From assembly GCF_900156805.1 (NCBI RefSeq), contig NZ_FTOQ01000002.1, positions 248,001 through 312,000 of the forward strand: a stretch of 64,000 bases of DNA, in the 5' to 3' direction. Shown here in pieces: positions 1-64,000 of the stretch. The notes under the pieces were generated by a model, which saw only the letters and a list, made by a program, of their open reading frames with translations, was not told the DNA's origin and did not search any database. Position numbers and translations under genes: made by a program. Source of the stretch: Roseivivax lentus. GTDB taxonomy: Bacteria; Pseudomonadota; Alphaproteobacteria; Rhodobacterales; Rhodobacteraceae. Positions within the stretch are counted from its first letter, which is position 1. Each line of letters opens with the position of its first letter.

Positions 1-410
1 CGGCCTTCGGCGGCCCGGACGAGGCGCTGCTGGTCACGGCCCTGCGCAAATCGGGCGATATCGCGGGCGAACAGGTGGTGGCCGAGGGCGGCAGCATCGT
101 CGGTTACCTGGCCCTGTCAGCGATGCCCGCGCCCAAGGGCTGGCTCTGCCTCGCGCCGGTCGCCGTCGCGCCGGATCGCCAGGGCGCCGGCATCGGCCGC
201 CGCATGGTGCGTTTCGTCGCGGGCTGGGCCGAGGCCGCGGGCCAGACGCTGGTCGTTCTGGGTGATCCCACCTTCTACGGACGATGCGGCTTCCGCGCGG
301 CCACTGGCCTGACCTCACCCTTTCCCATCGACCATACGCTGGTGGCCGGCCCCGCGAAGGCCAGGCCCGGCACCGCACTGGTCTATCCGAAGGCCTTCGG
401 GGCAGGGTGA
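1..410 (+). CDS. GNAT-family N-acetyltransferase, 5' end outside window
   Basis: The reading frame is open from base 3 and its start lies upstream of the window. The visible 135 residues carry a GNAT acetyl-CoA site: VAPDRQGAGIGRRMVR matches the R/Q-x-x-G-x-G/A pyrophosphate loop, followed by an FYGRCGF segment typical of the YhbS-like subgroup. It probably transfers an acetyl group from acetyl-CoA to a small molecule or protein in the cytoplasm; the substrate cannot be read. Its stop overlaps the next start by one base (TGATG), so it is likely co-translated with the EamA gene. Confidence 0.85.
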   Translation, partial: AFGGPDEALLVTALRKSGDIAGEQVVAEGGSIVGYLALSAMPAPKGWLCLAPVAVAPDRQGAGIGRRMVRFVAGWAEAAGQTLVVLGDPTFYGRCGFRAATGLTSPFPIDHTLVAGPAKARPGTALVYPKAFGAG

Positions 411-1255
411 TGCGGCTCTTCCTGCTGACCGCGCTCACCATGGTCGCCTTCGCGGCCAATTCCGTCCTCAATCGCATGGCGCTGGTCGGCGGCGAGATGG
501 AGGCGAGCTGGTTCGGCACGATCCGGCTTGCCGCGGGCGCTTGCATGCTGGCCGCGATCTGCCTCATCCGGTCGCGGCATCTGCAATTGCGCGCGCCCCG
601 GCGCTGGGTCGGGGTCGCGTCGCTTCTGGTCTATGTCTACGGGTTCTCGCTGGCCTATGCGGTGCTTGATGCGGGGCTCGGCGCGCTGGTGCTCTTCGGC
701 TTTGTGCAGATCAGCATGTTCGCCGGCAGTCTCCGGGGCGGAGAGCGGCCGCCGCCGCGGCGCTGGGTGGGGGCGGCGCTCGCCTTTTCCGGGCTGGTCT
801 GGCTGCTGGCTCCCGGGGTCGGGGCCGAGATCAGCGTCCCGCACGGCCTGCTGATGGCGGCGGCGGGCATCGGCTGGGGCGTCTATTCGCTGGCGGGCCG
901 CGGCGCGGGCGATCCGGCGATGGGCACGGCGGCGAATTTCATCCTCGCCGCCCCGATCGGCCTTGCGCTGAGCCTTGTCGGCGCACCCGCGCCGGACCTG
1001 CCGGCGGCAGGCATCGTGCTGGCGGTGCTGTCGGGCGCGGTCACCTCCGCGCTCGGCTACATCCTTTGGTATTCCATCCTGCCGCGCCTCAGCGCGAGCG
1101 TCGCGGCCGTCGCCCAGCTGACCGTGCCGGTCATCGCCCTTGCGGGCGGGATGGTCTTTCTTGGCGAGACGCCGACCCTGACCTTCGCGCTGGCCAGCAT
1201 TCTTGTCCTCGGCGGCGTCGCCGTGTCGGTTTTGCCGTTTCCGAAGCGCGGCTGA
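410..1255 (+). CDS. EamA/DMT-family membrane transporter
   Basis: A 281-residue hydrophobic protein with about ten predicted membrane helices in two five-helix halves, the usual size of the drug/metabolite transporter superfamily. The first half begins [20 protein letters not shown], the typical EamA entry helix, and the second repeat ends [18 protein letters not shown], a strongly conserved EamA ending. These proteins export amino acids or metabolites at the inner membrane, but the substrate here is unknown. I start at ATG 410, which overlaps the acetyltransferase stop, rather than an upstream in-frame codon inside that gene. Confidence 0.88.
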
Positions 1256-1272
1256 GTGCTTATGTGACGCGC

Positions 1273-2022
1273 ATGCGCTGGATCCTTCTGTCCTGTTTGA
1301 TGCTGCTCGCCGCGCCGGTGCGGGCCGATTGCGTCGTGCTCTTGCACGGGCTCGCGCGGAGCGAGGCGTCGTTCCTGCCGATGGCGGAAATCCTCGAGCT
1401 TGAGGGCTACCGCACCGTGGTCCCGGGCTATCCCTCGACAGAGAAGCGGATCGACACGCTGGTCGAGGAAACGCTGCCCGCCGCCTTCGAGGCCTGCGGC
1501 GATCAGACCGTCCACATCGTCAGCCATTCCATGGGCGGCATCCTCGCCCGGGTCTGGCTGGCCGAGAACCGGCCCGCGAAGCTTGGCCGCGTGGTGATGC
1601 TGGCGCCGCCCAATCACGGCAGCGAGCTTGTGGACGAGCTCGGTGGGCTTGAACTCTTCGAATGGCTGAACGGGCCCGCGGGCGCACAGCTCGGCACCGG
1701 CGCCGAGGATCTGCCCGCGCGCCTGCCGCCAGTGGATTTCGAACTGGGCGTGATCGCCGGGTCGCGATCGCTCAATCCGATCTATTCGGCGCTGATCCCC
1801 GGCACCGATGACGGCAAGGTCTCCATTGCCTCGACCCGCGTCGAGGGCATGAAGGAGCACCTGGTCCTGCCCGTCACCCATACCTTCATCATGCAAAGCC
1901 CCGAGGTGATGGCCCAGGTCCTGACCTTCCTGCGCGACGGGAAATTCACCCGGATCGGGCAATGGGGCAGCATCCTGCCGCTGGACGAACTGCCCTGCCT
2001 CATCGGGATCTGCGATGACTGA
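1273..2022 (+). CDS. Secreted alpha/beta-hydrolase, lipase-like
   Basis: A 249-residue protein with an N-terminal signal peptide ([18 protein letters not shown], cleavage likely after ALA-like VRA) and then [14 protein letters not shown], the oxyanion-loop HG motif. The nucleophile elbow is [11 protein letters not shown] with serine in SHSMGG, as in PGAP1/lipase-type hydrolases, and a late [14 protein letters not shown] plus THTFIM segment holds plausible Asp and His. It is expected to be periplasmic and to hydrolyse an ester or lipid of unknown identity. The longer frame upstream overlaps eamA and is rejected. Its end overlaps phnM by 8 bases (ATGACTGA). Confidence 0.82.
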
Positions 2023-3157
2023 TCTGCGGCTGAGCGGCGCGCATGTGCTGGATGCGGAGGGCTGGACCGCCCGCGATCTCGCGTGGTCCGGCGGGATCAT
2101 CGGCGAGGCCGACGCGCCCGCGGTCGACCTTGAGGGCTACCGCGTCCTGCCGGGCATCGTCGATCCCCATGGCGACGGGTTCGAGCGGCACATGGCCCCG
2201 CGCCGGGGCGCCCTCCGCGCCGCCGAGGGCGGTGTCGTCGCCACCGCGGCGGAGCTTGCGGCGAACGGCATCACCACCGGGGTGATGGCGCAATTCTGGT
2301 CCTGGGAAGGCGGCATGCGCGGCCCGGACTTCGCCGAGCATGTCTTCGACAGCGTCGCCCGGACCCGCGACACGCTGGAAATCGACCTGCGCCTGCAATT
2401 GCGGCTGGAGACCCATTACCTCGAGAGTTTTGCCCGCGCCGAGGCGGCCGTGGCGCGCTATGGCATCGATTACGTCGTCTTCAACGACCATCTGCCGCAT
2501 GACAGGCTGGCCGAGGGACGTCGCCCCCCGCGGCTGACCGGGCAGGCGCTGAAATCCGGGCGCAATCCGGACGCGCATTTCGCGCTGCTGCTGGAACTGC
2601 ACGGCAACGGGGAAGCGGTCGAGGCGGCGCTGGACGGGCTCGCGGCGCGGCTGCGCGTGGCGGGCGTGCGTCTTGGCAGTCACGACGATGCGGATGCAGA
2701 GACCCGGGCGGCCTGGCGCGCGCGCGGCGTGGGGCTGTCGGAATTTCCCGAGACCGAAGCGGCGGCGCTGGCGGCCCGGGCGGCGGGCGAGGGCGTGATC
2801 CTCGGCGCGCCCAACGTGGTGCGGGGTGCCAGCCACAAGGGCAATGCATCGGCGGCCGAGCTGATCGCGGCGGGGCTCTGCGATGCGCTGGCCTCGGATT
2901 ACCATTACCCGGCGCCGCTGGCGGCGGTGCTGCGGCTCGTGGAGACGGGGCTTTGCGACTGGCCGCGCGCCTGGGCGCTGGTCTCCTCGGGGCCCGCACG
3001 GCTTCTGGGGCTCGGCGACCGGGGCGATCTGGTGCCGGGGCGTCGCGCGGATCTGGTGATCCTCGACCGGACCGACCGGGTCGTGGCGACAATTGCTGGG
3101 GGCCGCGTGGCCTACATGACCGGCGCGGTGACGGAGCGGTTCCTCAGGGCCGGATGA
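2015..3157 (+). CDS. phnM: Alpha-D-ribose 1-methylphosphonate 5-triphosphate diphosphatase
   Basis: A 380-residue amidohydrolase-fold protein matching PhnM throughout. [14 protein letters not shown] near residue 50 holds the metal-binding histidines, [14 protein letters not shown] and VVFNDHLPH follow, and [11 protein letters not shown] supplies the late metal ligand. PhnM removes pyrophosphate from ribose 1-methylphosphonate 5-triphosphate, the step before C-P bond cleavage by PhnJ. No other phn gene occurs in the window: upstream is a hydrolase with which it overlaps by 8 bases, and downstream is convergent purK, overlapping by 14 bases. Either the C-P lyase operon lies elsewhere or this paralogue has another substrate. 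Confidence 0.88.
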
Positions 3158-4217
3158 TCCGGTTGACGTGGCCCATCTTGCGCCCGGGCTTCACCTCGGC
3201 CTTGCCATAGAGATGCAGTGCGAGGTCGCGTTCCTGTGACAGCGCGGGCACGCGGTCCATATCGGCGCCGATCAGGTTCTCCATCACCACGTCCGCATAG
3301 CGGCTGCCATCGCCGAGAGGCCAGCCCGCCACCGCGCGGATATGCTGTTCGAACTGGTCGATGGCGCAGCCGTTCTGCGTCCAATGGCCGGAATTGTGCA
3401 CGCGCGGGGCGATCTCGTTCACGATGAGACCAGCCTTGGTCACGAAAAGCTCCACCCCCATGACGCCCACGTAATCGAGCGCCGTGAGGATGCGGCCCGC
3501 CAGGAGCACCGCGTCCTGCCGCTGCGCCGAGGTCAGATCGGCGGGCACTGTGGTGGTGCGCAGGATGCCGCCCTCATGGACGTTCTGGCCGGGATCGAAA
3601 CAGGCGACCTCGCCGGTGAGGCCGCGCGCGGCGATCACCGACACCTCGTGGGTGAAATCGACGAAGCCCTCGAGGATGGCGGGGGCGCCCGCCATGTCCG
3701 CCAGCGCCGCGTCGGCCTCGTCGGGCGTCATGATCCGGGCCTGACCCTTGCCGTCATAGCCGAAGCGCCGGGTCTTCAGGATCGCGGGCGTGCCGATCCT
3801 GCCGAGTGCTGCGGCGAGCGCCGCGGCGTTGGGGATATCGGCATAGGGCGCGACGGCGAGGCCAAGATCCGAGAGGAAGTCCTTTTCGGTCAGGCGGTCC
3901 TGGCTGACGCGCAGTGCCTCGCGCCCCGGGCGGATCGGACGCAGCGCCGACAGCGTGTCGAGCGCGGATGTGGGGATGTTCTCGAACTCGTAGGTGATGA
4001 CGTCGACCCCGTGGGCGAAGGCGGTCAGCGCCGCGTCGTCCTCGTAGAGCGCGGTGGTCACACGGTGGGCGACCTGGCCCGCGGGCGGCGCGGCACCAGG
4101 CTCGAAGATATGGGTCTTGAAGCCGAGACGGCTCGCCGCGACCGACAGCATCCGGCCAAGCTGGCCGCCGCCGAGAATTCCGATGGTGGCACCTTGCGGC
4201 AGGGGCGTGTCGCTCAT
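3144..4217 (-). CDS. purK: N5-carboxyaminoimidazole ribonucleotide synthase
   Basis: A 357-residue ATP-grasp enzyme of de novo purine synthesis that carboxylates AIR at N5 using ATP and bicarbonate. GATIGILGGGQLGRML at the N terminus is the PurK signature; ILKTRRFGYDGKGQ is the ATP-grasp lysine strand; VNEIAPRVHNSGHWT near residue 260 is the conserved substrate/metal region. The start at 4217 (MSDTPLPQ) is preferred because upstream residues of the open frame are not PurK-like. purE lies 59 bases upstream on the same strand, so the two form a purEK transcription unit. Confidence 0.95.
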   Translation of the reverse strand: MSDTPLPQGATIGILGGGQLGRMLSVAASRLGFKTHIFEPGAAPPAGQVAHRVTTALYEDDAALTAFAHGVDVITYEFENIPTSALDTLSALRPIRPGREALRVSQDRLTEKDFLSDLGLAVAPYADIPNAAALAAALGRIGTPAILKTRRFGYDGKGQARIMTPDEADAALADMAGAPAILEGFVDFTHEVSVIAARGLTGEVACFDPGQNVHEGGILRTTTVPADLTSAQRQDAVLLAGRILTALDYVGVMGVELFVTKAGLIVNEIAPRVHNSGHWTQNGCAIDQFEQHIRAVAGWPLGDGSRYADVVMENLIGADMDRVPALSQERDLALHLYGKAEVKPGRKMGHVNRIIRP

Positions 4218-4276
4218 GTCGGGCCTCGTGCATCTGGAGGAGGAGGGAATGCGTATTTGCCCAAGAGGCAAGACGG

Positions 4277-4774
4277 TCAGTCGCGCACCGGTTCGTCGGG
4301 GATCGAGGCCGAGAGGTCGGCGCGCCACGCGTCGAGACGCTGGGCCAGCGCCGGGTCCTCGTTGGCGAGGATCGCCGCGGCCATCAGCCCGGCATTGGCG
4401 GCGCCCGCCGTCCCAATCGCCATGGTCGCCACCGGAAAGCCGCGCGGCATCTGCAGGATGGAATAAAGGCTGTCGACCCCCGAAAGCGCGCGGGTCTGGA
4501 CCGGCACGCCGATCACCGGCACGCGGGTCTTCGACGCCATCATGCCGGGCAGATGTGCGGCGCCGCCGGCCCCCGCGATGATGACCTTGAGCCCGCGGTC
4601 CACGGCGGTCCGGCCGTAATCCCAGAGGCGATCCGGTGTGCGGTGCGCCGAGACGATGCGCGCCTCATAGGGGATGTCGAGGGCCTCCAGCATGGCGGCG
4701 GCTTCCTGCATCGTCGGCCAGTCCGACTGGCTGCCCATGATCAGGCCGACTTTCACCGCGCTCGCATCCATCAT
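4277..4774 (-). CDS. purE: N5-carboxyaminoimidazole ribonucleotide mutase
   Basis: A 165-residue class I PurE, which moves the carboxylate of N5-CAIR to carbon 4 in purine synthesis. [14 protein letters not shown] is the nucleotide-binding loop, [10 protein letters not shown] holds the catalytic histidine, and [14 protein letters not shown] and [18 protein letters not shown] are the remaining signatures. The length is normal for the octameric bacterial enzyme. It is the first gene of purE-purK and follows the YdcH gene after a 45-base gap holding a short GC hairpin (4796-4811) with no T tract. Confidence 0.95.
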
Positions 4775-4819
4775 CTGTCCCTCGCATCTTGCGATGCCGG
4801 GTTAGCCCGGCGCGCGGGC

Positions 4820-5044
4820 TTACGCAATGATGTCGGGAAACAGCCGGTCCTCGATATAGGCGATCATGTCCTTGAGCTGCAGCTTGCGCTTCTTCAGCCG
4901 CTGGATGGTCAGGGCGTCCGAGGTCCCGCGATCCTGCAGGGCGCGGATCGCCTCGTCGAGGTCGCGATGCTCGCTTTTCAGGACCTGAAGCTCGACCTTG
5001 AGCACCTCGTCGGATTTCATCGAGATGTCGCTGAAGGCGTTCAT
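4820..5044 (-). CDS. YdcH family protein (DUF465)
   Basis: A 74-residue, highly charged, probably helical protein. KVELQVLKSEHRDLDEAI followed by QRLKKRKLQLKDMIAYIED matches the DUF465/YdcH family, small proteins common in alphaproteobacteria whose role is not established; a coiled-coil hairpin is likely. I start at ATG 5044 (MNAFSDIS) and not at 5137, because residues between are unlike the family. It sits upstream of purEK on the same strand and is divergent from the heat-shock gene at 5223. Confidence 0.8.
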   Translation of the reverse strand: MNAFSDISMKSDEVLKVELQVLKSEHRDLDEAIRALQDRGTSDALTIQRLKKRKLQLKDMIAYIEDRLFPDIIA

Positions 5045-5130
5045 TGGATATCCCCGGCCAGATTGCTGTGCGCGGCCCAAAAATAGCCAATTTGCGGTGA
5101 TAGGCCTAGCCCCAATACGCGCGCGGGGCA

Positions 5131-5160
5131 CTTGCAAGCGGCAGAATGTGCTCCCATATT
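5131..5160 (+). promoter_or_regulatory. Heat-shock (RpoH-type) promoter for hsp20
   Basis: CTTGCAA (5131-5137), a 15-base spacer and CCCATATT (5153-5160) fit the sigma-32 pattern CTTGAAA / CCCATnT. The predicted start is near 5168, about 55 bases before the Hsp20 start codon. The same arrangement with the same spacing occurs in front of rpoH at 53614-53643. Confidence 0.65.
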
Positions 5161-5222
5161 TCGACCGAAGGCCGCCGTAACGGGGCCCGACCTTGACGAT
5201 CGCTTGCGAAAAGGATGCGTCG

Positions 5223-5633
5223 ATGACGAAGATGACCTTGGGGTCTCATCCCCACATGCTGGGCTTCGAACAGCTCGAGCGCCTTCTGGAACGGACCGCG
5301 AAGTCCTCAGAGGGCTATCCGCCCTACAATATCGAACGCACGGCGGACGATGCCTATCGCATCACGCTGGCCGTTGCGGGCTTCGCCGAGGCGGACCTGT
5401 CGATCACCGTGGAGGACCGGCAACTCGTGGTGCGCGGCCGCCAGTCCGAGGACGATCACGGGCGGGTCTACCTGCATCGCGGCATCGCCGCGCGGCAATT
5501 CCAGCGCAGCTTCGTGCTCGCGGATGGTGTCGAAGTTGGCGAGGCGGTGCTCGAAAACGGGCTCCTGCATGTCGATCTGACCGTCGCGCGGCCCGAGCCG
5601 GTGGTTCAAAATATCCAGATCAAACGGGGATGA
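5223..5633 (+). CDS. Small heat-shock protein, Hsp20/alpha-crystallin family
   Basis: A 136-residue ATP-independent holdase. The alpha-crystallin domain runs from about residue 35 (YNIERTADDAYRITLAVAGF) to 125, with ADLSITVEDRQLVVRG and ENGLLHVDLT strands, and the C-terminal tail ends IQIKRG, containing the I-x-I motif used for oligomer contacts. Start at ATG 5223 is supported by AAAAGGA 7 bases upstream; an in-frame ATG at 5193 lacks this. It is followed after 4 bases by the DUF1150 gene. A heat-shock promoter lies upstream. IbpA-like in role by family, not proven. Confidence 0.92.
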   Translation: MTKMTLGSHPHMLGFEQLERLLERTAKSSEGYPPYNIERTADDAYRITLAVAGFAEADLSITVEDRQLVVRGRQSEDDHGRVYLHRGIAARQFQRSFVLADGVEVGEAVLENGLLHVDLTVARPEPVVQNIQIKRG

Positions 5634-5637
5634 GCAG

Positions 5638-5865
5638 ATGAATACAGCTTTCGATTTCTCCAAGTTCGAACAAGGCCGCACGGTCTATATCCGGCCCGTG
5701 AAGGTGGCCGACCTGCCCGAGGACATGCGCCAGCATGCAGGCGGCAGCGAAGAGCTTTACGCGGTGCACGCCTCCGACGGAGAGCGGCTGGCGCTGGTGA
5801 AGGAACGCAACCTCGCCTTCATCCTGGCCCGTCAGAACGACATGAGCCCGGTCACGGTGCACTAA
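5638..5865 (+). CDS. DUF1150 family protein
   Basis: A 75-residue acidic protein matching DUF1150: it contains TVYIRPVKVADLPEDMRQHA and ends ERNLAFILARQNDMSPVTVH, the conserved tail. DUF1150 genes regularly follow hsp20 in alphaproteobacteria. The function is unknown; the 4-base spacing and shared heat-shock promoter suggest a chaperone accessory role, which is inference only. The roughly 180 bases that follow carry no convincing gene. Confidence 0.85.
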   Translation: MNTAFDFSKFEQGRTVYIRPVKVADLPEDMRQHAGGSEELYAVHASDGERLALVKERNLAFILARQNDMSPVTVH

Positions 5866-6042
5866 GGCTCCGATCGCGTCGGCGCAGAGCCGTCCCGCGG
5901 GGTGCAGCGACAGTTTCGTGGTCGACCGGACCAACGGGCCGTTGCGCGTCGTCTACACCAAGGGGCGCTTCAAGGGGCCGTCATGCCGTTTGCGTTGACG
6001 CTGGGGTCGATCCGTCTCTGCACGCGCCATCCTGAAGCACCG

Positions 6043-6076
6043 ACAAAAAAGGCCCCCTGGCTTGGCAGGGGGCCTT
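6043..6076 (-). terminator. Rho-independent terminator of the ATP sulfurylase gene
   Basis: A perfect 11-bp stem (6049-6059 with 6066-6076) and 6-base loop. On the minus strand the stem is followed by a run of T (complement of 6045-6050), placing it 22 bases after the stop of the gene at 6098. Confidence 0.85.
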
Positions 6077-6097
6077 CTTCGTTACCGGCGCCGGGGA

Positions 6098-8176
6098 TCA
6101 ATCCGCGGCGATCAGGCCCATCGATTCGAGCTTCAGCAGCACCTGGTGGGCGCAATTGTCCACGACGGTGCCTTCGGTCTCGACGCGCAGCTCGGGGTCC
6201 TTCGGCACGTCATAGGGATCGGAGATCCCGGTGAATTCCTTGATCTTGCCCTCGCGCGCGAGCTTGTAGAGGCCCTTGCGGTCGCGGCGCTCGCATTCCT
6301 CGAGCGAGGTTGCCACGTGCACCTCGACGAAGGCGCCGTATTGCTCGATCTCCTCGCGCACCGCGCGGCGGGTGGCCGCATAGGGCGCGATAGGCGCGCA
6401 GATGGCGATGCCGCCATTCTTGGTGATCTCGGAGGCGACATAGCCGATGCGGCGGATGTTCAGGTCGCGGTGCTCTTTCGAGAAACCCAGCTCGGAGCTG
6501 AGGTTCTTGCGGACGATATCGCCGTCCAGAAGCGTCACCGGACGCCCGCCCATCTCCATCAGCTTGACCATGAGCGCGTTGGCGATGGTCGATTTGCCGG
6601 AGCCGGAGAAGCCGGTGAAGAAGACCGTGAAGCCCTGTTCGGAACGCGGCGGCGAGGTACGGCGCAGCTGCTGGACCACCTCGGGGAAGGAGAACCAGTC
6701 GGGGATCTCGAGCCCTTCGCGCAGGCGGCGGCGCAGCTCGGTGCCCGAGATATTGAGGATGGTGACGTTGTCCTTGTCCTCGATCTCGTCGATCGCCTCG
6801 TACTGGGCGCGCTCCTGCACGTAGACCATGTGTTTGAAATCGACCATCTCGATGCCGATCTCGTCCTGGTGCTGGCGGAACAGGTCCTGCGCGTCATAGG
6901 GGCCGTAGAAATCCTCGCCCTGCGAGTTCTTGCCCGGGCCCGCATGGTCGCGGCCGACGATGAAATGCGTGCAGCCGTGATTGGCGCGGATCAGCCCGTG
7001 CCACACCGCCTCGCGGGGGCCCGCCATGCGCATGGCGAGGTTCAGAAGGCTCATCGTGGTGGTGGCGTTCGGGTACTTGTCGAGCACCGCCTCGTAGCAG
7101 CGCACGCGGGTGAAGTGATCGACATCGCCGGGCTTGGTCATGCCGACGACGGGGTGAATGAGCAGGTTGGCCTGCGCCTCGCGGGCGGCGCGGAAGGTCA
7201 GTTCCTGGTGCGCGCGGTGCAGCGGGTTGCGGGTCTGGAAGGCCACGACCTTGCGCCAGCCGAGTTTGCGGAAGCGCGCGCGCAGCTCGTTCGGCGTGTC
7301 GCGGGTGGCGCGGAAATCGTAATGGGTGGGGGGCTGGATGCCGGTGACCGGCCCGCCGAGATAGACCTTGCCCGCCTGGTTGTGCAGGTAGTTGACCGCC
7401 GGATGCGCGTCGTCATCGGCGCCGAAGACCTTCTCGGCCTCGCGGGCCTTGTTCGGCACCCATTTGTCGCTGACCGTCATGGTGGCGAGGATCACGCCTT
7501 CCTGGTCGCGCAGCGCAATGTCCTGGCCCTTCTCGATGGTCTCGGCGAATTCCTCTGAGACATCGAGCGTGATCGGAATGGGCCAGAGCGACCCGTCGGC
7601 GAGGCGCATGTTCTCCACGACGCTGTCGTAATCGGCCTCGCTCAGGAAGCCTTTCAGCGGCGAGAAGCCACCGTTCATCAGAAGCTCGAGGTCGCATATC
7701 TGGCGCGGGGTCAGGTCCCAGCTGACCAGATCGCCGGCCTCGACCTTCAGCTTCTGGGCGCTGTCATAGGAGACGTAGAGTTCGGGAAGGGGGGCAAGAT
7801 TGTTCTGCATGAGACTGGTCCTGGTGACGATTGGAACGAATTGGCTGTGAGTGCCGGTCAACTCAGCGTGGAGCGCGTCGAACTCGGCGAACTTGCGCGC
7901 GAGGAAGCGGTCCGACAGGCGGGCCTTCTCGGACGCGCCGCGCAGGGTGAGGGAATAGGCGAAGCGCTGCCGCTTGTCGGGGCCGCTGCGCGCGGAGATG
8001 CTGACGAGCCCGGCCTCGGTGACCGCGCGGAGATAGGTGTTGAGCCGTCCCAGCGATATCCCGAGCGCCTCCGCGATGGCCCGCTGCGACGCCTCAGGCG
8101 CGCGGTCGAGCTGGCGGAGCAGGCGGAAGAGCTGATCCTCGTCCGGCAGGCTCGGTGTTGCGGGCAAAGCGGTCAT
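6098..8176 (-). CDS. MarR-like regulator fused to ATP sulfurylase and APS kinase
   Basis: One uninterrupted frame joins three parts; numbering is from GTG 8215. Residues about 28-120 are a winged-helix domain like EPS-associated MarR regulators (ISLGRLNTYLRAVTEAGLV helix-turn-helix). Residues 136-525 are sulfate adenylyltransferase with QTRNPLHRAHQE (HxxH, 333-336) and GRDHAGPG (421). Residues 530-705 are APS kinase with GFSGSGKS Walker A (535) and DGDIVRKNLSS. The enzyme part converts sulfate to APS and PAPS. ATG 7810 (MQNNLAPL), with AGGA 8 bases upstream, would give the ordinary 570-residue enzyme, so two products are possible. GTG 8215 lies inside the operator; I use ATG 8176. Confidence 0.85.
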   Translation of the reverse strand: MTALPATPSLPDEDQLFRLLRQLDRAPEASQRAIAEALGISLGRLNTYLRAVTEAGLVSISARSGPDKRQRFAYSLTLRGASEKARLSDRFLARKFAEFDALHAELTGTHSQFVPIVTRTSLMQNNLAPLPELYVSYDSAQKLKVEAGDLVSWDLTPRQICDLELLMNGGFSPLKGFLSEADYDSVVENMRLADGSLWPIPITLDVSEEFAETIEKGQDIALRDQEGVILATMTVSDKWVPNKAREAEKVFGADDDAHPAVNYLHNQAGKVYLGGPVTGIQPPTHYDFRATRDTPNELRARFRKLGWRKVVAFQTRNPLHRAHQELTFRAAREAQANLLIHPVVGMTKPGDVDHFTRVRCYEAVLDKYPNATTTMSLLNLAMRMAGPREAVWHGLIRANHGCTHFIVGRDHAGPGKNSQGEDFYGPYDAQDLFRQHQDEIGIEMVDFKHMVYVQERAQYEAIDEIEDKDNVTILNISGTELRRRLREGLEIPDWFSFPEVVQQLRRTSPPRSEQGFTVFFTGFSGSGKSTIANALMVKLMEMGGRPVTLLDGDIVRKNLSSELGFSKEHRDLNIRRIGYVASEITKNGGIAICAPIAPYAATRRAVREEIEQYGAFVEVHVATSLEECERRDRKGLYKLAREGKIKEFTGISDPYDVPKDPELRVETEGTVVDNCAHQVLLKLESMGLIAAD

Positions 8177-8196
8177 TTTCGGGACCCGGGTCAAGG

Positions 8197-8216
8197 TGTG
8201 TTCAGCGCTGAACACA
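8197..8216. promoter_or_regulatory. Perfect 20-bp palindrome, probable operator
   Basis: TGTGTTCAGCGCTGAACACA is a perfect inverted repeat directly upstream of the MarR-like domain's start. A dimeric winged-helix protein binding its own promoter would need such a site, so autoregulation of the fused sulfate-activation gene is the likely meaning. The binding protein is inferred. Confidence 0.65.
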
Positions 8217-8344
8217 TTTCACAGGATGCGGTTTCGGAAAACCCCAAATCGGGAGGCGACGCGGGATGTTGCCGATTTGCAGCGTTGCCCCGCGTAGCCG
8301 GCGCCGCACTCATCTGCGATGAACGGAGCCAGATCGGCGCGCGC

Positions 8345-8806
8345 TCAGACCGGACAGGGGTGAACGGCGCCCGGTTGCAGCACACCGCGCCAGGAAAACA
8401 GGACCGCGTTGCGGAGGTCGGGTCTGAGGCGGGGCGGGTAGAGGAACCCCGCATGGCCTTCGGCGCGCAGGCGGTCCGCAAGCGTCCAGGTCGGCGGCAC
8501 GCGCCCTGTCATGCGATCGTGGTCCCAGCGGTGGCGGGTAACGCGATCCGTGATCTCTGGCAGGGATGGGCCGGACCAGAGAAGTTCGACCAGCACGCGC
8601 GGGGGATCGTCGGGCCGGCGGTACCGGGTGATCGATGCGCGTGCAGCCTCTGGCGAAAGCCCCGCATAGAGCGCGGGCTGGCCGTCGTGGTGGAACCGAC
8701 CCTCGGGCGCCTGGACAGCTTCAAGCGCGGCCTCTGCGCGATCCGCGAACAGGATGCGGAAGAGGCGCAGCGGATCACTCCGCCGCGCTGTCGACCGGGG
8801 CACCAT
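8345..8806 (-). CDS. RES-domain protein
   Basis: A 153-residue protein with the RES pattern: [16 protein letters not shown] near the N terminus, [20 protein letters not shown] (the arginine and the G-x-P-x-x-Y-x-S-like strand) around residue 40, and late [12 protein letters not shown]. Some RES proteins are NAD+ phosphorylase toxins neutralised by an adjacent Xre/DUF2384 antitoxin. None is next to this gene: its first codons overlap the 3' end of trxB by 32 bases, and it is followed by 130 gene-free bases. It may therefore be a housekeeping member rather than a toxin. No activity is proven. Confidence 0.75.
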
Positions 8807-9782
8807 AGCCCAGGGGTTCGGTCTGGTCCTTGCCCTCGTCGAGGTCCTGTTCGGCGAGCCAGCGCTCGGCCTCGAGCGCGGCCATGCAGCCCATGCCCGC
8901 CGAGGTCACGGCCTGGCGGTACTTGTGATCGGTCAGATCGCCCGCGGCGAAGACGCCCGGGATCGAGGTCTCGGTCGAATCGGGCTTGGTCACCACGTAG
9001 CCGCCCATATGGGTCTCGAGCACGTCCTTCACCAATTCGTTCGCGGGCGCGTGGCCGATGGCGACGAAGACGCCCTTGGCCGGGATTTCGGTGATCTCGC
9101 CGGTCTCCACATGCTTGACGCGCACGCCCTCGACGCCGAGCGGGTTCTCGGTGCCCACGACCTCGTCGAGCTGGTGATGCCAGAGCGTTTCGATCTTGGG
9201 GTTCTTGAACAGCCGGTCCTGCAGGATTTTCTCCGCGCGCAACTCGTCGCGGCGGTGGATCAGCGTGACCTTGGAGGCGAAATTGGTCAGGAACAGCGCC
9301 TCTTCCACGGCGGTGTTGCCGCCGCCGATCACCACGATCTCCTGCCCGCGATAGAAAAAGCCGTCGCAGGTGGCGCAGGCCGACACGCCGAAGCCCTTGA
9401 ACTTCTCTTCCGAGGGCAGGCCCAGCCACTTCGCGCGCGCGCCCGTCGCGAGGATCAGCGAATCCGCCAGATAGGTCGTGCCGCTGTCGGAATGGGCCAC
9501 GAAGGGGCGCTGATCGAAGTCGATCTTCGTGATGATGTCGCCGATGATCTCGGTGCCCATGGCGCGCGCATGGGCCTCCATGCGGACCATGAGGTCGGGG
9601 CCCTGCACCTCGGTGTCGCCGGGCCAGTTCTCGACCTCGGTGGTGGTGGTGAGCTGTCCACCGGGCTCGATGCCCTGCACGAGGATCGGCTCCAGCATGG
9701 CGCGGCTGGCATAGACGCCGGCAGTGTACCCGGCCGGTCCCGAGCCGATGATGAGAACCTTGGTGTGCTTGGTCTCGGACAT
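8775..9782 (-). CDS. trxB: Thioredoxin-disulfide reductase
   Basis: A 335-residue FAD/NADPH flavoenzyme that keeps thioredoxin reduced. [20 protein letters not shown] is the FAD-binding Rossmann loop, [11 protein letters not shown] the redox-active CxxC (about residue 148), [16 protein letters not shown] the NADPH loop and [16 protein letters not shown] the second FAD motif. The start at 9782 (MSETKHTK) is chosen because the longer frame lacks similarity. It is divergent from an Lrp-family regulator 204 bases away, and its 3' end overlaps the RES gene. Confidence 0.96.
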
Positions 9783-9917
9783 GGAAAAGGCCTCCGGCGC
9801 GCGCGTTGCTATCTGGGTCACAGCGCATATACGCATCCCGAAGGCCCGGTGCAAACCCCGCGCAGCCCTTCGCGCGACAGGCCTTGCGGCGCTTCCTTTT
9901 GCAAGATAATTGCCCGT

Positions 9918-9958
9918 GCGCGACATAATGTTGCGCTCGACGCGCTTGATGCTATAAC
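9918..9958 (+). promoter_or_regulatory. Promoter and inverted repeat upstream of the Lrp-family gene
   Basis: TTGCGC (9931-9936), a 16-base spacer and TATAAC (9953-9958) make a good sigma-70 promoter. The imperfect inverted repeat GCGCGACAT-a-ATGTTGCGC (9918-9936, 8 of 9 pairs) overlaps the -35 element, a natural position for autorepression by the Lrp protein. A GGGAG ribosome site precedes the ATG. Confidence 0.55.
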
Positions 9959-9986
9959 AATCCCAAATTCAGCAGGGAGCACGATA

Positions 9987-10487
9987 ATGCCCAGCCACAG
10001 GCTCGATCCGATCGACCGCAAAATTCTGGCCGAGTTGCAGGCGGATGGGCGCATGACCAATGTCGAGCTCGCGAAGCGCGTGGGCATCTCCGCGCCGCCC
10101 TGTCTGCGCCGGGTCCGCGCGCTGGAGGAGCAGGGCTTTATCCGGGGATATCATGCCGATGTCGATCCCCGGTCGCTGGGCTTCGAGGTGCAGGTCTTCG
10201 CCATGGTCGGGTTGCAGAGCCAGGCCGAGGGCGACCTGTCGGCCTTCGAGGCGCGCTGCCGCGACTGGCCGCTCGTGCGCGAATGCCACATGCTGAACGG
10301 CGAGGTCGACTTCATCCTGAAATGCGTCTCGCCGGATCTCTCGACCTTCCAGACCTTCCTCACGAGCGAGCTTCTGACCGCGCCCAATGTGGGCAGCGTG
10401 AAGACATCGCTGGTGATCCGGGGCGCCAAGGACGAACCGGGCGTGCCCTTCGAGGTGCTCGAGGAACGGCTGTCACGCAGCGCCTGA
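9987..10487 (+). CDS. Lrp/AsnC family transcriptional regulator
   Basis: A 166-residue feast/famine regulator. LDPIDRKILAELQADGRMTN and VELAKRVGISAPPCLRRVRA form the N-terminal helix-turn-helix (residues 6-55), and the RAM/AsnC ligand domain follows with VRECHMLNGEVDFILKCV around residue 100. The effector is likely an amino acid, unidentified. It is divergent from trxB and has a readable promoter with an overlapping inverted repeat, suggesting autoregulation. The sequence departs from E. coli Lrp enough that no target is assigned. Confidence 0.92.
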   Translation: MPSHRLDPIDRKILAELQADGRMTNVELAKRVGISAPPCLRRVRALEEQGFIRGYHADVDPRSLGFEVQVFAMVGLQSQAEGDLSAFEARCRDWPLVRECHMLNGEVDFILKCVSPDLSTFQTFLTSELLTAPNVGSVKTSLVIRGAKDEPGVPFEVLEERLSRSA

Positions 10488-10515
10488 GCGGCGCTGCCGG
10501 ACCCGGGTCAGGCGG

Positions 10516-11304
10516 TCAGGCGCAGAGCCGCTGCGCCGCATCGCGCGAGGTGCGCGGATAGCTCAGCTCACCAAGATCCGACAGGCGGGTGATGTTCGGG
10601 AAGAGCGACAGGAACGTCTCCATCCGGTCCGCGCCGAGGCTGCGGCGCAGCCCGGGGCCGGGGTGATAGCTTTCCAGTTCCATACCGCCGATCTTCAGCA
10701 CGCCGTGGCGGCGCAGGCCGACATGGAACATCTGCACCGATCCGCCGGGCTGGATCGGGATGATCCGTTCGCCATCGGCGAAATCCGCCAGCGGTACGAA
10801 GACGGCATCGTGGCCGATCACGGACCGGAAGGCGTCGCGCCGGACGAGCACCCGGGCCGAGGGGCCAAAGATCATGTCGCTTGCGGGGGATTCGAGGCCG
10901 AACGCCGCGGCGGTGACGCGGTAAAGCGTGGTGAGGATGCTGTCGCTGTCCTCGACGCGGGGCACGTAATTGGTCGAGCCGATCCAGTGGATGGGTTCCG
11001 ATCCGTTCGCGGTCTGGATGTAGTCGCCCGGCAGCAGGTCCTCCACCGCGACGGGGCCGCCGACGGTCTGGAACAGCGTGCCGCGCGCGAAGGCGGAGCC
11101 CGCCTCCTCGAAGATCGGGTCGGCGGGGGCTGTGCGGGAGATATTGTGAATTGAGAGGTCGGGCAGTAGCGCGGCGGCCTCGTATTTGCGCATGAGCGAG
11201 AGAGTGCGCCGAGGCCGCCCAGCCGGACGAGCAAACTGGTCCTGCGGGACCCGAAGTGAGCGTGGTGCGTCGGCGCCCGGGAGCGCCTGGTGGAGACTGG
11301 CCAT
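10516..11304 (-). CDS. Hint-like domain protein lacking the catalytic cysteine
   Basis: A 262-residue protein. Residues about 65-200 resemble the Hint_2 (hedgehog/intein) domain of rhodobacterial proteins: SAFARGTLFQT, then VEDLLPGDYIQTANGSEPIH and WIGSTNY, then FGPSARVLVRRD and LESYHPGPGL. In active Hint domains the first position of the GT strand is preceded by cysteine (CFxxGT); here it is AFARGT, so self-cleavage is doubtful. The start at 11304 has AAGGGG upstream. Function unknown; no signal peptide is evident. Confidence 0.7.
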   Translation of the reverse strand: MASLHQALPGADAPRSLRVPQDQFARPAGRPRRTLSLMRKYEAAALLPDLSIHNISRTAPADPIFEEAGSAFARGTLFQTVGGPVAVEDLLPGDYIQTANGSEPIHWIGSTNYVPRVEDSDSILTTLYRVTAAAFGLESPASDMIFGPSARVLVRRDAFRSVIGHDAVFVPLADFADGERIIPIQPGGSVQMFHVGLRRHGVLKIGGMELESYHPGPGLRRSLGADRMETFLSLFPNITRLSDLGELSYPRTSRDAAQRLCA

Positions 11305-11414
11305 GTGATCACCCCTTACCAGGTTGGTCACATCCGTGCTGGCCCCCACCAACAACGACGAACGGACGGTACAACTTCGTTCCATGCAATAACGCCACAA
11401 TCGGCCTGCTGGGT

Positions 11415-11457
11415 CAAAAAAAGAAACGGATTGGAGGCGGTGCGCCGTCCAATCCGT
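11415..11457 (-). terminator. Rho-independent terminator of the 51-aa gene
   Basis: Arms 11426-11435 and 11448-11457 pair perfectly over 10 bp, with an inner GGCG/CGCC stem. On the minus strand a T-rich tail (complement of 11416-11425) follows. It separates the 51-residue gene from the Hint-like gene. Confidence 0.85.
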
Positions 11458-11533
11458 CATGTCGGGGTAGTTTGTTCCCGGTCCGCGATCAGTCCTGCCA
11501 CATTTGCCGGGCGGGGCGATCCGAATCGGCGGC

Positions 11534-11689
11534 TCAGGCGCGCTGCTGCATCGCGGGCTTGCCGTCGCGGCGGGCGATCATCGCCGCACGGGCGGCGCCG
11601 CGCTGCCAGGGCATCTGGGTCTCGCATTCTTTCGCGGCCTTGAGAACGGACTTGATGAAGCGGCGCTGGGGCTTGGCGGGAAGGGTCAT
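11534..11689 (-). CDS. Conserved small basic protein, 51 aa
   Basis: A 51-residue, strongly basic protein (MTLPAKPQRRFIKSVLKAAK, then CETQMPWQRGAARAAMIARR). ATG 11689 is preferred over 11710 because AAAGGA lies 8 bases upstream of it. A strong terminator follows. I recognise similar short proteins with RRFIKS and MPW-RGARRAAMIA segments from roseobacters but know of no function; the charge suggests nucleic-acid or ribosome contact, which is speculative. Confidence 0.65.
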   Translation of the reverse strand: MTLPAKPQRRFIKSVLKAAKECETQMPWQRGAARAAMIARRDGKPAMQQRA

Positions 11690-11915
11690 GGTCTGTGTTC
11701 CTTTGGGCATCGTGTTTGTCTGCTCGGTATCCTGCGATCCGTTAACCTTAACATCACCGCGTATTGGGGCGGCGATTGGACCGGTTCGGGACAATTTGAC
11801 GAAAACCGTCTTTTTCGCGCGGGGCCGCGCCCGGGCGGCGATTGTTCGCAAAGCAAGGACAATCCGCGTCCTGCGCCCCGGTTGATGCGGGCAATTGCGA
11901 CGAAAAAGCGGCGGG

Positions 11916-12671
11916 TCAGAGGCGGATGGCGGACATCAGGCGTCCGTAATCGGCCTCTTTCGCATGGGTCGCGCGGCGGTAGGAAAAGAACCGGTCGGGA
12001 TCGGCATAGGTGCAATGCCGCGTCCATTCGGCGCTCACCCCCGCCTGCCGCAGCCGGTGAAGGCCGAAGGCGGGCAGGTCGAAATGCATCCGGTCGCCCG
12101 CGCCGCCTGCGAAGAAGCGCACGTATTCGGGATCCTCGGCGACGAAGGCCTCGAGGAAGTCCGGCCCGACCTCGTAATTGCGCTGGCTGATCGTCGGGCC
12201 GATCACCGCGCGGATCGCGTCGCGCCGGGCGCCGAGGGCGATCATCGCATCGACCGTCGCTTCCAGCACGCCGGCCAGCGCCCCGCGCCAGCCCGCATGG
12301 GCGGCGCCGATCACGCCCGCTTCGGCATCGGCGAAGAGGATCGGCTGGCAATCGGCGGTCAGCACCCCGATCGCCACGCCCGGAGTTGCGCTGACCATGC
12401 CGTCGGCGCGCGGCAGCGGGCCGGAAAGTGGGCCTTTGACGGTCACCACCTCGGCGGAATGGCATTGATGGACCGTGGTCACGCCGGTCTCGGGCACCGC
12501 CATGGCGGCGGCGACGCGTTCGCGGTTGATGCGCACCATCTCGGATTGATCGGACGACCCGGTTCCGCAATTCAGCCCCGCGAACACCCCCGACGACGCG
12601 CCGCCGCGCCGCGAAAAGAAGCCGTGTCGCAGCGGCGAAAGCGTATCAGACGTGATGATATCGAGCGTCAT
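11916..12671 (-). CDS. pgeF: Peptidoglycan editing factor PgeF / YfiH-type multicopper fold protein
   Basis: A 251-residue DUF152/YfiH family protein. VHQCHSAEVVTV (metal histidine), GVLTADCQPILFAD (the conserved A-D-C), and GAAHAGWRGALAGVLE (H-A-G-W-R) are the signature motifs. Members act on purine nucleosides or remove misincorporated serine from muropeptide precursors; which applies here is not decided by sequence. Its start overlaps the upstream methyltransferase stop by four bases (ATGA), making it the third gene of lgt-methyltransferase-pgeF. Confidence 0.88.
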   Translation of the reverse strand: MTLDIITSDTLSPLRHGFFSRRGGASSGVFAGLNCGTGSSDQSEMVRINRERVAAAMAVPETGVTTVHQCHSAEVVTVKGPLSGPLPRADGMVSATPGVAIGVLTADCQPILFADAEAGVIGAAHAGWRGALAGVLEATVDAMIALGARRDAIRAVIGPTISQRNYEVGPDFLEAFVAEDPEYVRFFAGGAGDRMHFDLPAFGLHRLRQAGVSAEWTRHCTYADPDRFFSYRRATHAKEADYGRLMSAIRL

Positions 12672-13729
12672 GTGTCCAGTCCGGGCGGAAGCTTGGCCGC
12701 GCTATGTACGATTCCCATCACCTTGAAGAGTGAGCCCATTTCATCGGGGTGGGTCAACCGGCGATGCGCGGCGATGTGGCTCTCGAGGGCCGGGCCGGAC
12801 AACCGGCGGGCCAGCGCCTGGGCGCGGGCGGTGATGCCCAGCCGCTCGAGGAACACGCCCTGCGGGACGGGGGTGCTGGCGCGGGCGGGCCGCGCGGCCC
12901 CGGCAAGGGCCGCGAAATCCACATGGGCGGTCAGGTCCGCCGCCCCCGGCGTATCGAGCGGGGACACCTTTTCGTGTCCGTGCACCGCCTGGAACGTATC
13001 GCCGAGGCTCGGCCCGTCGCCGTAATCGACCACGAGGCCCGCGCCGCCCCGGGCCTCGATCCGGTGGCCGAGCTCGGCCATCGCGCCTTGGGCGGCATGG
13101 CCGATTTCGACCAGATCGCCCTCTTCCGTGTCGTCCATCCGGTGGGCGAGGTCGGGTCGCGCCGCGCGCTCGCCCAGCCCGAAGGTCAGGTCGTCGCCGT
13201 CGAGCCCGATCACCCGCTCGCGCCAGCCCGGCCCGTTGCGCAGGAATTGCCGCACCGGCAGCGCGTCGAAGAATTCGTTTGCCACGAAAAACAGCGGCGC
13301 CTCGGGCAGATCGCCGATCGCGTTCACCCAGTCGGCAGGATGCGCGCGCAGCGTTTCGCGCTGGCGCAGGCGCAGGGTGGGCGAGGCCTCGACCAGCGTG
13401 ACGTGCGCCGCGTCGTGAAAGCCCGGCACCGCCGCCGTCGCGCGCAAGAGATCGGCCATGAGGGTGCCGCGCCCGGGGCCGAGCTCGGCCAGAACGAAGT
13501 GGGCAGGCGCGCCCTGATCCTGCCAGCTCTGCGCGAGGGCGAGGCCCAAGAGCTCGCCGAACATCTGGCTGATCTCGGGCGCGGTGGTGAAATCCCCGCC
13601 CGCGCCCAGCGGATCGCGCGTGGCGTAATAGCCGAAGCGCGGATGGTGCAGGCAATGGGTCATGTATTCCGCGATGGACATCGGGCCCTCGGCGGCGATG
13701 CGCATGCGCAGAAGATCGGTGAGGCTCAT
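12668..13729 (-). CDS. SAM-dependent methyltransferase, MidA/NDUFAF7 family
   Basis: A 353-residue protein of the DUF185/MidA family. [19 protein letters not shown] at residue 16 and [16 protein letters not shown] are family signatures; [16 protein letters not shown] is the SAM-binding loop; [16 protein letters not shown] follows. The mitochondrial relative NDUFAF7 dimethylates an arginine of a complex I subunit; a similar role is plausible but not shown. It starts within the last bases of lgt (ATGA overlap) and ends overlapping pgeF the same way, so the three are translationally coupled. Confidence 0.9.
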
Positions 13730-14628
13730 GCCTGCGCGGTCGCGGGCTGGGGGCGGGCGCGCAGCACCAGCCAGAGCCCGAGCGCGATCATCGGCAGCGA
13801 CAGGATCTGGCCCATGGTCAACCCGTATCCACCGAAGTGAAGCGCGAGGCCGAGGGGGTTCTCGGCGCTCACGAATTGTGCATCGGGCTGGCGGACGAAC
13901 TCCACCAAGAAGCGTGCAAGGCCATAACCCGCCGCGAAGAGGCCGGTCGCGCGGCCGGGCGCGCGCAGGGCGCCGCGCCGGAAGGCGAGCCACAACAGGA
14001 CCGCGCCGAGGAGCAGCCCCTCGAGGGCCGCCTCGTAGAGTTGCGACGGATGGCGCGCGCAGATCTCGCCCACGGGCTGCCCGCAGGCCTGCGCCAGATC
14101 GCCCGGGAAGATTACGCCCCAGGGCAGATCGGTCGGGCGGCCCCAAAGCTCGGCATTGATGAAATTCGCGATCCGGCCCAGCAGGAGGCCCGGTGCCGTC
14201 GCGATGGCCAGCATGTCGGCGGTGGACAGGACGCTGGCGCCGATCTTGCGGCAATAGAGCAGAAGCGCGCCCGCCACCCCCGCAAGCCCGCCATGGAAGG
14301 ACATGCCGCCCTGCCAGACGAACAGGATCTCCACGGGGTTCGCGAGATAATAGGCGGGCTGGTAGAACATCACGAAGCCGAGCCGCCCGCCGATTATCAC
14401 GCCGAGGATGATCCAGGTCAGAAAATCCTCGACCTGCAGCCGGGTCATGGGCGGCGTCGCGGCGGGCCAGAGCGCGGGGCGGTCGATGGCGGCCAGCGCG
14501 ATGCGCCAGCCGATCAGGATGCCCGCGATATAGGCCAGCGCATACCAGCGCAGCGCGAATTCGAAGCTGCCCAGCGAGATCGAGAAGATCTCGGGCGAGA
14601 TATCGGGAAAGGGAAGCGCGCCTGTCAT
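13726..14628 (-). CDS. lgt: Prolipoprotein diacylglyceryl transferase
   Basis: A 300-residue inner-membrane enzyme with about seven helices that attaches diacylglycerol from phosphatidylglycerol to the lipobox cysteine of prolipoproteins. [30 protein letters not shown] (essential histidine), the Lgt signature [20 protein letters not shown] and HPSQLYEA are all present. The start at 14628 ([11 protein letters not shown]) fits family length; upstream residues of the frame do not. First gene of the lgt-methyltransferase-pgeF unit, divergent from ubiK. Confidence 0.95.
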
Positions 14629-14720
14629 GCCGCCCGAGAGGCCATGGCGCGGGCGCAGAGTCAACCTTGAGACATCCGGCCCGCGGCGCCATATAGAAGG
14701 CAACCCTGAAGGAGACAGCC

Positions 14721-14966
14721 ATGCAGACCCGCAACAAGGTATTCGACGATCTGAGCCAGCTCATGACCAACGCCATGGGCGTGGCGCAGGGCGCGAAGAC
14801 CGAGGCCGAGACCGCGATGAAGTCGATGATGGACCGCTGGCTCGCCGATCGCGACTTCGTGACCCGCGAGGAATTCGACGCCGTGCGGGCCATGGCCCAG
14901 AAGGCGCGCGAGGAGAACGAGGCGCTGAAGGCCCGGCTCGACGCGATGGAGGAGGGGCAGGGCTGA
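14721..14966 (+). CDS. ubiK: UbiK-type accessory factor (BMFP domain)
   Basis: An 81-residue helical protein: [17 protein letters not shown], then [20 protein letters not shown] and a C-terminal coiled coil ([11 protein letters not shown]). This is the BMFP/YqiC pattern; UbiK assists the ubiquinone biosynthesis Ubi complex and can bind membranes. GGAGA precedes the ATG. It is divergent from lgt, which is common in this order. Confidence 0.88.
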
Positions 14967-15059
14967 GCCTGCCCCGACGCTCTTGCCCCCTGACGGTCTG
15001 AGCCATTGAGAACCGGCGCGGCCGCCTGAACGGGGCCGCGGGCTCTCGGTCAACCGCCC

Positions 15060-15590
15060 TCAGACGAACTGTCCGACGATCCGCCCGGCGATCCATGCGG
15101 CGCCCGCGGCCACCGATCCGATGCCGAGCGTCTGCGCCCCGGCCCACCACCAGTGCGCGCGGGTGAAGATGCTCTTGAGCGCGCCGATCGCGAAGAACGC
15201 GCAGCCGGTGCCGAAGATCGACACCTCCCACGCGGCCTCCAGCCCGACGATGAACGGCAAAAGCGGAATCACCCCGGCGATCACGAAGGCCGCGAAGGTC
15301 ATCGCGGCGGCGGCGCCCGGATCGACCGGATCGGCGGGCGCGGACGGGCCGCGTCCCCCGGCTTCGTTCTCGGCCTGGGTGCCGGTGAAATTCCCCAGCG
15401 CCATGGAGATGCCGTCCGCGATCAGGTTGGCGGTGCCGAGGATCAGGATCACCGACGTCGGCAGCCCCGCGCCCTGAACGCCGGCGACCACGGCAAAGGT
15501 GGTCACCGCCCCGTCGAAGCCGCCATAGACCATGTCGCGCAGGTGATACCGGAAAAAGCCGTGCAGACGCGCGTTCCGGGCCTTGTTCAA
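15060..15590 (-). CDS. VIT1/CCC1-family iron/manganese transporter
   Basis: A 176-residue membrane protein. [20 protein letters not shown] and [20 protein letters not shown] are the two conserved VIT helices carrying metal-pathway Asp, Met and Gly residues, and three more helices follow. Family members transport Fe2+ or Mn2+ across membranes; the cytoplasmic metal-binding domain between helices is short here. No ATG fits: TTG 15590, overlapping the stop of the DksA-like gene (TTGA), gives the correct length and implies coupling. An ATG at about 15531 would remove the first helix. Confidence 0.8.
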
Positions 15591-15961
15591 TGTCCCCGGC
15601 TGGCCATGTTGCGCGCCTTGGCGGCGTGGGATTGCGCGCAGTCGCGGCATTCGGTGGTGGTCGGGACGGCCAGCAGCCGCTCGGGCGAGATATCGCCGCC
15701 GCAGACCCGGCAGATGCCATATTCGCCCGCCTTGATCCGTTCGAGCGCGGCGTCGATGGCGCGGATCTCGCGCAGGCCGACCGCGCCCAGCTTCTCGGCG
15801 ACATCGCGGTGCTCGGTCTGGATAGCCTGATCCTCCATGTCCCGGTCGAGCACGCGGTCGAGTTCCCGGTCGATCTGCGTGGTGCGGGCCAGAAGCTCGG
15901 CCCGCCAGGTCTGCAGGCGTTCGATCTGCGGGGCCCAATCGTGTTGGCCGGTCTGTGTCAT
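15587..15961 (-). CDS. TraR/DksA family zinc-finger protein
   Basis: A 124-residue protein: a coiled-coil-like N-terminal half (residues 10-75, [20 protein letters not shown]), then a C4 zinc finger CRVCGGDI...TTECRDC near the C terminus with [16 protein letters not shown] typical of DksA/TraR. DksA relatives enter the RNA polymerase secondary channel. The coiled-coil tip aspartates of E. coli DksA are not clearly matched. It is coupled to the VIT1 transporter by a 4-base overlap, so a metal-related role is an alternative. Confidence 0.85.
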
Positions 15962-16088
15962 GGGATGCCTCCGTTGAAGGGCTAGTTGGGACGCAGACGA
16001 GCATAGGTGCGCGGTGGCAGGCTCGGCGTTGATCCACGTCAATCGGCGCTTTTGCGCGGACCGGGATCGCCCGGGGCGGGAAAGCCGC

Positions 16089-16310
16089 TCAGTCCCCGGC
16101 GCCGGGCCCCGCGTCGTATTCCAGCAGATCGCCCGGCTGACAGTCCAGCTCCCGGCAGATCGCCTCCAGCGTATTGAAGCGCACGCCCCGCACCTTGCCC
16201 GACCTCAGCAGCGACAGGTTCTGTTCGGAGATGCCGATCCGCGCGGACAGCTCGCGCGAGGTCATCTTCCGCCGCGCCAGCATGACGTCCAGCCGCACGA
16301 TGATGGGCAT
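16089..16310 (-). CDS. XRE-family helix-turn-helix regulator
   Basis: A 73-residue single-domain DNA-binding protein: RLDVMLARRKMTSRELSARI, then GISEQNLSLLRSGKV, then FNTLEAICRELDCQPGDLL, the compact HTH_26/Cro-like fold. Such regulators regularly accompany DUF2975 membrane proteins, as here, where the start follows the DUF2975 stop after one base. It presumably controls its own operon from the AT-rich inverted repeat at 16873-16889. Confidence 0.9.
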   Translation of the reverse strand: MPIIVRLDVMLARRKMTSRELSARIGISEQNLSLLRSGKVRGVRFNTLEAICRELDCQPGDLLEYDAGPGAGD

Positions 16311-16311
16311 C

Positions 16312-16848
16312 TCAGATCACCTCCCGATGATCTTGCCAAAGCTCCGCGCCGAGCGCGAAGGCATGCGCCATGAAGCTCGCCATGAGGGCCGCGAAGGCGA
16401 CCGAGATCTGCGGCGTGCCGAAGGCCACGCTCAGGGTCCGTTCGCCCTCGGGCAATCCCCAGGTCGCGGTTGCGGATGCGATGGGCTGGGACACCAGCCC
16501 CCAGGCCAGCATGGCCCAGAGCAGGCGGGCCACCCGGCGGGCGCTCCGCGCCGCGGCTGCCGGATTGCCTGCGGCCAGCTGCCCGAACAGCCCGCGCGCG
16601 ACGATCAGAAGCGCGATCCAGACGCCGACATGGATCGCCACGTGCGCGATCAGCAGCCAGGCCTGCCCATGGGTAAGCGCGACCCCGTCATAGCCGCCCT
16701 GCCAGGCGATGCCCCGCGCCATGTCGAGCGGGTTGGCGATGCCCGCCGCCAGCCCGATCAGGGCCAGCGCCACCAGCAGGAAGGTGGCCGCCAGCATCAC
16801 GCGTTCGAGCCGCCGCGCGGCGGACAGGGTGTCTCGAGCGTCGATCAT
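16312..16848 (-). CDS. DUF2975 membrane protein
   Basis: A 178-residue protein with four predicted membrane helices (LATFLLVALALIGLAAG-type first helix; last helix around residues 150-172 ends AELWQDHREVI). It matches DUF2975, membrane proteins encoded directly before a small XRE regulator. The function is unknown; an anti-regulator or signal-sensing role has been proposed by context only. Its promoter lies in the AT-rich gap shared with the divergent lipoprotein gene. Confidence 0.82.
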   Translation of the reverse strand: MIDARDTLSAARRLERVMLAATFLLVALALIGLAAGIANPLDMARGIAWQGGYDGVALTHGQAWLLIAHVAIHVGVWIALLIVARGLFGQLAAGNPAAAARSARRVARLLWAMLAWGLVSQPIASATATWGLPEGERTLSVAFGTPQISVAFAALMASFMAHAFALGAELWQDHREVI

Positions 16849-16872
16849 GTTTTCGCTTTCTTGACGTAATAA

Positions 16873-16889
16873 TTAATGCAAAACATTAA
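16873..16889. promoter_or_regulatory. Inverted repeat TTAATG-n5-CATTAA in a divergent promoter region
   Basis: TTAATG (16873-16878), five bases, CATTAA (16884-16889), in the only markedly AT-rich stretch nearby, between the DUF2975/XRE operon and the lipoprotein gene. A likely XRE operator by position. Confidence 0.45.
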
Positions 16890-16922
16890 ATCATGATATC
16901 GAATCATTCAATAGGTGATCCA

Positions 16923-17531
16923 ATGACCAAGGCCTTTTCCCTTCCCCTTCCGGCGCTTCTTGCGCTGGCATTATCGGCGTCGGCCTGTACGACGATGACG
17001 CCCGCGGGCCTGATCGCGGCGTCGCGGCTCGATCCGCTCAACACGCCCCCGTCCGAAATCGCCGTTGCCGTCGGTGTGCCCGAAACCCTGCGGCTCGCCG
17101 ATGGCGACGCGGAATTCCGCATGGCGTTCCGGGGCGGCAGCGCGGCCTCGACGATCCTGCTGGAGGAGGTTGCGGAACTGCGGCTCGCCCCGGCGGGGCA
17201 GGCGGAGCCGCAACCGAATGCGACGGACGAGACCGTCTATGTCGCGCGGATCGCGCCCGAAGACACCGCGCGGATCGCCGCCCTGCAAGCGGAGATCCGC
17301 ACGCTGCGCGAGGCCGGGACGGACGGCGCCGGAACGCTGAACATCCGGGTGGTCGGCGGGTGTTATGTCGGCGCCGCGCCCGCGTCGATCATGGTCAGCA
17401 CATGGCTTCAGACCGCGCCCGCCGACGGCTTTGTTCCGCTGACCCGCCGGCAGGGCATGGTCCGGGCCCTCGGCGCGCGCGATGCCGCGATGCTGCTGGC
17501 GGAGCTTACGCCCTGCGACGCGGACGACTAG
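16923..17531 (+). CDS. Putative lipoprotein
   Basis: A 202-residue protein with a lipoprotein-type signal: MTKAFSLPLPALLALALSAS then AC, with cysteine around residue 21. The mature part is acidic, contains a possible short coiled coil (TARIAALQAEIRTLREAG) and two late cysteines (GGCYVG and TPCD) that could form a disulfide. AGGTG precedes ATG 16923; the earlier in-frame ATG at 16893 lacks a ribosome site. I do not recognise the family. It is divergent from the DUF2975/XRE pair. Confidence 0.72.
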   Translation: MTKAFSLPLPALLALALSASACTTMTPAGLIAASRLDPLNTPPSEIAVAVGVPETLRLADGDAEFRMAFRGGSAASTILLEEVAELRLAPAGQAEPQPNATDETVYVARIAPEDTARIAALQAEIRTLREAGTDGAGTLNIRVVGGCYVGAAPASIMVSTWLQTAPADGFVPLTRRQGMVRALGARDAAMLLAELTPCDADD

Positions 17532-17766
17532 GCGGTCATTGCGCCCATGCGCTGGGCTCCGATCGCCGGAGATTGAAAAAATTTCGCCGCGCCTGTCCAA
17601 TTCCGCGCGGCCCCTGCGTCATGGAGGTGAAAGCACCCGACGCTTTCGCAACCAAGGGGAAGACCGGACCGCGACACCGACGAAAAACCTAAGGGGGCAG
17701 CGGCCCCTTGGTGGCGGTGCGGGTCGCGACGGCCGGTGGGAGCCCCGAATCGAACAGGAGACCCTG

Positions 17767-18120
17767 ATGAAGTACACATTTCTGCTCTACTCCGACCCGA
17801 CCGGCTTTGCCGGGCTGACCGAAGAGGATTGGGCGCGCGAAAAGGAGGTCTACGGCGCCTATATCGGGGCGCTGAAGGCGGCCGGGATCTTCGTCTCGAC
17901 CGACTGGCTGCAACCGGTCGCGACCGCCACCACGCTCAGCACCCGGGACGGCAAGACCCGGATCGAGGACGGGCCCTTCGCCGAGACCGTGGAGACGCTG
18001 GGCGGCTATTTCGTCGTCGATCTGCCCGATCTCGATGCGGCGATCGCCTGGGCCGAAAAATGCCCCGCGGCACAATACGGCAAGGTGGAAATCCGCGCGA
18101 CCGCCATGGGCGATGGCTGA
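17767..18120 (+). CDS. YciI-like (DGPF domain) protein
   Basis: A 117-residue protein of the YCII-related/DGPF family: MKYTFLLYSDPTGF, then KTRIEDGPFAETVETLGGYF (the DGPF motif) and AIAWAEKCPAAQYGKVEIR. AGGAG lies upstream of ATG 17767. DGPF proteins are the standard partners of ECF42 sigma factors; here the last 8 bases overlap the sigma gene start (ATGGCTGA). The biochemical role is unknown. The 235-base gap before it shows no further gene. Confidence 0.9.
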   Translation: MKYTFLLYSDPTGFAGLTEEDWAREKEVYGAYIGALKAAGIFVSTDWLQPVATATTLSTRDGKTRIEDGPFAETVETLGGYFVVDLPDLDAAIAWAEKCPAAQYGKVEIRATAMGDG

Positions 18121-19357
18121 TCTCGGGGCAGGGCCCGCGGCGATCCCGCGGGCCATTGCGGAAGCGCGCGTGGCCCAGGTCGCGCGCGCCAGCTACGGGC
18201 GGCTGGTGGGCATCCTGTCGGCCCCGGCGGGCGACATCGCCGGGGCGGAGGACGCGCTGTCCGAGGCGCTGCAGGCGGCGCTTGTCACCTGGCCCGGCTC
18301 CGGCGTGCCGGACAATCCCGAGGGCTGGCTTGTGCGCGTGGCGCGCAACCGGATGACCGACGCGCATCGCCGGGCGCTGAAACGCGATCCCCTGCCGGTG
18401 GAAGCGCACGCGCTGCCGGTGTCTGGGACCCCCCAAGCCCCGCAAGACGACCCGCGCCTCGCGCTGCTCTTCGTCTGCGCCCATCCCGGCATCGCCGAGG
18501 CCGCGCGCGGCCCGCTGATGCTGCAGGCGGTTCTGGGCTTCACCGCGGCGGAGATCGCGCGAGCCTTTGTCGCCTCTCCGGCGGCCATGTCGAAGCTTCT
18601 GGTGCGCGCCAAGACGCGGATCAAGGCCAATGCCATGCCCTTCCGGGTGCCCGAAGGGGCGCTCAGGACCGAGCGGCTGCGCGACGTGACCGAGGCGATC
18701 TACGGCTGCTACGCGCTGGTCTGGCGCGAGGGGCCGGAGGCGGACGAAATGCAGCGCGAAGCCGTCTTCCTCGCGGACCTGCTGGCCACGGACATGCCCG
18801 ACGATTCCGAAGTCCTTGGGCTTTCGGCGCTTCTGGCCTTTCTGCATGCGCGCCGGTCCGCGCGGCTTGACGCGGGGCGCTACGTGCCGCTGCCGGACCA
18901 GCGGACGGAGCTATGGGATCACGCGCTTATCGCGGCGGCGGAGGCGCGGCTGAGACAGGCCTTCGAGCTTGGCCGTCCCGGGCGGTTCCAGATCGAGGCC
19001 GCCATTCAATCCGTCCATGCGGCGCGCGTCCGGACCGGCAAGACCGATCAGACGGCGCTTGCGGCGCTCTATGAGGGGCTCGTCCGCATCGCGCCCACGC
19101 TCGGCGCCCAAGTGAGCCGCGCGGCGGTCCTCGGCGCATTGCAGGGCGCGCAGGCCGGTCTGGCGGCGCTCGACATGATCGACGATGCGCGGCTTGCGAG
19201 GTTCCAGCCCTACTGGGCGGCCCGCGCCCATCTTCTCGCGCAGGCGGGCGCCGTGACCGAGGCGCGGGAGGCCTATGCCCGGGCCATCGCGCTGACCCAC
19301 GCGCCGCCCGAGCGCGCCTTCCTCGCCTCGGCGCGCGCCGCTCTCATGCAATCCTGA
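18113..19357 (+). CDS. ECF42-group RNA polymerase sigma factor
   Basis: A 414-residue sigma factor of the DUF6596/ECF42 type. Region 2 spans about residues 15-85 (AEDALSEALQAAL, DNPEGWLVRVARNRMTDAHR), region 4 about 110-165 (LQAVLGFTAAEIARAFVASP, AAMSKLLVRAKTRIKA), and the long C-terminal extension carries TPR-like helices (VTEAREAYARAIALT). In ECF42 systems this C-terminal domain replaces an anti-sigma factor and governs activity; targets are DGPF genes such as the one upstream. The overlap with the YciI gene indicates co-translation. Confidence 0.88.
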   Translation: MADLGAGPAAIPRAIAEARVAQVARASYGRLVGILSAPAGDIAGAEDALSEALQAALVTWPGSGVPDNPEGWLVRVARNRMTDAHRRALKRDPLPVEAHALPVSGTPQAPQDDPRLALLFVCAHPGIAEAARGPLMLQAVLGFTAAEIARAFVASPAAMSKLLVRAKTRIKANAMPFRVPEGALRTERLRDVTEAIYGCYALVWREGPEADEMQREAVFLADLLATDMPDDSEVLGLSALLAFLHARRSARLDAGRYVPLPDQRTELWDHALIAAAEARLRQAFELGRPGRFQIEAAIQSVHAARVRTGKTDQTALAALYEGLVRIAPTLGAQVSRAAVLGALQGAQAGLAALDMIDDARLARFQPYWAARAHLLAQAGAVTEAREAYARAIALTHAPPERAFLASARAALMQS

Positions 19358-19392
19358 TCCGCACCGCGCGGCATTCTCGAAGGACACAGCCG

Positions 19393-19794
19393 ATGCACGA
19401 TCTCGCCGCCCGCCGAAGCGCGCTTTCCTTTCTCTGGCTCTCGGTGGCGCTCAACATCGCCTTTGCCGACATCCTCGGGCTCTTCACGCCGGGCGTGCTG
19501 GGTCAGGTCATGGACGGCGTGATCGAAGGCGTCGCGCTGTCCGAGCGCCTGATGCTGGTCGCGGCTGTGTTCATCGAGGTGCCCGTCGCGATGATCGTTG
19601 CCATGCAGGTGATGCCCCGGCGCGCATGGCGGCCGGTCAATTCTGCCGCCGCCGTCGTGACGGCGCTGTTTGTGCTGGGCGGCGGATCGCTGAAACCCCA
19701 TTACGTGTTCTTCGCGACCTGCGAAATTCTGGCGCTGTGCGCGATTGTGTGGCTTGTCTGGCGGAGCCCCGCAGCCGAACCGGAACGCATGTGA
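19393..19794 (+). CDS. DUF6326 family membrane protein
   Basis: A 133-residue protein with four predicted membrane helices: FLWLSVALNIAFADILGLF, LMLVAAVFIEVPVAMIVAM, AAAVVTALFVLGGGSLKPHY and FATCEILALCAIVWLVW. The F-A-D-I-L-G-L-F and GGGS motifs fit DUF6326. It lies 35 bases after the ECF42 gene and is probably part of that unit or regulon. No function is known. Confidence 0.75.
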   Translation: MHDLAARRSALSFLWLSVALNIAFADILGLFTPGVLGQVMDGVIEGVALSERLMLVAAVFIEVPVAMIVAMQVMPRRAWRPVNSAAAVVTALFVLGGGSLKPHYVFFATCEILALCAIVWLVWRSPAAEPERM

Positions 19795-19878
19795 CGCGCA
19801 ACCTTGGTGCGGGGCGGAACACGGACCGGATCGCGCCCAAGCCCGGCGAATCCCGATACTGAAAAGTCTGGAGATCAG

Positions 19879-19954
19879 TGGTGAGCCGTGCAGGATTCGA
19901 ACCTGCGACCCACTGATTAAAAGTCAGTTGCTCTACCAACTGAGCTAACGGCCC
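19879..19954 (-). tRNA. tRNA-Lys (TTT)
   Basis: The minus strand folds into a cloverleaf: acceptor GGGCCGT/ACGGCTC, D arm TTAGCTCAGTTGG, anticodon loop with TTT (CTTTTAA), T arm GGTTCGAATCC, discriminator A and an encoded CCA. Confidence 0.96.
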
Positions 19955-20070
19955 ACTGGCGCGGTACTTAGAAACAGCGCCTGACAGGGTCAACCCAAAA
20001 AATCCGGAAAACCGAAGGGTTGCGCCACGGCCTCTGGAAAGCGGGCGGGCAGGGGCGTATATGCGCGGCC

Positions 20071-20904
20071 ATGATAGAGGCGCATGACAGTTTGGCTTTC
20101 ATGAAGATGCACGGGCTCGGCAACGACTTCGTCGTGCTGGATGCGCGCGCGCGGGCCATCGAGGTCACGCCGGCCCTCGCGCGGGCGCTGGGGGACCGGC
20201 ATCGCGGCGTGGGCTTCGACCAGCTCGCGCTCATTGAGGCCCGGGGCACGGGCGATGCGCATCTGACCTTCTACAATGCCGACGGCTCGACCTCGGCGGC
20301 CTGCGGCAATGCCACGCGCTGCATCGCCGATTTCCTGATGCGCGAAAGCGGCGCGCTGGCGCTGACGCTGACCACCGATCGCGGCGCCTTGCCGGCGCGG
20401 CGGGTCGAGGGCGGCGCGGTGTCGGTGAATATGGGGCCGCCGCAGCTCGATTGGGCCGAGGTGCCGCTGGCCGAAGCCATGGACACGCTGGAACTGCCCA
20501 TCGAGGGCGCGCCCACCGCGACCGGCATGGGCAATCCGCATTGCACCTTCTTCGTCGAGGATGCCGAGGCCCTTCCGCTCGAGACCTTCGGGCCGCGCTA
20601 CGAGCATCACCCGCTTTACCCCGAGCGCACCAACGTGCAGGTGGCCCAGATCGTCGGAGAGGATCACATCCGAATGCGTGTCTGGGAACGCGGCGTGGGC
20701 GTCACGCTGGCTTCGGGCTCGTCCTCCTGCGCGACCGCGGTGGCGGCGGCGCGGCGCGGCCTGACCGGACGCCGGGTGCGGATCGACCTCGATGGCGGCA
20801 CGCTCGAGATCGACTGGCGCGAGGACGGCGTCTGGATGACCGGGGGCACCGCGCATGTCTTCGACGGGGTGCTGACACCCGCCTGGCTGGGTCTGAACGC
20901 ATGA
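20071..20904 (+). CDS. dapF: Diaminopimelate epimerase
   Basis: A 277-residue cofactor-independent racemase converting LL- to meso-diaminopimelate for lysine and peptidoglycan. [18 protein letters not shown] is the N-terminal signature; the two catalytic cysteines are in ACGNATRC (about residue 76) and SGSSSCATA (about 220). ATG 20071 (MIEAHDS) is chosen; upstream in-frame codons do not match the family. Its stop overlaps the mtaB start (ATGA). Confidence 0.95.
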
Positions 20905-22160
20905 CCGCCGCGCCGCCGAAATTCACCACGATGGGGTGCCGCCTCAACGCCTACGAGACCGAGGCGATGAAGCGCATGGCCGAGGATGCGGGCCTGTCGG
21001 GCGCGCATGTCATCAATACCTGCGCCGTGACCTCCGAGGCGGTGCGCAAGGCGCGTCAGGAAATCCGCCGCCTGCGCCGCGAGAACCCCGAGGCGCGCAT
21101 CATCGTCACCGGCTGCGCCGCCCAGACCGAGCCCGAGACCTTCGCCGCGATGGAGGAGGTCGATCAGGTCATCGGCAATTCCGAGAAGATGACCCCCGGC
21201 GTCTGGCGCGACATGGCCGCCGATTTCGTGGGCGAGACGGAGCGCGTGCGCGTCAACGACATCATGTCGGTGACCGAGACCGCGACGCATCTCATCGACG
21301 GCTTCGGCACCCGCAGCCGCGCCTATGTGCAGGTCCAGAACGGCTGTGATCACCGCTGCACCTTCTGCATCATCCCCTACGGACGCGGCAATTCGCGTTC
21401 GGTGCCCGCGGGTGTCGTGGTCGATCAGATCAAGCGGCTGGTGCAGGAAGGCTTCAACGAGGTGGTCCTGACCGGCGTCGATCTGACCTCCTGGGGGGCG
21501 GATCTGCCCGCCGGGCCCAAGCTCGGCGATCTGGTCATGCGGATCCTGAAGCTGGTGCCGGATCTGCCGCGGCTACGGATCAGCAGCATCGATTCGATCG
21601 AGGTGGACGAAAACCTGATGCAGGCCATCGCCACCGAGAAGCGCCTGATGCCGCATCTGCACCTGTCGCTGCAGCATGGCGACGACCTGATCCTGAAGCG
21701 CATGAAGCGGCGGCATCTGCGCGACGACGCGATCCGCTTCTCCGAAGAGGCGCGGAAACTGCGCCCCGAGATGACCTTCGGCGCCGATATCATCGCGGGG
21801 TTCCCGACCGAGACCGAGGCGCATTTCGACAATTCGCTGCGGCTGGTGGAGGAATGCGGCCTGACCTGGCTGCATGTCTTTCCCTATTCCCCGCGTCCCG
21901 GGACGCCCGCCGCGCGCATGCCGCAGGTCGACGGCCGCGCGATCAAGGACCGGGCCCGCCGCCTGCGGGAAGCCGGTCAGCGCGCGGTGGCACGGCATCT
22001 CGCCGCGCAGTCGGGCCGGACCCACAACGTGCTGATGGAGGCCCCCGACATGGGGCGGACGGAGCAGTTCACCGAAGTGCGATTCGCCGTGGCCCGGACC
22101 GAGGGGCAGATCGTGCCTGCGACGATCCGCGGCAACGATGGGCAGACGCTGATCGCCTGA
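20901..22160 (+). CDS. mtaB: tRNA t6A37 methylthiotransferase
   Basis: A 419-residue radical-SAM methylthiotransferase. The N-terminal UPF0004 domain has cysteines in TMGCRLN, NTCAVT and GCAAQ that hold the auxiliary cluster; [18 protein letters not shown] is the radical-SAM CxxxCxxC; a TRAM-like end follows (VLMEAP...EVRFA). The order of motifs and the GCRLN loop fit MtaB, which converts t6A37 to ms2t6A37 in tRNA, rather than MiaB or RimO. Translationally coupled to dapF by a 4-base overlap. Confidence 0.92.
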
Positions 22161-22199
22161 GCCATTGCAGCGATCCGCTGCATCCGGCATCAGGGGCGG

Positions 22200-22892
22200 A
22201 TGAAACTCGCCACGCAAGCTCTGTTCGTGCACCTGCTGACCGCCACGGGTGCGGTCTTCGCCATGCTGGCTCTCCTCGCCGCGGCGGAGGAGAAATGGTC
22301 GATCATGTTCCTCTGGCTCGTCGTGGCCTTCGCGGTGGACGGGATCGACGGCCCGCTCGCGCGGCGCTACCAGGTGTCGGTGAACGCGGCGCGCTTCGAC
22401 GGCGTGCTGCTGGATCTCATCATCGATTACCTGACTTACGTCTTCATCCCGGCCTTCGCGCTCTTCCAGTCGGGGCTGCTGCCGGGCTGGACGGGATGGT
22501 TCGCGATCATCGTCATCACCTACGCCTCGGCGATGTATTTCGCCGACACGCGCATGAAGACCGACGATTACTCGTTCGAGGGCTTTCCGGGCTGCTGGAA
22601 CATGCTGGTGCTGGTCCTTTTCGCGGTGAAGCCCGCCCTGTGGGTGATCGTGGTGCTGGTGGCGTTGCTGGCGGTGGCGATGTTCCTGCCGCTCAAATTC
22701 GTGCACCCGGTGCGCACGGCGCGCTGGCGGGTGCTGACGCTGCCCATCGCGCTGTTCTGGACGGGCTGCGCGGGCTGGGCGGCGTGGTTCGATTTCTATC
22801 CCGACAGCTGGGCGATCTGGGGACTCGTGGGAAGCTCGGTCTATCTGCTCGGGGCAGGGATTGCGCAGCAGGTTTTCCTAGCGAAGGGATGA
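22200..22892 (+). CDS. pcs: Phosphatidylcholine synthase
   Basis: A 230-residue membrane CDP-alcohol phosphatidyltransferase with about seven helices. The motif DGPLAR-x12-G-x3-D-x3-D (residues 48-74) has the 12-residue insertion spacing of bacterial Pcs rather than the usual 8-residue spacing, and YFADTRMKTDDYSFEGFP follows as in Pcs. It condenses choline with CDP-diacylglycerol to make phosphatidylcholine. Mn2+-dependent by family. It lies 39 bases after mtaB. Confidence 0.9.
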   Translation: MKLATQALFVHLLTATGAVFAMLALLAAAEEKWSIMFLWLVVAFAVDGIDGPLARRYQVSVNAARFDGVLLDLIIDYLTYVFIPAFALFQSGLLPGWTGWFAIIVITYASAMYFADTRMKTDDYSFEGFPGCWNMLVLVLFAVKPALWVIVVLVALLAVAMFLPLKFVHPVRTARWRVLTLPIALFWTGCAGWAAWFDFYPDSWAIWGLVGSSVYLLGAGIAQQVFLAKG

Positions 22893-22897
22893 GTGCG

Positions 22898-22916
22898 GGG
22901 CGGGTTTTCCCCGCCC
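22898..22916 (+). terminator. Hairpin after pcs
   Basis: GGGCGGG (22898-22904), loop TTTTC, CCCGCCC (22910-22916), six bases after the pcs stop. It has no T tract, so termination is only possible. The rest of the gap to 23104 shows no gene. Confidence 0.4.
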
Positions 22917-23104
22917 TGATGATCACGACCGCGCGGGGCAGCGGCTGAAGGCCGCCCCCCGGCATAGCGATTTGGTGGCGCCGGGCGCGTCGTGCCTATG
23001 ACGCGCGGACCTCGGACGACACCGCGCGCCTGTCGGCGGTCCGGATCGCCGTACCGTGGCCCGCCGCTGTGCAGGCGACCGGCTGATCGGGGGCGCCACC
23101 CGCC

Positions 23105-23914
23105 TCAGGCTTTCAAACGATACCCCGTCCGGAACATCCGCCAGGCCACGAGGTTGATCGCCACCGTCGAGACGAGACCGATCGCCAGTCCGAGCGTGGG
23201 ATCCGCGTCCGAGACCCCGATCATGCCGTAGCGCGCGCCGTCGATGAGGTAGAAGATCGGGTTGAAATAGGTGATCTCGCGCAGGCCCGTGGGCAGCGCC
23301 TCGACCGAGTAGAAGGTGCCCGACAGGAACGCCAGCGGGGTGACCACGAAATTGGTGATCGCGGCCATCTGGTCGAACTTGTCGGCGAAGATCGCGGCGA
23401 CGATGCCGATCCCCGCGAGAAACGCCGCGCCGGTGACGATGAAGACGAGCGCCGTCAGCGGATGCGCGGGCCAGATGCCCAGGATCAGCCCCAGCGCCAG
23501 CGCGATCACCACCGCGACGATCAGCCCGCGCGCGATGCCGCCCGCAAGATAGCCCAGCACCATCTCGGCCCCCGAGAGGGGCGGCATCAGCGTGTCGACG
23601 ATATTGCCCTGCACCTTGGCCACGACGATGGAGGAGGAGGTATTCGCGAAGGCGTTCTGGATCACCGTCATCATCAGGATGCCGGGGGCGATGAAGGTGG
23701 TGAAGGGCACGCCCATCACGTCGCCGCGCCGCGGGCCGATCGCGATCGAGAAGATCAGCATGAACAATCCCGCCGTCACCAAGGGCGCCAGCAGGGTCTG
23801 GGTCCAGACATTGACGAAGCGCAGAACCTCGCGCTCGGCCAGCGTATAGAGCCCCATCCAGTTGACGCGGCCGAAGCGGCGGGTCCCGTGGGCGGGCGAT
23901 ATCGTGTCGGGCAT
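23105..23914 (-). CDS. ABC-2 type transporter permease
   Basis: A 269-residue membrane protein with six predicted helices, matching ABC-2 permeases of the YadH/NodJ kind: LREITYFNPIFYLIDGARYGMIG near residue 225 is the family signature, and FTTFIAPGILMMTVIQNAFANTS precedes it. It would export a polysaccharide, lipid or drug with a separate ATPase. No ATP-binding gene lies beside it, so the partner is elsewhere or shared. It is divergent from gcrA. Confidence 0.88.
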   Translation of the reverse strand: MPDTISPAHGTRRFGRVNWMGLYTLAEREVLRFVNVWTQTLLAPLVTAGLFMLIFSIAIGPRRGDVMGVPFTTFIAPGILMMTVIQNAFANTSSSIVVAKVQGNIVDTLMPPLSGAEMVLGYLAGGIARGLIVAVVIALALGLILGIWPAHPLTALVFIVTGAAFLAGIGIVAAIFADKFDQMAAITNFVVTPLAFLSGTFYSVEALPTGLREITYFNPIFYLIDGARYGMIGVSDADPTLGLAIGLVSTVAINLVAWRMFRTGYRLKA

Positions 23915-24018
23915 AAGCTCTCCGGGTTGTTATGTCGGGCGTTGATACTTAGAATAGGGGACGAAGACGAGATGTCAGGCGGCTCTGTCCCAGAGCCGCT
24001 TTATTCATTGAGGTGGCC

Positions 24019-24600
24019 ATGTCCTGGACCGACGAACGCGTCGAAACTCTGAAGAAAATGTGGGCCGATGGCCAGTCGGCGAGCCAGATCGCCAAGGAAC
24101 TGGGCGGCGTCACCCGCAATGCCGTGATCGGCAAGGTGCACAGGCTCGGCCTGTCGAACCGCGCCGGCGCCGAGCCCGCGGAGGCTGCGGCGCCCAAGGC
24201 CGAGGCACCGAAGCCCAAGGCCGAACCGAAGGCCGCCAAGCCCGCGCCCGCACCGGCGCCCGAGACCGAGGCGCCCGTGCTCGAGACCAAGTCGGCAAAT
24301 CCCGGCGCCACCCCGCCGCGTCCCAAGATCATCCCGGCGGGCCAGCCCCTGCCGCCGCAACCCTCGGCCAACGAGATCAGCCCCGAGGCGCTCGCCAAGG
24401 TCAACGCGGTCGAGAAGAAGGCCAAGAAGATCACGCTGATGGAGCTGACCGAGCGGACCTGCAAATGGCCGGTGGGCGACCCCGCGACCGAGGATTTCTG
24501 GTTCTGCGGCCTGCCGGTGCAACAGGGCAAGCCCTATTGCGAAGCGCATGTGGGCGTGGCGTTTCAGCCGATGTCCTCGCGGCGCGACCGTCGGCGGTAA
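24019..24600 (+). CDS. gcrA: Cell cycle regulator GcrA
   Basis: A 193-residue alphaproteobacterial transcription factor. Residues 1-45 (MSWTDERVETLKKMWADGQS, ASQIAKELGGVTRNAVIGKV) are the DNA-binding domain that reads methylated GANTC sites; a long Ala/Pro/Lys/Glu linker (50-125) follows; the C-terminal sigma-70-binding domain has CKWPVGDP, FCGLPV and YCEAH. GcrA activates cell-cycle genes together with sigma-70 and CcrM methylation. ATG 24019 with GAGG upstream is used instead of GTG 24013. Confidence 0.96.
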   Translation: MSWTDERVETLKKMWADGQSASQIAKELGGVTRNAVIGKVHRLGLSNRAGAEPAEAAAPKAEAPKPKAEPKAAKPAPAPAPETEAPVLETKSANPGATPPRPKIIPAGQPLPPQPSANEISPEALAKVNAVEKKAKKITLMELTERTCKWPVGDPATEDFWFCGLPVQQGKPYCEAHVGVAFQPMSSRRDRRR

Positions 24601-24678
24601 CGTGCCGGACAGGGGCCGCGACCGGGCCGCTCCGGGCGATCGAGTTGAACCCGGACGCGGCGCTGCCATATTGCCCGC

Positions 24679-25347
24679 ATGACCTCGCGTTTCTTGCCTT
24701 CCCTGATCTGCGTGGCGCTGCTGGCGCCCGGCGCCGCCTCGGCCCATCCGCATATCTTCATCGACACCGCCTTCGAGCTCCTGCGCGATGCCGAGGGGCG
24801 GGCTGTCGCCATTCGGATCGACTGGGCCTATGACGAGTTCTACTCGCTTCTGCTGATCGAGGAGAACGGCCTCGACCGGGACAGCGACGGGCTGCCGGAG
24901 CCCGGCCCGCTGGCCGAATATGCCGGACGGGATGTCGATTGGGAGGCCGGTTTCCCGGGCGATTTCGTTCTGGCCGCCGATGGCGTGGCCGTCGCGCTGG
25001 AGCGGCCGGTGGATCATGCGGCGCGGTTTGAGGCCGGGCGCATCGTCACCTCGCACACCCGTCCGCTGGCCGAGCCGCTCGATGTCGCTGCGCATCGCGT
25101 GACCGCGCAATCCTACGATCCCACCTATTTCGTGGCCTATGACGTGCCGCAGGTGCCGACCGTGTCGGGGCAGCCCGCCTGCGTCTTCACCCGCGAGGCG
25201 GCGGATCGCGCCGCGGCTCAGGCGGAATACGGCGACCAGCTGGCCCAGATCGACGCGGGCGACGATCCGTTCGAGGAAATCGAGCTTCCGGATATCGGGG
25301 TGATGTTCGCTGACACCTTCGTCCTGTCATGCGCCGCCTCGTCCTGA
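24679..25347 (+). CDS. DUF1007 family periplasmic protein
   Basis: A 222-residue protein with a signal peptide (LPSLICVALLAPGAASA) followed by HPHIFIDTAFELL, the conserved DUF1007 start with metal-like histidines, and IRIDWAYDEFYSLLL. DUF1007 genes sit beside nickel/cobalt or zinc transporters, as here, where its end overlaps the transporter by 19 bases. A periplasmic metal-handling role is inferred. Two cysteines (QPACVF and LSCAAS) could form a disulfide. Confidence 0.85.
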   Translation: MTSRFLPSLICVALLAPGAASAHPHIFIDTAFELLRDAEGRAVAIRIDWAYDEFYSLLLIEENGLDRDSDGLPEPGPLAEYAGRDVDWEAGFPGDFVLAADGVAVALERPVDHAARFEAGRIVTSHTRPLAEPLDVAAHRVTAQSYDPTYFVAYDVPQVPTVSGQPACVFTREAADRAAAQAEYGDQLAQIDAGDDPFEEIELPDIGVMFADTFVLSCAASS

Positions 25348-26210
25348 TTTTGCCCGTCGCGCTGGCCGCGGCGCTGGTCTGGGGGCTTGCGACCGGGCAG
25401 GACGCGGCGCTGGCGCGCTGGGCCGCCGAGATGCAGCGCGAGTTCCAGAACGCGCTGGCGGGCAATCTGCGCGCCCAACGCAGCGGAACCGCCGGTGCCT
25501 TCGCGGCCTTCCTCGCGCTCTGCTTCGGCTACGGCTTCTTTCACGCGCTGGGACCGGGCCACGGCAAGGTGGTGGTCGGCGGTTATGGCGTGGCGCGGCA
25601 GGTGCCGGTGCTGCGGCTGTCCCTGATCGCGCTGCTCTCGGCCTTCGCGCAGGCGCTGAGCGCGATCCTGATCGTGCTGGCGGGGCTGTTCCTGCTGAAC
25701 TGGAGCCGCACGCAGATGACCGACACGGCGACCGACATGATGGTCCCGGTCAGCGGGGCGGCGATCGGACTGGTCGGTCTGTGGCTGGCCTTCCGGGGCG
25801 CGCGCGGGGCCTGGCGTAGCTGGCGCCCGCAGGGTGCGGCGGCGGGGCACGATCACGCGGGCTGCGGCCACAGCCACGGCCCGTCCATGTCGGATCTGCG
25901 GCGGGCCACGAACCTGCGCGAAGCCGCGGCGCTGATCGTCAGCATCGGCATCCGGCCCTGTTCCGGCGCCATCCTGCTTCTGGTGCTGACCTGGTACATG
26001 GGCAATCTCGGCGCGGGCATCCTCGGCACGCTGGCGATGTCGGCGGGCACGGCCGGGCTGACCATCCTCGTCGCGGTGCTGAGCGTGACCGCGCGGGAAA
26101 GCACGGCGCTGTCGCTGGGCGAAACCCGCATGGCGCAGGTCGTGGCGCCCGCGCTGGAACTACTGGCCGGAGCGGCGATCATCGCCTTCGGCTGGCAGAT
26201 GATCGGCTGA
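25329..26210 (+). CDS. Nickel/cobalt transporter (NicO/RcnA-like)
   Basis: A 293-residue membrane protein with about six helices. GYGFFHALGPGHGKVVVGGY is the HAxGPGHGK metal motif in the first conserved helix; the cytoplasmic loop is histidine-rich (HDHAGCGHSHG, about residue 177); SIGIRPCSGAILLL is the second conserved motif. This combination marks the NicO family, which includes the exporter RcnA. Direction of transport is not settled by sequence. Coupled to the DUF1007 gene by overlap. Confidence 0.9.
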   Translation: MRRLVLILPVALAAALVWGLATGQDAALARWAAEMQREFQNALAGNLRAQRSGTAGAFAAFLALCFGYGFFHALGPGHGKVVVGGYGVARQVPVLRLSLIALLSAFAQALSAILIVLAGLFLLNWSRTQMTDTATDMMVPVSGAAIGLVGLWLAFRGARGAWRSWRPQGAAAGHDHAGCGHSHGPSMSDLRRATNLREAAALIVSIGIRPCSGAILLLVLTWYMGNLGAGILGTLAMSAGTAGLTILVAVLSVTARESTALSLGETRMAQVVAPALELLAGAAIIAFGWQMIG

Positions 26211-26266
26211 GCCTTCGCGGGCGCTGACCACTTCCCCCGGCATCGCCGCTCCGCTATAGCGCGGCC

Positions 26267-27625
26267 ATGGTACAAAATCCGCCCGATCTGCGCCCCGACC
26301 TCGCGCGCGCCCGCATCAACGAGACCGCCCGCCCCGGCCAGCCGACCATCGGCATGGTCTCGCTCGGCTGTCCCAAGGCGCTCGTGGACAGCGAACGCAT
26401 CCTGACGCGGCTCCGGGCCGAGGGCTACGGCATCTCGCCCGATTACCAGGGCGCGGACGCGGTCATCGTGAACACCTGCGGCTTTCTCGATTCGGCCAAG
26501 ATGGAAAGCCTCGAGGCCATCGGCGAGGCGCTGCGCGAGAACGGGCAGGTGATCGTCACCGGCTGTCTCGGCGCGGAGCCCGATGTCATCACCGGCGCGC
26601 ATCCGACCGTGCGGGCGGTGACCGGACCACACCAATACGAGCAGGTGCTCGACGCGGTGCATGGCGTCGTGCCGCCGTCGCCGGACCCGTTCGTGGATCT
26701 GCTGCCCGCGACGGGCGTGTCGCTCACGCCGCGGCATTACAGCTATCTCAAGATCGCCGAGGGCTGTAACCACAGCTGCAAGTTCTGCATCATCCCGGAC
26801 ATGCGCGGGCGGCTCGTCTCGCGGCCCCATCGCGCGGTGATGCGCGAGGCCGAGAAGCTGGTCGAGGCCGGCGTCCGCGAGCTTCTGGTCATCAGCCAGG
26901 ACACCTCGGCCTACGGCACCGACTGGAAGGAGCGTGAGGCGAAGTTCCCGATCCTCGATCTCGCGCGCGATCTCGGCAGTCTCGGGGCATGGGTGCGGAT
27001 GCATTACGTCTACCCTTACCCGCATGTGCGCGAGATGATCCCGCTGATGGCGGAAGGCGGCGTGCTGCCTTATCTCGACATCCCGTTCCAGCATGGGCAT
27101 CCGGATGTGCTCAAACGCATGGCGCGGCCCGCGGCCTCGTCGCGGACGCTCGACGAGATCGCGGCCTGGCGCGCGGCCTGCCCCGACATCACGCTGCGCT
27201 CGACCTTCATCGTGGGCTATCCGGGCGAGACCGAGGCGGAGTTCGAATACCTGCTCGACTGGCTCGAGGAGGCGCAGCTCGACCGGGTGGGGTGTTTCCA
27301 GTACGAAAACGTCGCGGGCGCGCGGTCGAACGATCTGCCGGATCACGTCGCCCCCGAGGTCAAGGAGGCGCGCTGGGCGCGGTTCATGGAAAAGGCCCAG
27401 GCCATTTCGGAGGCGAAGCTTGCGGCCAAGGTGGGCCGCGAGATGGAGGTCATCGTCGATCTCGTCGAAGACGACGCCGCCACTTGCCGGACCAAGGCCG
27501 ACGCGCCCGAGATCGACGGCAATCTCTTCATCGACGCGGGCCACGAGGGCCTGAGCCCTGGTGATATCGTCCGCGTCCGCGTGGACGAGGCGGGCGAATA
27601 CGACCTCTGGGGACAACTTTCGTGA
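26267..27625 (+). CDS. rimO: Ribosomal protein uS12 methylthiotransferase
   Basis: A 452-residue radical-SAM enzyme that methylthiolates Asp88-type residue of ribosomal protein S12. The N-terminal cluster cysteines are in [22 protein letters not shown] and TGCLGAEPD; the radical-SAM site is [17 protein letters not shown]; the C-terminal TRAM domain ends [29 protein letters not shown] distinguishes RimO from MiaB and MtaB. A short hairpin follows its stop. Confidence 0.95.
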
Positions 27626-27627
27626 AT

Positions 27628-27650
27628 CGATTCGGAGCGAATCGGCTTTT
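27628..27650 (+). terminator. Short terminator-like hairpin after rimO
   Basis: CGATTCG (27628-27634), loop GAG, CGAATCG (27638-27644), then GCTTTT. It begins three bases after the rimO stop. The 7-bp stem is weak but has a T tail. Confidence 0.55.
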
Positions 27651-27817
27651 GTGTTAAGAGGTAGGTGTTTTCATCGGTAACCGGGCGCAAGACGGGATGC
27701 GCGCATCGGGATGGACCGGCCTCAGGACCCCTTGGTTCGCTGCCTCGAAAAGCTTGGTCGCCCCTCTCGAAGTCCCGCACGCGCCGCCTTTTCAAATGGA
27801 CGTTTGAGCACCTTCAG

Positions 27818-27846
27818 GGCGCCTCCGTAACCGGGGGCGCCTTTTC
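27818..27846 (+). terminator. Strong rho-independent terminator before tdk
   Basis: A 10-bp stem (27818-27827 with 27832-27841, one G-T pair) with loop TAAC and a TTTT tail. About 170 bases without a convincing gene separate it from the rimO hairpin, so it may end a small RNA rather than rimO. Confidence 0.75.
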
Positions 27847-27893
27847 GCGCGCGGGGGTCTTGTCAATGGCCGGCCCCGGCGGCAGGAGGAGGC

Positions 27894-28475
27894 ATGGCCA
27901 AGCTCTATTTCATGTATTCCACGATGAACGCGGGCAAGTCGACGCTGCTGCTGCAGGCCGCGCATAACTACGAGGAGCGGGGCATGTCGGTCCTGCTGCT
28001 GACCGCGCATGTGGATGGCCGGGCGGGACCGGGACGGATCGGCAGCCGGATCGGGCTGGGGCGCGATGCGGAGACCTTCGCGCCCGAGGACGATCTTTTC
28101 GCGCGGCTCGGGGCGCGGCAGGCGGCGGGGGCGCTGGCATGCGTCTTCGTCGACGAGGCGCAGTTCCTGACCGAGCCCCAGGTTTGGCAATTGGCGCGCG
28201 CGGCGGATGACCTCGGTCTGCCGGTGATGTGCTACGGGCTCCGGGTGGATTTCCGGGGCCGGCTCTTTCCGGGCTCGGCCACGCTTCTGGCGCTGGCGGA
28301 CGATCTGCGGGAGGTGCGCACGATCTGCCATTGCGGGCGCAAGGCGACTATGGTGGTGCGGCAGGATGCGGCGGGCGCGGTCCTGCGCGAGGGCGCGCAA
28401 GTGCAGATCGGCGGCAACGAGACCTATCTGAGCCTCTGCCGCCGGCATTGGCGCGAGGCGGTCGGCGCGGAGTGA
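27894..28475 (+). CDS. tdk: Thymidine kinase
   Basis: A 193-residue type II thymidine kinase of the salvage pathway. LYFMYSTMNAGKSTLLLQ is the P-loop, ACVFVDEAQFLTEPQV the Walker B/DEAQF motif, and MCYGLRVDFRGRLFPGS the lasso entry. Zinc-finger cysteines are in TICHCGRKA and SLCRRH, slightly reduced from the C4 pattern (Cys, Cys, Cys, His visible). AGGAGG precedes the ATG. Length is normal. Confidence 0.95.
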   Translation: MAKLYFMYSTMNAGKSTLLLQAAHNYEERGMSVLLLTAHVDGRAGPGRIGSRIGLGRDAETFAPEDDLFARLGARQAAGALACVFVDEAQFLTEPQVWQLARAADDLGLPVMCYGLRVDFRGRLFPGSATLLALADDLREVRTICHCGRKATMVVRQDAAGAVLREGAQVQIGGNETYLSLCRRHWREAVGAE

Positions 28476-28497
28476 GACGTGGGGCGCGGCGGAGAAG

Positions 28498-28581
28498 GCC
28501 GGATCGACGGCCTTGGGCCGCCGATCCGGCGAGAGGCCAGCCTCTCGCGCTCTCCGGAGGTATTTTCGGTCCGGCCGTGAC
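28498..28581 (+). repeat. Double hairpin followed by a 25-mer shared with 63727-63751
   Basis: Hairpin 1 pairs 28498-28506 with 28522-28530 and continues inside as CGGCC/GGCCG. Hairpin 2 pairs GCGAGAGG (28529-28536) with CCTCTCGC (28541-28548). After 8 bases comes GAGGTATTTTCGGTCCG and then CGTGAC (28557-28581), 22 of 25 bases identical to the copy at 63.7 kb. It lies just after tdk and may be a recurrent terminator module. Confidence 0.6.
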
Positions 28582-28632
28582 AGCGGCGTGGCGCGGCTTA
28601 CCGGGCGTGGGACACGCGGGGAATGCGCGGGT

Positions 28633-29751
28633 TCAGGCCCGCTCGACGAGCACCGATCCCACCGAATAGCCCGCCCCGAAGGAGCAGATCACGCCGCGAT
28701 CGCCGGGGGCGAGATCGCCGGAATGCTTCGCGAAGGCGATGATCGAGCCCGCCGAGGAGGTGTTGGCGTAATCCTGCAGGATGTTCGGCTGTTCCTCGGG
28801 CGCCGGCGTGCGGCCCATCACCTTCTTGCCGATGAAATCGTTCATGGTCTTGTTGGCCTGGTGCAGCCAGACCCGCTTGAGATCCTCCGACGCCCAGCCC
28901 GCATCGGCCATATGCGCCGCGATATGGGCGGAGACCATGGGCAGCACTTCCTTGAAGACCTTGCGGCCGTTCTGCATGAACTGCATGTCGCGGCGATCCT
29001 CCATCGCGTCGCGGGTGCGGCGCAGAAAGCCGTTGTTGTTGCGGATATTGTTGGAGAACTCCGTCGCGCAGCGGGTGGACTGGACGAGGAAATGCGGCCC
29101 CGTCGCATCCTCGGCGCGTTCCAGCAGCACCGCGGTCGCCACGTCGCCGAAGATGAAATGGCAATCGCGGTCGCGCCATTCGAGGTGGCCCGAGGTGACT
29201 TCGGGCGAGATCACCAGCGCCTTGCGCACCGAGCCCGAGCGGATCATGTCGGCGGCCGCGTGGATGCCGAAGGTCGCCGAGGAACAGGCGACGTTCATGT
29301 CGAAGGCGAACCCGCCCGCGCCGAGCGCCTTCTGGATCTCGATGGCGATGGCGGGATAGGCGCGTTCGAAATTCGAGGCCGCGCAGATCACGAGGTCGAC
29401 CTCCGCGCCGTCGCGCCCGGCCTGCGCCAATGCGGTGCGCGCCGCGTCGAGGCCGATCTCGGCCATCAGCGACAGCTCGTCATCGCTGCGTTCGCGCAGG
29501 CGCGGATACATCCGGTCGGGATCGAGCACACCCGCCTTGTCGATCACGTAGCGCTGTTCGATGCCCGAGGCGGACAGGATGAATTCCGAGGAGGAATAGG
29601 GCTTGGCCTCCACGTCCCCGGCGGCGATCGCATCGGCATTGGCGGCGTTGAAGCGGTCCGCATGGGCATTGAAGGCCGCGACCAGTTCGTCGTTGGTGAC
29701 GACCTCATCGGGGGTGAAGACACCGGTGCCGGTGATCGCGGGGTGATGCAT
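28633..29751 (-). CDS. 3-oxoacyl-ACP synthase III-like (KAS III) enzyme
   Basis: A 372-residue thiolase-fold condensing enzyme. The catalytic triad is visible: Cys in DMNVACSSATFGIHAA (about 169), His in WLHQANKTMNDF (about 298) and Asn in ILQDYANTSSAGSI (about 329). It is longer than E. coli FabH (317 residues) with extra N-terminal residues (ANADAIAAGDVEAK region), as in the FabH-2/PA3286-like subgroup that uses medium-chain acyl-CoA. It may start fatty-acid synthesis from salvaged acyl groups; substrate not proven. GGAGG precedes ATG 29751. Confidence 0.88.
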   Translation of the reverse strand: MHHPAITGTGVFTPDEVVTNDELVAAFNAHADRFNAANADAIAAGDVEAKPYSSSEFILSASGIEQRYVIDKAGVLDPDRMYPRLRERSDDELSLMAEIGLDAARTALAQAGRDGAEVDLVICAASNFERAYPAIAIEIQKALGAGGFAFDMNVACSSATFGIHAAADMIRSGSVRKALVISPEVTSGHLEWRDRDCHFIFGDVATAVLLERAEDATGPHFLVQSTRCATEFSNNIRNNNGFLRRTRDAMEDRRDMQFMQNGRKVFKEVLPMVSAHIAAHMADAGWASEDLKRVWLHQANKTMNDFIGKKVMGRTPAPEEQPNILQDYANTSSAGSIIAFAKHSGDLAPGDRGVICSFGAGYSVGSVLVERA

Positions 29752-29819
29752 GGGAGCCTCCGTTTGCGTGGCGCAGGGCATATTGACTTGGGGTCAGGCC
29801 CGCAAGTCCGACGCGGCGT

Positions 29820-30158
29820 TCAATGCATGCGCGCGCCGTCCGGCACCGGGCGGTCGGGCGCCAGCAGAACGATGGCGCCGTCACCGTCCGCGCAGCCGAG
29901 GGTCAGCACCTCGGACATGAAGGGGCCGATCTGGCGGGGGGCGAAATTCACCACCGCCATGACCTGCCGCCCGATCAGCGCCTCGGGCGCGTAATGCTCG
30001 GTGATCTGGGCCGAGCTCTTCTTTTCGCCGATCGCGGGGCCGAAATCGATCCAGAGCTTGATCGCGGGTTTGCGGGCCTCGGGGAAGGGCTCGGCGCGGA
30101 TGATCGTGCCCGCGCGGATGTCGACGCGCAGGAAATCGCCGAAGCTCGCCGCGGTCAT
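29820..30158 (-). CDS. csaA: CsaA-like tRNA-binding domain protein
   Basis: A 112-residue protein with the EMAP/OB-fold tRNA-binding domain: [20 protein letters not shown], then SSAQITEHY and [19 protein letters not shown], ending in [19 protein letters not shown]. This is the CsaA pattern, a dimeric tRNA-binding, chaperone-like protein first linked to secretion. The start overlaps the proC stop by four bases, so the two are translationally coupled. Confidence 0.92.
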
Positions 30159-30967
30159 TGGCCGAGTTCGCGCGACCGCGCCGCCGCGGCCTTCACCGTG
30201 GCGCGCATCAGCGGCGGAAGCCCGGTCTCGTCGTTCATCAGCACATCGAGCCCCGCCTGGGTCGTGCCGTTGGGCGAGGTCACGTTCTCGCGCAGCGTGC
30301 CCGGATCGGTGCCGGTCTGCTGGGCCAGCGCCCCGGCGCCCGCAACGGTCGCGCGCGCCAGCGCGAGCGCCAGGTCCGGGGCGAGGCCCTCGGCCTCGCC
30401 GGCGGCGGCGAGGCATTCGATCATGTGGAAGACATAGGCCGGGCCCGATCCCGAAACGCCGGTCACCGCATCCATCTGCGCCTCGTCCTCGAGCGTCACC
30501 ACCTCGCCCACCGCCGAAAGCAGCAGATCGGCCTGCGCGTAGTGATCCTCGGTCGTGTGGGCATTGCCGATGATCGCGGTGATGCCCTGGCCCACCGCGG
30601 CGGGCGTGTTGGGCATGGCGCGGATGACCGGCGTCGCCTCGCCCATCAGCGCTTCGTATTTCGCGATGGGCACCCCGGCCGCGACTGACAGGAAGAGCGT
30701 GGTGCCGTTGCCCATGCCCTGCAGTCCGGGCAGCGCGTCGTTCATCATCTGCGGCTTGACTGCCACCAGCACGATGGCGGGGCTGTCGGGCAGGGCGGTG
30801 TTGAGATGCACGCCCGTGCCCTTGAGCCAGGCCGAGGGCGCGGGGTCCCGCACGGTCACGCTTTCGGGCGGCAATCCGCGATTGAGCCAGCCTTCCAGCA
30901 TCGCCGAGCCCATCTTGCCGCAGCCCAGCAGGACGAGGCCGCGTTTCGCGATTTCGGTGTCTTTCAT
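30155..30967 (-). CDS. proC: Pyrroline-5-carboxylate reductase
   Basis: A 270-residue enzyme for the last step of proline synthesis, reducing P5C with NAD(P)[20 protein letters not shown] is the Rossmann loop; [15 protein letters not shown] and [17 protein letters not shown] are conserved active-site segments; [17 protein letters not shown] is the C-terminal signature. ATG 30967 has GAGGAG 7 bases upstream and is preferred to TTG 30973. Confidence 0.96.
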
Positions 30968-31068
30968 GCGCAAGCTCCTCTCATCAGCCGGGGCACGATG
31001 GCGGGCCGTCCGGCGCGGCGCAAGCGGTTCCTCGGCCGAACGCCCCGAGCCGGTGCCGGGGCCCGGGA

Positions 31069-31087
31069 TTGTGACAGCCCGTCACAA
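31069..31087. promoter_or_regulatory. Inverted repeat TTGTGAC-n5-GTCACAA
   Basis: A perfect 7-bp inverted repeat with a five-base spacer, 78 bases before the YHS gene and 102 bases before proC on the other strand. It resembles a CRP/FNR half-site pair but is one base wider than TGTGA-N6-TCACA. Binding factor unknown. Confidence 0.4.
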
Positions 31088-31164
31088 GGCGGTGACGGCC
31101 ATGGCGGTTCCGGCGGCGGGTCGCCATCTGACGGGCATCGCAGAGAAATAGAGGAGGAGACATC

Positions 31165-31641
31165 ATGCAGATCAATCGTCGCCGGATCATCGCGTTCGGT
31201 GCGGCCCTGCCGGTCGCGGCGCTGGCGGGCGGCCTCGCCACCATGAGCCATGCGCAGAGCCTGGCCCCGGTCTATGCCGAGGGCGGTATTGCCATCGACG
31301 GGACCGACCCCGTCGCCTATTTCACCGAAGGCCGCCCCGTGCCGGGCGATCCCGCGATCGCGCTTGATTGGAATGGTGCGACCTGGCGTTTCGCGAGCGT
31401 CGCCAATCGCGACGCCTTCGCCGTCGATCCCGAGGCCTATGCCCCGCAATTCGGCGGCTATTGCGCCTGGGCGGTGAGCGAGGGCTACACCGCCTCGACG
31501 GTGCCCGAGGCCTGGAGCATCGTCGATGGCAAGCTTTACCTGAATTACTCGCGCCGAATCCAGAAGCGCTGGGAGCGCGACGTGCCGGGCAATATCAGCC
31601 GGGGCAACGTCAACTGGCCGACGCTTCTGGGCGCGTCCTGA
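31165..31641 (+). CDS. Exported YHS-domain protein
   Basis: A 158-residue protein with a twin-arginine-like signal (NRRRIIAFGAALPVAALAGG, likely cleaved after SHA). The mature part is a YHS domain: AIDGTDPVAYFTEGRPV, WNGATWRFASVANRDAF, PQFGGYCAWAVSEGYTA with a cysteine, and LYLNYSRRIQKRWERD. YHS domains bind metals or sit beside metal transporters; in this exported form the role is unknown. GAGGAG precedes the ATG. An inverted repeat lies 78 bases upstream. Confidence 0.88.
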   Translation: MQINRRRIIAFGAALPVAALAGGLATMSHAQSLAPVYAEGGIAIDGTDPVAYFTEGRPVPGDPAIALDWNGATWRFASVANRDAFAVDPEAYAPQFGGYCAWAVSEGYTASTVPEAWSIVDGKLYLNYSRRIQKRWERDVPGNISRGNVNWPTLLGAS

Positions 31642-31708
31642 GGCGCTGGTCGGCGCCGCGTGAAGATGGGGCCCCGGCGCATGGCCGGGGCGCCACATCC
31701 GCCGGCGA

Positions 31709-32041
31709 TCAGCCGCCCGGTGCCTTGTAGGATTTCGCGATCCGGCCCGCTTTCTTCTGGATCTCGGTGAATTCCTCCGACGTGTAGGCGCGGATCGTCC
31801 TGAGATTGCTGACCGCGCCGCTGGCGCCGGTCACCATCAGACCGGCCATAAGGTCCGCGGCGTCGTCGATGGTGACCTTGATCGAGAAATCCTTGTCGCC
31901 CGTCGTCATGTAGAAGCTCTCGAGCTTGCCGCCTGCGGCTTCGACCACCGCCCGCGCCGCGGCCTCGCGGTCGCTCGGGCTGTCGATCATCGCCTTCATG
32001 GCGCCAGCCGTGTAGTTCCCGGTCACGATAAATCTCGGCAT
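31709..32041 (-). CDS. GYD-domain protein
   Basis: A 110-residue ferredoxin-like dimeric alpha-beta protein: PRFIVTGNYTAGAMKAMID, GGKLESFYMTTGDKDFSIKV (the G-x-D region) and GAVSNLRTIRAYTSEEF match the GYD family. No function is established. The start at 32041 has GGGGAGG upstream. It faces the YHS gene across a GC hairpin (31671-31691) that could stop transcription both ways. Confidence 0.8.
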   Translation of the reverse strand: MPRFIVTGNYTAGAMKAMIDSPSDREAAARAVVEAAGGKLESFYMTTGDKDFSIKVTIDDAADLMAGLMVTGASGAVSNLRTIRAYTSEEFTEIQKKAGRIAKSYKAPGG

Positions 32042-32170
32042 CACGTCCTCCCCCCGGAGCGCTGATGCGAACCGCCGTCGGACACCGCGCCCGTCAATCC
32101 GGCTCACGTGCTCCTGCGGGCACCATATCACGAAACCGTCAAATTGGGGATGCGGTCGTGCCGGGCGCTC

Positions 32171-32572
32171 TCATGCGTCGCCCGCGACCACGGCGTCGAC
32201 CTCGATCTCGACCAGCCATTCGGGATTGACGAACCGGGTGACCGCCATGATCGTGTCGACCGGGCGGGCGTCCCGGCAATAGAGCTTGCGGGCCTCGATC
32301 GCGGGTCTCCAGTTCTCGATATCGGTCAGGATCACCCGGGTGCGGACGATGTCCTGCAGACCCGATCCGGCCTCGAGCAGCGCCGCCTCGATGATGTCGA
32401 AGCAGCGGCGGGTCTGGGCGAAGACGTCGCCGACGCCCACGGTCTTGCGATCCGCATCGACCGGGGCGGTGCCGCCGACGGCGATGACGTTGCCGACCCG
32501 CACGGCGCGGCTGAAGCCCACGATGGCCTCCATCGGGTTGCCGTTCGAGATCAATCTCCGTTCATGTGCCAT
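32171..32572 (-). CDS. RidA/YjgF family protein
   Basis: A 133-residue member of the Rid superfamily: FSRAVRVGNVIAVGGTAPVD, FAQTRRCFDIIEAALLEAG, IVRTRVILTDIENW and PEWLVEIEVDAVV. The late glutamate (VEIEV) and arginine in VRTRV match the enamine/imine deaminase site only in part, since the canonical R-x-x-V and E-x-x-A are shifted, so it may belong to an Rid1-7 subgroup with another substrate. GGAGG lies upstream. Confidence 0.88.
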   Translation of the reverse strand: MAHERRLISNGNPMEAIVGFSRAVRVGNVIAVGGTAPVDADRKTVGVGDVFAQTRRCFDIIEAALLEAGSGLQDIVRTRVILTDIENWRPAIEARKLYCRDARPVDTIMAVTRFVNPEWLVEIEVDAVVAGDA

Positions 32573-32643
32573 GGCCGTCGCCTCCCTGCCGGATCGGGCA
32601 CAAGTGTCGCATGAAATGCGTCCCGCGTCCTGCCACGCCCATG

Positions 32644-32715
32644 AAAAACGCGGCCGCTTGGGAGGAGTGCGGCCGCGCAGGTACTCTGACCGGGCGGGGA
32701 GAAGCGCCCGGTCAG
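32644..32715 (-). terminator. Terminator of the YbjN gene, two stacked hairpins
   Basis: The first hairpin, 32705-32715 with 32686-32696 (11 bp), includes the YbjN stop codon. The second, CGCGGCCGC (32649-32657) with GCGGCCGCG (32669-32677), is followed on the minus strand by TTTTT (32644-32648), a classic terminator. Confidence 0.85.
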
Positions 32716-33212
32716 GCCGTTCCGTAGGCTTCCGAGATGGCGATCTGCATCGCCTCGGCGGGGGTCTGGCCACCCCAGACCATCAGCTGGAAGGCGGGAT
32801 AAAGGCGTTCGGAGGCCATGACTGCGGCGCCGATCATCGTGTCGATCTGCTCGGGCACGGCGATCTGGCCGCCCGACAGGACGAGGCCGTACTTGTAGAC
32901 CATGAGCTTCTGATCGCCCCAATAGGAGAACCCGCCGGCCCAGCATTGATCGTTCGCGCGGTTCAGCCCCTCGTAAAGCGCGGGCAGCCGGTCGTCGGGC
33001 GGCTCCATCTCGAAGGTGCAGATCAGCCGGAGCGTCTCGTCGTAGCCCGACCAGGCGAGCGTGATGGAATAGGTGCGCCACTGGCCTTCGACGGCCATGG
33101 CAATCTGATCTTCGCCGATCCGGTCGAAATCCCAGTCGTGATGCTCGGCCAGGTGTTCGACGATGTCGATGGGGTGAAGATCTTCGGACAGAAACGCCTC
33201 GGACACTGCCAT
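32712..33212 (-). CDS. YbjN domain-containing protein
   Basis: A 166-residue acidic protein of the YbjN family, similar in fold to type III secretion chaperones: HPIDIVEHLAEHHDWDFDRI, GQWRTYSITLAWSGYDETLR, CTFEMEPPDDRLPALYEGLN and ending MVWGGQTPAEAMQIAISEAY. Function in alphaproteobacteria is unknown; overexpressed E. coli YbjN affects motility and stress. GAGG precedes ATG 33212; the in-frame ATG at 33224 is part of the same leader and less likely. Confidence 0.85.
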   Translation of the reverse strand: MAVSEAFLSEDLHPIDIVEHLAEHHDWDFDRIGEDQIAMAVEGQWRTYSITLAWSGYDETLRLICTFEMEPPDDRLPALYEGLNRANDQCWAGGFSYWGDQKLMVYKYGLVLSGGQIAVPEQIDTMIGAAVMASERLYPAFQLMVWGGQTPAEAMQIAISEAYGTA

Positions 33213-33224
33213 GGGCCACCTCAT

Positions 33225-33561
33225 GTGTTGTAGCGGAGGGGGCTGGCAGCGCCCCCTAGCGCTTGGTGCCTGCTCTAGGAGAGGGAAAGATGTGCCCTGC
33301 TCCTACGAGATATGGTGCCTGCGTCCGAGCCGTCCTGTAAAGCGATATTTTCCCGTGGCCGACAATAAGTTGTGGATGATCTCACGGGGCGCTCAAGATG
33401 AGGACTGTGGATAAGTGCGCAGCAAGGCCGCCACGCCACCCGCCTGCGCGGCTTTTCGGCGCGGCGCGCACCCGCGGCAAAGGCTGCGGATTGGCTGGCA
33501 TTCACCGCGCTTCTGCTCTATCTGCCGGGCACGCGCGACCGCGCCAAGTGCAGGAGATCCG
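33225..33561. other. Gene-free stretch before ribB
   Basis: 337 bases without a convincing gene. It holds a 7-bp GC hairpin near 33233-33260 and two DnaA-box-like 9-mers: TGTGGATGA (33371-33379, one mismatch) and TGTGGATAA (33406-33414, perfect). I looked for an FMN riboswitch in front of ribB and saw none. The ribB ribosome site AGGAG is at the end. Confidence 0.5.
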
Positions 33562-34689
33562 ATGACCGATTACGAAGCCCCGGGACCCGTCGAAGAAAAC
33601 TGGCGCGACGCGATCTCGTCCACGGAGGAGATCATCGAGGAGGCGCGCAACGGGCGGATGTTCATCCTCGTCGATCACGAGGACCGCGAGAACGAGGGCG
33701 ACCTGGTGATCCCGGCGCAGATGGCGACCCCCGATGCGATCAACTTCATGGCCACTCACGGGCGCGGGCTGATCTGCCTGTCGATGACCCGCGAGCGGAT
33801 CGAGGATCTGGGGCTCGAACTCATGTCCTCGAACAATTCCTCGCGTCACGAGACGGCCTTCACCATCTCGATCGAGGCGCGCGAGGGCGTGACGACCGGC
33901 ATCTCGGCGGCGGACCGGGCCCGCACCGTGGCGGTGGCCATCGACAGCGCCAAGGGGCCGCAGGATATCGCGACGCCCGGCCATGTGTTTCCGCTGCGCG
34001 CCAAGGATGGCGGCGTCCTCGTGCGCGCGGGCCATACCGAGGCGGCGGTCGATATCTCGCGGCTCGCGGGCCTCAATCCGTCGGGCGTGATCTGCGAGAT
34101 CATGAACGAGGACGGCACCATGTCGCGGCTGCCGGAACTGGTGGCCTTCGGTCAGCGTCACAACATCAAGATCGGCACCATCTCGGACCTGATCGCCTAC
34201 CGTCGGCGGCACGACAATCTCGTGCGGGTCGAGAAAGAGGAGAGCATCATCTCGGAATTCGGCGGCGAATGGCAGATGCGGGTCTTCGCCGACAGCACCC
34301 ATGGCGACGAACATATCGCGCTGGTGAAGGGTGACATCACCAGCGACGCGCCCGTTCTGGTGCGGATGCACGCGCTCGATCCGATGCTCGACATCGTGGG
34401 CACGGGCCCGGAGCGGCGCGCGGATGAATTCCGCGACGCGATGCGGATCGTCGCCGAAGAGGGGCGCGGCGCCGTCATCCTGCTGCGCGACACCTCGATG
34501 AAGCTCGGCAATACGCAGGATGTGAGCCCCTCGACCCTCCGGCAATACGGGCTTGGCGCGCAGATCCTCTCCTCGCTCGGCCTGTCGAAGCTGATCCTCC
34601 TGACCAATTCGCCGACGCCCAAGGTCGTGGGCCTCGATGCCTACGGGCTCGAGATCGTCGGCACCCGCAAGATATCGGAGCTTGGCTGA
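33562..34689 (+). CDS. ribB: 3,4-dihydroxy-2-butanone-4-phosphate synthase with degenerate GTP cyclohydrolase II domain
   Basis: A 375-residue RibBA-shaped protein for riboflavin synthesis. The N-terminal domain is intact: [44 protein letters not shown] and [13 protein letters not shown] with [14 protein letters not shown]. It makes the four-carbon unit from ribulose 5-phosphate. The C-terminal domain (about 215-375) keeps the GCHII fold but lacks the zinc cysteines of the R-x-H-x-x-C-x-x-G-D motif; [16 protein letters not shown] stands there instead, so cyclohydrolase activity is not expected. ribH follows with a one-base overlap. Confidence 0.93.
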
Positions 34690-35240
34690 TGGCCACGAAC
34701 GAGACGCATTACACCCTGCCGCGCGGACAGGTCGACAAGCCCACCAAGGTGCTGATCGTCGTGGCGCCCTATTACCGGGACGTGGCCGACCAGCTGATCG
34801 CCGGCGCCCGCGCCGAGATCGAGGCCTGGGGCGCCACCCATGAGCTGATTGAGGTGCCCGGCGCGCTGGAAGTGCCCACCGCCATCGGCATGGCCGAGCG
34901 GATGTCGGATTTCGACGCCTATGTGGCCTTGGGCTGCGTCATCCGCGGCGAGACCACCCATTACGAGACCGTGTGCAACGACAGCTCGCGCGGGATCACC
35001 CTGCTGGGGCTGCAGGGGCTGTGCGTCGGCAACGGCATCCTGACGGTCGAGACCAAGGCGCAGGCGGATGTGCGCGCCGAGGCGGAGGGCCAGAACAAGG
35101 GCGGCGGCGCGGCCGCGGCGGCCTTGCATCTTCTGACCCTCGCCCGTAAGTGGGGCGCCTCGCGCAAGGGCGTGGGCTTCGTGCCCCAGCGCGATGAAAC
35201 GCAACTTGCAGGCGACACCAAGGGTACGCGCGACGCATGA
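34689..35240 (+). CDS. ribH: 6,7-dimethyl-8-ribityllumazine synthase
   Basis: A 183-residue lumazine synthase that joins the RibB product with the ribitylaminouracil intermediate. VLIVVAPYYRDVADQLIAGA, IEVPGALEVPTAIGMA and YVALGCVIRGETTHYETVCN are the family motifs with the active-site histidine in the last. About 30 residues longer at the C terminus than minimal RibH. It sits between ribB and nusB, overlapping each (TGATG and ATGA), an order common in alphaproteobacteria. Confidence 0.95.
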   Translation: MATNETHYTLPRGQVDKPTKVLIVVAPYYRDVADQLIAGARAEIEAWGATHELIEVPGALEVPTAIGMAERMSDFDAYVALGCVIRGETTHYETVCNDSSRGITLLGLQGLCVGNGILTVETKAQADVRAEAEGQNKGGGAAAAALHLLTLARKWGASRKGVGFVPQRDETQLAGDTKGTRDA

Positions 35241-35737
35241 CCGCACCTGAGCAAAGCTCCGATCCCAAGCGCGACGCGCGCCAGGCCCGCAAGATGGCCC
35301 GGTCGGCGGCGCGGCTCTATGCCGTGCAGGCGCTGTTCCAGATGGAGCATTCGTCCCATTCCGCGGATCGCGTGCGGCAGGAATTCCTGAACTTCCGCTT
35401 CGGCGCCGAGATCGAAGAGGGCGAGGAGATGATCGACGGCGATGTCGATCTCTTCCGCAAGATCCTCGACGACGCGGTGAACTGGCAGGCCAAGATCGAC
35501 CAGATGACCGACCGGGCGCTGGTGGCGAAATGGCCGATCACGCGGATCGACCCCACACTGCGCGCGCTCTTCCGCGCCGCAGGCTCCGAGCTGGTGGCCT
35601 CGGACGTGCCGCCGAAGATCGTCATCGTCGAATACGTGGAGATCGCGCGGGATTTCTATCCCGACGGCAAAGAGCCGAAATTCGTCAATGCCGTGCTCGA
35701 TCACATCGCCCGCGAGGCCAAGCCGGACGCTTTCTGA
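35237..35737 (+). CDS. nusB: Transcription antitermination factor NusB
   Basis: A 166-residue all-helical RNA-binding protein of rRNA antitermination complexes with S10. ARKMARSAARLYAVQALFQM is the arginine-rich RNA-binding helix start, ITRIDPTLRALFRAAGSEL and VPPKIVIVEYVEIARDF with KFVNAVLDHIARE are conserved NusB segments. ribB-ribH-nusB forms one overlapping unit. Confidence 0.95.
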   Translation: MTAPEQSSDPKRDARQARKMARSAARLYAVQALFQMEHSSHSADRVRQEFLNFRFGAEIEEGEEMIDGDVDLFRKILDDAVNWQAKIDQMTDRALVAKWPITRIDPTLRALFRAAGSELVASDVPPKIVIVEYVEIARDFYPDGKEPKFVNAVLDHIAREAKPDAF

Positions 35738-35832
35738 GGCAGGTTGCCGCGGACCTGCCACGCGGGATTGCCCGACCGCGGCTTCGGGTTACCTTGTTTG
35801 CCGGATACGGTGCGACGCAAAGGAAGACCTGC

Positions 35833-36147
35833 ATGCCCAGCCTCGTCAAATTCTACATCCGCCACGCGCTGATCGGTTTCGCGATCTCGGCGGTCTTCGT
35901 CGCCGGGCTCATTTGGCAGGACGTGATGGGGCTCGGGCATCTGATGACGCGGAACGCCGACGGCATCCTCGCGGCGGGGATGTTGTGGTTCTTCCTCGGC
36001 ACGATCTTCGGCGGCGCCCAGACCGGCATCGCGCTTTTCCTGATGCACGAGGACGAGGATCGCGACGACGATGACGACGATCCCCATGGCGGGCAGCGCA
36101 TCCCGGTGCATGTGCCCGTCGAGGCTCCGCGCCGCCGCCATCTCTGA
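35833..36147 (+). CDS. Conserved small membrane protein
   Basis: A 104-residue protein with two predicted membrane helices (residues 10-30, HALIGFAISAVFVAGLIW; 45-70, GILAAGMLWFFLGTIFGGAQ) and a very acidic tail (EDEDRDDDDDDPHGG) that is probably cytoplasmic and could bind cations. GGAAG precedes ATG 35833. I recognise no named family; similar proteins follow nusB in relatives as far as I recall. A long hairpin terminator lies 26 bases downstream. Confidence 0.75.
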   Translation: MPSLVKFYIRHALIGFAISAVFVAGLIWQDVMGLGHLMTRNADGILAAGMLWFFLGTIFGGAQTGIALFLMHEDEDRDDDDDDPHGGQRIPVHVPVEAPRRRHL

Positions 36148-36172
36148 CGCCGCGACGCCGGCGCATATCTCC

Positions 36173-36216
36173 GACAAAAAGCCCCGGCCGCTTCGCAGCG
36201 GACCGGGGCTTTTGTC
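36173..36216. terminator. Long bidirectional terminator
   Basis: The stem pairs 36173-36187 with 36203-36216 and continues inside as CCGC/GCGG with loop TTCGCA. There are four T on the plus strand and five on the minus strand, so it can stop transcription from both sides. Confidence 0.85.
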
Positions 36217-36437
36217 GAGGCGGCGGGACCACCATAACCGTGTGGTTATCTCATTCCCGAGGACCTGTATATACAGGTGGGCGCCAGGTAATCAGACCAG
36301 GGCCTGAACAGAGCCAGCTCCCTCGGAATTGCTTAAGGCCACCGGAATGCAACCGTTCACGAGAAAGGCAGAACCCGCCTACTCCCGGAGCTAAGCCGCC
36401 TGAGGGCCGGCGACAAGAGGCGCGGCGCGAAAATCGC
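36217..36437. ncRNA. Candidate structured RNA in a convergent gap
   Basis: 221 bases between two convergent genes with no plausible reading frame but several nested inverted repeats: ATAACC/GGTTAT (hairpin near 36234-36249), ACCTGTATATACAGGT (36273 region, perfect), an enclosing pair ATTCC-GAGG with CCTC-GGAAT (about 36252 and 36323), and AGGC/GCCT near 36375. It ends at the bidirectional terminator, which favours a minus-strand transcript of about 200-250 nt. I checked by eye for 6S, SRP, RNase P and tmRNA hallmarks and could not assign it. Confidence 0.45.
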
Positions 36438-36815
36438 TTATGTCGCAGGCTCCGCGATCTCGATCAGGTTCCCGTCCGGATCGCGCAGGTAGATCGAGCG
36501 GATCGGCCCGGTCGCACCGGTGCGCGGCACCGGCCCCTCGAACCACGAAAGCCCGGCCTGCCGCAGCGCGTCCATCACCTGCTCGAGCGGCCGGTCGGCG
36601 AGAAAGCACAGATCGAGCGCGCCGGGTGCGGGGATCGTCGCATGGGGCATGATTTCCCTTCCCGCGTGGTGGATGTTGATCTTCTGATCGCCGAAATGCA
36701 GCGCGCGGCGGCCATCGCCGAACCGCTCCTCCCGGCAGCCGAGCGCGGTGTAGAAGGCGATGCAGGCTTGCGCGTCGCGCGTCGTCAGCACGATATGGTC
36801 GATGGCGCGCAGCAC
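36438..36815 (-). CDS. VOC/glyoxalase-fold protein
   Basis: A 125-residue vicinal-oxygen-chelate protein: RAIDHIVLTTRDAQACIAFY, ALHFGDQKINIHHAG and IRSIYLRDPDGNLIEIAE. The metal ligand positions (His in DHIVL, His in NIHH, Glu in IEIAE) fit a metal-binding dimer like virulence protein STM3117 or lactoylglutathione lyase relatives. Substrate unknown. It is the last gene of an operon with the ClpP-fold gene, 4 bases upstream. Confidence 0.88.
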   Translation of the reverse strand: MLRAIDHIVLTTRDAQACIAFYTALGCREERFGDGRRALHFGDQKINIHHAGREIMPHATIPAPGALDLCFLADRPLEQVMDALRQAGLSWFEGPVPRTGATGPIRSIYLRDPDGNLIEIAEPAT

Positions 36816-36819
36816 GGGC

Positions 36820-37557
36820 TCACTCCGTCTCGAAGCCGTAGCGGTCGATCTCGTCGGGCAGGAGCACGTAGATCTCGTCGGGCGGCGTGCCGAGCGCGTG
36901 CTGCATGACCAGCAGATCGATTCCCATCTCGTCGAGATAGGTCATAACCTCGGCTTGGCCGCGCTGGATATCCTCGACCGCGATGAAGGCGGGCAGGATC
37001 GTGGACGTGCCGAAATAATGCTGGTGCACGCCCAGCGACGCGCCGTTCTCCAGCCGCCGGGTGGCGCCGCCCGCGAAAAGATAGGGGCAGGCGGAATAGC
37101 AATACTCGCCCGCCAGCATCTCCGTCGCGATGCCGGTGGCGCGCAGGTGCCGCCCGAGGCGCAGCGCTTCGGCCACCGATCCGCCCGGCGATTGCACGAC
37201 GAGGGCCTCGGGCGCGGGCCGGACCTCTGCCAGCCGGTCCGCGATCCGCTCCGCGTCGCCGGGGGCGATGCCGCCTTCCAGCCGCCACCGGGACCCATCG
37301 ATTTCAGTCAGGGTCAGCCGCTCGGGCAGGGCGCCGGGATCGCGCACGGGGTTGAGGTCGGGACGCACACGATCCGGATCGAAGGTGCGGCGCTGATCGC
37401 CGGGACGCACGGGTTCGGTCAGCGCGGGGGCGGAGGGGCCGAACCCGGGCAGGCGGACGCCTCCCGTGGCCATGTCGCCCGCCACCAGCGCGCCGCCGAT
37501 CACGAGTTGGAAGGCCAGCACGCCCTTCAGCGCGCGCGAGATGGAGACGCCGCTCAA
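36820..37557 (-). CDS. ClpP/crotonase-fold protein, COG3904-like, membrane-anchored
   Basis: A 245-residue protein with an N-terminal membrane anchor (LKGVLAFQLVIGGALVAGDM) and an extracytoplasmic domain of the ClpP/crotonase class: ALVVQSPGGSVAEALRLGRH (the S-P-G-G-S strand), GEYCYSACPYLFAGGATRRL (serine at the nucleophile elbow, flanked by cysteines) and GVHQHYF (possible catalytic His). Relatives are called periplasmic or COG3904 proteins of unknown substrate. Its start overlaps the 439-residue membrane protein (ATGA), so they probably act together. Confidence 0.75.
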   Translation of the reverse strand: MSGVSISRALKGVLAFQLVIGGALVAGDMATGGVRLPGFGPSAPALTEPVRPGDQRRTFDPDRVRPDLNPVRDPGALPERLTLTEIDGSRWRLEGGIAPGDAERIADRLAEVRPAPEALVVQSPGGSVAEALRLGRHLRATGIATEMLAGEYCYSACPYLFAGGATRRLENGASLGVHQHYFGTSTILPAFIAVEDIQRGQAEVMTYLDEMGIDLLVMQHALGTPPDEIYVLLPDEIDRYGFETE

Positions 37558-38873
37558 GACGCGCCCCGCCGGATGGCCGAGACGGGCGGGCTGCCTTCGG
37601 CGGGCGTTGGGGCGGCCTCATGCGCGGTGGCGGCGTCGGCATCCGCTTCCACCTCGCGGAAGGCGACCATCGCGGCGCGCAGTTCGGCCAATGTGAGCGT
37701 ATCGGCCAGCTCGGCACCATCGCGGCCTTCGCGGATGGCGCCCTGCGTCACGGCGAGGATCAGCACCAGCACGCCCGGCAAAAGGTCGATGGCGATGGCG
37801 CCCGCCCAGGAGGGCACGAAATTGCGCGCATAGAGGATGACCGCATCGGCGGCGGAAATCGGCGTGTAGGTGACCTCGGAGGCGGGGGTCAGCGCGATCA
37901 CGCTCTGCGCGGCGCGCTCCAGCGTTTCGGCGCGGCTGGCCAGCACTTCGAGGACCGAGGTGATCGTCGCGGCCTGGTCGCCGCGGTTCTCCTCGGTGCG
38001 GCCGTCAAGCTCGGGCAGCACCACCGAGGCGGCCAGATCCTGCGCCGCGCGCTCCACCAGCGTTGCGACGGAGAGCTGGCGCAGCTGGGTGATGAGGCCC
38101 TGCAGGTTCACCGCCGCTTCGGAAAATTCCACCGACCGCGCCTCGACCGGGCCGGGCTCCACGGTCAGGGCGCGCATGCGGCTCAGGATGCCGTTGCCCT
38201 CGGCGAAGGCCTGCTCCACCCGCGGGGTCTGTTCGGCGATCTGCGTCTCGAGGGCCTGCAATTCGGCGGCCTTCTGGCGCAGAACGCGGAACACCGCGCC
38301 GCGCCCGGCAAGGCCGGACAACGTGCCCTGGGCTTCCTGTTCCGACAGGTCCTCGAAGCTTTGCCGCACCCGCGCCACGTCCCGTTCGAGCGCTTGCGCC
38401 GACAGCGCGATCTCGTGCGCGCGCTCGAGGCTCGACTGGTAGTCCTGCACGGTCTTGGCGAGGTGCTGTTCGACCGCCGCGGACCCGGCAAGGGCCGCGG
38501 CATTCAGCCAGGACGACATCGCCACGATGGCGAGCGACCCGAGCCCCATCGCCCCCAGCAGCCCCGCCCGCGACCGCGCCGAGCGCATCACCGGGAAGAG
38601 CCGCAACAGGTAGGACCAGAAGACGAAGATGCCGACCGAGACCGCGACCGAATAGGCGATCGCCGCGAAGACCGACATCGCGCCGTTCTCGTCCAGAAGC
38701 GACGAGACGCCGAGATAGGTATAGATGCCCGACGCCACCGCCAGAACGCCGAGCGCGCTGCCCGAGAAGCTTTCGAGCCAGGCCACGTGGCCCTGCAATT
38801 CGCGCGCGTGACGGATCCCGCGCTGGTTCGAGGTCGCCGGGGGCGGCGGGTTCTGCGGGCGGTGCTCGGCCAT
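37554..38873 (-). CDS. Membrane protein with long coiled coil, unknown function
   Basis: A 439-residue protein. Three to four helices near the N terminus (FSGSALGVLAVASGIYTYLG; IAYSVAVSVGIFVFWSYLL; LLGAMGLGSLAIVAMSSWLN) precede about 230 residues rich in Ala, Glu, Gln and Arg with heptad patterns (VRQSFEDLSEQEAQ; ELQALETQIAEQTPRVEQ), then a further helix (AGAIAIDLLPGVLVLILAV) near 365 and an acidic tail. This suggests a large extracytoplasmic coiled coil between membrane anchors. I do not recognise the family. It heads an operon with the ClpP-fold and VOC genes. Confidence 0.7.
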   Translation of the reverse strand: MAEHRPQNPPPPATSNQRGIRHARELQGHVAWLESFSGSALGVLAVASGIYTYLGVSSLLDENGAMSVFAAIAYSVAVSVGIFVFWSYLLRLFPVMRSARSRAGLLGAMGLGSLAIVAMSSWLNAAALAGSAAVEQHLAKTVQDYQSSLERAHEIALSAQALERDVARVRQSFEDLSEQEAQGTLSGLAGRGAVFRVLRQKAAELQALETQIAEQTPRVEQAFAEGNGILSRMRALTVEPGPVEARSVEFSEAAVNLQGLITQLRQLSVATLVERAAQDLAASVVLPELDGRTEENRGDQAATITSVLEVLASRAETLERAAQSVIALTPASEVTYTPISAADAVILYARNFVPSWAGAIAIDLLPGVLVLILAVTQGAIREGRDGAELADTLTLAELRAAMVAFREVEADADAATAHEAAPTPAEGSPPVSAIRRGAS

Positions 38874-38958
38874 GGGGCGGGGTCCTTGGGGATGATGTGT
38901 CGGCGGAACGGTACAGAGGGTTAACGGCCGCCGGAAGGGCTTGGCGAAAAAGTGAGAC

Positions 38959-38987
38959 TTGGCATGTTCATGAATTGTTCGTATTTT
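38959..38987 (+). promoter_or_regulatory. mmcB promoter with SOS box in the spacer
   Basis: TTGGCA (38959-38964) and TATTTT (38982-38987) are 17 bases apart. The alphaproteobacterial LexA site GTTC-N7-GTTC (38966-38980) fills the spacer exactly, so LexA would block RNA polymerase. Predicted transcription starts at or next to the ATG at 38994. Confidence 0.7.
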
Positions 38988-38993
38988 GGAGGC

Positions 38994-39464
38994 ATGAGTC
39001 TGATCGATCCGTCCAACCTGATGCCCGGCCAGCTTCTGGCGCGCGGGGTCGCGCGTCACCTGACCCACGGGCACGGCTTTTCCTGCATCGAGGAATTCGT
39101 GCCGGAGCGCGGACGCCGCGTCGATGTCATGGCGTTGGGCGCCAAAGGCGAGATCTGGGTGGTCGAATGCAAATCCTCCCGCGCCGATTTCATGTCGGAC
39201 GGGAAATGGCAGGGCTATCTCGACTGGTGCGACCGCTATTTCTGGGCGGTGGATCAGGATTTCCCGACGGACCTGCTGCCCAAGGAGACGGGCCTCATCA
39301 TCGCCGATGCCTATGACGCGGAGATCGTGCGCATGGCGCCCGAACACAAGCTCGCCGGGGCGCGGCGCAACGTGCTGATCCGCAAGTTCGCGCGCCACGC
39401 GGCCCTGCGGCTGCAGGCGCTGCGCGATCCCGAGGCGGGGCTCAGCGCGACTTTCGGGGGCTGA
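38994..39464 (+). CDS. mmcB: MmcB family DNA repair protein
   Basis: A 156-residue nuclease-fold protein: RVDVMALGAKGEIWVVECKS (D-x-n-E-x-K-like active site), SRADFMSDGKWQGYLDWCDR and YFWAVDQDFPTDLLPKETGL match MmcB, found in Caulobacter as an SOS-induced repair factor acting with ImuABC-type polymerases. ATG 38994 is chosen because earlier in-frame codons fall in the SOS box and -10 element; GGAGG is only one base away, so the mRNA may be leaderless. The 3' end overlaps the convergent DUF6324 gene by 23 bases. Confidence 0.88.
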   Translation: MSLIDPSNLMPGQLLARGVARHLTHGHGFSCIEEFVPERGRRVDVMALGAKGEIWVVECKSSRADFMSDGKWQGYLDWCDRYFWAVDQDFPTDLLPKETGLIIADAYDAEIVRMAPEHKLAGARRNVLIRKFARHAALRLQALRDPEAGLSATFGG

Positions 39465-39642
39465 TCTTCTGAGCCGCCTGCACCGCGGCGCGGATTTCCT
39501 CGGCGATGTCCTCGGCTTCCTCGGGCGAGAAATCCATCGGGATCTCCATGCCATCGGCGGTCACGAACAGACGCACCATGCCCTGATCGGTGGGCCCGAT
39601 CTGCAGGTTCGCCTCGATGTCGCGTTCGTCGTTGATGCCCAT
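39442..39642 (-). CDS. DUF6324 family small protein
   Basis: A 66-residue acidic protein: MGINDERDIEANLQIGPTDQ, GMVRLFVTADGMEIPMDFSP and EEAEDIAEEIRAAVQ. I recognise it as a rhodobacterial conserved protein, probably DUF6324, with unknown function. ATG 39642 gives the conserved N terminus; the longer frame to 39720 does not. Convergent with and overlapping mmcB. Confidence 0.65.
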   Translation of the reverse strand: MGINDERDIEANLQIGPTDQGMVRLFVTADGMEIPMDFSPEEAEDIAEEIRAAVQAAQKISPRKSR

Positions 39643-39746
39643 GGTGCAATCCTCGCTGGTGGCGTCGTGCCGCGGTTCGGCCTTGGCATGCGGGGTACGA
39701 GGCCCGGAATTGAAAATCAAGGCGGCGTGTGATCCCCTCCGGCACC

Positions 39747-40229
39747 ATGACGATTACGCTGCGTGCCTTCAATGCGGACGACCTCGACTGGCTGAGCGAT
39801 CTGCATGGCGTGCTTTACGCCGAGGCGGAGGGCTTCGATGCCAGTTTCGGCGTCTTGGTGCGGCGGATCCTGACCGAGTTTCTTGCCGGTCACGACCCGA
39901 CCTGTGAGCGGGGCTTTGTCGCCGTGGCGCCGGACGGAACGCGGCTGGGCTCGATCTTCTGCGTGCGGCAGGATGCGACGACCGCGAGGCTGCGGCTGTT
40001 CCTGCTGAGGCCCGAGATGCGGGGGCAAGGCATCGGGCGCCAGCTTCTGGAGGCTTGTACCGAGTTCGCGCGGGCCTGCGGATATGCGAAAATGACGCTG
40101 GCGACCCATGAAAGCCACCGTGCGGCCTGCGCGCTCTATGCCCGGTCGGGATGGTCGCTGCTGTCCTCGAAGGATGTGGTGAGCTTCGGTCAGAAGCTGG
40201 TGGAACAGCATTGGGAAAGGCCCCTCTGA
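39747..40229 (+). CDS. GNAT-family N-acetyltransferase
   Basis: A 160-residue acetyltransferase: residues 85-115 contain ARLRLFLLRPEMRGQGIGRQ, the acetyl-CoA pyrophosphate loop, and ESHRAACALYARSGWSLLSS is the C-terminal signature of this subgroup, often fused to MarR domains in other bacteria. Target unknown. ATG 39747 is preferred to GTG 39729. Confidence 0.88.
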   Translation: MTITLRAFNADDLDWLSDLHGVLYAEAEGFDASFGVLVRRILTEFLAGHDPTCERGFVAVAPDGTRLGSIFCVRQDATTARLRLFLLRPEMRGQGIGRQLLEACTEFARACGYAKMTLATHESHRAACALYARSGWSLLSSKDVVSFGQKLVEQHWERPL

Positions 40230-40283
40230 GAGGCCAATCGGGGCTTGCAATGCTGCGGACGGGGCGATATTTCCCGCGCCAGT

Positions 40284-40360
40284 GCCGCCTTAGCTCAGTA
40301 GGTTAGAGCGCTAGATTGTGGATCTAGAGGTCCCCCGTTCGAGCCGGGGAGGCGGTACCA
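40284..40360 (+). tRNA. tRNA-His (GTG)
   Basis: Cloverleaf with acceptor GCCGCCT/AGGCGGT, D arm TTAGCTCAGTAGGTT, anticodon stem CTAGA/TCTAG around TTGTGGA, T arm GTTCGAG and encoded CCA. Position 73 is A and position -1 is T, so the usual G-1:C73 identity pair is absent, as described for a clade of alphaproteobacteria. Confidence 0.95.
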
Positions 40361-40410
40361 TTTTCCCCCCGACAGAAATGCGATGCGCGGCACGGGATGC
40401 ACCGGTTGCG

Positions 40411-41457
40411 TCAGGCTGGCGTTTTCGGCGCCGGTCCCAGCGAGTCGCGCCAGACGATATGCGTGGGCAGGGCAACGCTTTGCGGGGCCGCGTCGCCGTT
40501 GCGCAGCGCCAGCAGCAGCTCTGCCGCGCGGCGGCCCATCTCGCGATGCGGCACATGCACAGTGGTCAGCGAAGGCTGCACGATCTCGGCGATCTCGATA
40601 TCGTCGAAGCCGGTGATCGACACCGATCCCGGCACGTCGATCCCCATCTTCCGCGCCGCGCCGAGCGCGCCCACCGCCAGCACGTCATTGCCGCAGAGGA
40701 TCGCCGTCGGGCGCGGGTCGCGGGCCATCAGGCGGGTGAAGGCCTCCGCACCGTTGGGGATGGAATAGGGGGTCTCCTCGACGGCGAGGCTCGCGGGATC
40801 GAGGCCGCGTTCGGCCATCGCGTCGCAGATGCCCGCGAAGCGTTCGCGCGCCCGGTCGTTGCCCTCGCGCGCGGCGGTGATCACGCCCAGCCGGTCATGG
40901 CCGCGCGCCATCACCTCGTGCGCGAGCGCCTTCATCGCGGCGCGGTTGTCGAAGCCGATCGAGATGCGCGGGGAGGCGGGGTCGTGGACCCAGGCATGCA
41001 CCACGGGGATTCGCCGCTGTTCGAGGAATGCATAGGATGCCGGCGTGCGGTCATGGCCGATCAGCAGAAGCGCATCGGCGCCGCGCGCCACGAGCTCGCG
41101 AATCTGGTCCTCTTCGAGATCGGGCCGGTAGGAGGAGGAGGCGACGAGCAGCGTGACCCCGTTTTGCCCCAGCGCCTCCTGGAAGGCCTGCAGACCCCGC
41201 GCGAAGATCGCGTTCTCCATCGTCGGAATGATCGCGCCGAAGGTGTTGGTGCGCTTGGCCGCCAGGGCCCGCGCGCCGAAATTGGGCGCATAGCCCAGCT
41301 CCCGCACCGCCGCCATCACCCGCTCGCGGGTCCGCTCCGACACCCGGTCGGGCGCGTTCAGGCACCGCGAGACGGTCGCCGTGGACACATCCGCCGCACG
41401 GGCCACGTCCTCCACCGTGGGCGCGGCCGGTGCCTTCTCCTCGCGACGTATCTGCAT
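40411..41457 (-). CDS. LacI-family transcriptional regulator of the sulfonate operon
   Basis: A 348-residue repressor. PTVEDVARAADVSTATVSRC with LNAPDRVSERTRERV is the LacI helix-turn-helix and hinge (residues 13-50, ELGYAPNFGARALA hinge end); the periplasmic-binding-like sensor domain follows (FGAIIPTMENAIFARGLQAF; SITGFDDIEIAEIVQPSLTT). It is divergent from the TRAP/hps/suy operon and two matching operators lie in the shared region, so it should repress that operon and itself. The inducer is probably DHPS or sulfolactate, by context. Confidence 0.92.
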   Translation of the reverse strand: MQIRREEKAPAAPTVEDVARAADVSTATVSRCLNAPDRVSERTRERVMAAVRELGYAPNFGARALAAKRTNTFGAIIPTMENAIFARGLQAFQEALGQNGVTLLVASSSYRPDLEEDQIRELVARGADALLLIGHDRTPASYAFLEQRRIPVVHAWVHDPASPRISIGFDNRAAMKALAHEVMARGHDRLGVITAAREGNDRARERFAGICDAMAERGLDPASLAVEETPYSIPNGAEAFTRLMARDPRPTAILCGNDVLAVGALGAARKMGIDVPGSVSITGFDDIEIAEIVQPSLTTVHVPHREMGRRAAELLLALRNGDAAPQSVALPTHIVWRDSLGPAPKTPA

Positions 41458-41600
41458 TTCGCGGCCCCCCCTGACTTCTGCGACCCCTTCTGGCCGACGT
41501 GACCCGGGCCGATCCGATCGCCCGATGTTCCTTCGCCGGATTCCTCCCGCGATGGCCAGATTGTTTATAGGGGCGGCGCGGAAAATATCCTGTCCCTACC

Positions 41601-41638
41601 ATGTAAGCGCTTGCCTTGAAAAATGTAAGCGCTTACAT
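41601..41638. promoter_or_regulatory. Two LacI-type operators
   Basis: ATGTAAGCGCTTACAT (41623-41638) is a perfect 16-bp palindrome with the central GC of LacI-family operators. ATGTAAGCGCTTGCCT (41601-41616) is a second copy with a damaged right half. Their centres are 22 bases apart, two helical turns, so bound dimers face the same side. Confidence 0.8.
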
Positions 41639-41676
41639 TGATCCCGACTCGCTGGTTTCTTTGGGAGGAGAAAACC

Positions 41677-41871
41677 GTGGCTCTGATCATCTCGGCAATT
41701 CTGTTTGGCATTTTCGTCATCGATGTGGGCTTCGGCTCGCTCGGGGGCAGGGCTTTCCTGTCGGATGTCCAGGCAATGATCCTGCTTCTGGCCTCTTCGA
41801 TCGCCTTCGTGACGGCGATCCTGAGGCGTGAGGCAGAGGCAAAGGCGAAGACCGCAACCAAAACCAAATGA
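41677..41871 (+). CDS. 64-aa membrane protein leading the TRAP operon
   Basis: A 64-residue protein with two predicted helices (ALIISAILFGIFVIDVGFGS; AMILLLASSIAFVTAILRR) and a Lys/Ala-rich cytoplasmic tail (EAEAKAKTATKTK). GTG 41677 is supported by GGGAGGAG 6 bases upstream; the frame's earlier TTG lies in the operator. It is the first gene after the operators, 21 bases before dctP, so it is presumably made with the transporter. I know no family for it; a TRAP accessory or assembly role is a guess. Confidence 0.72.
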   Translation: MALIISAILFGIFVIDVGFGSLGGRAFLSDVQAMILLLASSIAFVTAILRREAEAKAKTATKTK

Positions 41872-41892
41872 ATGCTCAATAGGGAGGAGCTT

Positions 41893-43041
41893 ATGAGACC
41901 GACGGAGAACGGATTGGCGTCAGAGGAGCGCCGCAATTTCCTGAAACTGGCCGCCTCGGGCAGTTTCACGGCGGCAGTGGTCGCAGGCGCGGGGGGCATG
42001 CTCTGGTCGTCCGAGGCGGTGGCCCAGACCCAGCAGGAAGAGCGCGAGCGCGAGCAGGCCGCCGATCACGTCATGACGCTGGCCACGGCCTACGTCCTCG
42101 GCGCGTCGCGCAGCTATCCGATCATGCAGCTCGACCTGAAGGAAAACATCCAGAACGCCACCAACGGCAAGGTCTACGTGAAGCTTGCCCCCGGCGGCCA
42201 GCTTGGCGCGGGCGGCGCGCTGGCGCAGGCGGTGCAGACCGGCACGATCCAGTGCGCGCAGCATTCGCTGGCGAACTTCGCGCCCTTCGCGAGCACCGTT
42301 GACCTGATCAACCTGCCGTATTTCTGCGGCTCCAACCAGCGCTTCGTGAACCTCGTCAACTCGGATGCCTGGAAGTCCGAAGTGCACCCGAAGATCGAAT
42401 CCTCCGGCTTCAAGGCGCTGTTCTACGTGGTCATCGACCCGCGCGTCGTCGCAGTGCGCGCCGGTGGTGCGGGCCCGGTGCTGGCGCCGTCCGATCTGGC
42501 GGGCGTCAAGTTCCGCGTGCCGGGCTCGGCGATGCTGCAGCAATATTACCGGATGGTCGGCGCCAACCCGACGCCGGTGGCCTGGGGCGAGACGCCCTCG
42601 GCGATCAAGCAGGGCGTGGCCGACGCGCTCGATCCCTCGGTGGGCGCGCTTTATGTCTTCGGCTTCTCGGATATCCTGTCCCACGTGACCTTCACGCAGG
42701 CGGTGCCGGACAGCCAAGTCTACTCGGTCAACCTCGAATGGTTCAATTCGCTGCCCGCCGACGTGCAGGAAGGCATCGAGTTCGCGGGCGAGATGACCGC
42801 GCACCAGAACCTCGCCAAGGTACCCTCGGCGCGGGCCTATGCCATGTCCGAGCTGACCAAGGCGGGCGTCGAGTTCCATACGCTGAGCGACGACCAGCTG
42901 GCCGTCTGGCAGGAAGCCGGCGGCTACCAGCGCGAGGAATGGAACGACTTCAAGGTCGAGCTCGCAGGGTCGATGGAGACCTTCGACAGGCTGGCCGAAG
43001 CGGCAGGCACGATGGGCCGCTACTACGTTCACGACGCCTGA
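41893..43041 (+). CDS. hpsK: TRAP transporter solute-binding protein (DctP), Tat-exported
   Basis: A 382-residue periplasmic receptor. The N terminus has a textbook twin-arginine signal (SEERRNFLKLAASGSFTAAV, cleaved near AVAQT), so it is exported folded. The mature part is DctP-like: NGKVYVKLAPGGQLGAGGAL, LAGVKFRVPGSAMLQQYYRM and the conserved arginine region that grips a carboxylate or sulfonate. GGAGGAG precedes ATG 41893. By context the ligand is 2,3-dihydroxypropane-1-sulfonate; the gene name follows the hpsKLM transporter of Ruegeria pomeroyi and is tentative. Confidence 0.85.
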   Translation: MRPTENGLASEERRNFLKLAASGSFTAAVVAGAGGMLWSSEAVAQTQQEEREREQAADHVMTLATAYVLGASRSYPIMQLDLKENIQNATNGKVYVKLAPGGQLGAGGALAQAVQTGTIQCAQHSLANFAPFASTVDLINLPYFCGSNQRFVNLVNSDAWKSEVHPKIESSGFKALFYVVIDPRVVAVRAGGAGPVLAPSDLAGVKFRVPGSAMLQQYYRMVGANPTPVAWGETPSAIKQGVADALDPSVGALYVFGFSDILSHVTFTQAVPDSQVYSVNLEWFNSLPADVQEGIEFAGEMTAHQNLAKVPSARAYAMSELTKAGVEFHTLSDDQLAVWQEAGGYQREEWNDFKVELAGSMETFDRLAEAAGTMGRYYVHDA

Positions 43042-43056
43042 TCCGGCGACGATAGA

Positions 43057-43080
43057 GGATCGGCGCGCGGGCGCCGATCC
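43057..43080 (+). terminator. Hairpin between dctP and dctQ genes
   Basis: GGATCGGCGC (43057-43066), loop GCGG, GCGCCGATCC (43071-43080), a perfect 10-bp stem without a T tract. It may protect the 3' end of the binding-protein mRNA or partly stop transcription, giving more receptor than permease. Confidence 0.55.
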
Positions 43081-43158
43081 CACCCCCTGAATACGTCAGA
43101 TTGCGACATCATTTAATCCGGCGCGGTTCAGTCCGCCGCCCGGATACGGGAGGATTGC

Positions 43159-43674
43159 ATGCAACGCATACTGGATGCGCTGAACCGGAACGCGGAGCGC
43201 TGGGCGCTTCTCGTCTTCTACGTGATGCTGGTCGCCACGATGTTCATCGAGGTGCTGCGGCGCGAAATCCTTTCCTATTCCTCGATCTGGGGTGAGGAGA
43301 TCGTGCGCTATTCCTTCATCTACCTGGCCTGGATCGGGGCGGCGGCGGCGGTGCGCGAGCGCGGCCATATCCGGATCGACGTGATCCTCGAATATGTCGG
43401 GCCGCGGGTGAAGGCGCTGCTCTACATCTTCGGGGACCTGGTGATGTTCGCCGTGGCGGTCGTGGCGGTCATCTATTCCTTCGAGACGGTGCTCGTCTCC
43501 GCCAAGTTCGGCTCCGTGACCCACGGTCTGCGCATCAGCCAGGTTTGGTTCCTGCTGGCCGTGCCCATCGGGTTCAGCCTCGTCATCTTCCGCCTCATCC
43601 AGTCGTTCCTGCGCGACGTGAGCGATCTTCGGCACGGACGCCCCGTGTTCGAAGGCGACAAATTGTTCGACTGA
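43159..43674 (+). CDS. hpsL: TRAP transporter small permease (DctQ)
   Basis: A 171-residue membrane protein with four helices: LLVFYVMLVATMFIEVLRRE, GEEIVRYSFIYLAWIGAAAA with VRERGHIRIDVI (the DctQ signature), AVAVVAVIYSFETV and WFLLAVPIGFSLVIF. It pairs with the large permease in a sodium-driven TRAP system. The gene name is tentative, by context. Confidence 0.88.
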   Translation: MQRILDALNRNAERWALLVFYVMLVATMFIEVLRREILSYSSIWGEEIVRYSFIYLAWIGAAAAVRERGHIRIDVILEYVGPRVKALLYIFGDLVMFAVAVVAVIYSFETVLVSAKFGSVTHGLRISQVWFLLAVPIGFSLVIFRLIQSFLRDVSDLRHGRPVFEGDKLFD

Positions 43675-43685
43675 GGGGAAAGCCA

Positions 43686-45017
43686 ATGCTCTGGAATCAA
43701 CTGGAAGCCCAAACGGTCGAGCTCGGCTGGGATTTCTACGGCCCCGTGCTACTGTTCGTGGTGCTGGTGGCGCTCGCGGTGCCGGTCTGGGCCGCGATCG
43801 GATCGGCGGCGATCCTCATGCTGGTCATCTCGGGCGCGCTGCCCCTGGGCCTCGTGGGCGAGAGCCTCTTTCACGGCATCGACCATTTCGCGCTGACCGC
43901 CGTGCCGCTCTTCATCCTGACCGGCGACGTGCTGGTGCGTACCGGGCTGTCGCGGAAGTTCCTCGACGTGGCCGAGGCGCTGACGCAATTCGCCAAGGGC
44001 GGGTTCGGATCGGCGACGGTGCTGGTCTGCGGCATGTTCGCGGCGATCTCGGGCTCGGACGCGGCGGGCGCTGCTGCCGTGGGCCGGATGACCATCGCCC
44101 GGCTGGTGGAATCGGGGTATCCGCGCCCCTATGCCTGCGCGCTGGTGGCCGCGGGCGCCTGTACCGGCATCCTGATCCCGCCCTCCATCGCCTATATCAT
44201 CATTGGCCTCGTGCTTGGGATATCCGCCTCGACGCTGTTCCTCGCCGCCGTCATTCCCGGGGTCGCGATCCTGCTGTCGATCCTGGCCACCAACATCATC
44301 ATGAACCGGCTTTACGGCTGGGAGGGGGGCGGCAATATCGGCTTCGGCGAGTACATGGTGCGGCTGGGCCGCGCGCTGAAATCGGGCTGGTACGCCTTCA
44401 TCGTGCCCGGGATCATCTTCTACGGCATCTTCTCGGGCCGGCTGACCCCGACCGAGGCCGGCGCCACGGCGGTCGTCGTGACCATCATCATGGGTTTCAT
44501 CCTTGGCACGCTGAAACTGTCGGATTTCCCGGCGATGCTGGTCAGCTCCGCCAAGGTCAACGGGGTGATCCTGCCGATCATCGCCTTCTCGCTGCCGCTG
44601 GCGCAGGCGCTCGCGATCCTCGGCGTGCCGCAGGGCTTCGTCACGGCGGCGACCTCGGTCAGCGACGAGCCCTGGGTGCTGATCCTGATGATGGTCTGCA
44701 TCCTCATCGCGGCGGGCTGCGTGATGGAGACGACGCCCAATATTGTGATCCTGGCACCCATCCTGAAGCCGCTTGCCGACAATATCGGTATGAACGAGAT
44801 TCAGTTCTGCATCATGATGATCACTGCCCTCGGCGTGGGCTTCATCACGCCGCCGCTGGGCCTGAACCTCTTCGTGGTCTCCGGCCTCACGGGCGAATCG
44901 ATCCTCAAGATCGCCTACCGCGCCATCCCATTCGTTCTGTTCATGCTGATCGTGACGCTGTTCATCGCCTACGTCCCGGCGATTTCGACAGCCTTCCTTC
45001 CGGACATCTACAAGTAG
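43686..45017 (+). CDS. hpsM: TRAP transporter large permease (DctM)
   Basis: A 443-residue membrane protein of about 12-13 helices in DctM arrangement: VPLFILTGDVLVRTGLSRKF, GMFAAISGSDAAGAAAVGRM (sodium-site region), ACTGILIPPSIAYIIIGLVL, RLTPTEAGATAVVV and VGFITPPLGLNLFVV. It is the ion-coupled import channel of the TRAP transporter. ATG 43686 follows dctQ by 11 bases; the longer frame overlaps dctQ. hpsN starts 10 bases after it. Gene name by context. Confidence 0.9.
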   Translation: MLWNQLEAQTVELGWDFYGPVLLFVVLVALAVPVWAAIGSAAILMLVISGALPLGLVGESLFHGIDHFALTAVPLFILTGDVLVRTGLSRKFLDVAEALTQFAKGGFGSATVLVCGMFAAISGSDAAGAAAVGRMTIARLVESGYPRPYACALVAAGACTGILIPPSIAYIIIGLVLGISASTLFLAAVIPGVAILLSILATNIIMNRLYGWEGGGNIGFGEYMVRLGRALKSGWYAFIVPGIIFYGIFSGRLTPTEAGATAVVVTIIMGFILGTLKLSDFPAMLVSSAKVNGVILPIIAFSLPLAQALAILGVPQGFVTAATSVSDEPWVLILMMVCILIAAGCVMETTPNIVILAPILKPLADNIGMNEIQFCIMMITALGVGFITPPLGLNLFVVSGLTGESILKIAYRAIPFVLFMLIVTLFIAYVPAISTAFLPDIYK

Positions 45018-45027
45018 GATTGATCCA

Positions 45028-46335
45028 ATGCCGAGAGAATATCTCAAGAAAGCCACTTTGCATGCCCGCAGCGACGCAGGTGAGACCCGCGAGATCGTGC
45101 GCGGCATTCTCGACGACATCGAAGCCGGCGGAGATGCCGCGGCCCTCGAATACGCTAAGAAGTTCGACAAGTACGAAGGCGAGATCCTCCTGTCGGACGA
45201 GGCGATCGCGGCGGCCACGGCGCTGGTGCCCGAGAAGCTGCGCCGCGACATCGATTTCAGCCATGCCAACGTGAAAAAATTCGCCGAGGCCCAGAAAGGC
45301 ACCGTGCAGGATTTCGAGATCGAGGTCGTGCCGGGCCTGACCGCCGGGCAGAAGGCCATCCCGGTCGACGCGGCGGGCTGCTACGTGCCGGGCGGGCGCT
45401 ACAGCCACATCGCCTCGGCGATCATGACGGTGACCACGGCGAAGGTCGCGGGCTGCAAGAACATCGTCGCCTGCTCGCCGCCGCGCCCCGATGTGGGTAT
45501 CGCCCCGGCGATCATCTACGCCGCGCATGTCTGCGGTGCCGACAAGATCCTCGCCATGGGCGGGGTGCAGGGCGTGGCCGCCATGACCTTCGGCCTTTTC
45601 GGCCTGCCCAAGGCGAACATCCTGGTGGGTCCGGGCAACCAGTTCGTGGCCGAGGCCAAGCGCATGCTTTTCGGCCGCGTCGGCATCGACATGATCGCGG
45701 GACCGACCGACAGCCTGATCCTCGCCGACAAGACCGCCGATCCCGAAGTGGTGGCGGCGGACCTCGTGGGGCAGGCGGAGCATGGCTACAACTCGCCCGT
45801 CTGGCTCGTCACCGATCACAAGCCCCTGGCCAAAGAGGTCATGCGCCTCGTGCCGAAACATATCGAGACGCTGCCCGAGGTGAACCGCGACAACGCCACC
45901 GCGGCGTGGCGCGACTACGCCGAGGTGATCGTCTGCGCCGACCGCGAGGAGATGGCGGCCTGTTCGGACGATTACGCGCCCGAGCACCTGACTGTGCAGG
46001 CCGAGGACCTCGATTGGTGGCTCAACCGCCTCTCCTGCTATGGCTCGCTCTTCCTCGGGGAAGAGACCACCGTGGCCTTCGGCGACAAGGCGGCGGGCAC
46101 CAACCACGTGCTGCCGACCTCCGGGGCGGCGAGCTATACCGGCGGCCTTTCGGTGCACAAATACATGAAGATCGTGACCTGGCAGCGCGCCACCCGCGAA
46201 GGGGCCAAGCCCGTGGCCGAAGCCACCGCGCGGATCGCGCGGCTCGAGGGGATGGAGGGCCATGCGCGCACCGCGGATATCCGTCTGAAGAAGTACTTCC
46301 CCGACGAGACCTTCGATCTGACGGCCGATGAATGA
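45028..46335 (+). CDS. hpsN: Sulfopropanediol 3-dehydrogenase
   Basis: A 435-residue histidinol-dehydrogenase-like enzyme that oxidises (R)-2,3-dihydroxypropane-1-sulfonate to sulfolactate in two NAD+ steps. AAGCYVPGGRYSHIASAIMT, LVGPGNQFVAEAKRMLFGRV, AGPTDSLILAD and DLVGQAEHGYNSPVWLVT are family motifs with zinc and catalytic His/Glu; SCYGSLFLGEETTVAFGDKA and SYTGGLSVHKYMKIVTWQR are characteristic of HpsN rather than HisD. It sits between the TRAP transporter and dehydrogenases, with the sulfolactate lyase downstream. Confidence 0.92.
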   Translation: MPREYLKKATLHARSDAGETREIVRGILDDIEAGGDAAALEYAKKFDKYEGEILLSDEAIAAATALVPEKLRRDIDFSHANVKKFAEAQKGTVQDFEIEVVPGLTAGQKAIPVDAAGCYVPGGRYSHIASAIMTVTTAKVAGCKNIVACSPPRPDVGIAPAIIYAAHVCGADKILAMGGVQGVAAMTFGLFGLPKANILVGPGNQFVAEAKRMLFGRVGIDMIAGPTDSLILADKTADPEVVAADLVGQAEHGYNSPVWLVTDHKPLAKEVMRLVPKHIETLPEVNRDNATAAWRDYAEVIVCADREEMAACSDDYAPEHLTVQAEDLDWWLNRLSCYGSLFLGEETTVAFGDKAAGTNHVLPTSGAASYTGGLSVHKYMKIVTWQRATREGAKPVAEATARIARLEGMEGHARTADIRLKKYFPDETFDLTADE

Positions 46336-47098
46336 CGCAGGCGACATAACGGCGCTCTTCAGCGTCGCGGGCCGGGTGGCCTGCGTCACCGGGGCCTCTT
46401 CGGGCCTCGGGCGGCGCGCGGCGACGGCGCTGGCCGAGGCGGGGGCCAGGGTCGTGGGCGTCGCGCGGCGGCGCGAGGCGCTGGATGACTGGATGTCCGA
46501 GGGGCCGGACCATCGCGCGGCGGTTGCGGCGGATATCGCCGAGCGGGGCGGGCTGGAGACCGTGGTCGCGGAGATCGCGGACCCGTTCGGCCCGCCGGAC
46601 ATCCTGATCAACGCCGCCGGGCTCAACACCCGCGAGGCCGCCGATGACGTGACGGCGGAGGGCTGGGACGCGACGCTTGCCATCAACCTTTCGGCTCCGT
46701 TCTTCCTCGCGCAGGCGATGGTGCCCGCGATGAAGGCGAAGGGCTGGGGCCGGATCGTCAATTTCGCCTCGCTGCAAAGCTTCCGCGCCTTTCCGGGCGG
46801 GATCGCCTACGGGGCCACGAAGGGCGGCGTCGCGCAGATGACCCGCGCGATGGCCGAGGCCTGGTCGCCCCACGGCATCACCGCCAACGCCATCGGGCCG
46901 GGCTTCTTCCCGACGGAACTGACGGCGGCGGTCTTCAACGATGCCGAGCGCGCGGCGCGCAACGCGGCCCAGACCTGCCTCGGGCGCAACGGCGCACCCG
47001 AGGACATGGACGGGCCGGTGCTGTTTCTCTGCTCGGACGCGTCGTCATATGTCACCGGGCAGATCCTGATGGTGGACGGAGGGTTCACGGCGAAATGA
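46328..47098 (+). CDS. SDR-family dehydrogenase, candidate DHPS 2-dehydrogenase
   Basis: A 256-residue short-chain dehydrogenase: VACVTGASSGLGRRAATALA (NAD(P) loop TGxxxGxG), NAAGLNTREA, IVNFASLQSFRAFPGGIAYG with catalytic Ser-Tyr, ATKGGVAQMTRA with Lys, and SYVTGQILMVDGGF. It overlaps hpsN by 8 bases and the next gene by 4. In DHPS operons two 2-dehydrogenases (HpsO and HpsP) interconvert the enantiomers through a ketone; this is probably one of them, but which one is not clear. Confidence 0.85.
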   Translation: MNDAGDITALFSVAGRVACVTGASSGLGRRAATALAEAGARVVGVARRREALDDWMSEGPDHRAAVAADIAERGGLETVVAEIADPFGPPDILINAAGLNTREAADDVTAEGWDATLAINLSAPFFLAQAMVPAMKAKGWGRIVNFASLQSFRAFPGGIAYGATKGGVAQMTRAMAEAWSPHGITANAIGPGFFPTELTAAVFNDAERAARNAAQTCLGRNGAPEDMDGPVLFLCSDASSYVTGQILMVDGGFTAK

Positions 47099-48072
47099 AA
47101 GCGCTCGTCTATACCGCACCCGAAAGCTTCGACTTTCGCGACGTGCCGGACCCGGCGCCCGGCGCGGGCGAGGTGGCGGTCACGGTCGGTGCCGTGGGCA
47201 TCTGTGGCTCGGACATGCACGCCTATCTCGGGCATGACGACCGCCGGCCCGCGCCGCTGATCCTGGGCCACGAGGTGGCGGGCACCGCGGCGACCGGACA
47301 GCGCGTCACGGTCAATCCGCTGGTGACCTGCGGGGAATGCGCGGCGTGCCTGCGCGGTCAGGACAATCTCTGCCCGATGCGGCAGATCATCTCGATGCAG
47401 CCGCGCGAGGGCGGTTTCGCCGAGGCCATCGCCATCCCCGAGCGCAATCTTGTGACGGTGCCGGATCACGTCAGCGACGACCAGGCGGCGCTGGCCGAAC
47501 CCATCGCCTGCGGCTGGCACGCGGCGCGGGTGGCCCGCGCCCATCCCGCGGGTGCGGACGGCGCGCGGGCGCTGGTGATGGGGGGCGGGGCCATCGGCCT
47601 CGGCGCGGCCTTGTCGCTGAAGGCCCAAGGCGTCGAGGACGTGACGCTGGTGGAGCTCAACGAGATCCGCCGCGCATATCTGACGGGCCATTGCGGCCAG
47701 CGCGCCGTGCCCCCCGACGGGGTGGGCGACGCGCCCTTCGACATTGTCGTCGACGGCGTGGGCTATACCGACACCCGTGCGATGGCCTGCGCCGCCGTGC
47801 GGCCTGGCGGGATCATCGTGCATATCGGTCTCGGCAGCAGCGAAGGCGGGCTCGATATCCGCCGCATGACGCTGCAGGAGATCACCTTTACCGGAACCTA
47901 CACCTACACGGCGCAGGATTTCCGGGATACCGCGCAGGCGATGTTCGAGGGCCGTCTCGGCCCCCTCGACTGGACCGAGACGCGGCCGCTGTCGGAGGGC
48001 AAGACCGCCTTCGACGATATCCGGTCCGGGCGCGTCGCCGCCCCGAAAATTTTACTGAAACCAAACGGTTGA
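47095..48072 (+). CDS. Zinc-dependent MDR alcohol dehydrogenase, candidate DHPS 2-dehydrogenase
   Basis: A 325-residue medium-chain dehydrogenase. GAVGICGSDMHAYLGHD has the catalytic zinc Cys and His region, LILGHEVAGTA follows, the structural zinc site is CGECAACLRGQDNLC, and ALVMGGGAIGLGAALSLKAQ is the NAD loop. It resembles L-idonate/sorbitol dehydrogenases. With the overlapping SDR gene it is the likely partner for epimerising DHPS. ATGA overlap upstream; suyA starts 11 bases downstream. Confidence 0.87.
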   Translation: MKALVYTAPESFDFRDVPDPAPGAGEVAVTVGAVGICGSDMHAYLGHDDRRPAPLILGHEVAGTAATGQRVTVNPLVTCGECAACLRGQDNLCPMRQIISMQPREGGFAEAIAIPERNLVTVPDHVSDDQAALAEPIACGWHAARVARAHPAGADGARALVMGGGAIGLGAALSLKAQGVEDVTLVELNEIRRAYLTGHCGQRAVPPDGVGDAPFDIVVDGVGYTDTRAMACAAVRPGGIIVHIGLGSSEGGLDIRRMTLQEITFTGTYTYTAQDFRDTAQAMFEGRLGPLDWTETRPLSEGKTAFDDIRSGRVAAPKILLKPNG

Positions 48073-48083
48073 GGAGACCTCAC

Positions 48084-48374
48084 ATGACCGAAATACCCCA
48101 TCTTCTGGTGCACGAACACGACGACAACGTGGGCGTCGTCGTCGTCGAGGGGCTGACCGCGGGCACCGACATGCTGTGCTGCGTGACCCATGACAATTCC
48201 ACCTTCCGCCTGACTGCCGGCGCGGACGTGCCGATCGGGCACAAGATCGCGCTGAAGGACCTCAAGGAGGGCGATACGGCGATCAAGTACGGCGAGGATA
48301 TCGGCAAGGTCATCGCCGACATTCCGAAGGGCGCGCATGTCCACACCCACAATTGCAAGACCAAGCGCTGGTGA
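48084..48374 (+). CDS. suyA: (R)-sulfolactate sulfo-lyase subunit alpha
   Basis: A 96-residue SAF-domain protein: HEHDDNVGVVVVEGLTAGTD, AGADVPIGHKIALKDLKEGD and IKYGEDIGKVIADIPKGAHV with HTHN near the C terminus. This is the small subunit of the UxaA-type lyase family, and together with SuyB it cleaves sulfolactate to pyruvate and sulfite. GGAG precedes the ATG. Confidence 0.93.
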   Translation: MTEIPHLLVHEHDDNVGVVVVEGLTAGTDMLCCVTHDNSTFRLTAGADVPIGHKIALKDLKEGDTAIKYGEDIGKVIADIPKGAHVHTHNCKTKRW

Positions 48375-48457
48375 TCCGCGCTTTGGCGGCGACGCAGTAG
48401 TGACATTACCCTTCGCTCAGGCAGCGCAGCGGTAGCGACAACAAAGGAACAAGTCAG

Positions 48458-49639
48458 ATGGCTTCCAAATATTCCAACATGACGGTCAAGGGTTACCGGC
48501 GCGAGAACGGGCGCGTGGGTGTCCGCAACCACGTCGTCATCCTGCCCGTCGACGACATCTCGAACGCCGCCTGCGAGGCGGTGGCGAACAATGTGAAAGG
48601 CACGCTGGCGATCCCGCACGCCTATGGGCGTCTGCAATTCGGCGAGGATCTCGAGCTGCATTTCCGCACCATGATCGGCACCGGGTCCAACCCCAACGTC
48701 GCCGCCGTGGTGGTGATCGGGATCGAGCCCGGCTGGACCAAGCGCATCGCCGACGGAATCCGCAAGACCGGCAAGCAGGTCGCGGAATTCTCCATCGAGC
48801 AGAAGGGCGATTTCGAGACGATCCGCGCGGCCTCCTGGGCGGCCAAGGAATTCGTGCATTGGGCGACCGAGCTGCAGCGCGAGGAATGCTCGATCTCCGA
48901 GCTTTGGGTCTCGACGAAGTGCGGAGAGTCGGACACGACGACAGGCCTCGGCTCCTGCCCCACGGTGGGCAACATGTACGACAAGCTTCTGCCCGAAGGC
49001 ATCACCGGCTTTTTCGGCGAGACCTCCGAGATCACCGGGGCCGAGCATATCTGCCAAAAGCGTGCCATCAACGAAGAGGTGGGCGAGCGCTGGTACAAGA
49101 TGTGGAAGGCCTATCAGGACGACGTGATCTTCGCGCACCAGACCGACGACCTGTCCGACAGCCAGCCCACCAAGGGCAATATCGAAGGCGGCCTGACCAC
49201 GATCGAGGAAAAGGCGCTGGGCAACCTCGAGAAGATCGGGCGCACCTCGCAGTTCATCGACATCCTCGAACCCGCCGAGGCCCCGGGGGCCGGCAACGGG
49301 CTTTACTTCATGGACAGTTCCTCGGCGGCGGCGGAATGCGTGACGCTGATGGCCGCGGGTGGCGCGGTGATCCACACCTTCCCCACGGGGCAGGGCAACG
49401 TGGTGGGCAACCCCATCGTGCCGGTCATCAAGATCACCGCGAACCCGCGCACCGTGCGCACCATGGCAGAGCATGTGGATGTCGACGTTTCCGGCATCCT
49501 GCGCCGCGAGATGACCATCGACGAGGCCGGTGACGCGCTGATCGAGATGATCTGCCGGACCGCCAATGGCCGCAACACCGCCGCGGAAGCGCTCGGGCAT
49601 CGGGAATTCTCGATGACGAAGCTTTATCGCAGCGCGTAA
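48458..49639 (+). CDS. suyB: (R)-sulfolactate sulfo-lyase subunit beta
   Basis: A 393-residue large subunit of the altronate-hydrolase/UxaA family: [60 protein letters not shown] with the cluster/metal cysteines, and [20 protein letters not shown]. With SuyA it forms the iron-dependent lyase releasing sulfite. AAGGA precedes the start. The 83-base gap after suyA has no gene. Confidence 0.94.
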
Positions 49640-49682
49640 ACGCGGTAGCGGGCGGCCTGTCGTGCCGCCCGCGCCGGATATC

Positions 49683-50696
49683 ATGACCGAAGACACAGAA
49701 ATCATATCCATCGAGGCCGCAATCGCGCTGATCCGCGCGGCCTTCATTGCGTGCGGCGTGCCGGACGCCACCGCGCAATCGGTCGCGACGGCGCTCGTCG
49801 CCGCCGAGAGCGAGGGGCAGGTGGGGCACGGCTTCTCGCGGCTGGGCGATTACGCGGCGCAGGCGCGCTCGGGCAAGATTCGCGCCGACGCGGTGCCCGA
49901 GGCGCGCGCGACGGGGGCCTCGGCGCTTGTCGTCGATGCCGGGCATGGCTTTGCCTATCCGGCGCTCGATCTCGCCATCGAGCGGGGCAGCGCCATGGCG
50001 CAGGAGACCGGATGCGCCGCGATCTCGGTCACCCGGTCGAGCCATTGCGGCGCGCTCTCGGTGCAGGTGGAGCGGCTGGCGCGAAAGGGTCTCATCGGCC
50101 TGATGGTCGCCAACGCGCCTGCGGCCATCGCGCCCTGGGGATCGAACAAGGCGGTCTTCGGCACCAATCCCATCGCCTTCGCCGCGCCGCGCGACGGGGC
50201 CGATCCGCTGGTGATCGACCTGTCGCTGAGCCGCGTGGCGCGCGGCAAGGTGATGAATGCCCGCAAGACCGGCAAACCCATTCCCGAGGGCTGGGCACTC
50301 GACCGCGATGGCCAGCCCACGACCGACCCCGAGGCAGCGCTGGCCGGGACCATGGTGCCCATCGGCGAGGCCAAGGGCACGGCGCTGGCGCTGATGGTCG
50401 AGATCCTCTCTGCGGTGCTGGTCGAGGCGACGCTGAGCGCCGAGATGCCTTCCTATTTCACCGCCGACGGCCCGCCGCCCGGATCGGGGCAATTCCTGCT
50501 GGCGCTGAGGCCCGGGGATGCAAGCGGCTTCGCCGCGCGGCTCGAGCGGCTTCTGGGCTTCATCACCGGCGCGGAAGGCGCGCGGCTTCCGGGCATGCGC
50601 CGGGCGGCTGCGATTGCGGCGGCCAACCGCGACGGGTTGCGCGTGCCGTCGATGTATCTGGGCGCGGCGCGGGACATGGCAGGCGGCAATGGCTGA
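49683..50696 (+). CDS. comC: Sulfolactate dehydrogenase, ComC-like (LDH2/MDH2 family)
   Basis: A 337-residue oxidoreductase of the malate/L-sulfolactate dehydrogenase fold: AESEGQVGHGFSRLGDYAAQ with the catalytic His, ITRSSHCGA-like VTRSSHCGALSVQVERLARK, NAPAAIAPWGSNKAVFGTNP and GEAKGTALALMVEILSAVL. In sulfonate gene sets this family is ComC, which interconverts (R)-sulfolactate and sulfopyruvate; its usual partner SlcC is not in the window. No strong ribosome site is seen. The end overlaps the YeiH gene by 8 bases. Confidence 0.83.
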   Translation: MTEDTEIISIEAAIALIRAAFIACGVPDATAQSVATALVAAESEGQVGHGFSRLGDYAAQARSGKIRADAVPEARATGASALVVDAGHGFAYPALDLAIERGSAMAQETGCAAISVTRSSHCGALSVQVERLARKGLIGLMVANAPAAIAPWGSNKAVFGTNPIAFAAPRDGADPLVIDLSLSRVARGKVMNARKTGKPIPEGWALDRDGQPTTDPEAALAGTMVPIGEAKGTALALMVEILSAVLVEATLSAEMPSYFTADGPPPGSGQFLLALRPGDASGFAARLERLLGFITGAEGARLPGMRRAAAIAAANRDGLRVPSMYLGAARDMAGGNG

Positions 50697-51744
50697 TCCG
50701 AACGATACCACGGCAGAGGCCGGCATGATCGCCGGACTGCACGCCAAGGCGCGGCAGGTCTTCCCGGGCCTGCTGGTTGCCGCGATCATCGCGCTGGCCA
50801 GCCAGTTCGTGGCCGAGCATTACGGCGCGCCCGCCATGCTGCTGGCGCTGCTATTCGGCGTGGCGCTGAATTTCCTCGGCTCCGAGGCCCGCAGCCGTCC
50901 CGGCATCGATTTCGGATCGCGCACGGTGCTGCGGCTCGGCGTCGTGCTTCTGGGCGTGCGCATCAGCGCCGAGATGCTGACCGTGCTGGGCTGGGAGATC
51001 ATCCTGCTGGTGATGGCGGGCACCGTCGTCACGATCTCGTTCGGGATGCTGGCAGCACCTCTTTTCGGCTTCCGGCACCGCTTTGCCTTCCTGTCGGCGG
51101 GCGCCGTGGCGATCTGCGGCGCCTCCGCGGCCATGGCCATCGCGGCGATCCTGCCGCGCGACGAGCGGTCCGAGGAACGGCTGATCTTCACCGTGGTGGG
51201 CGTGACGCTCCTGTCGACCGTGGCGATGATCCTCTACCCGATCCTCGCGGAAAGCCTCGGCCTCGACACCCGGACCACGGGCATCTTCATCGGCGCCACG
51301 GTGCACGATGTGGCGCAGGTCGTGGGCGCGGGCTTCTCGGTCAGCCAGGAGACGGGCGATGTGGCTACGCTGGTCAAGCTGTTGCGGGTCCTGATGCTCG
51401 CCCCGGTCGTGCTTGTGGCGACGCTGGTGATCCGTTCGGCCGTGGGCGCCGAGGAGACCGGCGGCAAGCGCCCGCCGCTGGTGCCGAGCTTCGTTCTGGG
51501 CTTCATCGCGCTGGCGACGCTCGGTTCGTTCAGCCTGCTGCCCGCCCCGGTGATCGCGGTCGCCTCGGAGGCCTCGCGCTGGCTCTTGCTGATGGCGATC
51601 GGATCGGTCGGCATGAAGACGCTGCCGAAGGACATACTCAACGTGGGCACCTCGGCGGCGGTCTTTCTTGTCGCGCAGACCGTGTTCCTTGCGCTTTTCA
51701 TCCTGGCCGGCCTGTGGCTGCTGGCCGGATTTTCACCCGTATGA
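50689..51744 (+). CDS. YeiH-family putative sulfite/sulfate exporter
   Basis: A 351-residue membrane protein with about ten helices of the YeiH/UPF0324 family: LLFGVALNFLGSEA, RLGVVLLGVRISAEMLTVLG, GAVAICGASAAMAIAAILPR (C-G-x-S-A motif) and IGATVHDVAQVVGAGFSVS. In roseobacter desulfonation operons this family is taken to export sulfite or sulfate left after carbon use. Overlap with comC and position after suyAB support that here. Confidence 0.87.
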   Translation: MADPNDTTAEAGMIAGLHAKARQVFPGLLVAAIIALASQFVAEHYGAPAMLLALLFGVALNFLGSEARSRPGIDFGSRTVLRLGVVLLGVRISAEMLTVLGWEIILLVMAGTVVTISFGMLAAPLFGFRHRFAFLSAGAVAICGASAAMAIAAILPRDERSEERLIFTVVGVTLLSTVAMILYPILAESLGLDTRTTGIFIGATVHDVAQVVGAGFSVSQETGDVATLVKLLRVLMLAPVVLVATLVIRSAVGAEETGGKRPPLVPSFVLGFIALATLGSFSLLPAPVIAVASEASRWLLLMAIGSVGMKTLPKDILNVGTSAAVFLVAQTVFLALFILAGLWLLAGFSPV

Positions 51745-51763
51745 CGCCTGAAAGGAGCCTGTC

Positions 51764-52171
51764 TTGCACCAGCATATCCTCATCCCCGTCGCGCTCGACC
51801 ACGAGAAGATGATCCCCCGCAAGATCGAGATGGCGCGCCATCTCCTGGCCGAAGGCGGCAGGATCACGCTTTACACGGTGCTCGAGAACGTGCCGGGCTT
51901 CGTCGCGGAATTCGTCGACATGAAGCCCGAGAACCACCTGCGCGCGCAGATCACCAAGAAACTGGAAGAAAGCCATGACGGCGGGTCGGACATCACCTGC
52001 GTCGTGGAAACCGGCAAGGCGGGTGTGAAGATCGCACAATATGCCGAGGCCCATGCCGTCGATCTGATCATCGTCGCCTCGCACAGCCCCGGCCTGCAGG
52101 AATATTTCCTCGGCTCGACCGCCTCGCGGGTGGCGCGGCGCGCGCCCTGTTCGGTCTACATCATGCGCTAG
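51764..52171 (+). CDS. Universal stress protein (UspA family)
   Basis: A 135-residue UspA-fold protein: ILIPVALDHEKMIPRKIEMA, and near the C terminus VDLIIVASHSPGLQEYFLGS with TASRVARRAPCSVYIM, matching the G-x2-G-x9-G-(S/T) nucleotide loop in modified form. The start is TTG 51764 with AAAGGAG upstream. It is the last gene on this strand before the operon ends and 19 bases after the exporter. Confidence 0.88.
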   Translation: MHQHILIPVALDHEKMIPRKIEMARHLLAEGGRITLYTVLENVPGFVAEFVDMKPENHLRAQITKKLEESHDGGSDITCVVETGKAGVKIAQYAEAHAVDLIIVASHSPGLQEYFLGSTASRVARRAPCSVYIMR

Positions 52172-52181
52172 CGCCGGGGCG

Positions 52182-52490
52182 CTATTCTGCTGTCCTGAGG
52201 GTCGCGCTCTGGCGCAGCGTGCCGCCTTTGTCGAAGACCAGCACGCGGTCCTGATCGGTCACCACGATGATGCGATCCGGCAAAGTGGTCACCGAAAGCG
52301 CGGTGGCGCCGGCGGGCAGCTCCAGCCTGTCCGGCAGCGCGAGCGGCGGCGCTTCGCGGAAGCGGATGACAAACAGCGCGATGATGACTAGAAGGCCCGC
52401 GATCATCGTCGTCGTCAGCGTCGTGACGAGTATCTTCAGAAACCGGACATCGCCGCCCGGCACCGGATCGGGTTGAGAGGGGCCATCCAT
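52182..52490 (-). CDS. DUF6476 family membrane protein
   Basis: A 102-residue protein with one membrane helix (LVTTLTTTMIAGLLVIIALF) and a small beta-rich C-terminal domain (ALSVTTLPDRIIVVTDQDRV, LVFDKGGTLRQS) probably in the periplasm. I recognise it as DUF6476, found divergent from rluD in Rhodobacterales. Function unknown. Its ATG shares bases with the rluD ATG: the two start codons overlap in CATG at 52488-52491. Confidence 0.75.
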   Translation of the reverse strand: MDGPSQPDPVPGGDVRFLKILVTTLTTTMIAGLLVIIALFVIRFREAPPLALPDRLELPAGATALSVTTLPDRIIVVTDQDRVLVFDKGGTLRQSATLRTAE

Positions 52491-53520
52491 GAGCGTCACC
52501 ACCTATCGTTTCGCGATCGGGCCGAACCCGCCCTCCCGGCTTGATAAGGCGCTGGCGCGCGATGTGCCAGAGAGCGCGTCGCTGTCACGCACCCGGCTTG
52601 CGGCCCTGATGGGGGCGGGGGCGGTGCGGATCGACGGCGCGGTCGCCGCGGATCCGAAGGCCAAGGTGGCCGAAGGCGCCGCGGTCGAAATCGACGTGGC
52701 CGTGGCCGCTGAGGTCGATATCCGGCCCGAGGCAATCCCGCTCGATATCCTTTATGAGGATGACGACCTCATCGTGGTGAACAAGCCCGCGGGCATGGTC
52801 GTGCATCCCGCGCCGGGCACGCCCGGCGGTACGCTGGTCAATGCGCTGCTGCACCATTTCGGCGACGACCTTTCCGGCATCGGCGGCGAGAAGCGGCCGG
52901 GAATCGTGCACCGGATCGACAAGGACACGACCGGGCTCCTGGTGGTGGCGAAATCTGACCGCGCGCATCACGGGCTCGCAAAACAGTTCGAGGCCCATTC
53001 GGTAGAGCGGCGCTATCTCGCGCTTTGCTACGGCGTGCCCGACACCGGCGATCCGCGCCTGCGCGGCCTGCGCGGGGTCTCGTTTGAGCCCGGTGCGGTG
53101 CTGAAGATCACCACCGGGCTCGCGCGCCACAAGACCGACCGGCAGCGGCAGGCGGTCTATTTCGACGGGCAGGGCCGGCACGCGATCACCAGCGCCCGGC
53201 TGCTGGAGACATTCGGCACGCCGCCGGCGCTGGCGCTGGTAGAATGCCGCCTCGAAACCGGGCGCACGCATCAGATTCGCGTGCACATGGCGCATGCGGG
53301 ATTCGGGCTCGTAGGCGATCCGGTCTATGGCGGGCGGCGCAAGATCAGCCCCAAGGCGGTGTCGGAGCGGGCCCTGGAGGCGGTGAACAACTTTCCGCGC
53401 CAGGCGCTGCATGCGGCGACGCTGGGCTTCGATCACCCGGTCAGCAAGGAACACATGTCCTTCGAAGCGCCCTTGCCCGAGGACATGAATGCACTTCTGG
53501 ATGCGCTTTCTGTGCGCTGA
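52489..53520 (+). CDS. rluD: 23S rRNA pseudouridine synthase, RluA/RluD family
   Basis: A 343-residue enzyme. Residues 15-75 form an S4 RNA-binding domain (RLDKALARDVPESASLSRTR), then ILYEDDDLIVVNKPAGMVVH and the catalytic GIVHRIDKDTTGLLVVAKSD with the active aspartate, and RLETGRTHQIRVHMAHAGFG. S4 plus this catalytic loop points to RluD, which modifies helix 69 of 23S rRNA; RluC remains possible. Divergent from DUF6476 with overlapping start codons. Confidence 0.9.
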   Translation: MSVTTYRFAIGPNPPSRLDKALARDVPESASLSRTRLAALMGAGAVRIDGAVAADPKAKVAEGAAVEIDVAVAAEVDIRPEAIPLDILYEDDDLIVVNKPAGMVVHPAPGTPGGTLVNALLHHFGDDLSGIGGEKRPGIVHRIDKDTTGLLVVAKSDRAHHGLAKQFEAHSVERRYLALCYGVPDTGDPRLRGLRGVSFEPGAVLKITTGLARHKTDRQRQAVYFDGQGRHAITSARLLETFGTPPALALVECRLETGRTHQIRVHMAHAGFGLVGDPVYGGRRKISPKAVSERALEAVNNFPRQALHAATLGFDHPVSKEHMSFEAPLPEDMNALLDALSVR

Positions 53521-53553
53521 AACACAGAGCACATGCGCTTGAGATCGCTGAAA

Positions 53554-53574
53554 CAGGGACCCGAAGCGTCCCTG
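53554..53574 (+). terminator. Terminator-like hairpin after rluD
   Basis: CAGGGAC (53554-53560), 7-base loop, GTCCCTG (53568-53574), then CTTGCGTT. It separates rluD from the rpoH promoter; the T tail is weak. Confidence 0.5.
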
Positions 53575-53613
53575 CTTGCGTTAATAAGATAACAAGACTT
53601 GGACTTTACGACG

Positions 53614-53643
53614 CTTGAAACCCCCAAGACTTCATCCCATATG
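53614..53643 (+). promoter_or_regulatory. Heat-shock promoter of rpoH
   Basis: CTTGAAA (53614-53620), 15 bases, CCCATATG (53636-53643). It matches the promoter of hsp20 at 5131-5160 in both boxes and spacing. Transcription should start near 53650, about 28 bases before the rpoH ATG, so rpoH is probably autoregulated. Confidence 0.65.
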
Positions 53644-53676
53644 GATGTTAAGTTGGTAAACATTGGAGGGATGGGA

Positions 53677-54573
53677 ATGAGCAACTACGCAAATCTCCCG
53701 GCACCGTCACCCGAAGCGGGGCTGAGCCGGTATCTGCAGGAAATCCGGAAATTCCCGCTCCTGGAGCCGGAAGAAGAATACATGCTGGCCAAGCGCTGGG
53801 TCGAGAACGAGGATACTGAGGCCGCGCATCGCATGGTCACCTCGCATCTGCGGCTCGCCGCCAAGATCGCCATGGGCTACCGCGGTTACGGCCTGCCGCA
53901 GGCCGAAGTCATCTCCGAGGCCAATGTAGGCCTGATGCAGGCCGTCAAACGCTTCGACCCCGAGAAGGGCTTCCGCCTCGCGACCTACGCGATGTGGTGG
54001 ATCCGCGCCGCGATCCAGGAATATATTCTGCGGTCCTGGAGCCTGGTGAAGCTGGGCACCACCTCGGCGCAGAAGAAGCTGTTCTTCAATCTCCGCAAGG
54101 CCAAGAGCCGGATCGGTGCGCTGGAAGACGGCGACCTGCGGCCCGAGCACGTGCAGCGCATCGCCACCGATCTCGGCGTGACCGAGGACGAGGTGATCTC
54201 GATGAACCGGCGCATGTCGGGCGGCGACGCCTCGCTGAACGCGCAGGTCGGTCAGGCCGATGAAGGTGCGATGCAATGGCAGGACTGGCTCGAGGATGAA
54301 GATGCGGATCAGGCCGGCGATTACGAGGCCAAGGACGAGCTCGACACGCGCCGCGCGCTGCTGACCGAAGCGATGGATGTGCTGAACGACCGCGAGAAGG
54401 ACATCCTCGTGAAGCGGCGCCTTGCGGAGAAGCCGATGACACTGGAAGACCTGAGCGGCGAATACGATGTCAGCCGCGAACGGATCCGCCAGATTGAGGT
54501 GCGCGCCTTCGAGAAGCTGCAGAAGCGGATGACGGAGCTGGCCAAGGCGCAGGGCATTCTGCCCGCGGCCTGA
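53677..54573 (+). CDS. rpoH: RNA polymerase heat-shock sigma factor RpoH
   Basis: A 298-residue sigma-32. Region 2 has HLRLAAKIAMGYRGYGLPQA, EVISEANVGLMQAVKRFDPE and TYAMWWIRAAIQEYILRSWS; the RpoH box with Q-K-x-L-F-F-N-L is TSAQKKLFFNLRKAKSRIGA; region 4 is EDLSGEYDVSRERIRQIEVR. It directs transcription of chaperone and protease genes. ATG 53677 has GGAGGG 7 bases upstream and is preferred over 53671. A strong terminator follows. Confidence 0.96.
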   Translation: MSNYANLPAPSPEAGLSRYLQEIRKFPLLEPEEEYMLAKRWVENEDTEAAHRMVTSHLRLAAKIAMGYRGYGLPQAEVISEANVGLMQAVKRFDPEKGFRLATYAMWWIRAAIQEYILRSWSLVKLGTTSAQKKLFFNLRKAKSRIGALEDGDLRPEHVQRIATDLGVTEDEVISMNRRMSGGDASLNAQVGQADEGAMQWQDWLEDEDADQAGDYEAKDELDTRRALLTEAMDVLNDREKDILVKRRLAEKPMTLEDLSGEYDVSRERIRQIEVRAFEKLQKRMTELAKAQGILPAA

Positions 54574-54595
54574 GACCGCCGCTGCAATCGGAAAG

Positions 54596-54628
54596 ACGAA
54601 AGCCGCCGGGGCGCCCGGCGGCTTTTTT
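54596..54628 (+). terminator. Rho-independent terminator of rpoH
   Basis: A 10-bp perfect GC stem (54601-54610 with 54614-54623), 3-base loop and a run of T (54623-54628). Confidence 0.92.
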
Positions 54629-54645
54629 CGTGTCTCGGGCGTGCG

Positions 54646-55065
54646 TTACGCCTCACGCACGATCATCACCGAGCAATCCGCGTGTTCGGCGACAGCACCT
54701 CCGTTGGACGACCAGAAGTAATCGGCGATGCTGGGCTTGTGGGAGGCCATGATGACCAGATCGGCGCCGATCACGCCCACCGCCTTCAGCAGCGCGTGAT
54801 CCAGATCGACCGCCTGGTCATGCAGCACGAGCGCGTGCGAGCTGGCCTCGTAGGCGTTCTGCCGTCCCTGGGTTTCCGCGAAATCGGCCAGTTTCTGGCG
54901 GAACTCGTCAGGGGTATGGGCAATCGCGCCGGGCAGGGCGGTGGTTGCGGAGACGAAGGTGACCTTGGCGCCGTAATGACGCGCCGCGTCGGCGGTCACC
55001 TCCAGCGCGCGCTTCAGCGTGTCGATATGCGCGAGGTCCACGGGGGCCATGATGTGATTGAACAT
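54646..55065 (-). CDS. Universal stress protein (UspA family)
   Basis: A 139-residue UspA-fold protein: NHIMAPVDLAHIDTLKRALE at the start, ADLVIMASHKPSIADYFWSS and GGAVAEHADCSVMIVRE at the end, the latter two forming the nucleotide-loop region. AAGGAG precedes the ATG. It faces rpoH across the terminator. About 25 percent alike by eye to the other UspA at 51764. Confidence 0.9.
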   Translation of the reverse strand: MFNHIMAPVDLAHIDTLKRALEVTADAARHYGAKVTFVSATTALPGAIAHTPDEFRQKLADFAETQGRQNAYEASSHALVLHDQAVDLDHALLKAVGVIGADLVIMASHKPSIADYFWSSNGGAVAEHADCSVMIVREA

Positions 55066-55235
55066 AAAGGGTCTCCTTGTTTTCGGCGCCGCCGGGCGAA
55101 GGGGGCGCGGGGCGGATGCCGGAAGACGCTACGGGTGCGCGCGCCGCGAAACATTGTTCCATGTCAAAGCGGTGATCGCGATTGCGGTGCGCCGCGTCCC
55201 CGCGCACTCTGTCGCGACAAGGCAAGGAGACCAGC

Positions 55236-56204
55236 ATGGACGAGCACGTGAGATGGGGCATTCTGGGCGCGGCGAAATTCGCCCGTGAGCATATGGGGCC
55301 CGCGCTTCACGCCGCGCGCGGCGGCGCGGTCACGGCACTGGCCACCTCGTCCGAGACAAAGGCGCGCCCCTTCGCCGATTTCGCTCCGGGGCTGCGCGTC
55401 CATGACAGCTACGAGGCGCTTCTGGCCGATCCCGGCATCGACGCGGTCTACATCCCGCTGCCCAATGCGCTTCACGTGGAGTGGACGCTGCAGGCGCTCG
55501 ATGCGGGCAAGCACGTCTTGTGCGAAAAGCCGCTGGCGATGCGGGCAGAGGAGTTCGACGCGGTGATCGCCAAGCGCGATGCGACCGGTCTGCTGGCCGC
55601 CGAGGCCTACATGATCGTGCATCATCCGCAATGGCAGCGGGCCAAGGCGCTTTACGAAGAGGGGGCGATCGGTGCGCTGCGCGAGGTGACGGCGCAGTTC
55701 TCGTTCTTCAACGACGATGCGGGCAATATCCGCAACCAGTCCGACATGGGCGGCGGTGCGCTGCCCGATATCGGGGTCTATATCTTCGGCGGCGCGCGGT
55801 TCGTCACCGGCGAGGAGCCCGAGGCGATCCTGTCGGCCGATATCGACTGGGATGCGGGCGTCGATACCCGCGCCCATATGACCGCGCGGTTCCCGTCCTT
55901 CCATTACTCGGGCTATGTCTCGACGCGGATGGCCCCATATCAGCGGGTCACCCTCCATGGCGATGCGGGCGTCATGACGCTGCAGACCCCGTTCAACGCG
56001 CAGGTTTTCGGCGAGGCGGTGATCGAGCTGGAACTGGGCGGTGGCGTGCGGCGGCTGGAACGTTTTCCCGCGGCCAATCACTACGTGCTGCAATGCGAGG
56101 CCTTCAATCGCGCGGTGCGGGAGGGCGGCGCCTACCCTTGTCCGCTGGAGTTCTCGCGCGGCACGCAGGCGATGATCGACATGGTCTACGCCAAGGCCCA
56201 ATAG
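55236..56204 (+). CDS. Gfo/Idh/MocA family oxidoreductase
   Basis: A 322-residue NAD(P)-dependent dehydrogenase: VRWGILGAAKFAREHMGPAL is the Rossmann loop, YIPLPNALHVEWTLQALDAG and KHVLCEKPLAMRAEEFDAVI with the catalytic Lys (E-K-P), then the C-terminal alpha-beta domain (SDMGGGALPDIGVYIFGGAR with the conserved Asp). It resembles sugar or xylose dehydrogenases of this family (D-xylose/trans-dihydrodiol type). Substrate unknown. AAGGAG lies upstream of ATG 55236. Confidence 0.88.
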   Translation: MDEHVRWGILGAAKFAREHMGPALHAARGGAVTALATSSETKARPFADFAPGLRVHDSYEALLADPGIDAVYIPLPNALHVEWTLQALDAGKHVLCEKPLAMRAEEFDAVIAKRDATGLLAAEAYMIVHHPQWQRAKALYEEGAIGALREVTAQFSFFNDDAGNIRNQSDMGGGALPDIGVYIFGGARFVTGEEPEAILSADIDWDAGVDTRAHMTARFPSFHYSGYVSTRMAPYQRVTLHGDAGVMTLQTPFNAQVFGEAVIELELGGGVRRLERFPAANHYVLQCEAFNRAVREGGAYPCPLEFSRGTQAMIDMVYAKAQ

Positions 56205-56258
56205 AAAACGCCCGGGCGCGGGCCCGGGCGTCGATGGTCTGTCCGCGTGACGGGCCGA

Positions 56259-57566
56259 TCAGGCCGCCGCGGTGTCTTTCGGCGCGGCTTTCGCCGCCGA
56301 TTTGGCAGCTGCCTTGGCCGAGGCGGTCTGCCGCGCGCCGGAATTGCTGTCGATGAAGTTCAGCACCAGCGGGCGGATGTTGTTGCGCCAGCTGCGGCCC
56401 GCGAAGATGCCGTAATGGCCCGCGCCGGGCTCCAGGTGGCTTGCCTTCATGCTGTCGGGAAGGCCGGTCAGCAGATCGAGCGCCGCGACGCATTGGCCGG
56501 GGGCCGAGATGTCGTCATTCGTGCCCTCGACGGTCTTCACCGCGACATTGGTGATCTTGCCGATATCGACATGCTTGCCGGCGACGGTGAATGCGTTGTT
56601 GGCGATCTCGCAGCGCTTGAAGATACGGTCCACGGTGGACAGGTAGAATTCCGCGGGCATGTCCATCACGGCGAGATATTCGTCGTAGAACTTGTTGTGC
56701 TTGTCGCGCTCGGACGCTTCGCCGCGCGCGACGCGCATGATCTGGTCGCGGAAGGCCCGGGCATGGGTGTCGGAATTCATCGCGATGAAGGACGACAGCT
56801 GCAGCAGGCCCGGATAGACCCGGCGGCCGACGCCCGCATAGCGGAAGCCCACTCGCTGGCACATCGATTCCTCGAGCTGGCCCATGGTCACGCGCGCGCC
56901 GAAATCGGTCACTTCCGTGGGGGCGGCTTCGGGGTCGATCGGGCCGCCGATCAGCGTCAGGGTGCGCGGCTGCGCATCGGGGTCTTCCGCGGCCAGGTAG
57001 GCGGTCGCGGCCAAGGTCAGCGGCGCGGGCTGGCACACGGCGATCACGTGGGTGTCGGGGCCCAGCTCGCGCATGAACTCGACGAGGTAGAGGGTGTAAT
57101 CCTCCACATCGAATTTGCCCGCTGAGACCGGGATATCCCTCGCGTTGTGCCAATCGGTCACATAGACTTCGCAATTGGTGATGAGCGACTTCACCGTCGA
57201 ACGGAGGAGCGTGGCGTAATGGCCCGACATCGGTGCGACCAGCAGGATGCGGCGCGGCTGGGTTTTCCGGCCTGCGACCTCGAAGTGGATCAGGTCGCCG
57301 AAGGGCTTGCTGACCACCGTCTTCGGGGTGACGATATGGTCCTTGCCGTCTTCGCAGGTGAAGCTGTCGATGCCCCAGTCGGGTTTCGCGACCATGCGTT
57401 CGAAGGTGCGTTCCGTGACCGTGCCCCAGGCTTCCATCCAGCGGATGCCGGGATGGGGAATCAGTGCGAGACCGGGATAGGAGGCCATCGTACGGGCGGT
57501 AGCGCCCAGCCACTGATTGGTGTTACGCACGGTCTCCATGAAGTCATAGGTGGCCATGTAGCGCAT
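56259..57566 (-). CDS. phaZ: Intracellular polyhydroxybutyrate depolymerase
   Basis: A 435-residue alpha/beta hydrolase of the PhaZ/DepA type that mobilises stored PHB. RRILLVAPMSGHYATLLRST, VYVTDWHNARDIPVSAGKFD and HVIAVCQPAPLTLAATAYLA, with cysteine at the nucleophile elbow (V-C-Q-P), are the family features, and HLEPGAGHYGIFAGRSWRNN holds the catalytic His. A Lys/Ala-rich tail follows. GGAGA precedes ATG 57566. Divergent from phaC. Confidence 0.93.
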   Translation of the reverse strand: MRYMATYDFMETVRNTNQWLGATARTMASYPGLALIPHPGIRWMEAWGTVTERTFERMVAKPDWGIDSFTCEDGKDHIVTPKTVVSKPFGDLIHFEVAGRKTQPRRILLVAPMSGHYATLLRSTVKSLITNCEVYVTDWHNARDIPVSAGKFDVEDYTLYLVEFMRELGPDTHVIAVCQPAPLTLAATAYLAAEDPDAQPRTLTLIGGPIDPEAAPTEVTDFGARVTMGQLEESMCQRVGFRYAGVGRRVYPGLLQLSSFIAMNSDTHARAFRDQIMRVARGEASERDKHNKFYDEYLAVMDMPAEFYLSTVDRIFKRCEIANNAFTVAGKHVDIGKITNVAVKTVEGTNDDISAPGQCVAALDLLTGLPDSMKASHLEPGAGHYGIFAGRSWRNNIRPLVLNFIDSNSGARQTASAKAAAKSAAKAAPKDTAAA

Positions 57567-57673
57567 ATGTGGTCTCCTTTCGCTCAGACGCAGGAGATGG
57601 GAGTTGTCCGATCCGATGCGCGCCCGGGCGATAAATTTCTGCGTAGCAGCAAAAGTAAGGGGGAACCCGCCAG

Positions 57674-59476
57674 ATGACAACAGAGACCTTGGAACAAGAG
57701 CAAAATTTGGAGAAGTTCCAGCAGAACCTGTCGCGCGTCGAGGAACTTTCACAGCGTCTGATCGCGGCGATGACCAACCGCAAACCGCTGGGTACATCGC
57801 TGCAGGCGCCGGATCACGAAATCTACACGCAGGCCGTGCAGGGCTATTGGCAGACCTGGATGCAGAACCCCGCGCGGGTCATCGAGCATCAATTCGCCTA
57901 TTGGCAGGACACGATGAAGCACCTGGTGGAGGCGCAGCAGGCGCTGGCCTCGGGGCAGTTGAAGGCGCCGGACAACCCGGGGCCCAGCGACAAGCGCTTC
58001 TCGAACCCGCTTTGGGACACGCATCCCTATTTCAACTTCATCAAGCAGCAATACCTCATCAATTCGCGCGCGCTGGAACAGGCCGTCGAAGGCATCGAGG
58101 ACATGGACCCGAAGGAAAAGCGGCGCCTGACCTATTTCGCCCGCCAGATCGTGGACATGATGGCGCCGACGAACTTCATGACCACCAATCCCGACGTGCT
58201 GCAGAAGGCCATCGAGACCGAGGGCGAGAGCCTCGTGAAGGGGTTGGAGAACCTCATCTCCGATCTCGAGGCCAATAACGGCGAGCTTGTCGTGAAGCTC
58301 GCGGACGAGGACGCCTTCCGGATCGGCGAGAACATCGCCACGGCGAAAGGCGAGGTCGTCTACCGCAACCGGCTGATGGAGATCATCCAGTATTCGCCGA
58401 CGACGGAGAAGGTGAAGGAGACGCCGATCATCCTCTTCCCGCCCTGGATCAACAAGTTCTACATCCTCGACCTGCGGGAAAGTAACAGCTTCATCCGCTG
58501 GGTGGTGGACCAGGGCTACACGCTCTTCGTGGTCAGCTGGGTCAACCCCGACCACGATCTGAGCGATGTCGGCCTCGACACCTATATCGAGGAAGGTTTC
58601 CTGACCGCGGTCGAGGAGGTGAAGGCGATCACCCGCCAGAAGCGCGTGAACGCAATCGGCTATTGTATCGCCGGCACCACGCTGTCGCTGACCCTGGCGC
58701 TTCTGAAGAAACGCGGCGACAACTCGATCAAGTCGGCGACCTTCTTCACCACGCTGACCGATTTCTCCGATCAGGGGGAATTCACGCCCTTCCTGCAGGA
58801 CGATTTCATCGACGGGATCGAGGAGGAGGTCGAAAAGACCGGCGTGCTGCGGTCCTTCATCATGGCGCGGACCTTCTCGTTCCTGCGCTCGAACGACCTG
58901 ATCTACCGCCCGGCGATCCAGAACTACATGATGGGCGAGACGCCGCCCGCCTTCGATCTGCTCTACTGGAACGGGGACGGCTCGAACCTGCCCGCGCGGA
59001 TGGCGGTGCAATATCTGCGCGAGCTGTGTCAGTCGAACGCCTTCGCCGAGGAGGGCATCGAGCTGATGGGCGAGACGCTGTCGATCAAGGATGTCGACGT
59101 GCCGCTCATGTCCATCGCCTGCGAGACCGACCACATCGCCGCCGCCGCCGATTGCTACCGGGGGGTCAGCCTGATGGGTTCGAAGGACCGCACCTTCGTG
59201 CTGTCGGAATCGGGCCATATCGCGGGAATCGTGAACCCGCCCTCGAAGAACAAGTACGGCCATTACATCAACGACGAGTTCGACGGCAGCTTCGAGGATT
59301 GGAAAAGCAAGGCCGAGCACCACGCCGCGTCCTGGTGGCCGGTCTGGGAAAAGTGGATCTCCAAGCGGTCGGGCAAATGGGTCGCGGCCCGGGAGCCCGG
59401 CGACAAGGACCATCCCTCGCTCGGGCCCGCGCCCGGCACCTATGTGCTGGCCAAGGCCCGCGAGGTCGAGCCCTAA
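57674..59476 (+). CDS. phaC: Class I poly(R)-hydroxyalkanoate synthase
   Basis: A 600-residue PHA synthase polymerising (R)-3-hydroxyacyl-CoA. The lipase-like box is NAIGYCIAGTTLSLTLAL with nucleophilic Cys331; the residue two after it, usually Gly in GxCxG, is followed by Ala here. The catalytic Asp is in PLMSIACETDHIAAAADC and the His in VLSESGHIAGIVNPPS. The N-terminal PhaC domain begins near residue 95 (GPSDKRFSNPLWDTHPYFNF). Divergent from phaZ, followed by phaP and phaR. Confidence 0.95.
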   Translation: MTTETLEQEQNLEKFQQNLSRVEELSQRLIAAMTNRKPLGTSLQAPDHEIYTQAVQGYWQTWMQNPARVIEHQFAYWQDTMKHLVEAQQALASGQLKAPDNPGPSDKRFSNPLWDTHPYFNFIKQQYLINSRALEQAVEGIEDMDPKEKRRLTYFARQIVDMMAPTNFMTTNPDVLQKAIETEGESLVKGLENLISDLEANNGELVVKLADEDAFRIGENIATAKGEVVYRNRLMEIIQYSPTTEKVKETPIILFPPWINKFYILDLRESNSFIRWVVDQGYTLFVVSWVNPDHDLSDVGLDTYIEEGFLTAVEEVKAITRQKRVNAIGYCIAGTTLSLTLALLKKRGDNSIKSATFFTTLTDFSDQGEFTPFLQDDFIDGIEEEVEKTGVLRSFIMARTFSFLRSNDLIYRPAIQNYMMGETPPAFDLLYWNGDGSNLPARMAVQYLRELCQSNAFAEEGIELMGETLSIKDVDVPLMSIACETDHIAAAADCYRGVSLMGSKDRTFVLSESGHIAGIVNPPSKNKYGHYINDEFDGSFEDWKSKAEHHAASWWPVWEKWISKRSGKWVAAREPGDKDHPSLGPAPGTYVLAKAREVEP

Positions 59477-59824
59477 AAAGACCGGGCTTCCCGCGGCCCC
59501 GGTTGCGCCGGGGCCGCGTGGGAAACGGGCGGAATGTGCCGGTCCGCGACTGGCTGAAACCCGCCGGATTCGCCGGATTCCGGTGTTTTACAAGCCTCCG
59601 GCGGGTATGATATGCCCCTCACAGGCGGTGACAGGCATTTCAGACCACGACATCGCCGCAGGATTTTTCCTTGTCGTCAATGACCTAAGAAAAATCCGAA
59701 AATTTTTTGCTGCAGTGCAGCGAAAATCCTTGAAATGCCGCACTGCAGCATGCATATTCACATCAGCTTCAACGGACACGGCAGGGTGGGCCTGCCGGAC
59801 ACAAGCAAGCGAAAGGATTTAGAG
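59477..59824 (+). promoter_or_regulatory. phaC-phaP intergenic region with PhaR-type sites
   Basis: 348 bases without a gene. After phaC comes a perfect 11-bp hairpin (59492-59502 with 59508-59518). Near the end, CTGCAGTGCAG (59710-59720) fits the CTGC-N3-GCAG pattern described for Paracoccus PhaR, and GCACTGCAGCATGCA (59740-59754) is a second, diverged copy about three helical turns away. These should repress phaP when no polymer is present. Confidence 0.6.
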
Positions 59825-60286
59825 ATGGCTAAGCAACAAGACTTCACCGCGATGATGAAAGACATGATGGGTGCATTCCCCGTCGACACCAAAGCGATGG
59901 AAGACGCCTTCAAGACCCAGGCGACCCTGAACGAGAAGCTGTCGGGCGTTGCGCTCGAAGCGGCTGAGAAGTCGTCCGAGCTGTCCGCCAAGTGGACCCG
60001 CGACACTCTCACCAAGATGGGCGACCTGACCAAGGCGAAGGCCGAGCCGGCCGACTACGCCAAGGCGATGACCGACTTCGCATCCGCTCAGGCCGAAGTC
60101 AGCGCCGAGCACATGGCCGCATTCGCCGAGATCGCGAAGAAGGTCCAGATGGACACCGTCGAACTGATGATGGCCGCTGGCAAGGACATGACCGAGGACG
60201 CATCGGCTGCCATGAAGAAGGCAACCGCGGACATCACCGCGAACGCCAAGAAGGCATCCACTGCCGCAACCGCAGCCGCGAAGTAA
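59825..60286 (+). CDS. phaP: Phasin (PHA granule-associated protein)
   Basis: A 153-residue amphipathic, Ala/Lys-rich helical protein (QDFTAMMKDMMGAFPVDTKA; AEVSAEHMAAFAEIAKKVQM; a C-terminal Lys/Ala tail). It matches phasins of Rhodobacterales that coat PHB granules. AAGGA precedes the ATG. PhaR-like sites lie upstream and a strong terminator downstream, so it is made separately, probably in large amounts. Confidence 0.9.
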   Translation: MAKQQDFTAMMKDMMGAFPVDTKAMEDAFKTQATLNEKLSGVALEAAEKSSELSAKWTRDTLTKMGDLTKAKAEPADYAKAMTDFASAQAEVSAEHMAAFAEIAKKVQMDTVELMMAAGKDMTEDASAAMKKATADITANAKKASTAATAAAK

Positions 60287-60344
60287 TCGCGACCGGTCGA
60301 TCTAGATAGCGCTTCTTCCTCCTCCCTTAGAAGCGCCATCACTA

Positions 60345-60371
60345 GGGCGGACCTCCGGGTCCGCCCTTTTT
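60345..60371 (+). terminator. Rho-independent terminator of phaP
   Basis: GGGCGGACC (60345-60353), loop TCCG, GGTCCGCCC (60358-60366), then TTTTT (60367-60371). Confidence 0.93.
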
Positions 60372-60489
60372 CTTGCCGCACGACGGGGTGCGACAGAGGC
60401 GCGAACGGCCGTATGCGCATGACAAGACTTGCTCAATTGCTGGGCTGCAGCGTAGTGTTTCGGCACGGCGACACATGGGGAGACCGGAC

Positions 60490-61065
60490 TTGGCCAAAAA
60501 CGATAAGCCTCTGCTGATCAAGCGTTACGCTTCCCGCAGGCTCTACAATACCGAGACCAGCGACTACGTGACGCTCGAAGACATCGCGGGGTTCATTCGC
60601 GACGGCCGCGAAGTGCAGATCGTCGATCTGAAATCCGGTGACGACCTGACGCGGCAATACCTGCTGCAGATCATCGCGGAACACGAAAGCCGCGGCGAGA
60701 GCGTGCTGCCGGTGAACGTCCTCAACGACCTGGTGCGCAGCTACACGAGCCAGGCGACCTCGATGGTGCCGCAATTCCTCGCGCAGAGTTTCGAGATGTT
60801 CCGCGACAGCCAGTCGAAATGGGTCGAGAACATGAGCGCGATGAACCCGATATCCAAGATGCCGGGCTTCGAGGCGATGCAGGCCCAGCAAGAGGCCTTC
60901 ATGAAGGCCATGACCGGCAGCAGCACCGTTCCCGGGGCATCGGGCAGCACCGAGGACGAGGTCGCCGAGGCCAAGAACGAGGCGGCCCAGAGCAAGGAAG
61001 AGCTGGACGCGCTCAAGAAGGAATTCGCCGAGCTTCAGAAGAAGATCGCGAAACTCGGCAATTGA
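60490..61065 (+). CDS. phaR: Polyhydroxyalkanoate synthesis repressor PhaR
   Basis: A 191-residue repressor that binds DNA and, alternatively, PHB granules. KPLLIKRYASRRLYNTETSD with YVTLEDIAGFIRDGREVQIV is the PHB/PHA accumulation DNA-binding domain (residues 5-65); the middle (SMVPQFLAQSFEMFRDSQSK) is the granule-binding part and the end is a coiled coil. TTG 60490 with GGGGAG 7 bases upstream gives the usual MAKxDKPLLIKRY start; ATG 60475 without a ribosome site is the alternative. A CTGCAG site upstream suggests autoregulation. Confidence 0.93.
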   Translation: MAKNDKPLLIKRYASRRLYNTETSDYVTLEDIAGFIRDGREVQIVDLKSGDDLTRQYLLQIIAEHESRGESVLPVNVLNDLVRSYTSQATSMVPQFLAQSFEMFRDSQSKWVENMSAMNPISKMPGFEAMQAQQEAFMKAMTGSSTVPGASGSTEDEVAEAKNEAAQSKEELDALKKEFAELQKKIAKLGN

Positions 61066-61127
61066 GCCCGCGCCGCGCGCGCGCGGGCGTCATCCCGTCA
61101 GATCAAGGCCGATGAGGCCCCGCCCGA

Positions 61128-62318
61128 TCAGGTGCCGTAGGTCCGGGTCGGGCCCATCACGCTGTCCGCCGCCTCCACGAGCGCACGGCCCACCGCCGCG
61201 CATTCCTCGAGCGTGAGGCGCGCGGGCAGGCGGGTATCGCAGGCCCGCATGAGCATCGCCCGGGTCCGGGGCAATTCCACCTTTTCGGGCAGGAATTCCC
61301 AGTTCCAGAAGGCGCGCGCGTTGTTGTCGCTCAACCCGAAGACCTGGACCTTCACGCCGATATCCGCGGCGCTTGCCGCGAAGGCCCGGACATCCGCGTC
61401 CGACATGCCGCAGAGATTGAATTGCAGCGAATCCGGCGCGCGCTCCTCGGGCGCGAGGGTGTTCGGGACGTGGAACCAGGCCGATTGGCGCAGCATGCCC
61501 GCCACGTAGTCGTGGTTGCGCCGCCCGTCGCGGACGCGGCGCGGGATCTCGGGCAATTGCGCGCGGATGATCGCCGCGGACAGGTTCGACAGCCGCATAT
61601 TGTAAAGCGGCAGCTTGTTCTGCCAGCGCGCGACCGCGTCCTGCAGCAGATTGTGCTTCTTCCAGTTCGCTTCGTAGGCGCCCGACATGATGACGGCGCG
61701 CGCGATCAGGTCGGGATCGTCGGTCACGAGGATCCCGCCTTCGCCCGCATTCACGAGCTTGTAGCTCTGGAAACTGAAACAGCCGATGGCGCCGAGCGTG
61801 CCGATATGGCGCCCGGCCCATTTCGTCCCGAGGCTGTGCGCCGCATCCTCGATCACCGGCACGCCCTGTGCGCCGGCGATGCGCAGGATCGCGTCCATGT
61901 CGGAGGTGTGGCCCCGCATGTGGCTGATGATGACCGCGTCGACGCCCGCGATCTTCGCCTCGAAATCCGCCAGATCGATGCGGTAATTCGCGCCGACCTC
62001 GCAGAGGACGGGAATGCAGTCGGCGTGAATCACCGCGGAGGGCACGGCGGCGAAGGTGAAGCCCGGCAACAGCACCCGCGCGTCGCGGGGCAGGTTGAGC
62101 GCCTTCAGCGACAGGAACAGCGCGGCCGAGCAGCTCGAGACCGCCAGCGCGTAGCGGCTGCCGAGGAAGGCCGCGAATTCCCCCTCGAGCCGGGTGACAG
62201 GGTTGTCCTCGGCGGTGTGATAGCGGAACAGGTCGCCACTGGCGAAGAGCCGCTCCACCTCGGCGCGGGCCGCGTCGGGAATGGGCTCAGCATCGTGCAT
62301 GTCGGGGATGCGCGTCAT
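61128..62318 (-). CDS. DegT/DnrJ/EryC1/StrS family aminotransferase
   Basis: A 396-residue PLP enzyme. SRYALAVSSCSAALFLSLKA at the N terminus, VPVIEDAAHSLGTKWAGRHI (E-D-A-A-H-S) and GCFSFQSYKLVNAGEGGILV with the PLP lysine are the family motifs. Such enzymes aminate keto-sugars for surface polysaccharide or antibiotics. No other sugar gene lies nearby, so the substrate is open. It ends 62 bases from phaR, convergent. Confidence 0.9.
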   Translation of the reverse strand: MTRIPDMHDAEPIPDAARAEVERLFASGDLFRYHTAEDNPVTRLEGEFAAFLGSRYALAVSSCSAALFLSLKALNLPRDARVLLPGFTFAAVPSAVIHADCIPVLCEVGANYRIDLADFEAKIAGVDAVIISHMRGHTSDMDAILRIAGAQGVPVIEDAAHSLGTKWAGRHIGTLGAIGCFSFQSYKLVNAGEGGILVTDDPDLIARAVIMSGAYEANWKKHNLLQDAVARWQNKLPLYNMRLSNLSAAIIRAQLPEIPRRVRDGRRNHDYVAGMLRQSAWFHVPNTLAPEERAPDSLQFNLCGMSDADVRAFAASAADIGVKVQVFGLSDNNARAFWNWEFLPEKVELPRTRAMLMRACDTRLPARLTLEECAAVGRALVEAADSVMGPTRTYGT

Positions 62319-62407
62319 CGGTCTCTCCTGCCCTCACTCGGGGGAAAGTGTTAACGCGGCGCGGCCATGCCGCAAGCCCTAATGGCGCGAGAGGCCATGC
62401 CTGATGC

Positions 62408-63712
62408 TCAAAGACCGATCCGGTCGCGCAGGGCGTACCAGCTCATCGCCAGCACCAGAAGCGGTGTGCGCAGCGCGCCGCGTCCCGGAAAGCGCGGCGT
62501 GGGCAGCGCGGCCATGGCATCGAAGCCCGCCGTCTCGCCCCGGATCGCCAGCGCCATGAGCTTGCCCGCATGGGTCGCCGTGCCGACCCCGTGGCCGGAA
62601 TAGCCCGAGGCCGACAGGATGCGCCGGCCGGGTCGGGCGATATAGGGCAGCCGCTTCATCGTGATGGCCAGCGTGCCGCCCCAGGCATAATCGAGCCGTA
62701 CGTCCCGCAGATGCGGAAAGACCTGCAGCATGGGCTTGGAGACCAGCGCGCGGATATCCTCGGGGAAGCGATAGCCGTAGCTTTCGCCGCCGCCGAAGAG
62801 CAGCCGCTTGTCGTGGCTGAGCCGGAAATAATTCACCACGAAGCGGTCGTCGGCTACGGCCACGTCGCGGCCCAGCACCAGTGCCGCCGCATCGCCCAGC
62901 GGTTCGGTCGCCACGATGAAATTGTTGATCGGCATGACCCGCTGCGCGACATCGCCCGAAAGCCCGCCGAGATAGCCGTTGGCGGCGAGGATGACGTGAT
63001 CCGCCGTGACCCGGCCGCCATCGGTCTGCACGATCACCGGGGCGCTGTCCTCGATGTGATGCACGCGGCTTGTCTCGAAAACGCGCACGCCGGCCTTGCG
63101 GCAGGCCTCGGCCAGCCCCAGCGCGAAGCGCAGCGGGTGCAGATGCGCCGCGTCCCGGTCGAGGATACCGCCGCGATAGGCGGGCGAGGGGCAGAGCGCG
63201 CGCCATTCCTCGGGCGCGAAGGTCTCGATATGTGGGTAATCGTAGCGCGTGGCCATATGCGCCGCGTAATGTTCGAGCTCGCGCACGCCCTTCGCGGAGG
63301 AGGCCGCTTCCGCCACGCCGGGGCGCAGATGGCAGTCGATGCGGTGCCTTGCGATCAGGTTCTTGACCAGCGCCTTGGCCTCTTCGCCGAGATCCCAGCA
63401 ATGCCGGGCATTGTCGCGCCCGACCAGCGCCTCGAGCGACATCTGGTCGACCCGCTGGCCGGAGCCGAGCTGCCCGCCATTGCGCCCGGATGCGCCGAAC
63501 CCCGCGCGATGCGCCTCGAGCAGCACCACGTCCATCCCGGCCTCGGCGAGATGCAGCGCCGCCGAGAGCCCGGTATAGCCGCCGCCCACGACGCAGACAT
63601 CCGCGCGCGTCTCGCCCCTGAGCGGGGCCGCAGCCTCGGGCAGGTCGGCGGTCGCGGCGTACCAGCTGTCGGGGAATTCCCCGCGTTTGTCATTTGAGTA
63701 GAGCAGATCCAA
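62408..63712 (-). CDS. puuB: FAD-dependent amine oxidoreductase, PuuB-like
   Basis: A 434-residue DAO-family flavoenzyme. ADVCVVGGGYTGLSAALHLA is the FAD loop, GFGASGRNGGQLGSGQRVDQ follows as in gamma-glutamylputrescine oxidase, and YAWGGTLAITMKRLPYIARP and SGYSGHGVGTATHAGKLMAL are C-terminal signatures. The glutamine-synthetase-like gene just upstream on the same strand supports a polyamine (gamma-glutamyl-putrescine) degradation role. The gene symbol is by context and motif. Confidence 0.85.
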   Translation of the reverse strand: MDLLYSNDKRGEFPDSWYAATADLPEAAAPLRGETRADVCVVGGGYTGLSAALHLAEAGMDVVLLEAHRAGFGASGRNGGQLGSGQRVDQMSLEALVGRDNARHCWDLGEEAKALVKNLIARHRIDCHLRPGVAEAASSAKGVRELEHYAAHMATRYDYPHIETFAPEEWRALCPSPAYRGGILDRDAAHLHPLRFALGLAEACRKAGVRVFETSRVHHIEDSAPVIVQTDGGRVTADHVILAANGYLGGLSGDVAQRVMPINNFIVATEPLGDAAALVLGRDVAVADDRFVVNYFRLSHDKRLLFGGGESYGYRFPEDIRALVSKPMLQVFPHLRDVRLDYAWGGTLAITMKRLPYIARPGRRILSASGYSGHGVGTATHAGKLMALAIRGETAGFDAMAALPTPRFPGRGALRTPLLVLAMSWYALRDRIGL

Positions 63713-63726
63713 TGAAGCGCCTCTTT

Positions 63727-63783
63727 GTCACGATCGGACCAAAAATACCTCTCGGGGGGTCTGGGGGGCAGACAGCCCCCCAG
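63727..63783 (-). repeat. Hairpin plus 25-mer module, second copy
   Basis: On the minus strand a 9-bp hairpin (63775-63783 with 63761-63769) is followed after 9 bases by GAGGTATTTTTGGTCCG and CGTGAC (63727-63751). The 25-mer is 22/25 identical to 28557-28581. It lies between the glutamine-synthetase-like gene and puuB. Confidence 0.6.
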
Positions 63784-63820
63784 CCTCGCCGCCCCGACGC
63801 GCCGTTTTACAAAGGCGCCC

Positions 63821-64000
63821 CTAGACGTTCAGCAGCAGATGTTCCCGCTCCCAGGGCGAGATCACCTGCAGGAATTCCTCGTATTCGGAACGTTTCACGA
63901 TGCTGTAGACGCGTGCGAATTCAGGCCCCAGCACCTCGTGCAGCGCGGTCGAGGCCTCGAACATCTCGAGCGCCTGGCCCAGCACCCGGGGCAGGTCGCC
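63821..64000 (-). CDS. Glutamine synthetase family protein, C-terminal end only
   Basis: The last 59 residues of a protein whose start lies beyond the window. LPRVLGQALEMFEASTALHE, VYSIVKRSEYEEFLQVISPW and WEREHLLLNV match the end of glutamine synthetases of the PuuA/GlnT type. With puuB downstream it is probably gamma-glutamylputrescine synthetase. Confidence 0.85.
   Translation of the reverse strand, partial: GDLPRVLGQALEMFEASTALHEVLGPEFARVYSIVKRSEYEEFLQVISPWEREHLLLNV

Follow-up and report, generated by a model that had tools for sequence, protein, structure and literature searches.

The window, a stretch of 64,000 nucleotides from the genome of Roseivivax lentus, contains on its minus strand a single frame of 705 codons (8215..6101, with the stop codon at 6098-6100) that runs without interruption from a winged-helix domain into a sulfate-activating enzyme. 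The helix-turn-helix (HTH) part matches TIGR04176 (MarR_EPS) over residues 26-120 of the 705-residue frame at 85.5 bits, just below the cut-off of 88 bits, which the isolated piece of 122 residues passes with 90.1 bits; Pfam places HTH_24 above its cut-off at residues 28-83, where MarR_2 falls barely short of its own (26.7 bits for a cut-off of 27). Residues 133-703 correspond to positions 3-571 of the 572-position model NF004040, bifunctional sulfate adenylyltransferase/adenylylsulfate kinase (1044 bits versus a cut-off of 669), and the Pfam order C-terminal to the HTH is PUA_2, ATP-sulfurylase and APS_kinase. QTRNPLHRAH, GRDHAGPG and GFSGSGKST, which we take to be the active-site motifs of bifunctional SAT/APS kinases, are all found in the enzyme part. 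The Pfam and NCBIfam matches agree with the sequence-only reading of this DNA, which had described a MarR-like winged helix of the EPS type continuous in frame with ATP sulfurylase/APS kinase. A 498-codon open frame antisense to the enzyme gene (window 6062-7558, plus strand) is likely a by-product of high G+C content.

The full-length product more likely has 692 residues, from ATG 8176, than the 705 counted from GTG 8215 in the sequence-only reading, because GTG 8215 falls within a 20-bp palindrome (8216-8197) and because ATG 8176 is where 13 fused relatives align. The features of the locus are as follows.

6098..8176, minus strand: fused gene with a predicted 692-residue product (MarR_EPS winged helix, linker, ATP sulfurylase and APS kinase); start placed by alignment with 13 fused relatives
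7856..8143, minus strand: winged helix and long C-terminal helix (TIGR04176, HTH_24, MarR_2 and AlphaFold)
7811..7855, minus strand: linker, residues 108-122, variable in sequence and predicted to be largely disordered
7819..7822, minus strand: AGGA, predicted ribosome-binding site of the internal start at a spacing of 8 nt, its AGG being the codon of Arg-119
6098..7810, minus strand: predicted internal product, the ordinary bifunctional ATP sulfurylase/APS kinase of 570 residues, of which 1-568 match NF004040 at 1043 bits
7334..7792, minus strand: PUA-like N-terminal domain of ATP sulfurylase (Pfam PUA_2)
6659..7306, minus strand: ATP sulfurylase catalytic domain with QTRNPLHRAH and GRDHAGPG (Pfam and motifs)
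6182..6637, minus strand: APS kinase domain with the P-loop GFSGSGKST (Pfam and motif)
8200..8213, unstranded: putative operator core GTTCAGCGCTGAAC, an exact GTTCA-N4-TGAAC motif
8237..8242, minus strand: probable -35 element GTTTTC, 24-29 bp before the operator core (position frequencies in 85 aligned promoters)

On one side the fused gene is neighboured by genes for a RES-domain protein, a pyridine nucleotide-disulfide oxidoreductase and an Lrp/AsnC protein, and on the other by HSP20, DUF465, AIR carboxylase and PurK-type genes. The RES-domain gene (window 8345-8806, minus strand; 55.4 bits for a cut-off of 23.2) immediately precedes the fused gene and has its orientation; members of this family are often the toxin part of RES-Xre pairs.

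When the HTH piece was searched in 147 relatives, 15 genomes, R. lentus included, were found to carry HTH and enzyme in one frame, of 690-754 residues in 14 of them and truncated by a contig end in the remaining one; a search with the whole protein returned a match of approximately 570 residues without the HTH in most other genomes of the family. A second set, the best 80 of 320 relatives of the HTH profile among named genomes, shows the HTH continuing into the enzyme frame at all 80 loci, 3 of which end at a contig edge. These taxa include Palleronia, Thalassococcus, Phaeobacter italicus, Shimia, Roseovarius, Thalassovita, Aliiroseovarius, Leisingera and Maritimibacter, the loci not being independent, since many are from close kin (Shimia, Aliiroseovarius, Roseovarius), and the two sets overlap by six loci. 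Of 394 family genomes sampled evenly, 93 match the HTH at E 1e-30 or better; among these, 88 have it in a frame of at least 600 residues, as judged by frame length alone rather than by single inspection, 1 is cut by a contig end (G040) and 4 have short frames. Among 289 genomes of the class, searched at E 1e-20 or better, long-frame matches came only from R. lentus and one genome of the same family, and short-frame HTH matches from 4 genomes of other families.

No fused relative in either set has a stop codon between HTH and enzyme. In G084, G033, G019 and G040, one TGA falls inside the search match; the frame downstream of it still contains the entire HTH, and these stops are therefore upstream of the gene. 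A frameshift or assembly artefact is thus ruled out by the same frame in 14 relatives and at all 80 named loci. Recurrence of the fusion, which the sequence-only reading had proposed to look for, is accordingly seen in 14 relatives besides R. lentus and throughout the second set, and the stop codon before the enzyme in close relatives, which it had named as the sign of an unreal fusion, was sought and found in none of the fused relatives. A record titled Nocardioides marinus (L189) also contains a Roseobacter-type fused gene and is probably mislabelled or contaminated.

Fused genes are scattered over the enzyme tree, and 7 of the 9 genomes of the genus of R. lentus lack the fusion, which is therefore dispensable. 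To account for the 14 fused genes, a quick 70-row enzyme tree requires 8 changes of state (shuffled mean, 13.0), only 2 of which are forced by well-supported branches of this generally low-support tree, and monophyly of the 14 genes is rejected (AU p 0.003). Fused state and palindrome, allowing up to one mismatch, coincide in all 70 rows, and a sign test on independent pairs, in which the second trait is the fused state itself, offers just 2 pairs on well-supported branches. The linker spacing and palindrome shared by fused loci suggest a single old fusion, followed by repeated joint loss of the HTH and palindrome; horizontal transfer is an alternative history that the data also accommodate. 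The first 10 of 22 plasmid records (Roseobacter, Sulfitobacter, Paracoccus and others) match the enzyme part only, over 81-83% of the query, so that by sequence these plasmid copies look unfused.

The HTH is under purifying selection, as judged from substitution patterns. Between R. lentus and its nearest fused relative (G005), HTH, linker and enzyme have dN/dS values of 0.118, 0.088 and 0.061, and the corresponding pN/pS values across all 91 first-set pairs are 0.340, 0.684 and 0.184, with pS near saturation. The value of 0.684 indicates that, outside its ribosome site, the linker sequence is only loosely conserved; the distance from HAELTG to the internal start is identical at 80 of 80 fused loci. 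The alignments made comprise 62 and 60 of the 80 second-set loci, each with the window added. HTH and linker have 30 invariant residues over 61 rows, and Q31, R32, S41, G43, N46 and L49, together with Y74, L76 and T77 of the wing, are invariant in both fused and free HTHs. The AlphaFold model of the HTH (mean pLDDT 83.8) is a confident winged helix with helices at 13-25, 31-38 and 42-54, the wing at 58-76 and a long C-terminal helix at 78-107. The solved folds closest to it are mostly MarR regulators; searching PDB sequences with the same HTH as a profile yielded weak matches only (best E 0.0062). The full-length model, in which mean pLDDT is 67.5 and much of the enzyme is of low confidence, was used for the linker only and predicts it to be mostly disordered.

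Conservation at the internal start goes beyond the protein sequence. The sequence-only reading had noted that ATG 7810 has its own AGGA site, and AGGA is indeed seen at 7822-7819. Its first three bases encode Arg-119, and this position is AGG in 79 of the 80 second-set genes, the other having CGG, versus 33 of 4,088 other arginine codons; AGG likewise precedes the internal start in 15 of 15 first-set genes, and of the 18 AGG codons among 754 arginine codons in the first 14 aligned genes, 14 are at Arg-119. The base after AGG is A in 79 of 80 genes though the residue there may be T, S, N, M or I, and the start codon itself is ATG in 67 fused loci, GTG in 12 and TTG in 1, with no other valine or leucine codon used. 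Among the 54 of 80 loci whose match begins at a start codon, predicted pairing with the anti-Shine-Dalgarno sequence is stronger at the internal than at the first start in 52. AGGA was found at the equivalent place before none of 52 unfused starts (those with an ATG found, out of 56), 41 of which have no clear site. Internal initiation best explains this nucleotide-level constraint, and because AGGA and the start codon are conserved well beyond what the protein would require, the comparison supports the possibility, raised in the sequence-only reading, that a long and a 570-residue product come from one gene.

The operator core lies in a perfect 20-bp palindrome, TGTGTTCAGCGCTGAACACA (8197-8216). 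GTTCA-N4-TGAAC precedes the start in all 15 fused loci of the first set, 14 times exactly and once with a single mismatch. Among second-set loci, it stands just before the start, exact in 78 of 80, with one mismatch in 1 and with no upstream DNA in 1. The motif was spotted by eye and then tested by a search over all palindromes with 5-bp arms and spacers of 0-10, in which GTTCA with spacer 4 came top in fused promoters (78 of 79; the best non-overlapping arm listed reached 11) and again in a separate set of the family's free MarR_EPS paralogs, where 8 of 13 had it and two more had it with spacer 5. Control stretches 1.0-1.2 kb upstream had any one palindrome in at most 7 of 77 cases and unfused enzyme promoters in at most 3 of 56, and GTTCA-N4-TGAAC within one mismatch was found at none of the 56 unfused enzyme genes, with at least 295 nt examined for each (all 56 fetched loci; an earlier, smaller comparison had taken 15 of 16, leaving out L050). 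Together with whole-genome counts, in which the 14 other fused genomes hold 38 exact sites versus 7 for the reversed control pattern, these comparisons rule out a chance palindrome.

An exact site stands at the fused gene in 13 of these 14 genomes, and in G010, G033 and G043 the exact site occurs nowhere in the genome except at the enzyme's own promoter. The 25 sites away from the fused gene comprise 4 outside and 21 inside open reading frames, the frames having been chosen by length, which is lenient in GC-rich DNA; one of the 21, in G005, directly precedes a free MarR_EPS gene, and the fused protein may have further targets in these genomes. One exact palindrome in G061 (L241:1499) lies between open reading frames, approximately 90 nt before a pyruvate dehydrogenase E1 alpha-like start. 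When the motif was extended by its flanks, the fused promoter was the only site in 8 of 9 fused genomes scanned. The three exact sites of R. lentus are at the fused promoter, at the promoter of a free MarR_EPS paralog and inside an open reading frame with a reverse-transcriptase match (C41:340331), the last being rejected as a second target. In 13 of the 15 fused genomes, no further MarR_EPS match was found at E <1e-10, so that the fused protein is the only evident binder there. GTTCA-N4-TGAAC is thus likely the operator of the free MarR_EPS family, placed on the fusion's own promoter. We know of no operator for the TIGR04176 family, for which a predicted one is hereby obtained.

Alignment of 85 promoters on the palindrome brings out a conserved CTTT(G/T)C 24-29 bp upstream, a TG..ATGYG that leads into its left arm and, beyond its right arm, ACACACTTTGAGTCG; we read these as a probable -35 element, -10 element and early transcript. 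These promoters are the 78 exact second-set loci and 7 first-set loci; the 8 first-set loci left out are 6 duplicates of second-set records plus L043 and L044. These assignments derive solely from conservation, and the -10 matches the consensus poorly. On this layout, the palindrome would cover the probable -10/start region, as for a repressor. A second upstream palindrome with up to one mismatch is present in 6 of the 78 exact-site promoters (L133, L137, L183, L185, L186 and L187), always at 31-32 or 49 bp from the first, that is, approximately 3 or 4.5 helical turns.

The one other HTH match in R. lentus, the free paralog at C39 (L230:1-10209), has the same palindrome in its promoter and heads glmS-, wecB- and wecC-type genes, with a PIN-domain gene and a small partner between regulator and glmS, and a partial Sulfotransfer_2 domain match (E 9e-6, above the cut-off) whose product could use PAPS. 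Because this paralog has the same type of operator, cross-binding between it and the fused protein is possible. The free paralog thus adjoins polysaccharide-type genes, whereas the fused gene is outside the exopolysaccharide locus to which the name of TIGR04176 refers. GTGCGG(T/C)AGC or a close form occurs within 75 nt before the HTH match in 11 of 13 free MarR_EPS leaders (L002, L018-L025, L027 and L029) and resembles the ops/JUMPstart element of RfaH-controlled polysaccharide operons; exact GCGGTAGC is present in 1 of 80 fused leaders and was not found near the fused gene within the window. Exact-site scans of fused genomes and the gene neighbours revealed no polysaccharide target of the fused protein. 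The suggestion of the sequence-only reading that polysaccharide genes are the target is accordingly not borne out, given the 13 of 15 fused genomes with no second MarR_EPS at E <1e-10 and the three whose sole exact site is at the enzyme's own promoter, and the polysaccharide link of the fused protein is ancestral. The broader suggestion that PAPS synthesis is linked to transcription gains support insofar as the likely MarR_EPS operator sits on the promoter of the fusion.

Collectively, the fusion, the palindrome, the internal start and the enzyme motifs, all of which emerge from sequence comparison, make it probable that one gene provides two products, a sulfate-activating trigger enzyme that represses itself and the ordinary enzyme of 570 residues. 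Translation from the first start would yield a MarR_EPS-type winged helix, a short flexible linker and a complete ATP sulfurylase/APS kinase, and translation from the internal ribosome site the enzyme devoid of its DNA-binding part; this short form would account for most of the catalysis. We infer that the full-length form binds GTTCA-N4-TGAAC over the probable -10/start region and represses, rather than activates, its own promoter; long and short chains would assemble into mixed oligomers in which a few DNA-binding arms are carried by a mainly catalytic assembly, and the amount of enzyme, perhaps also its bound APS, PAPS or ATP state, would set transcription of the enzyme gene. The APS-kinase-like domain of the fungal enzyme serves as an allosteric site for PAPS, and a similar change of state could perhaps be passed to the HTH. 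A more specific version, which we regard as somewhat less likely than not, is that internal initiation sets the ratio of DNA-binding to plain subunits and that the APS/PAPS-bound state of the oligomer directly gates repression of its own gene. If true, a single gene would encode a sensor of activated sulfate whose HTH derives from a polysaccharide regulator, and where a free paralog is retained, as in R. lentus, operators could be shared with sulfated-polysaccharide genes.

The two products could each be disputed. Were only the 570-residue enzyme made, the HTH would be an untranslated or decaying leftover kept open by high G+C, an idea encouraged by the stronger internal ribosome site in 52 of 54 loci and by the long chance frames that are common in GC-rich DNA and abundant in the window; however, the HTH dN/dS of 0.118, the 30 invariant HTH and linker residues over 61 rows and retention of the palindrome with the HTH in 78 of 80 loci make it very improbable. 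Conversely, the long fusion might be the sole product, with AGGA kept for pausing, mRNA structure or an essential arginine. Arg-119 is indeed invariant over 61 rows, yet it is encoded by AGG and not by CGN in 79 of 80 genes, the next base is A in 79 of 80 despite the varying residue, and the start position is confined to ATG (67), GTG (12) and TTG (1), with no other codon for valine or leucine, so that we regard this possibility as improbable, if less so than the former.

Other readings concern what the protein does at the promoter. The enzyme promoter might belong to the regulon of the free MarR_EPS polysaccharide regulator, the fused HTH acting elsewhere or merely modulating, as might be expected from the R. 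lentus paralog at C39, which shares the palindrome and heads wecB/wecC-type genes and the Sulfotransfer_2 match. Against this, the palindrome persists in the 13 of 15 fused genomes for which no second MarR_EPS was found at E <1e-10, and unfused enzyme genes do not have it even in genomes with a free paralog, leaving this explanation little probability, marginally more than that of a sole long product. Activation of its own promoter by the fused protein, for which the second palindromes at 31-32 or 49 bp in 6 of 78 promoters could be used, is the least improbable of the alternatives and still unlikely, since the universal site overlaps the probable -10/start region, the usual position for repressors.

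The preferred reading, autorepression by a bifunctional enzyme with an internal start, would be of interest beyond this locus. Control of sulfate activation in Roseobacter-group bacteria, which are abundant in the sea, appears little studied, and in approximately one-fifth of the sampled family genomes (88/394, by frame length) the enzyme itself looks like the regulator. A Rhodobacter paper, PMC9552610, gives CysB as not annotated in R. capsulatus SB1003 and names a strong CysB-like candidate. Among the matches listed in literature searches on the fusion, TIGR04176, sulfur regulation, internal starts and trigger enzymes, no description of this fusion was found; it is real and conserved, and is a variant of the trigger enzyme with no description among those matches.

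Compared with free MarR_EPS proteins (TIGR04176), the fused protein has a similar HTH sequence, the long C-terminal helix and the upstream GTTCA-N4-TGAAC; unlike them, its HTH is joined to an enzyme, outside a polysaccharide locus and with no GCGGTAGC nearby in the window. It resembles the bifunctional SAT/APS kinases of NF004040, with solved structures 1i2d, 1m8p, 2gks and 3cr8, in its full-length enzyme match and catalytic motifs, and departs from the solved chains in 122 additional N-terminal residues that matches to these chains leave uncovered. By sequence, enzyme and DNA-binding domain are combined in one protein, as in trigger enzymes, among which PutA, BirA and NadR of E. coli are counted in PMC8249747 (citing Commichau and Stulke 2008), where trigger enzymes such as PutA are described as acting at the promoter region of the gene that encodes them. 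The fused protein is, like these three, a metabolic enzyme with a DNA-binding domain, and like PutA it is apparently aimed at its own promoter; unlike them, it joins a sulfate activation enzyme to the MarR_EPS DNA-binding family, and its gene has a conserved internal start for the domain-free enzyme. Sulfate activation would thereby join the short list of trigger enzymes, as an unusual case in which a conserved internal start controls the share of the enzyme that carries the regulatory domain.
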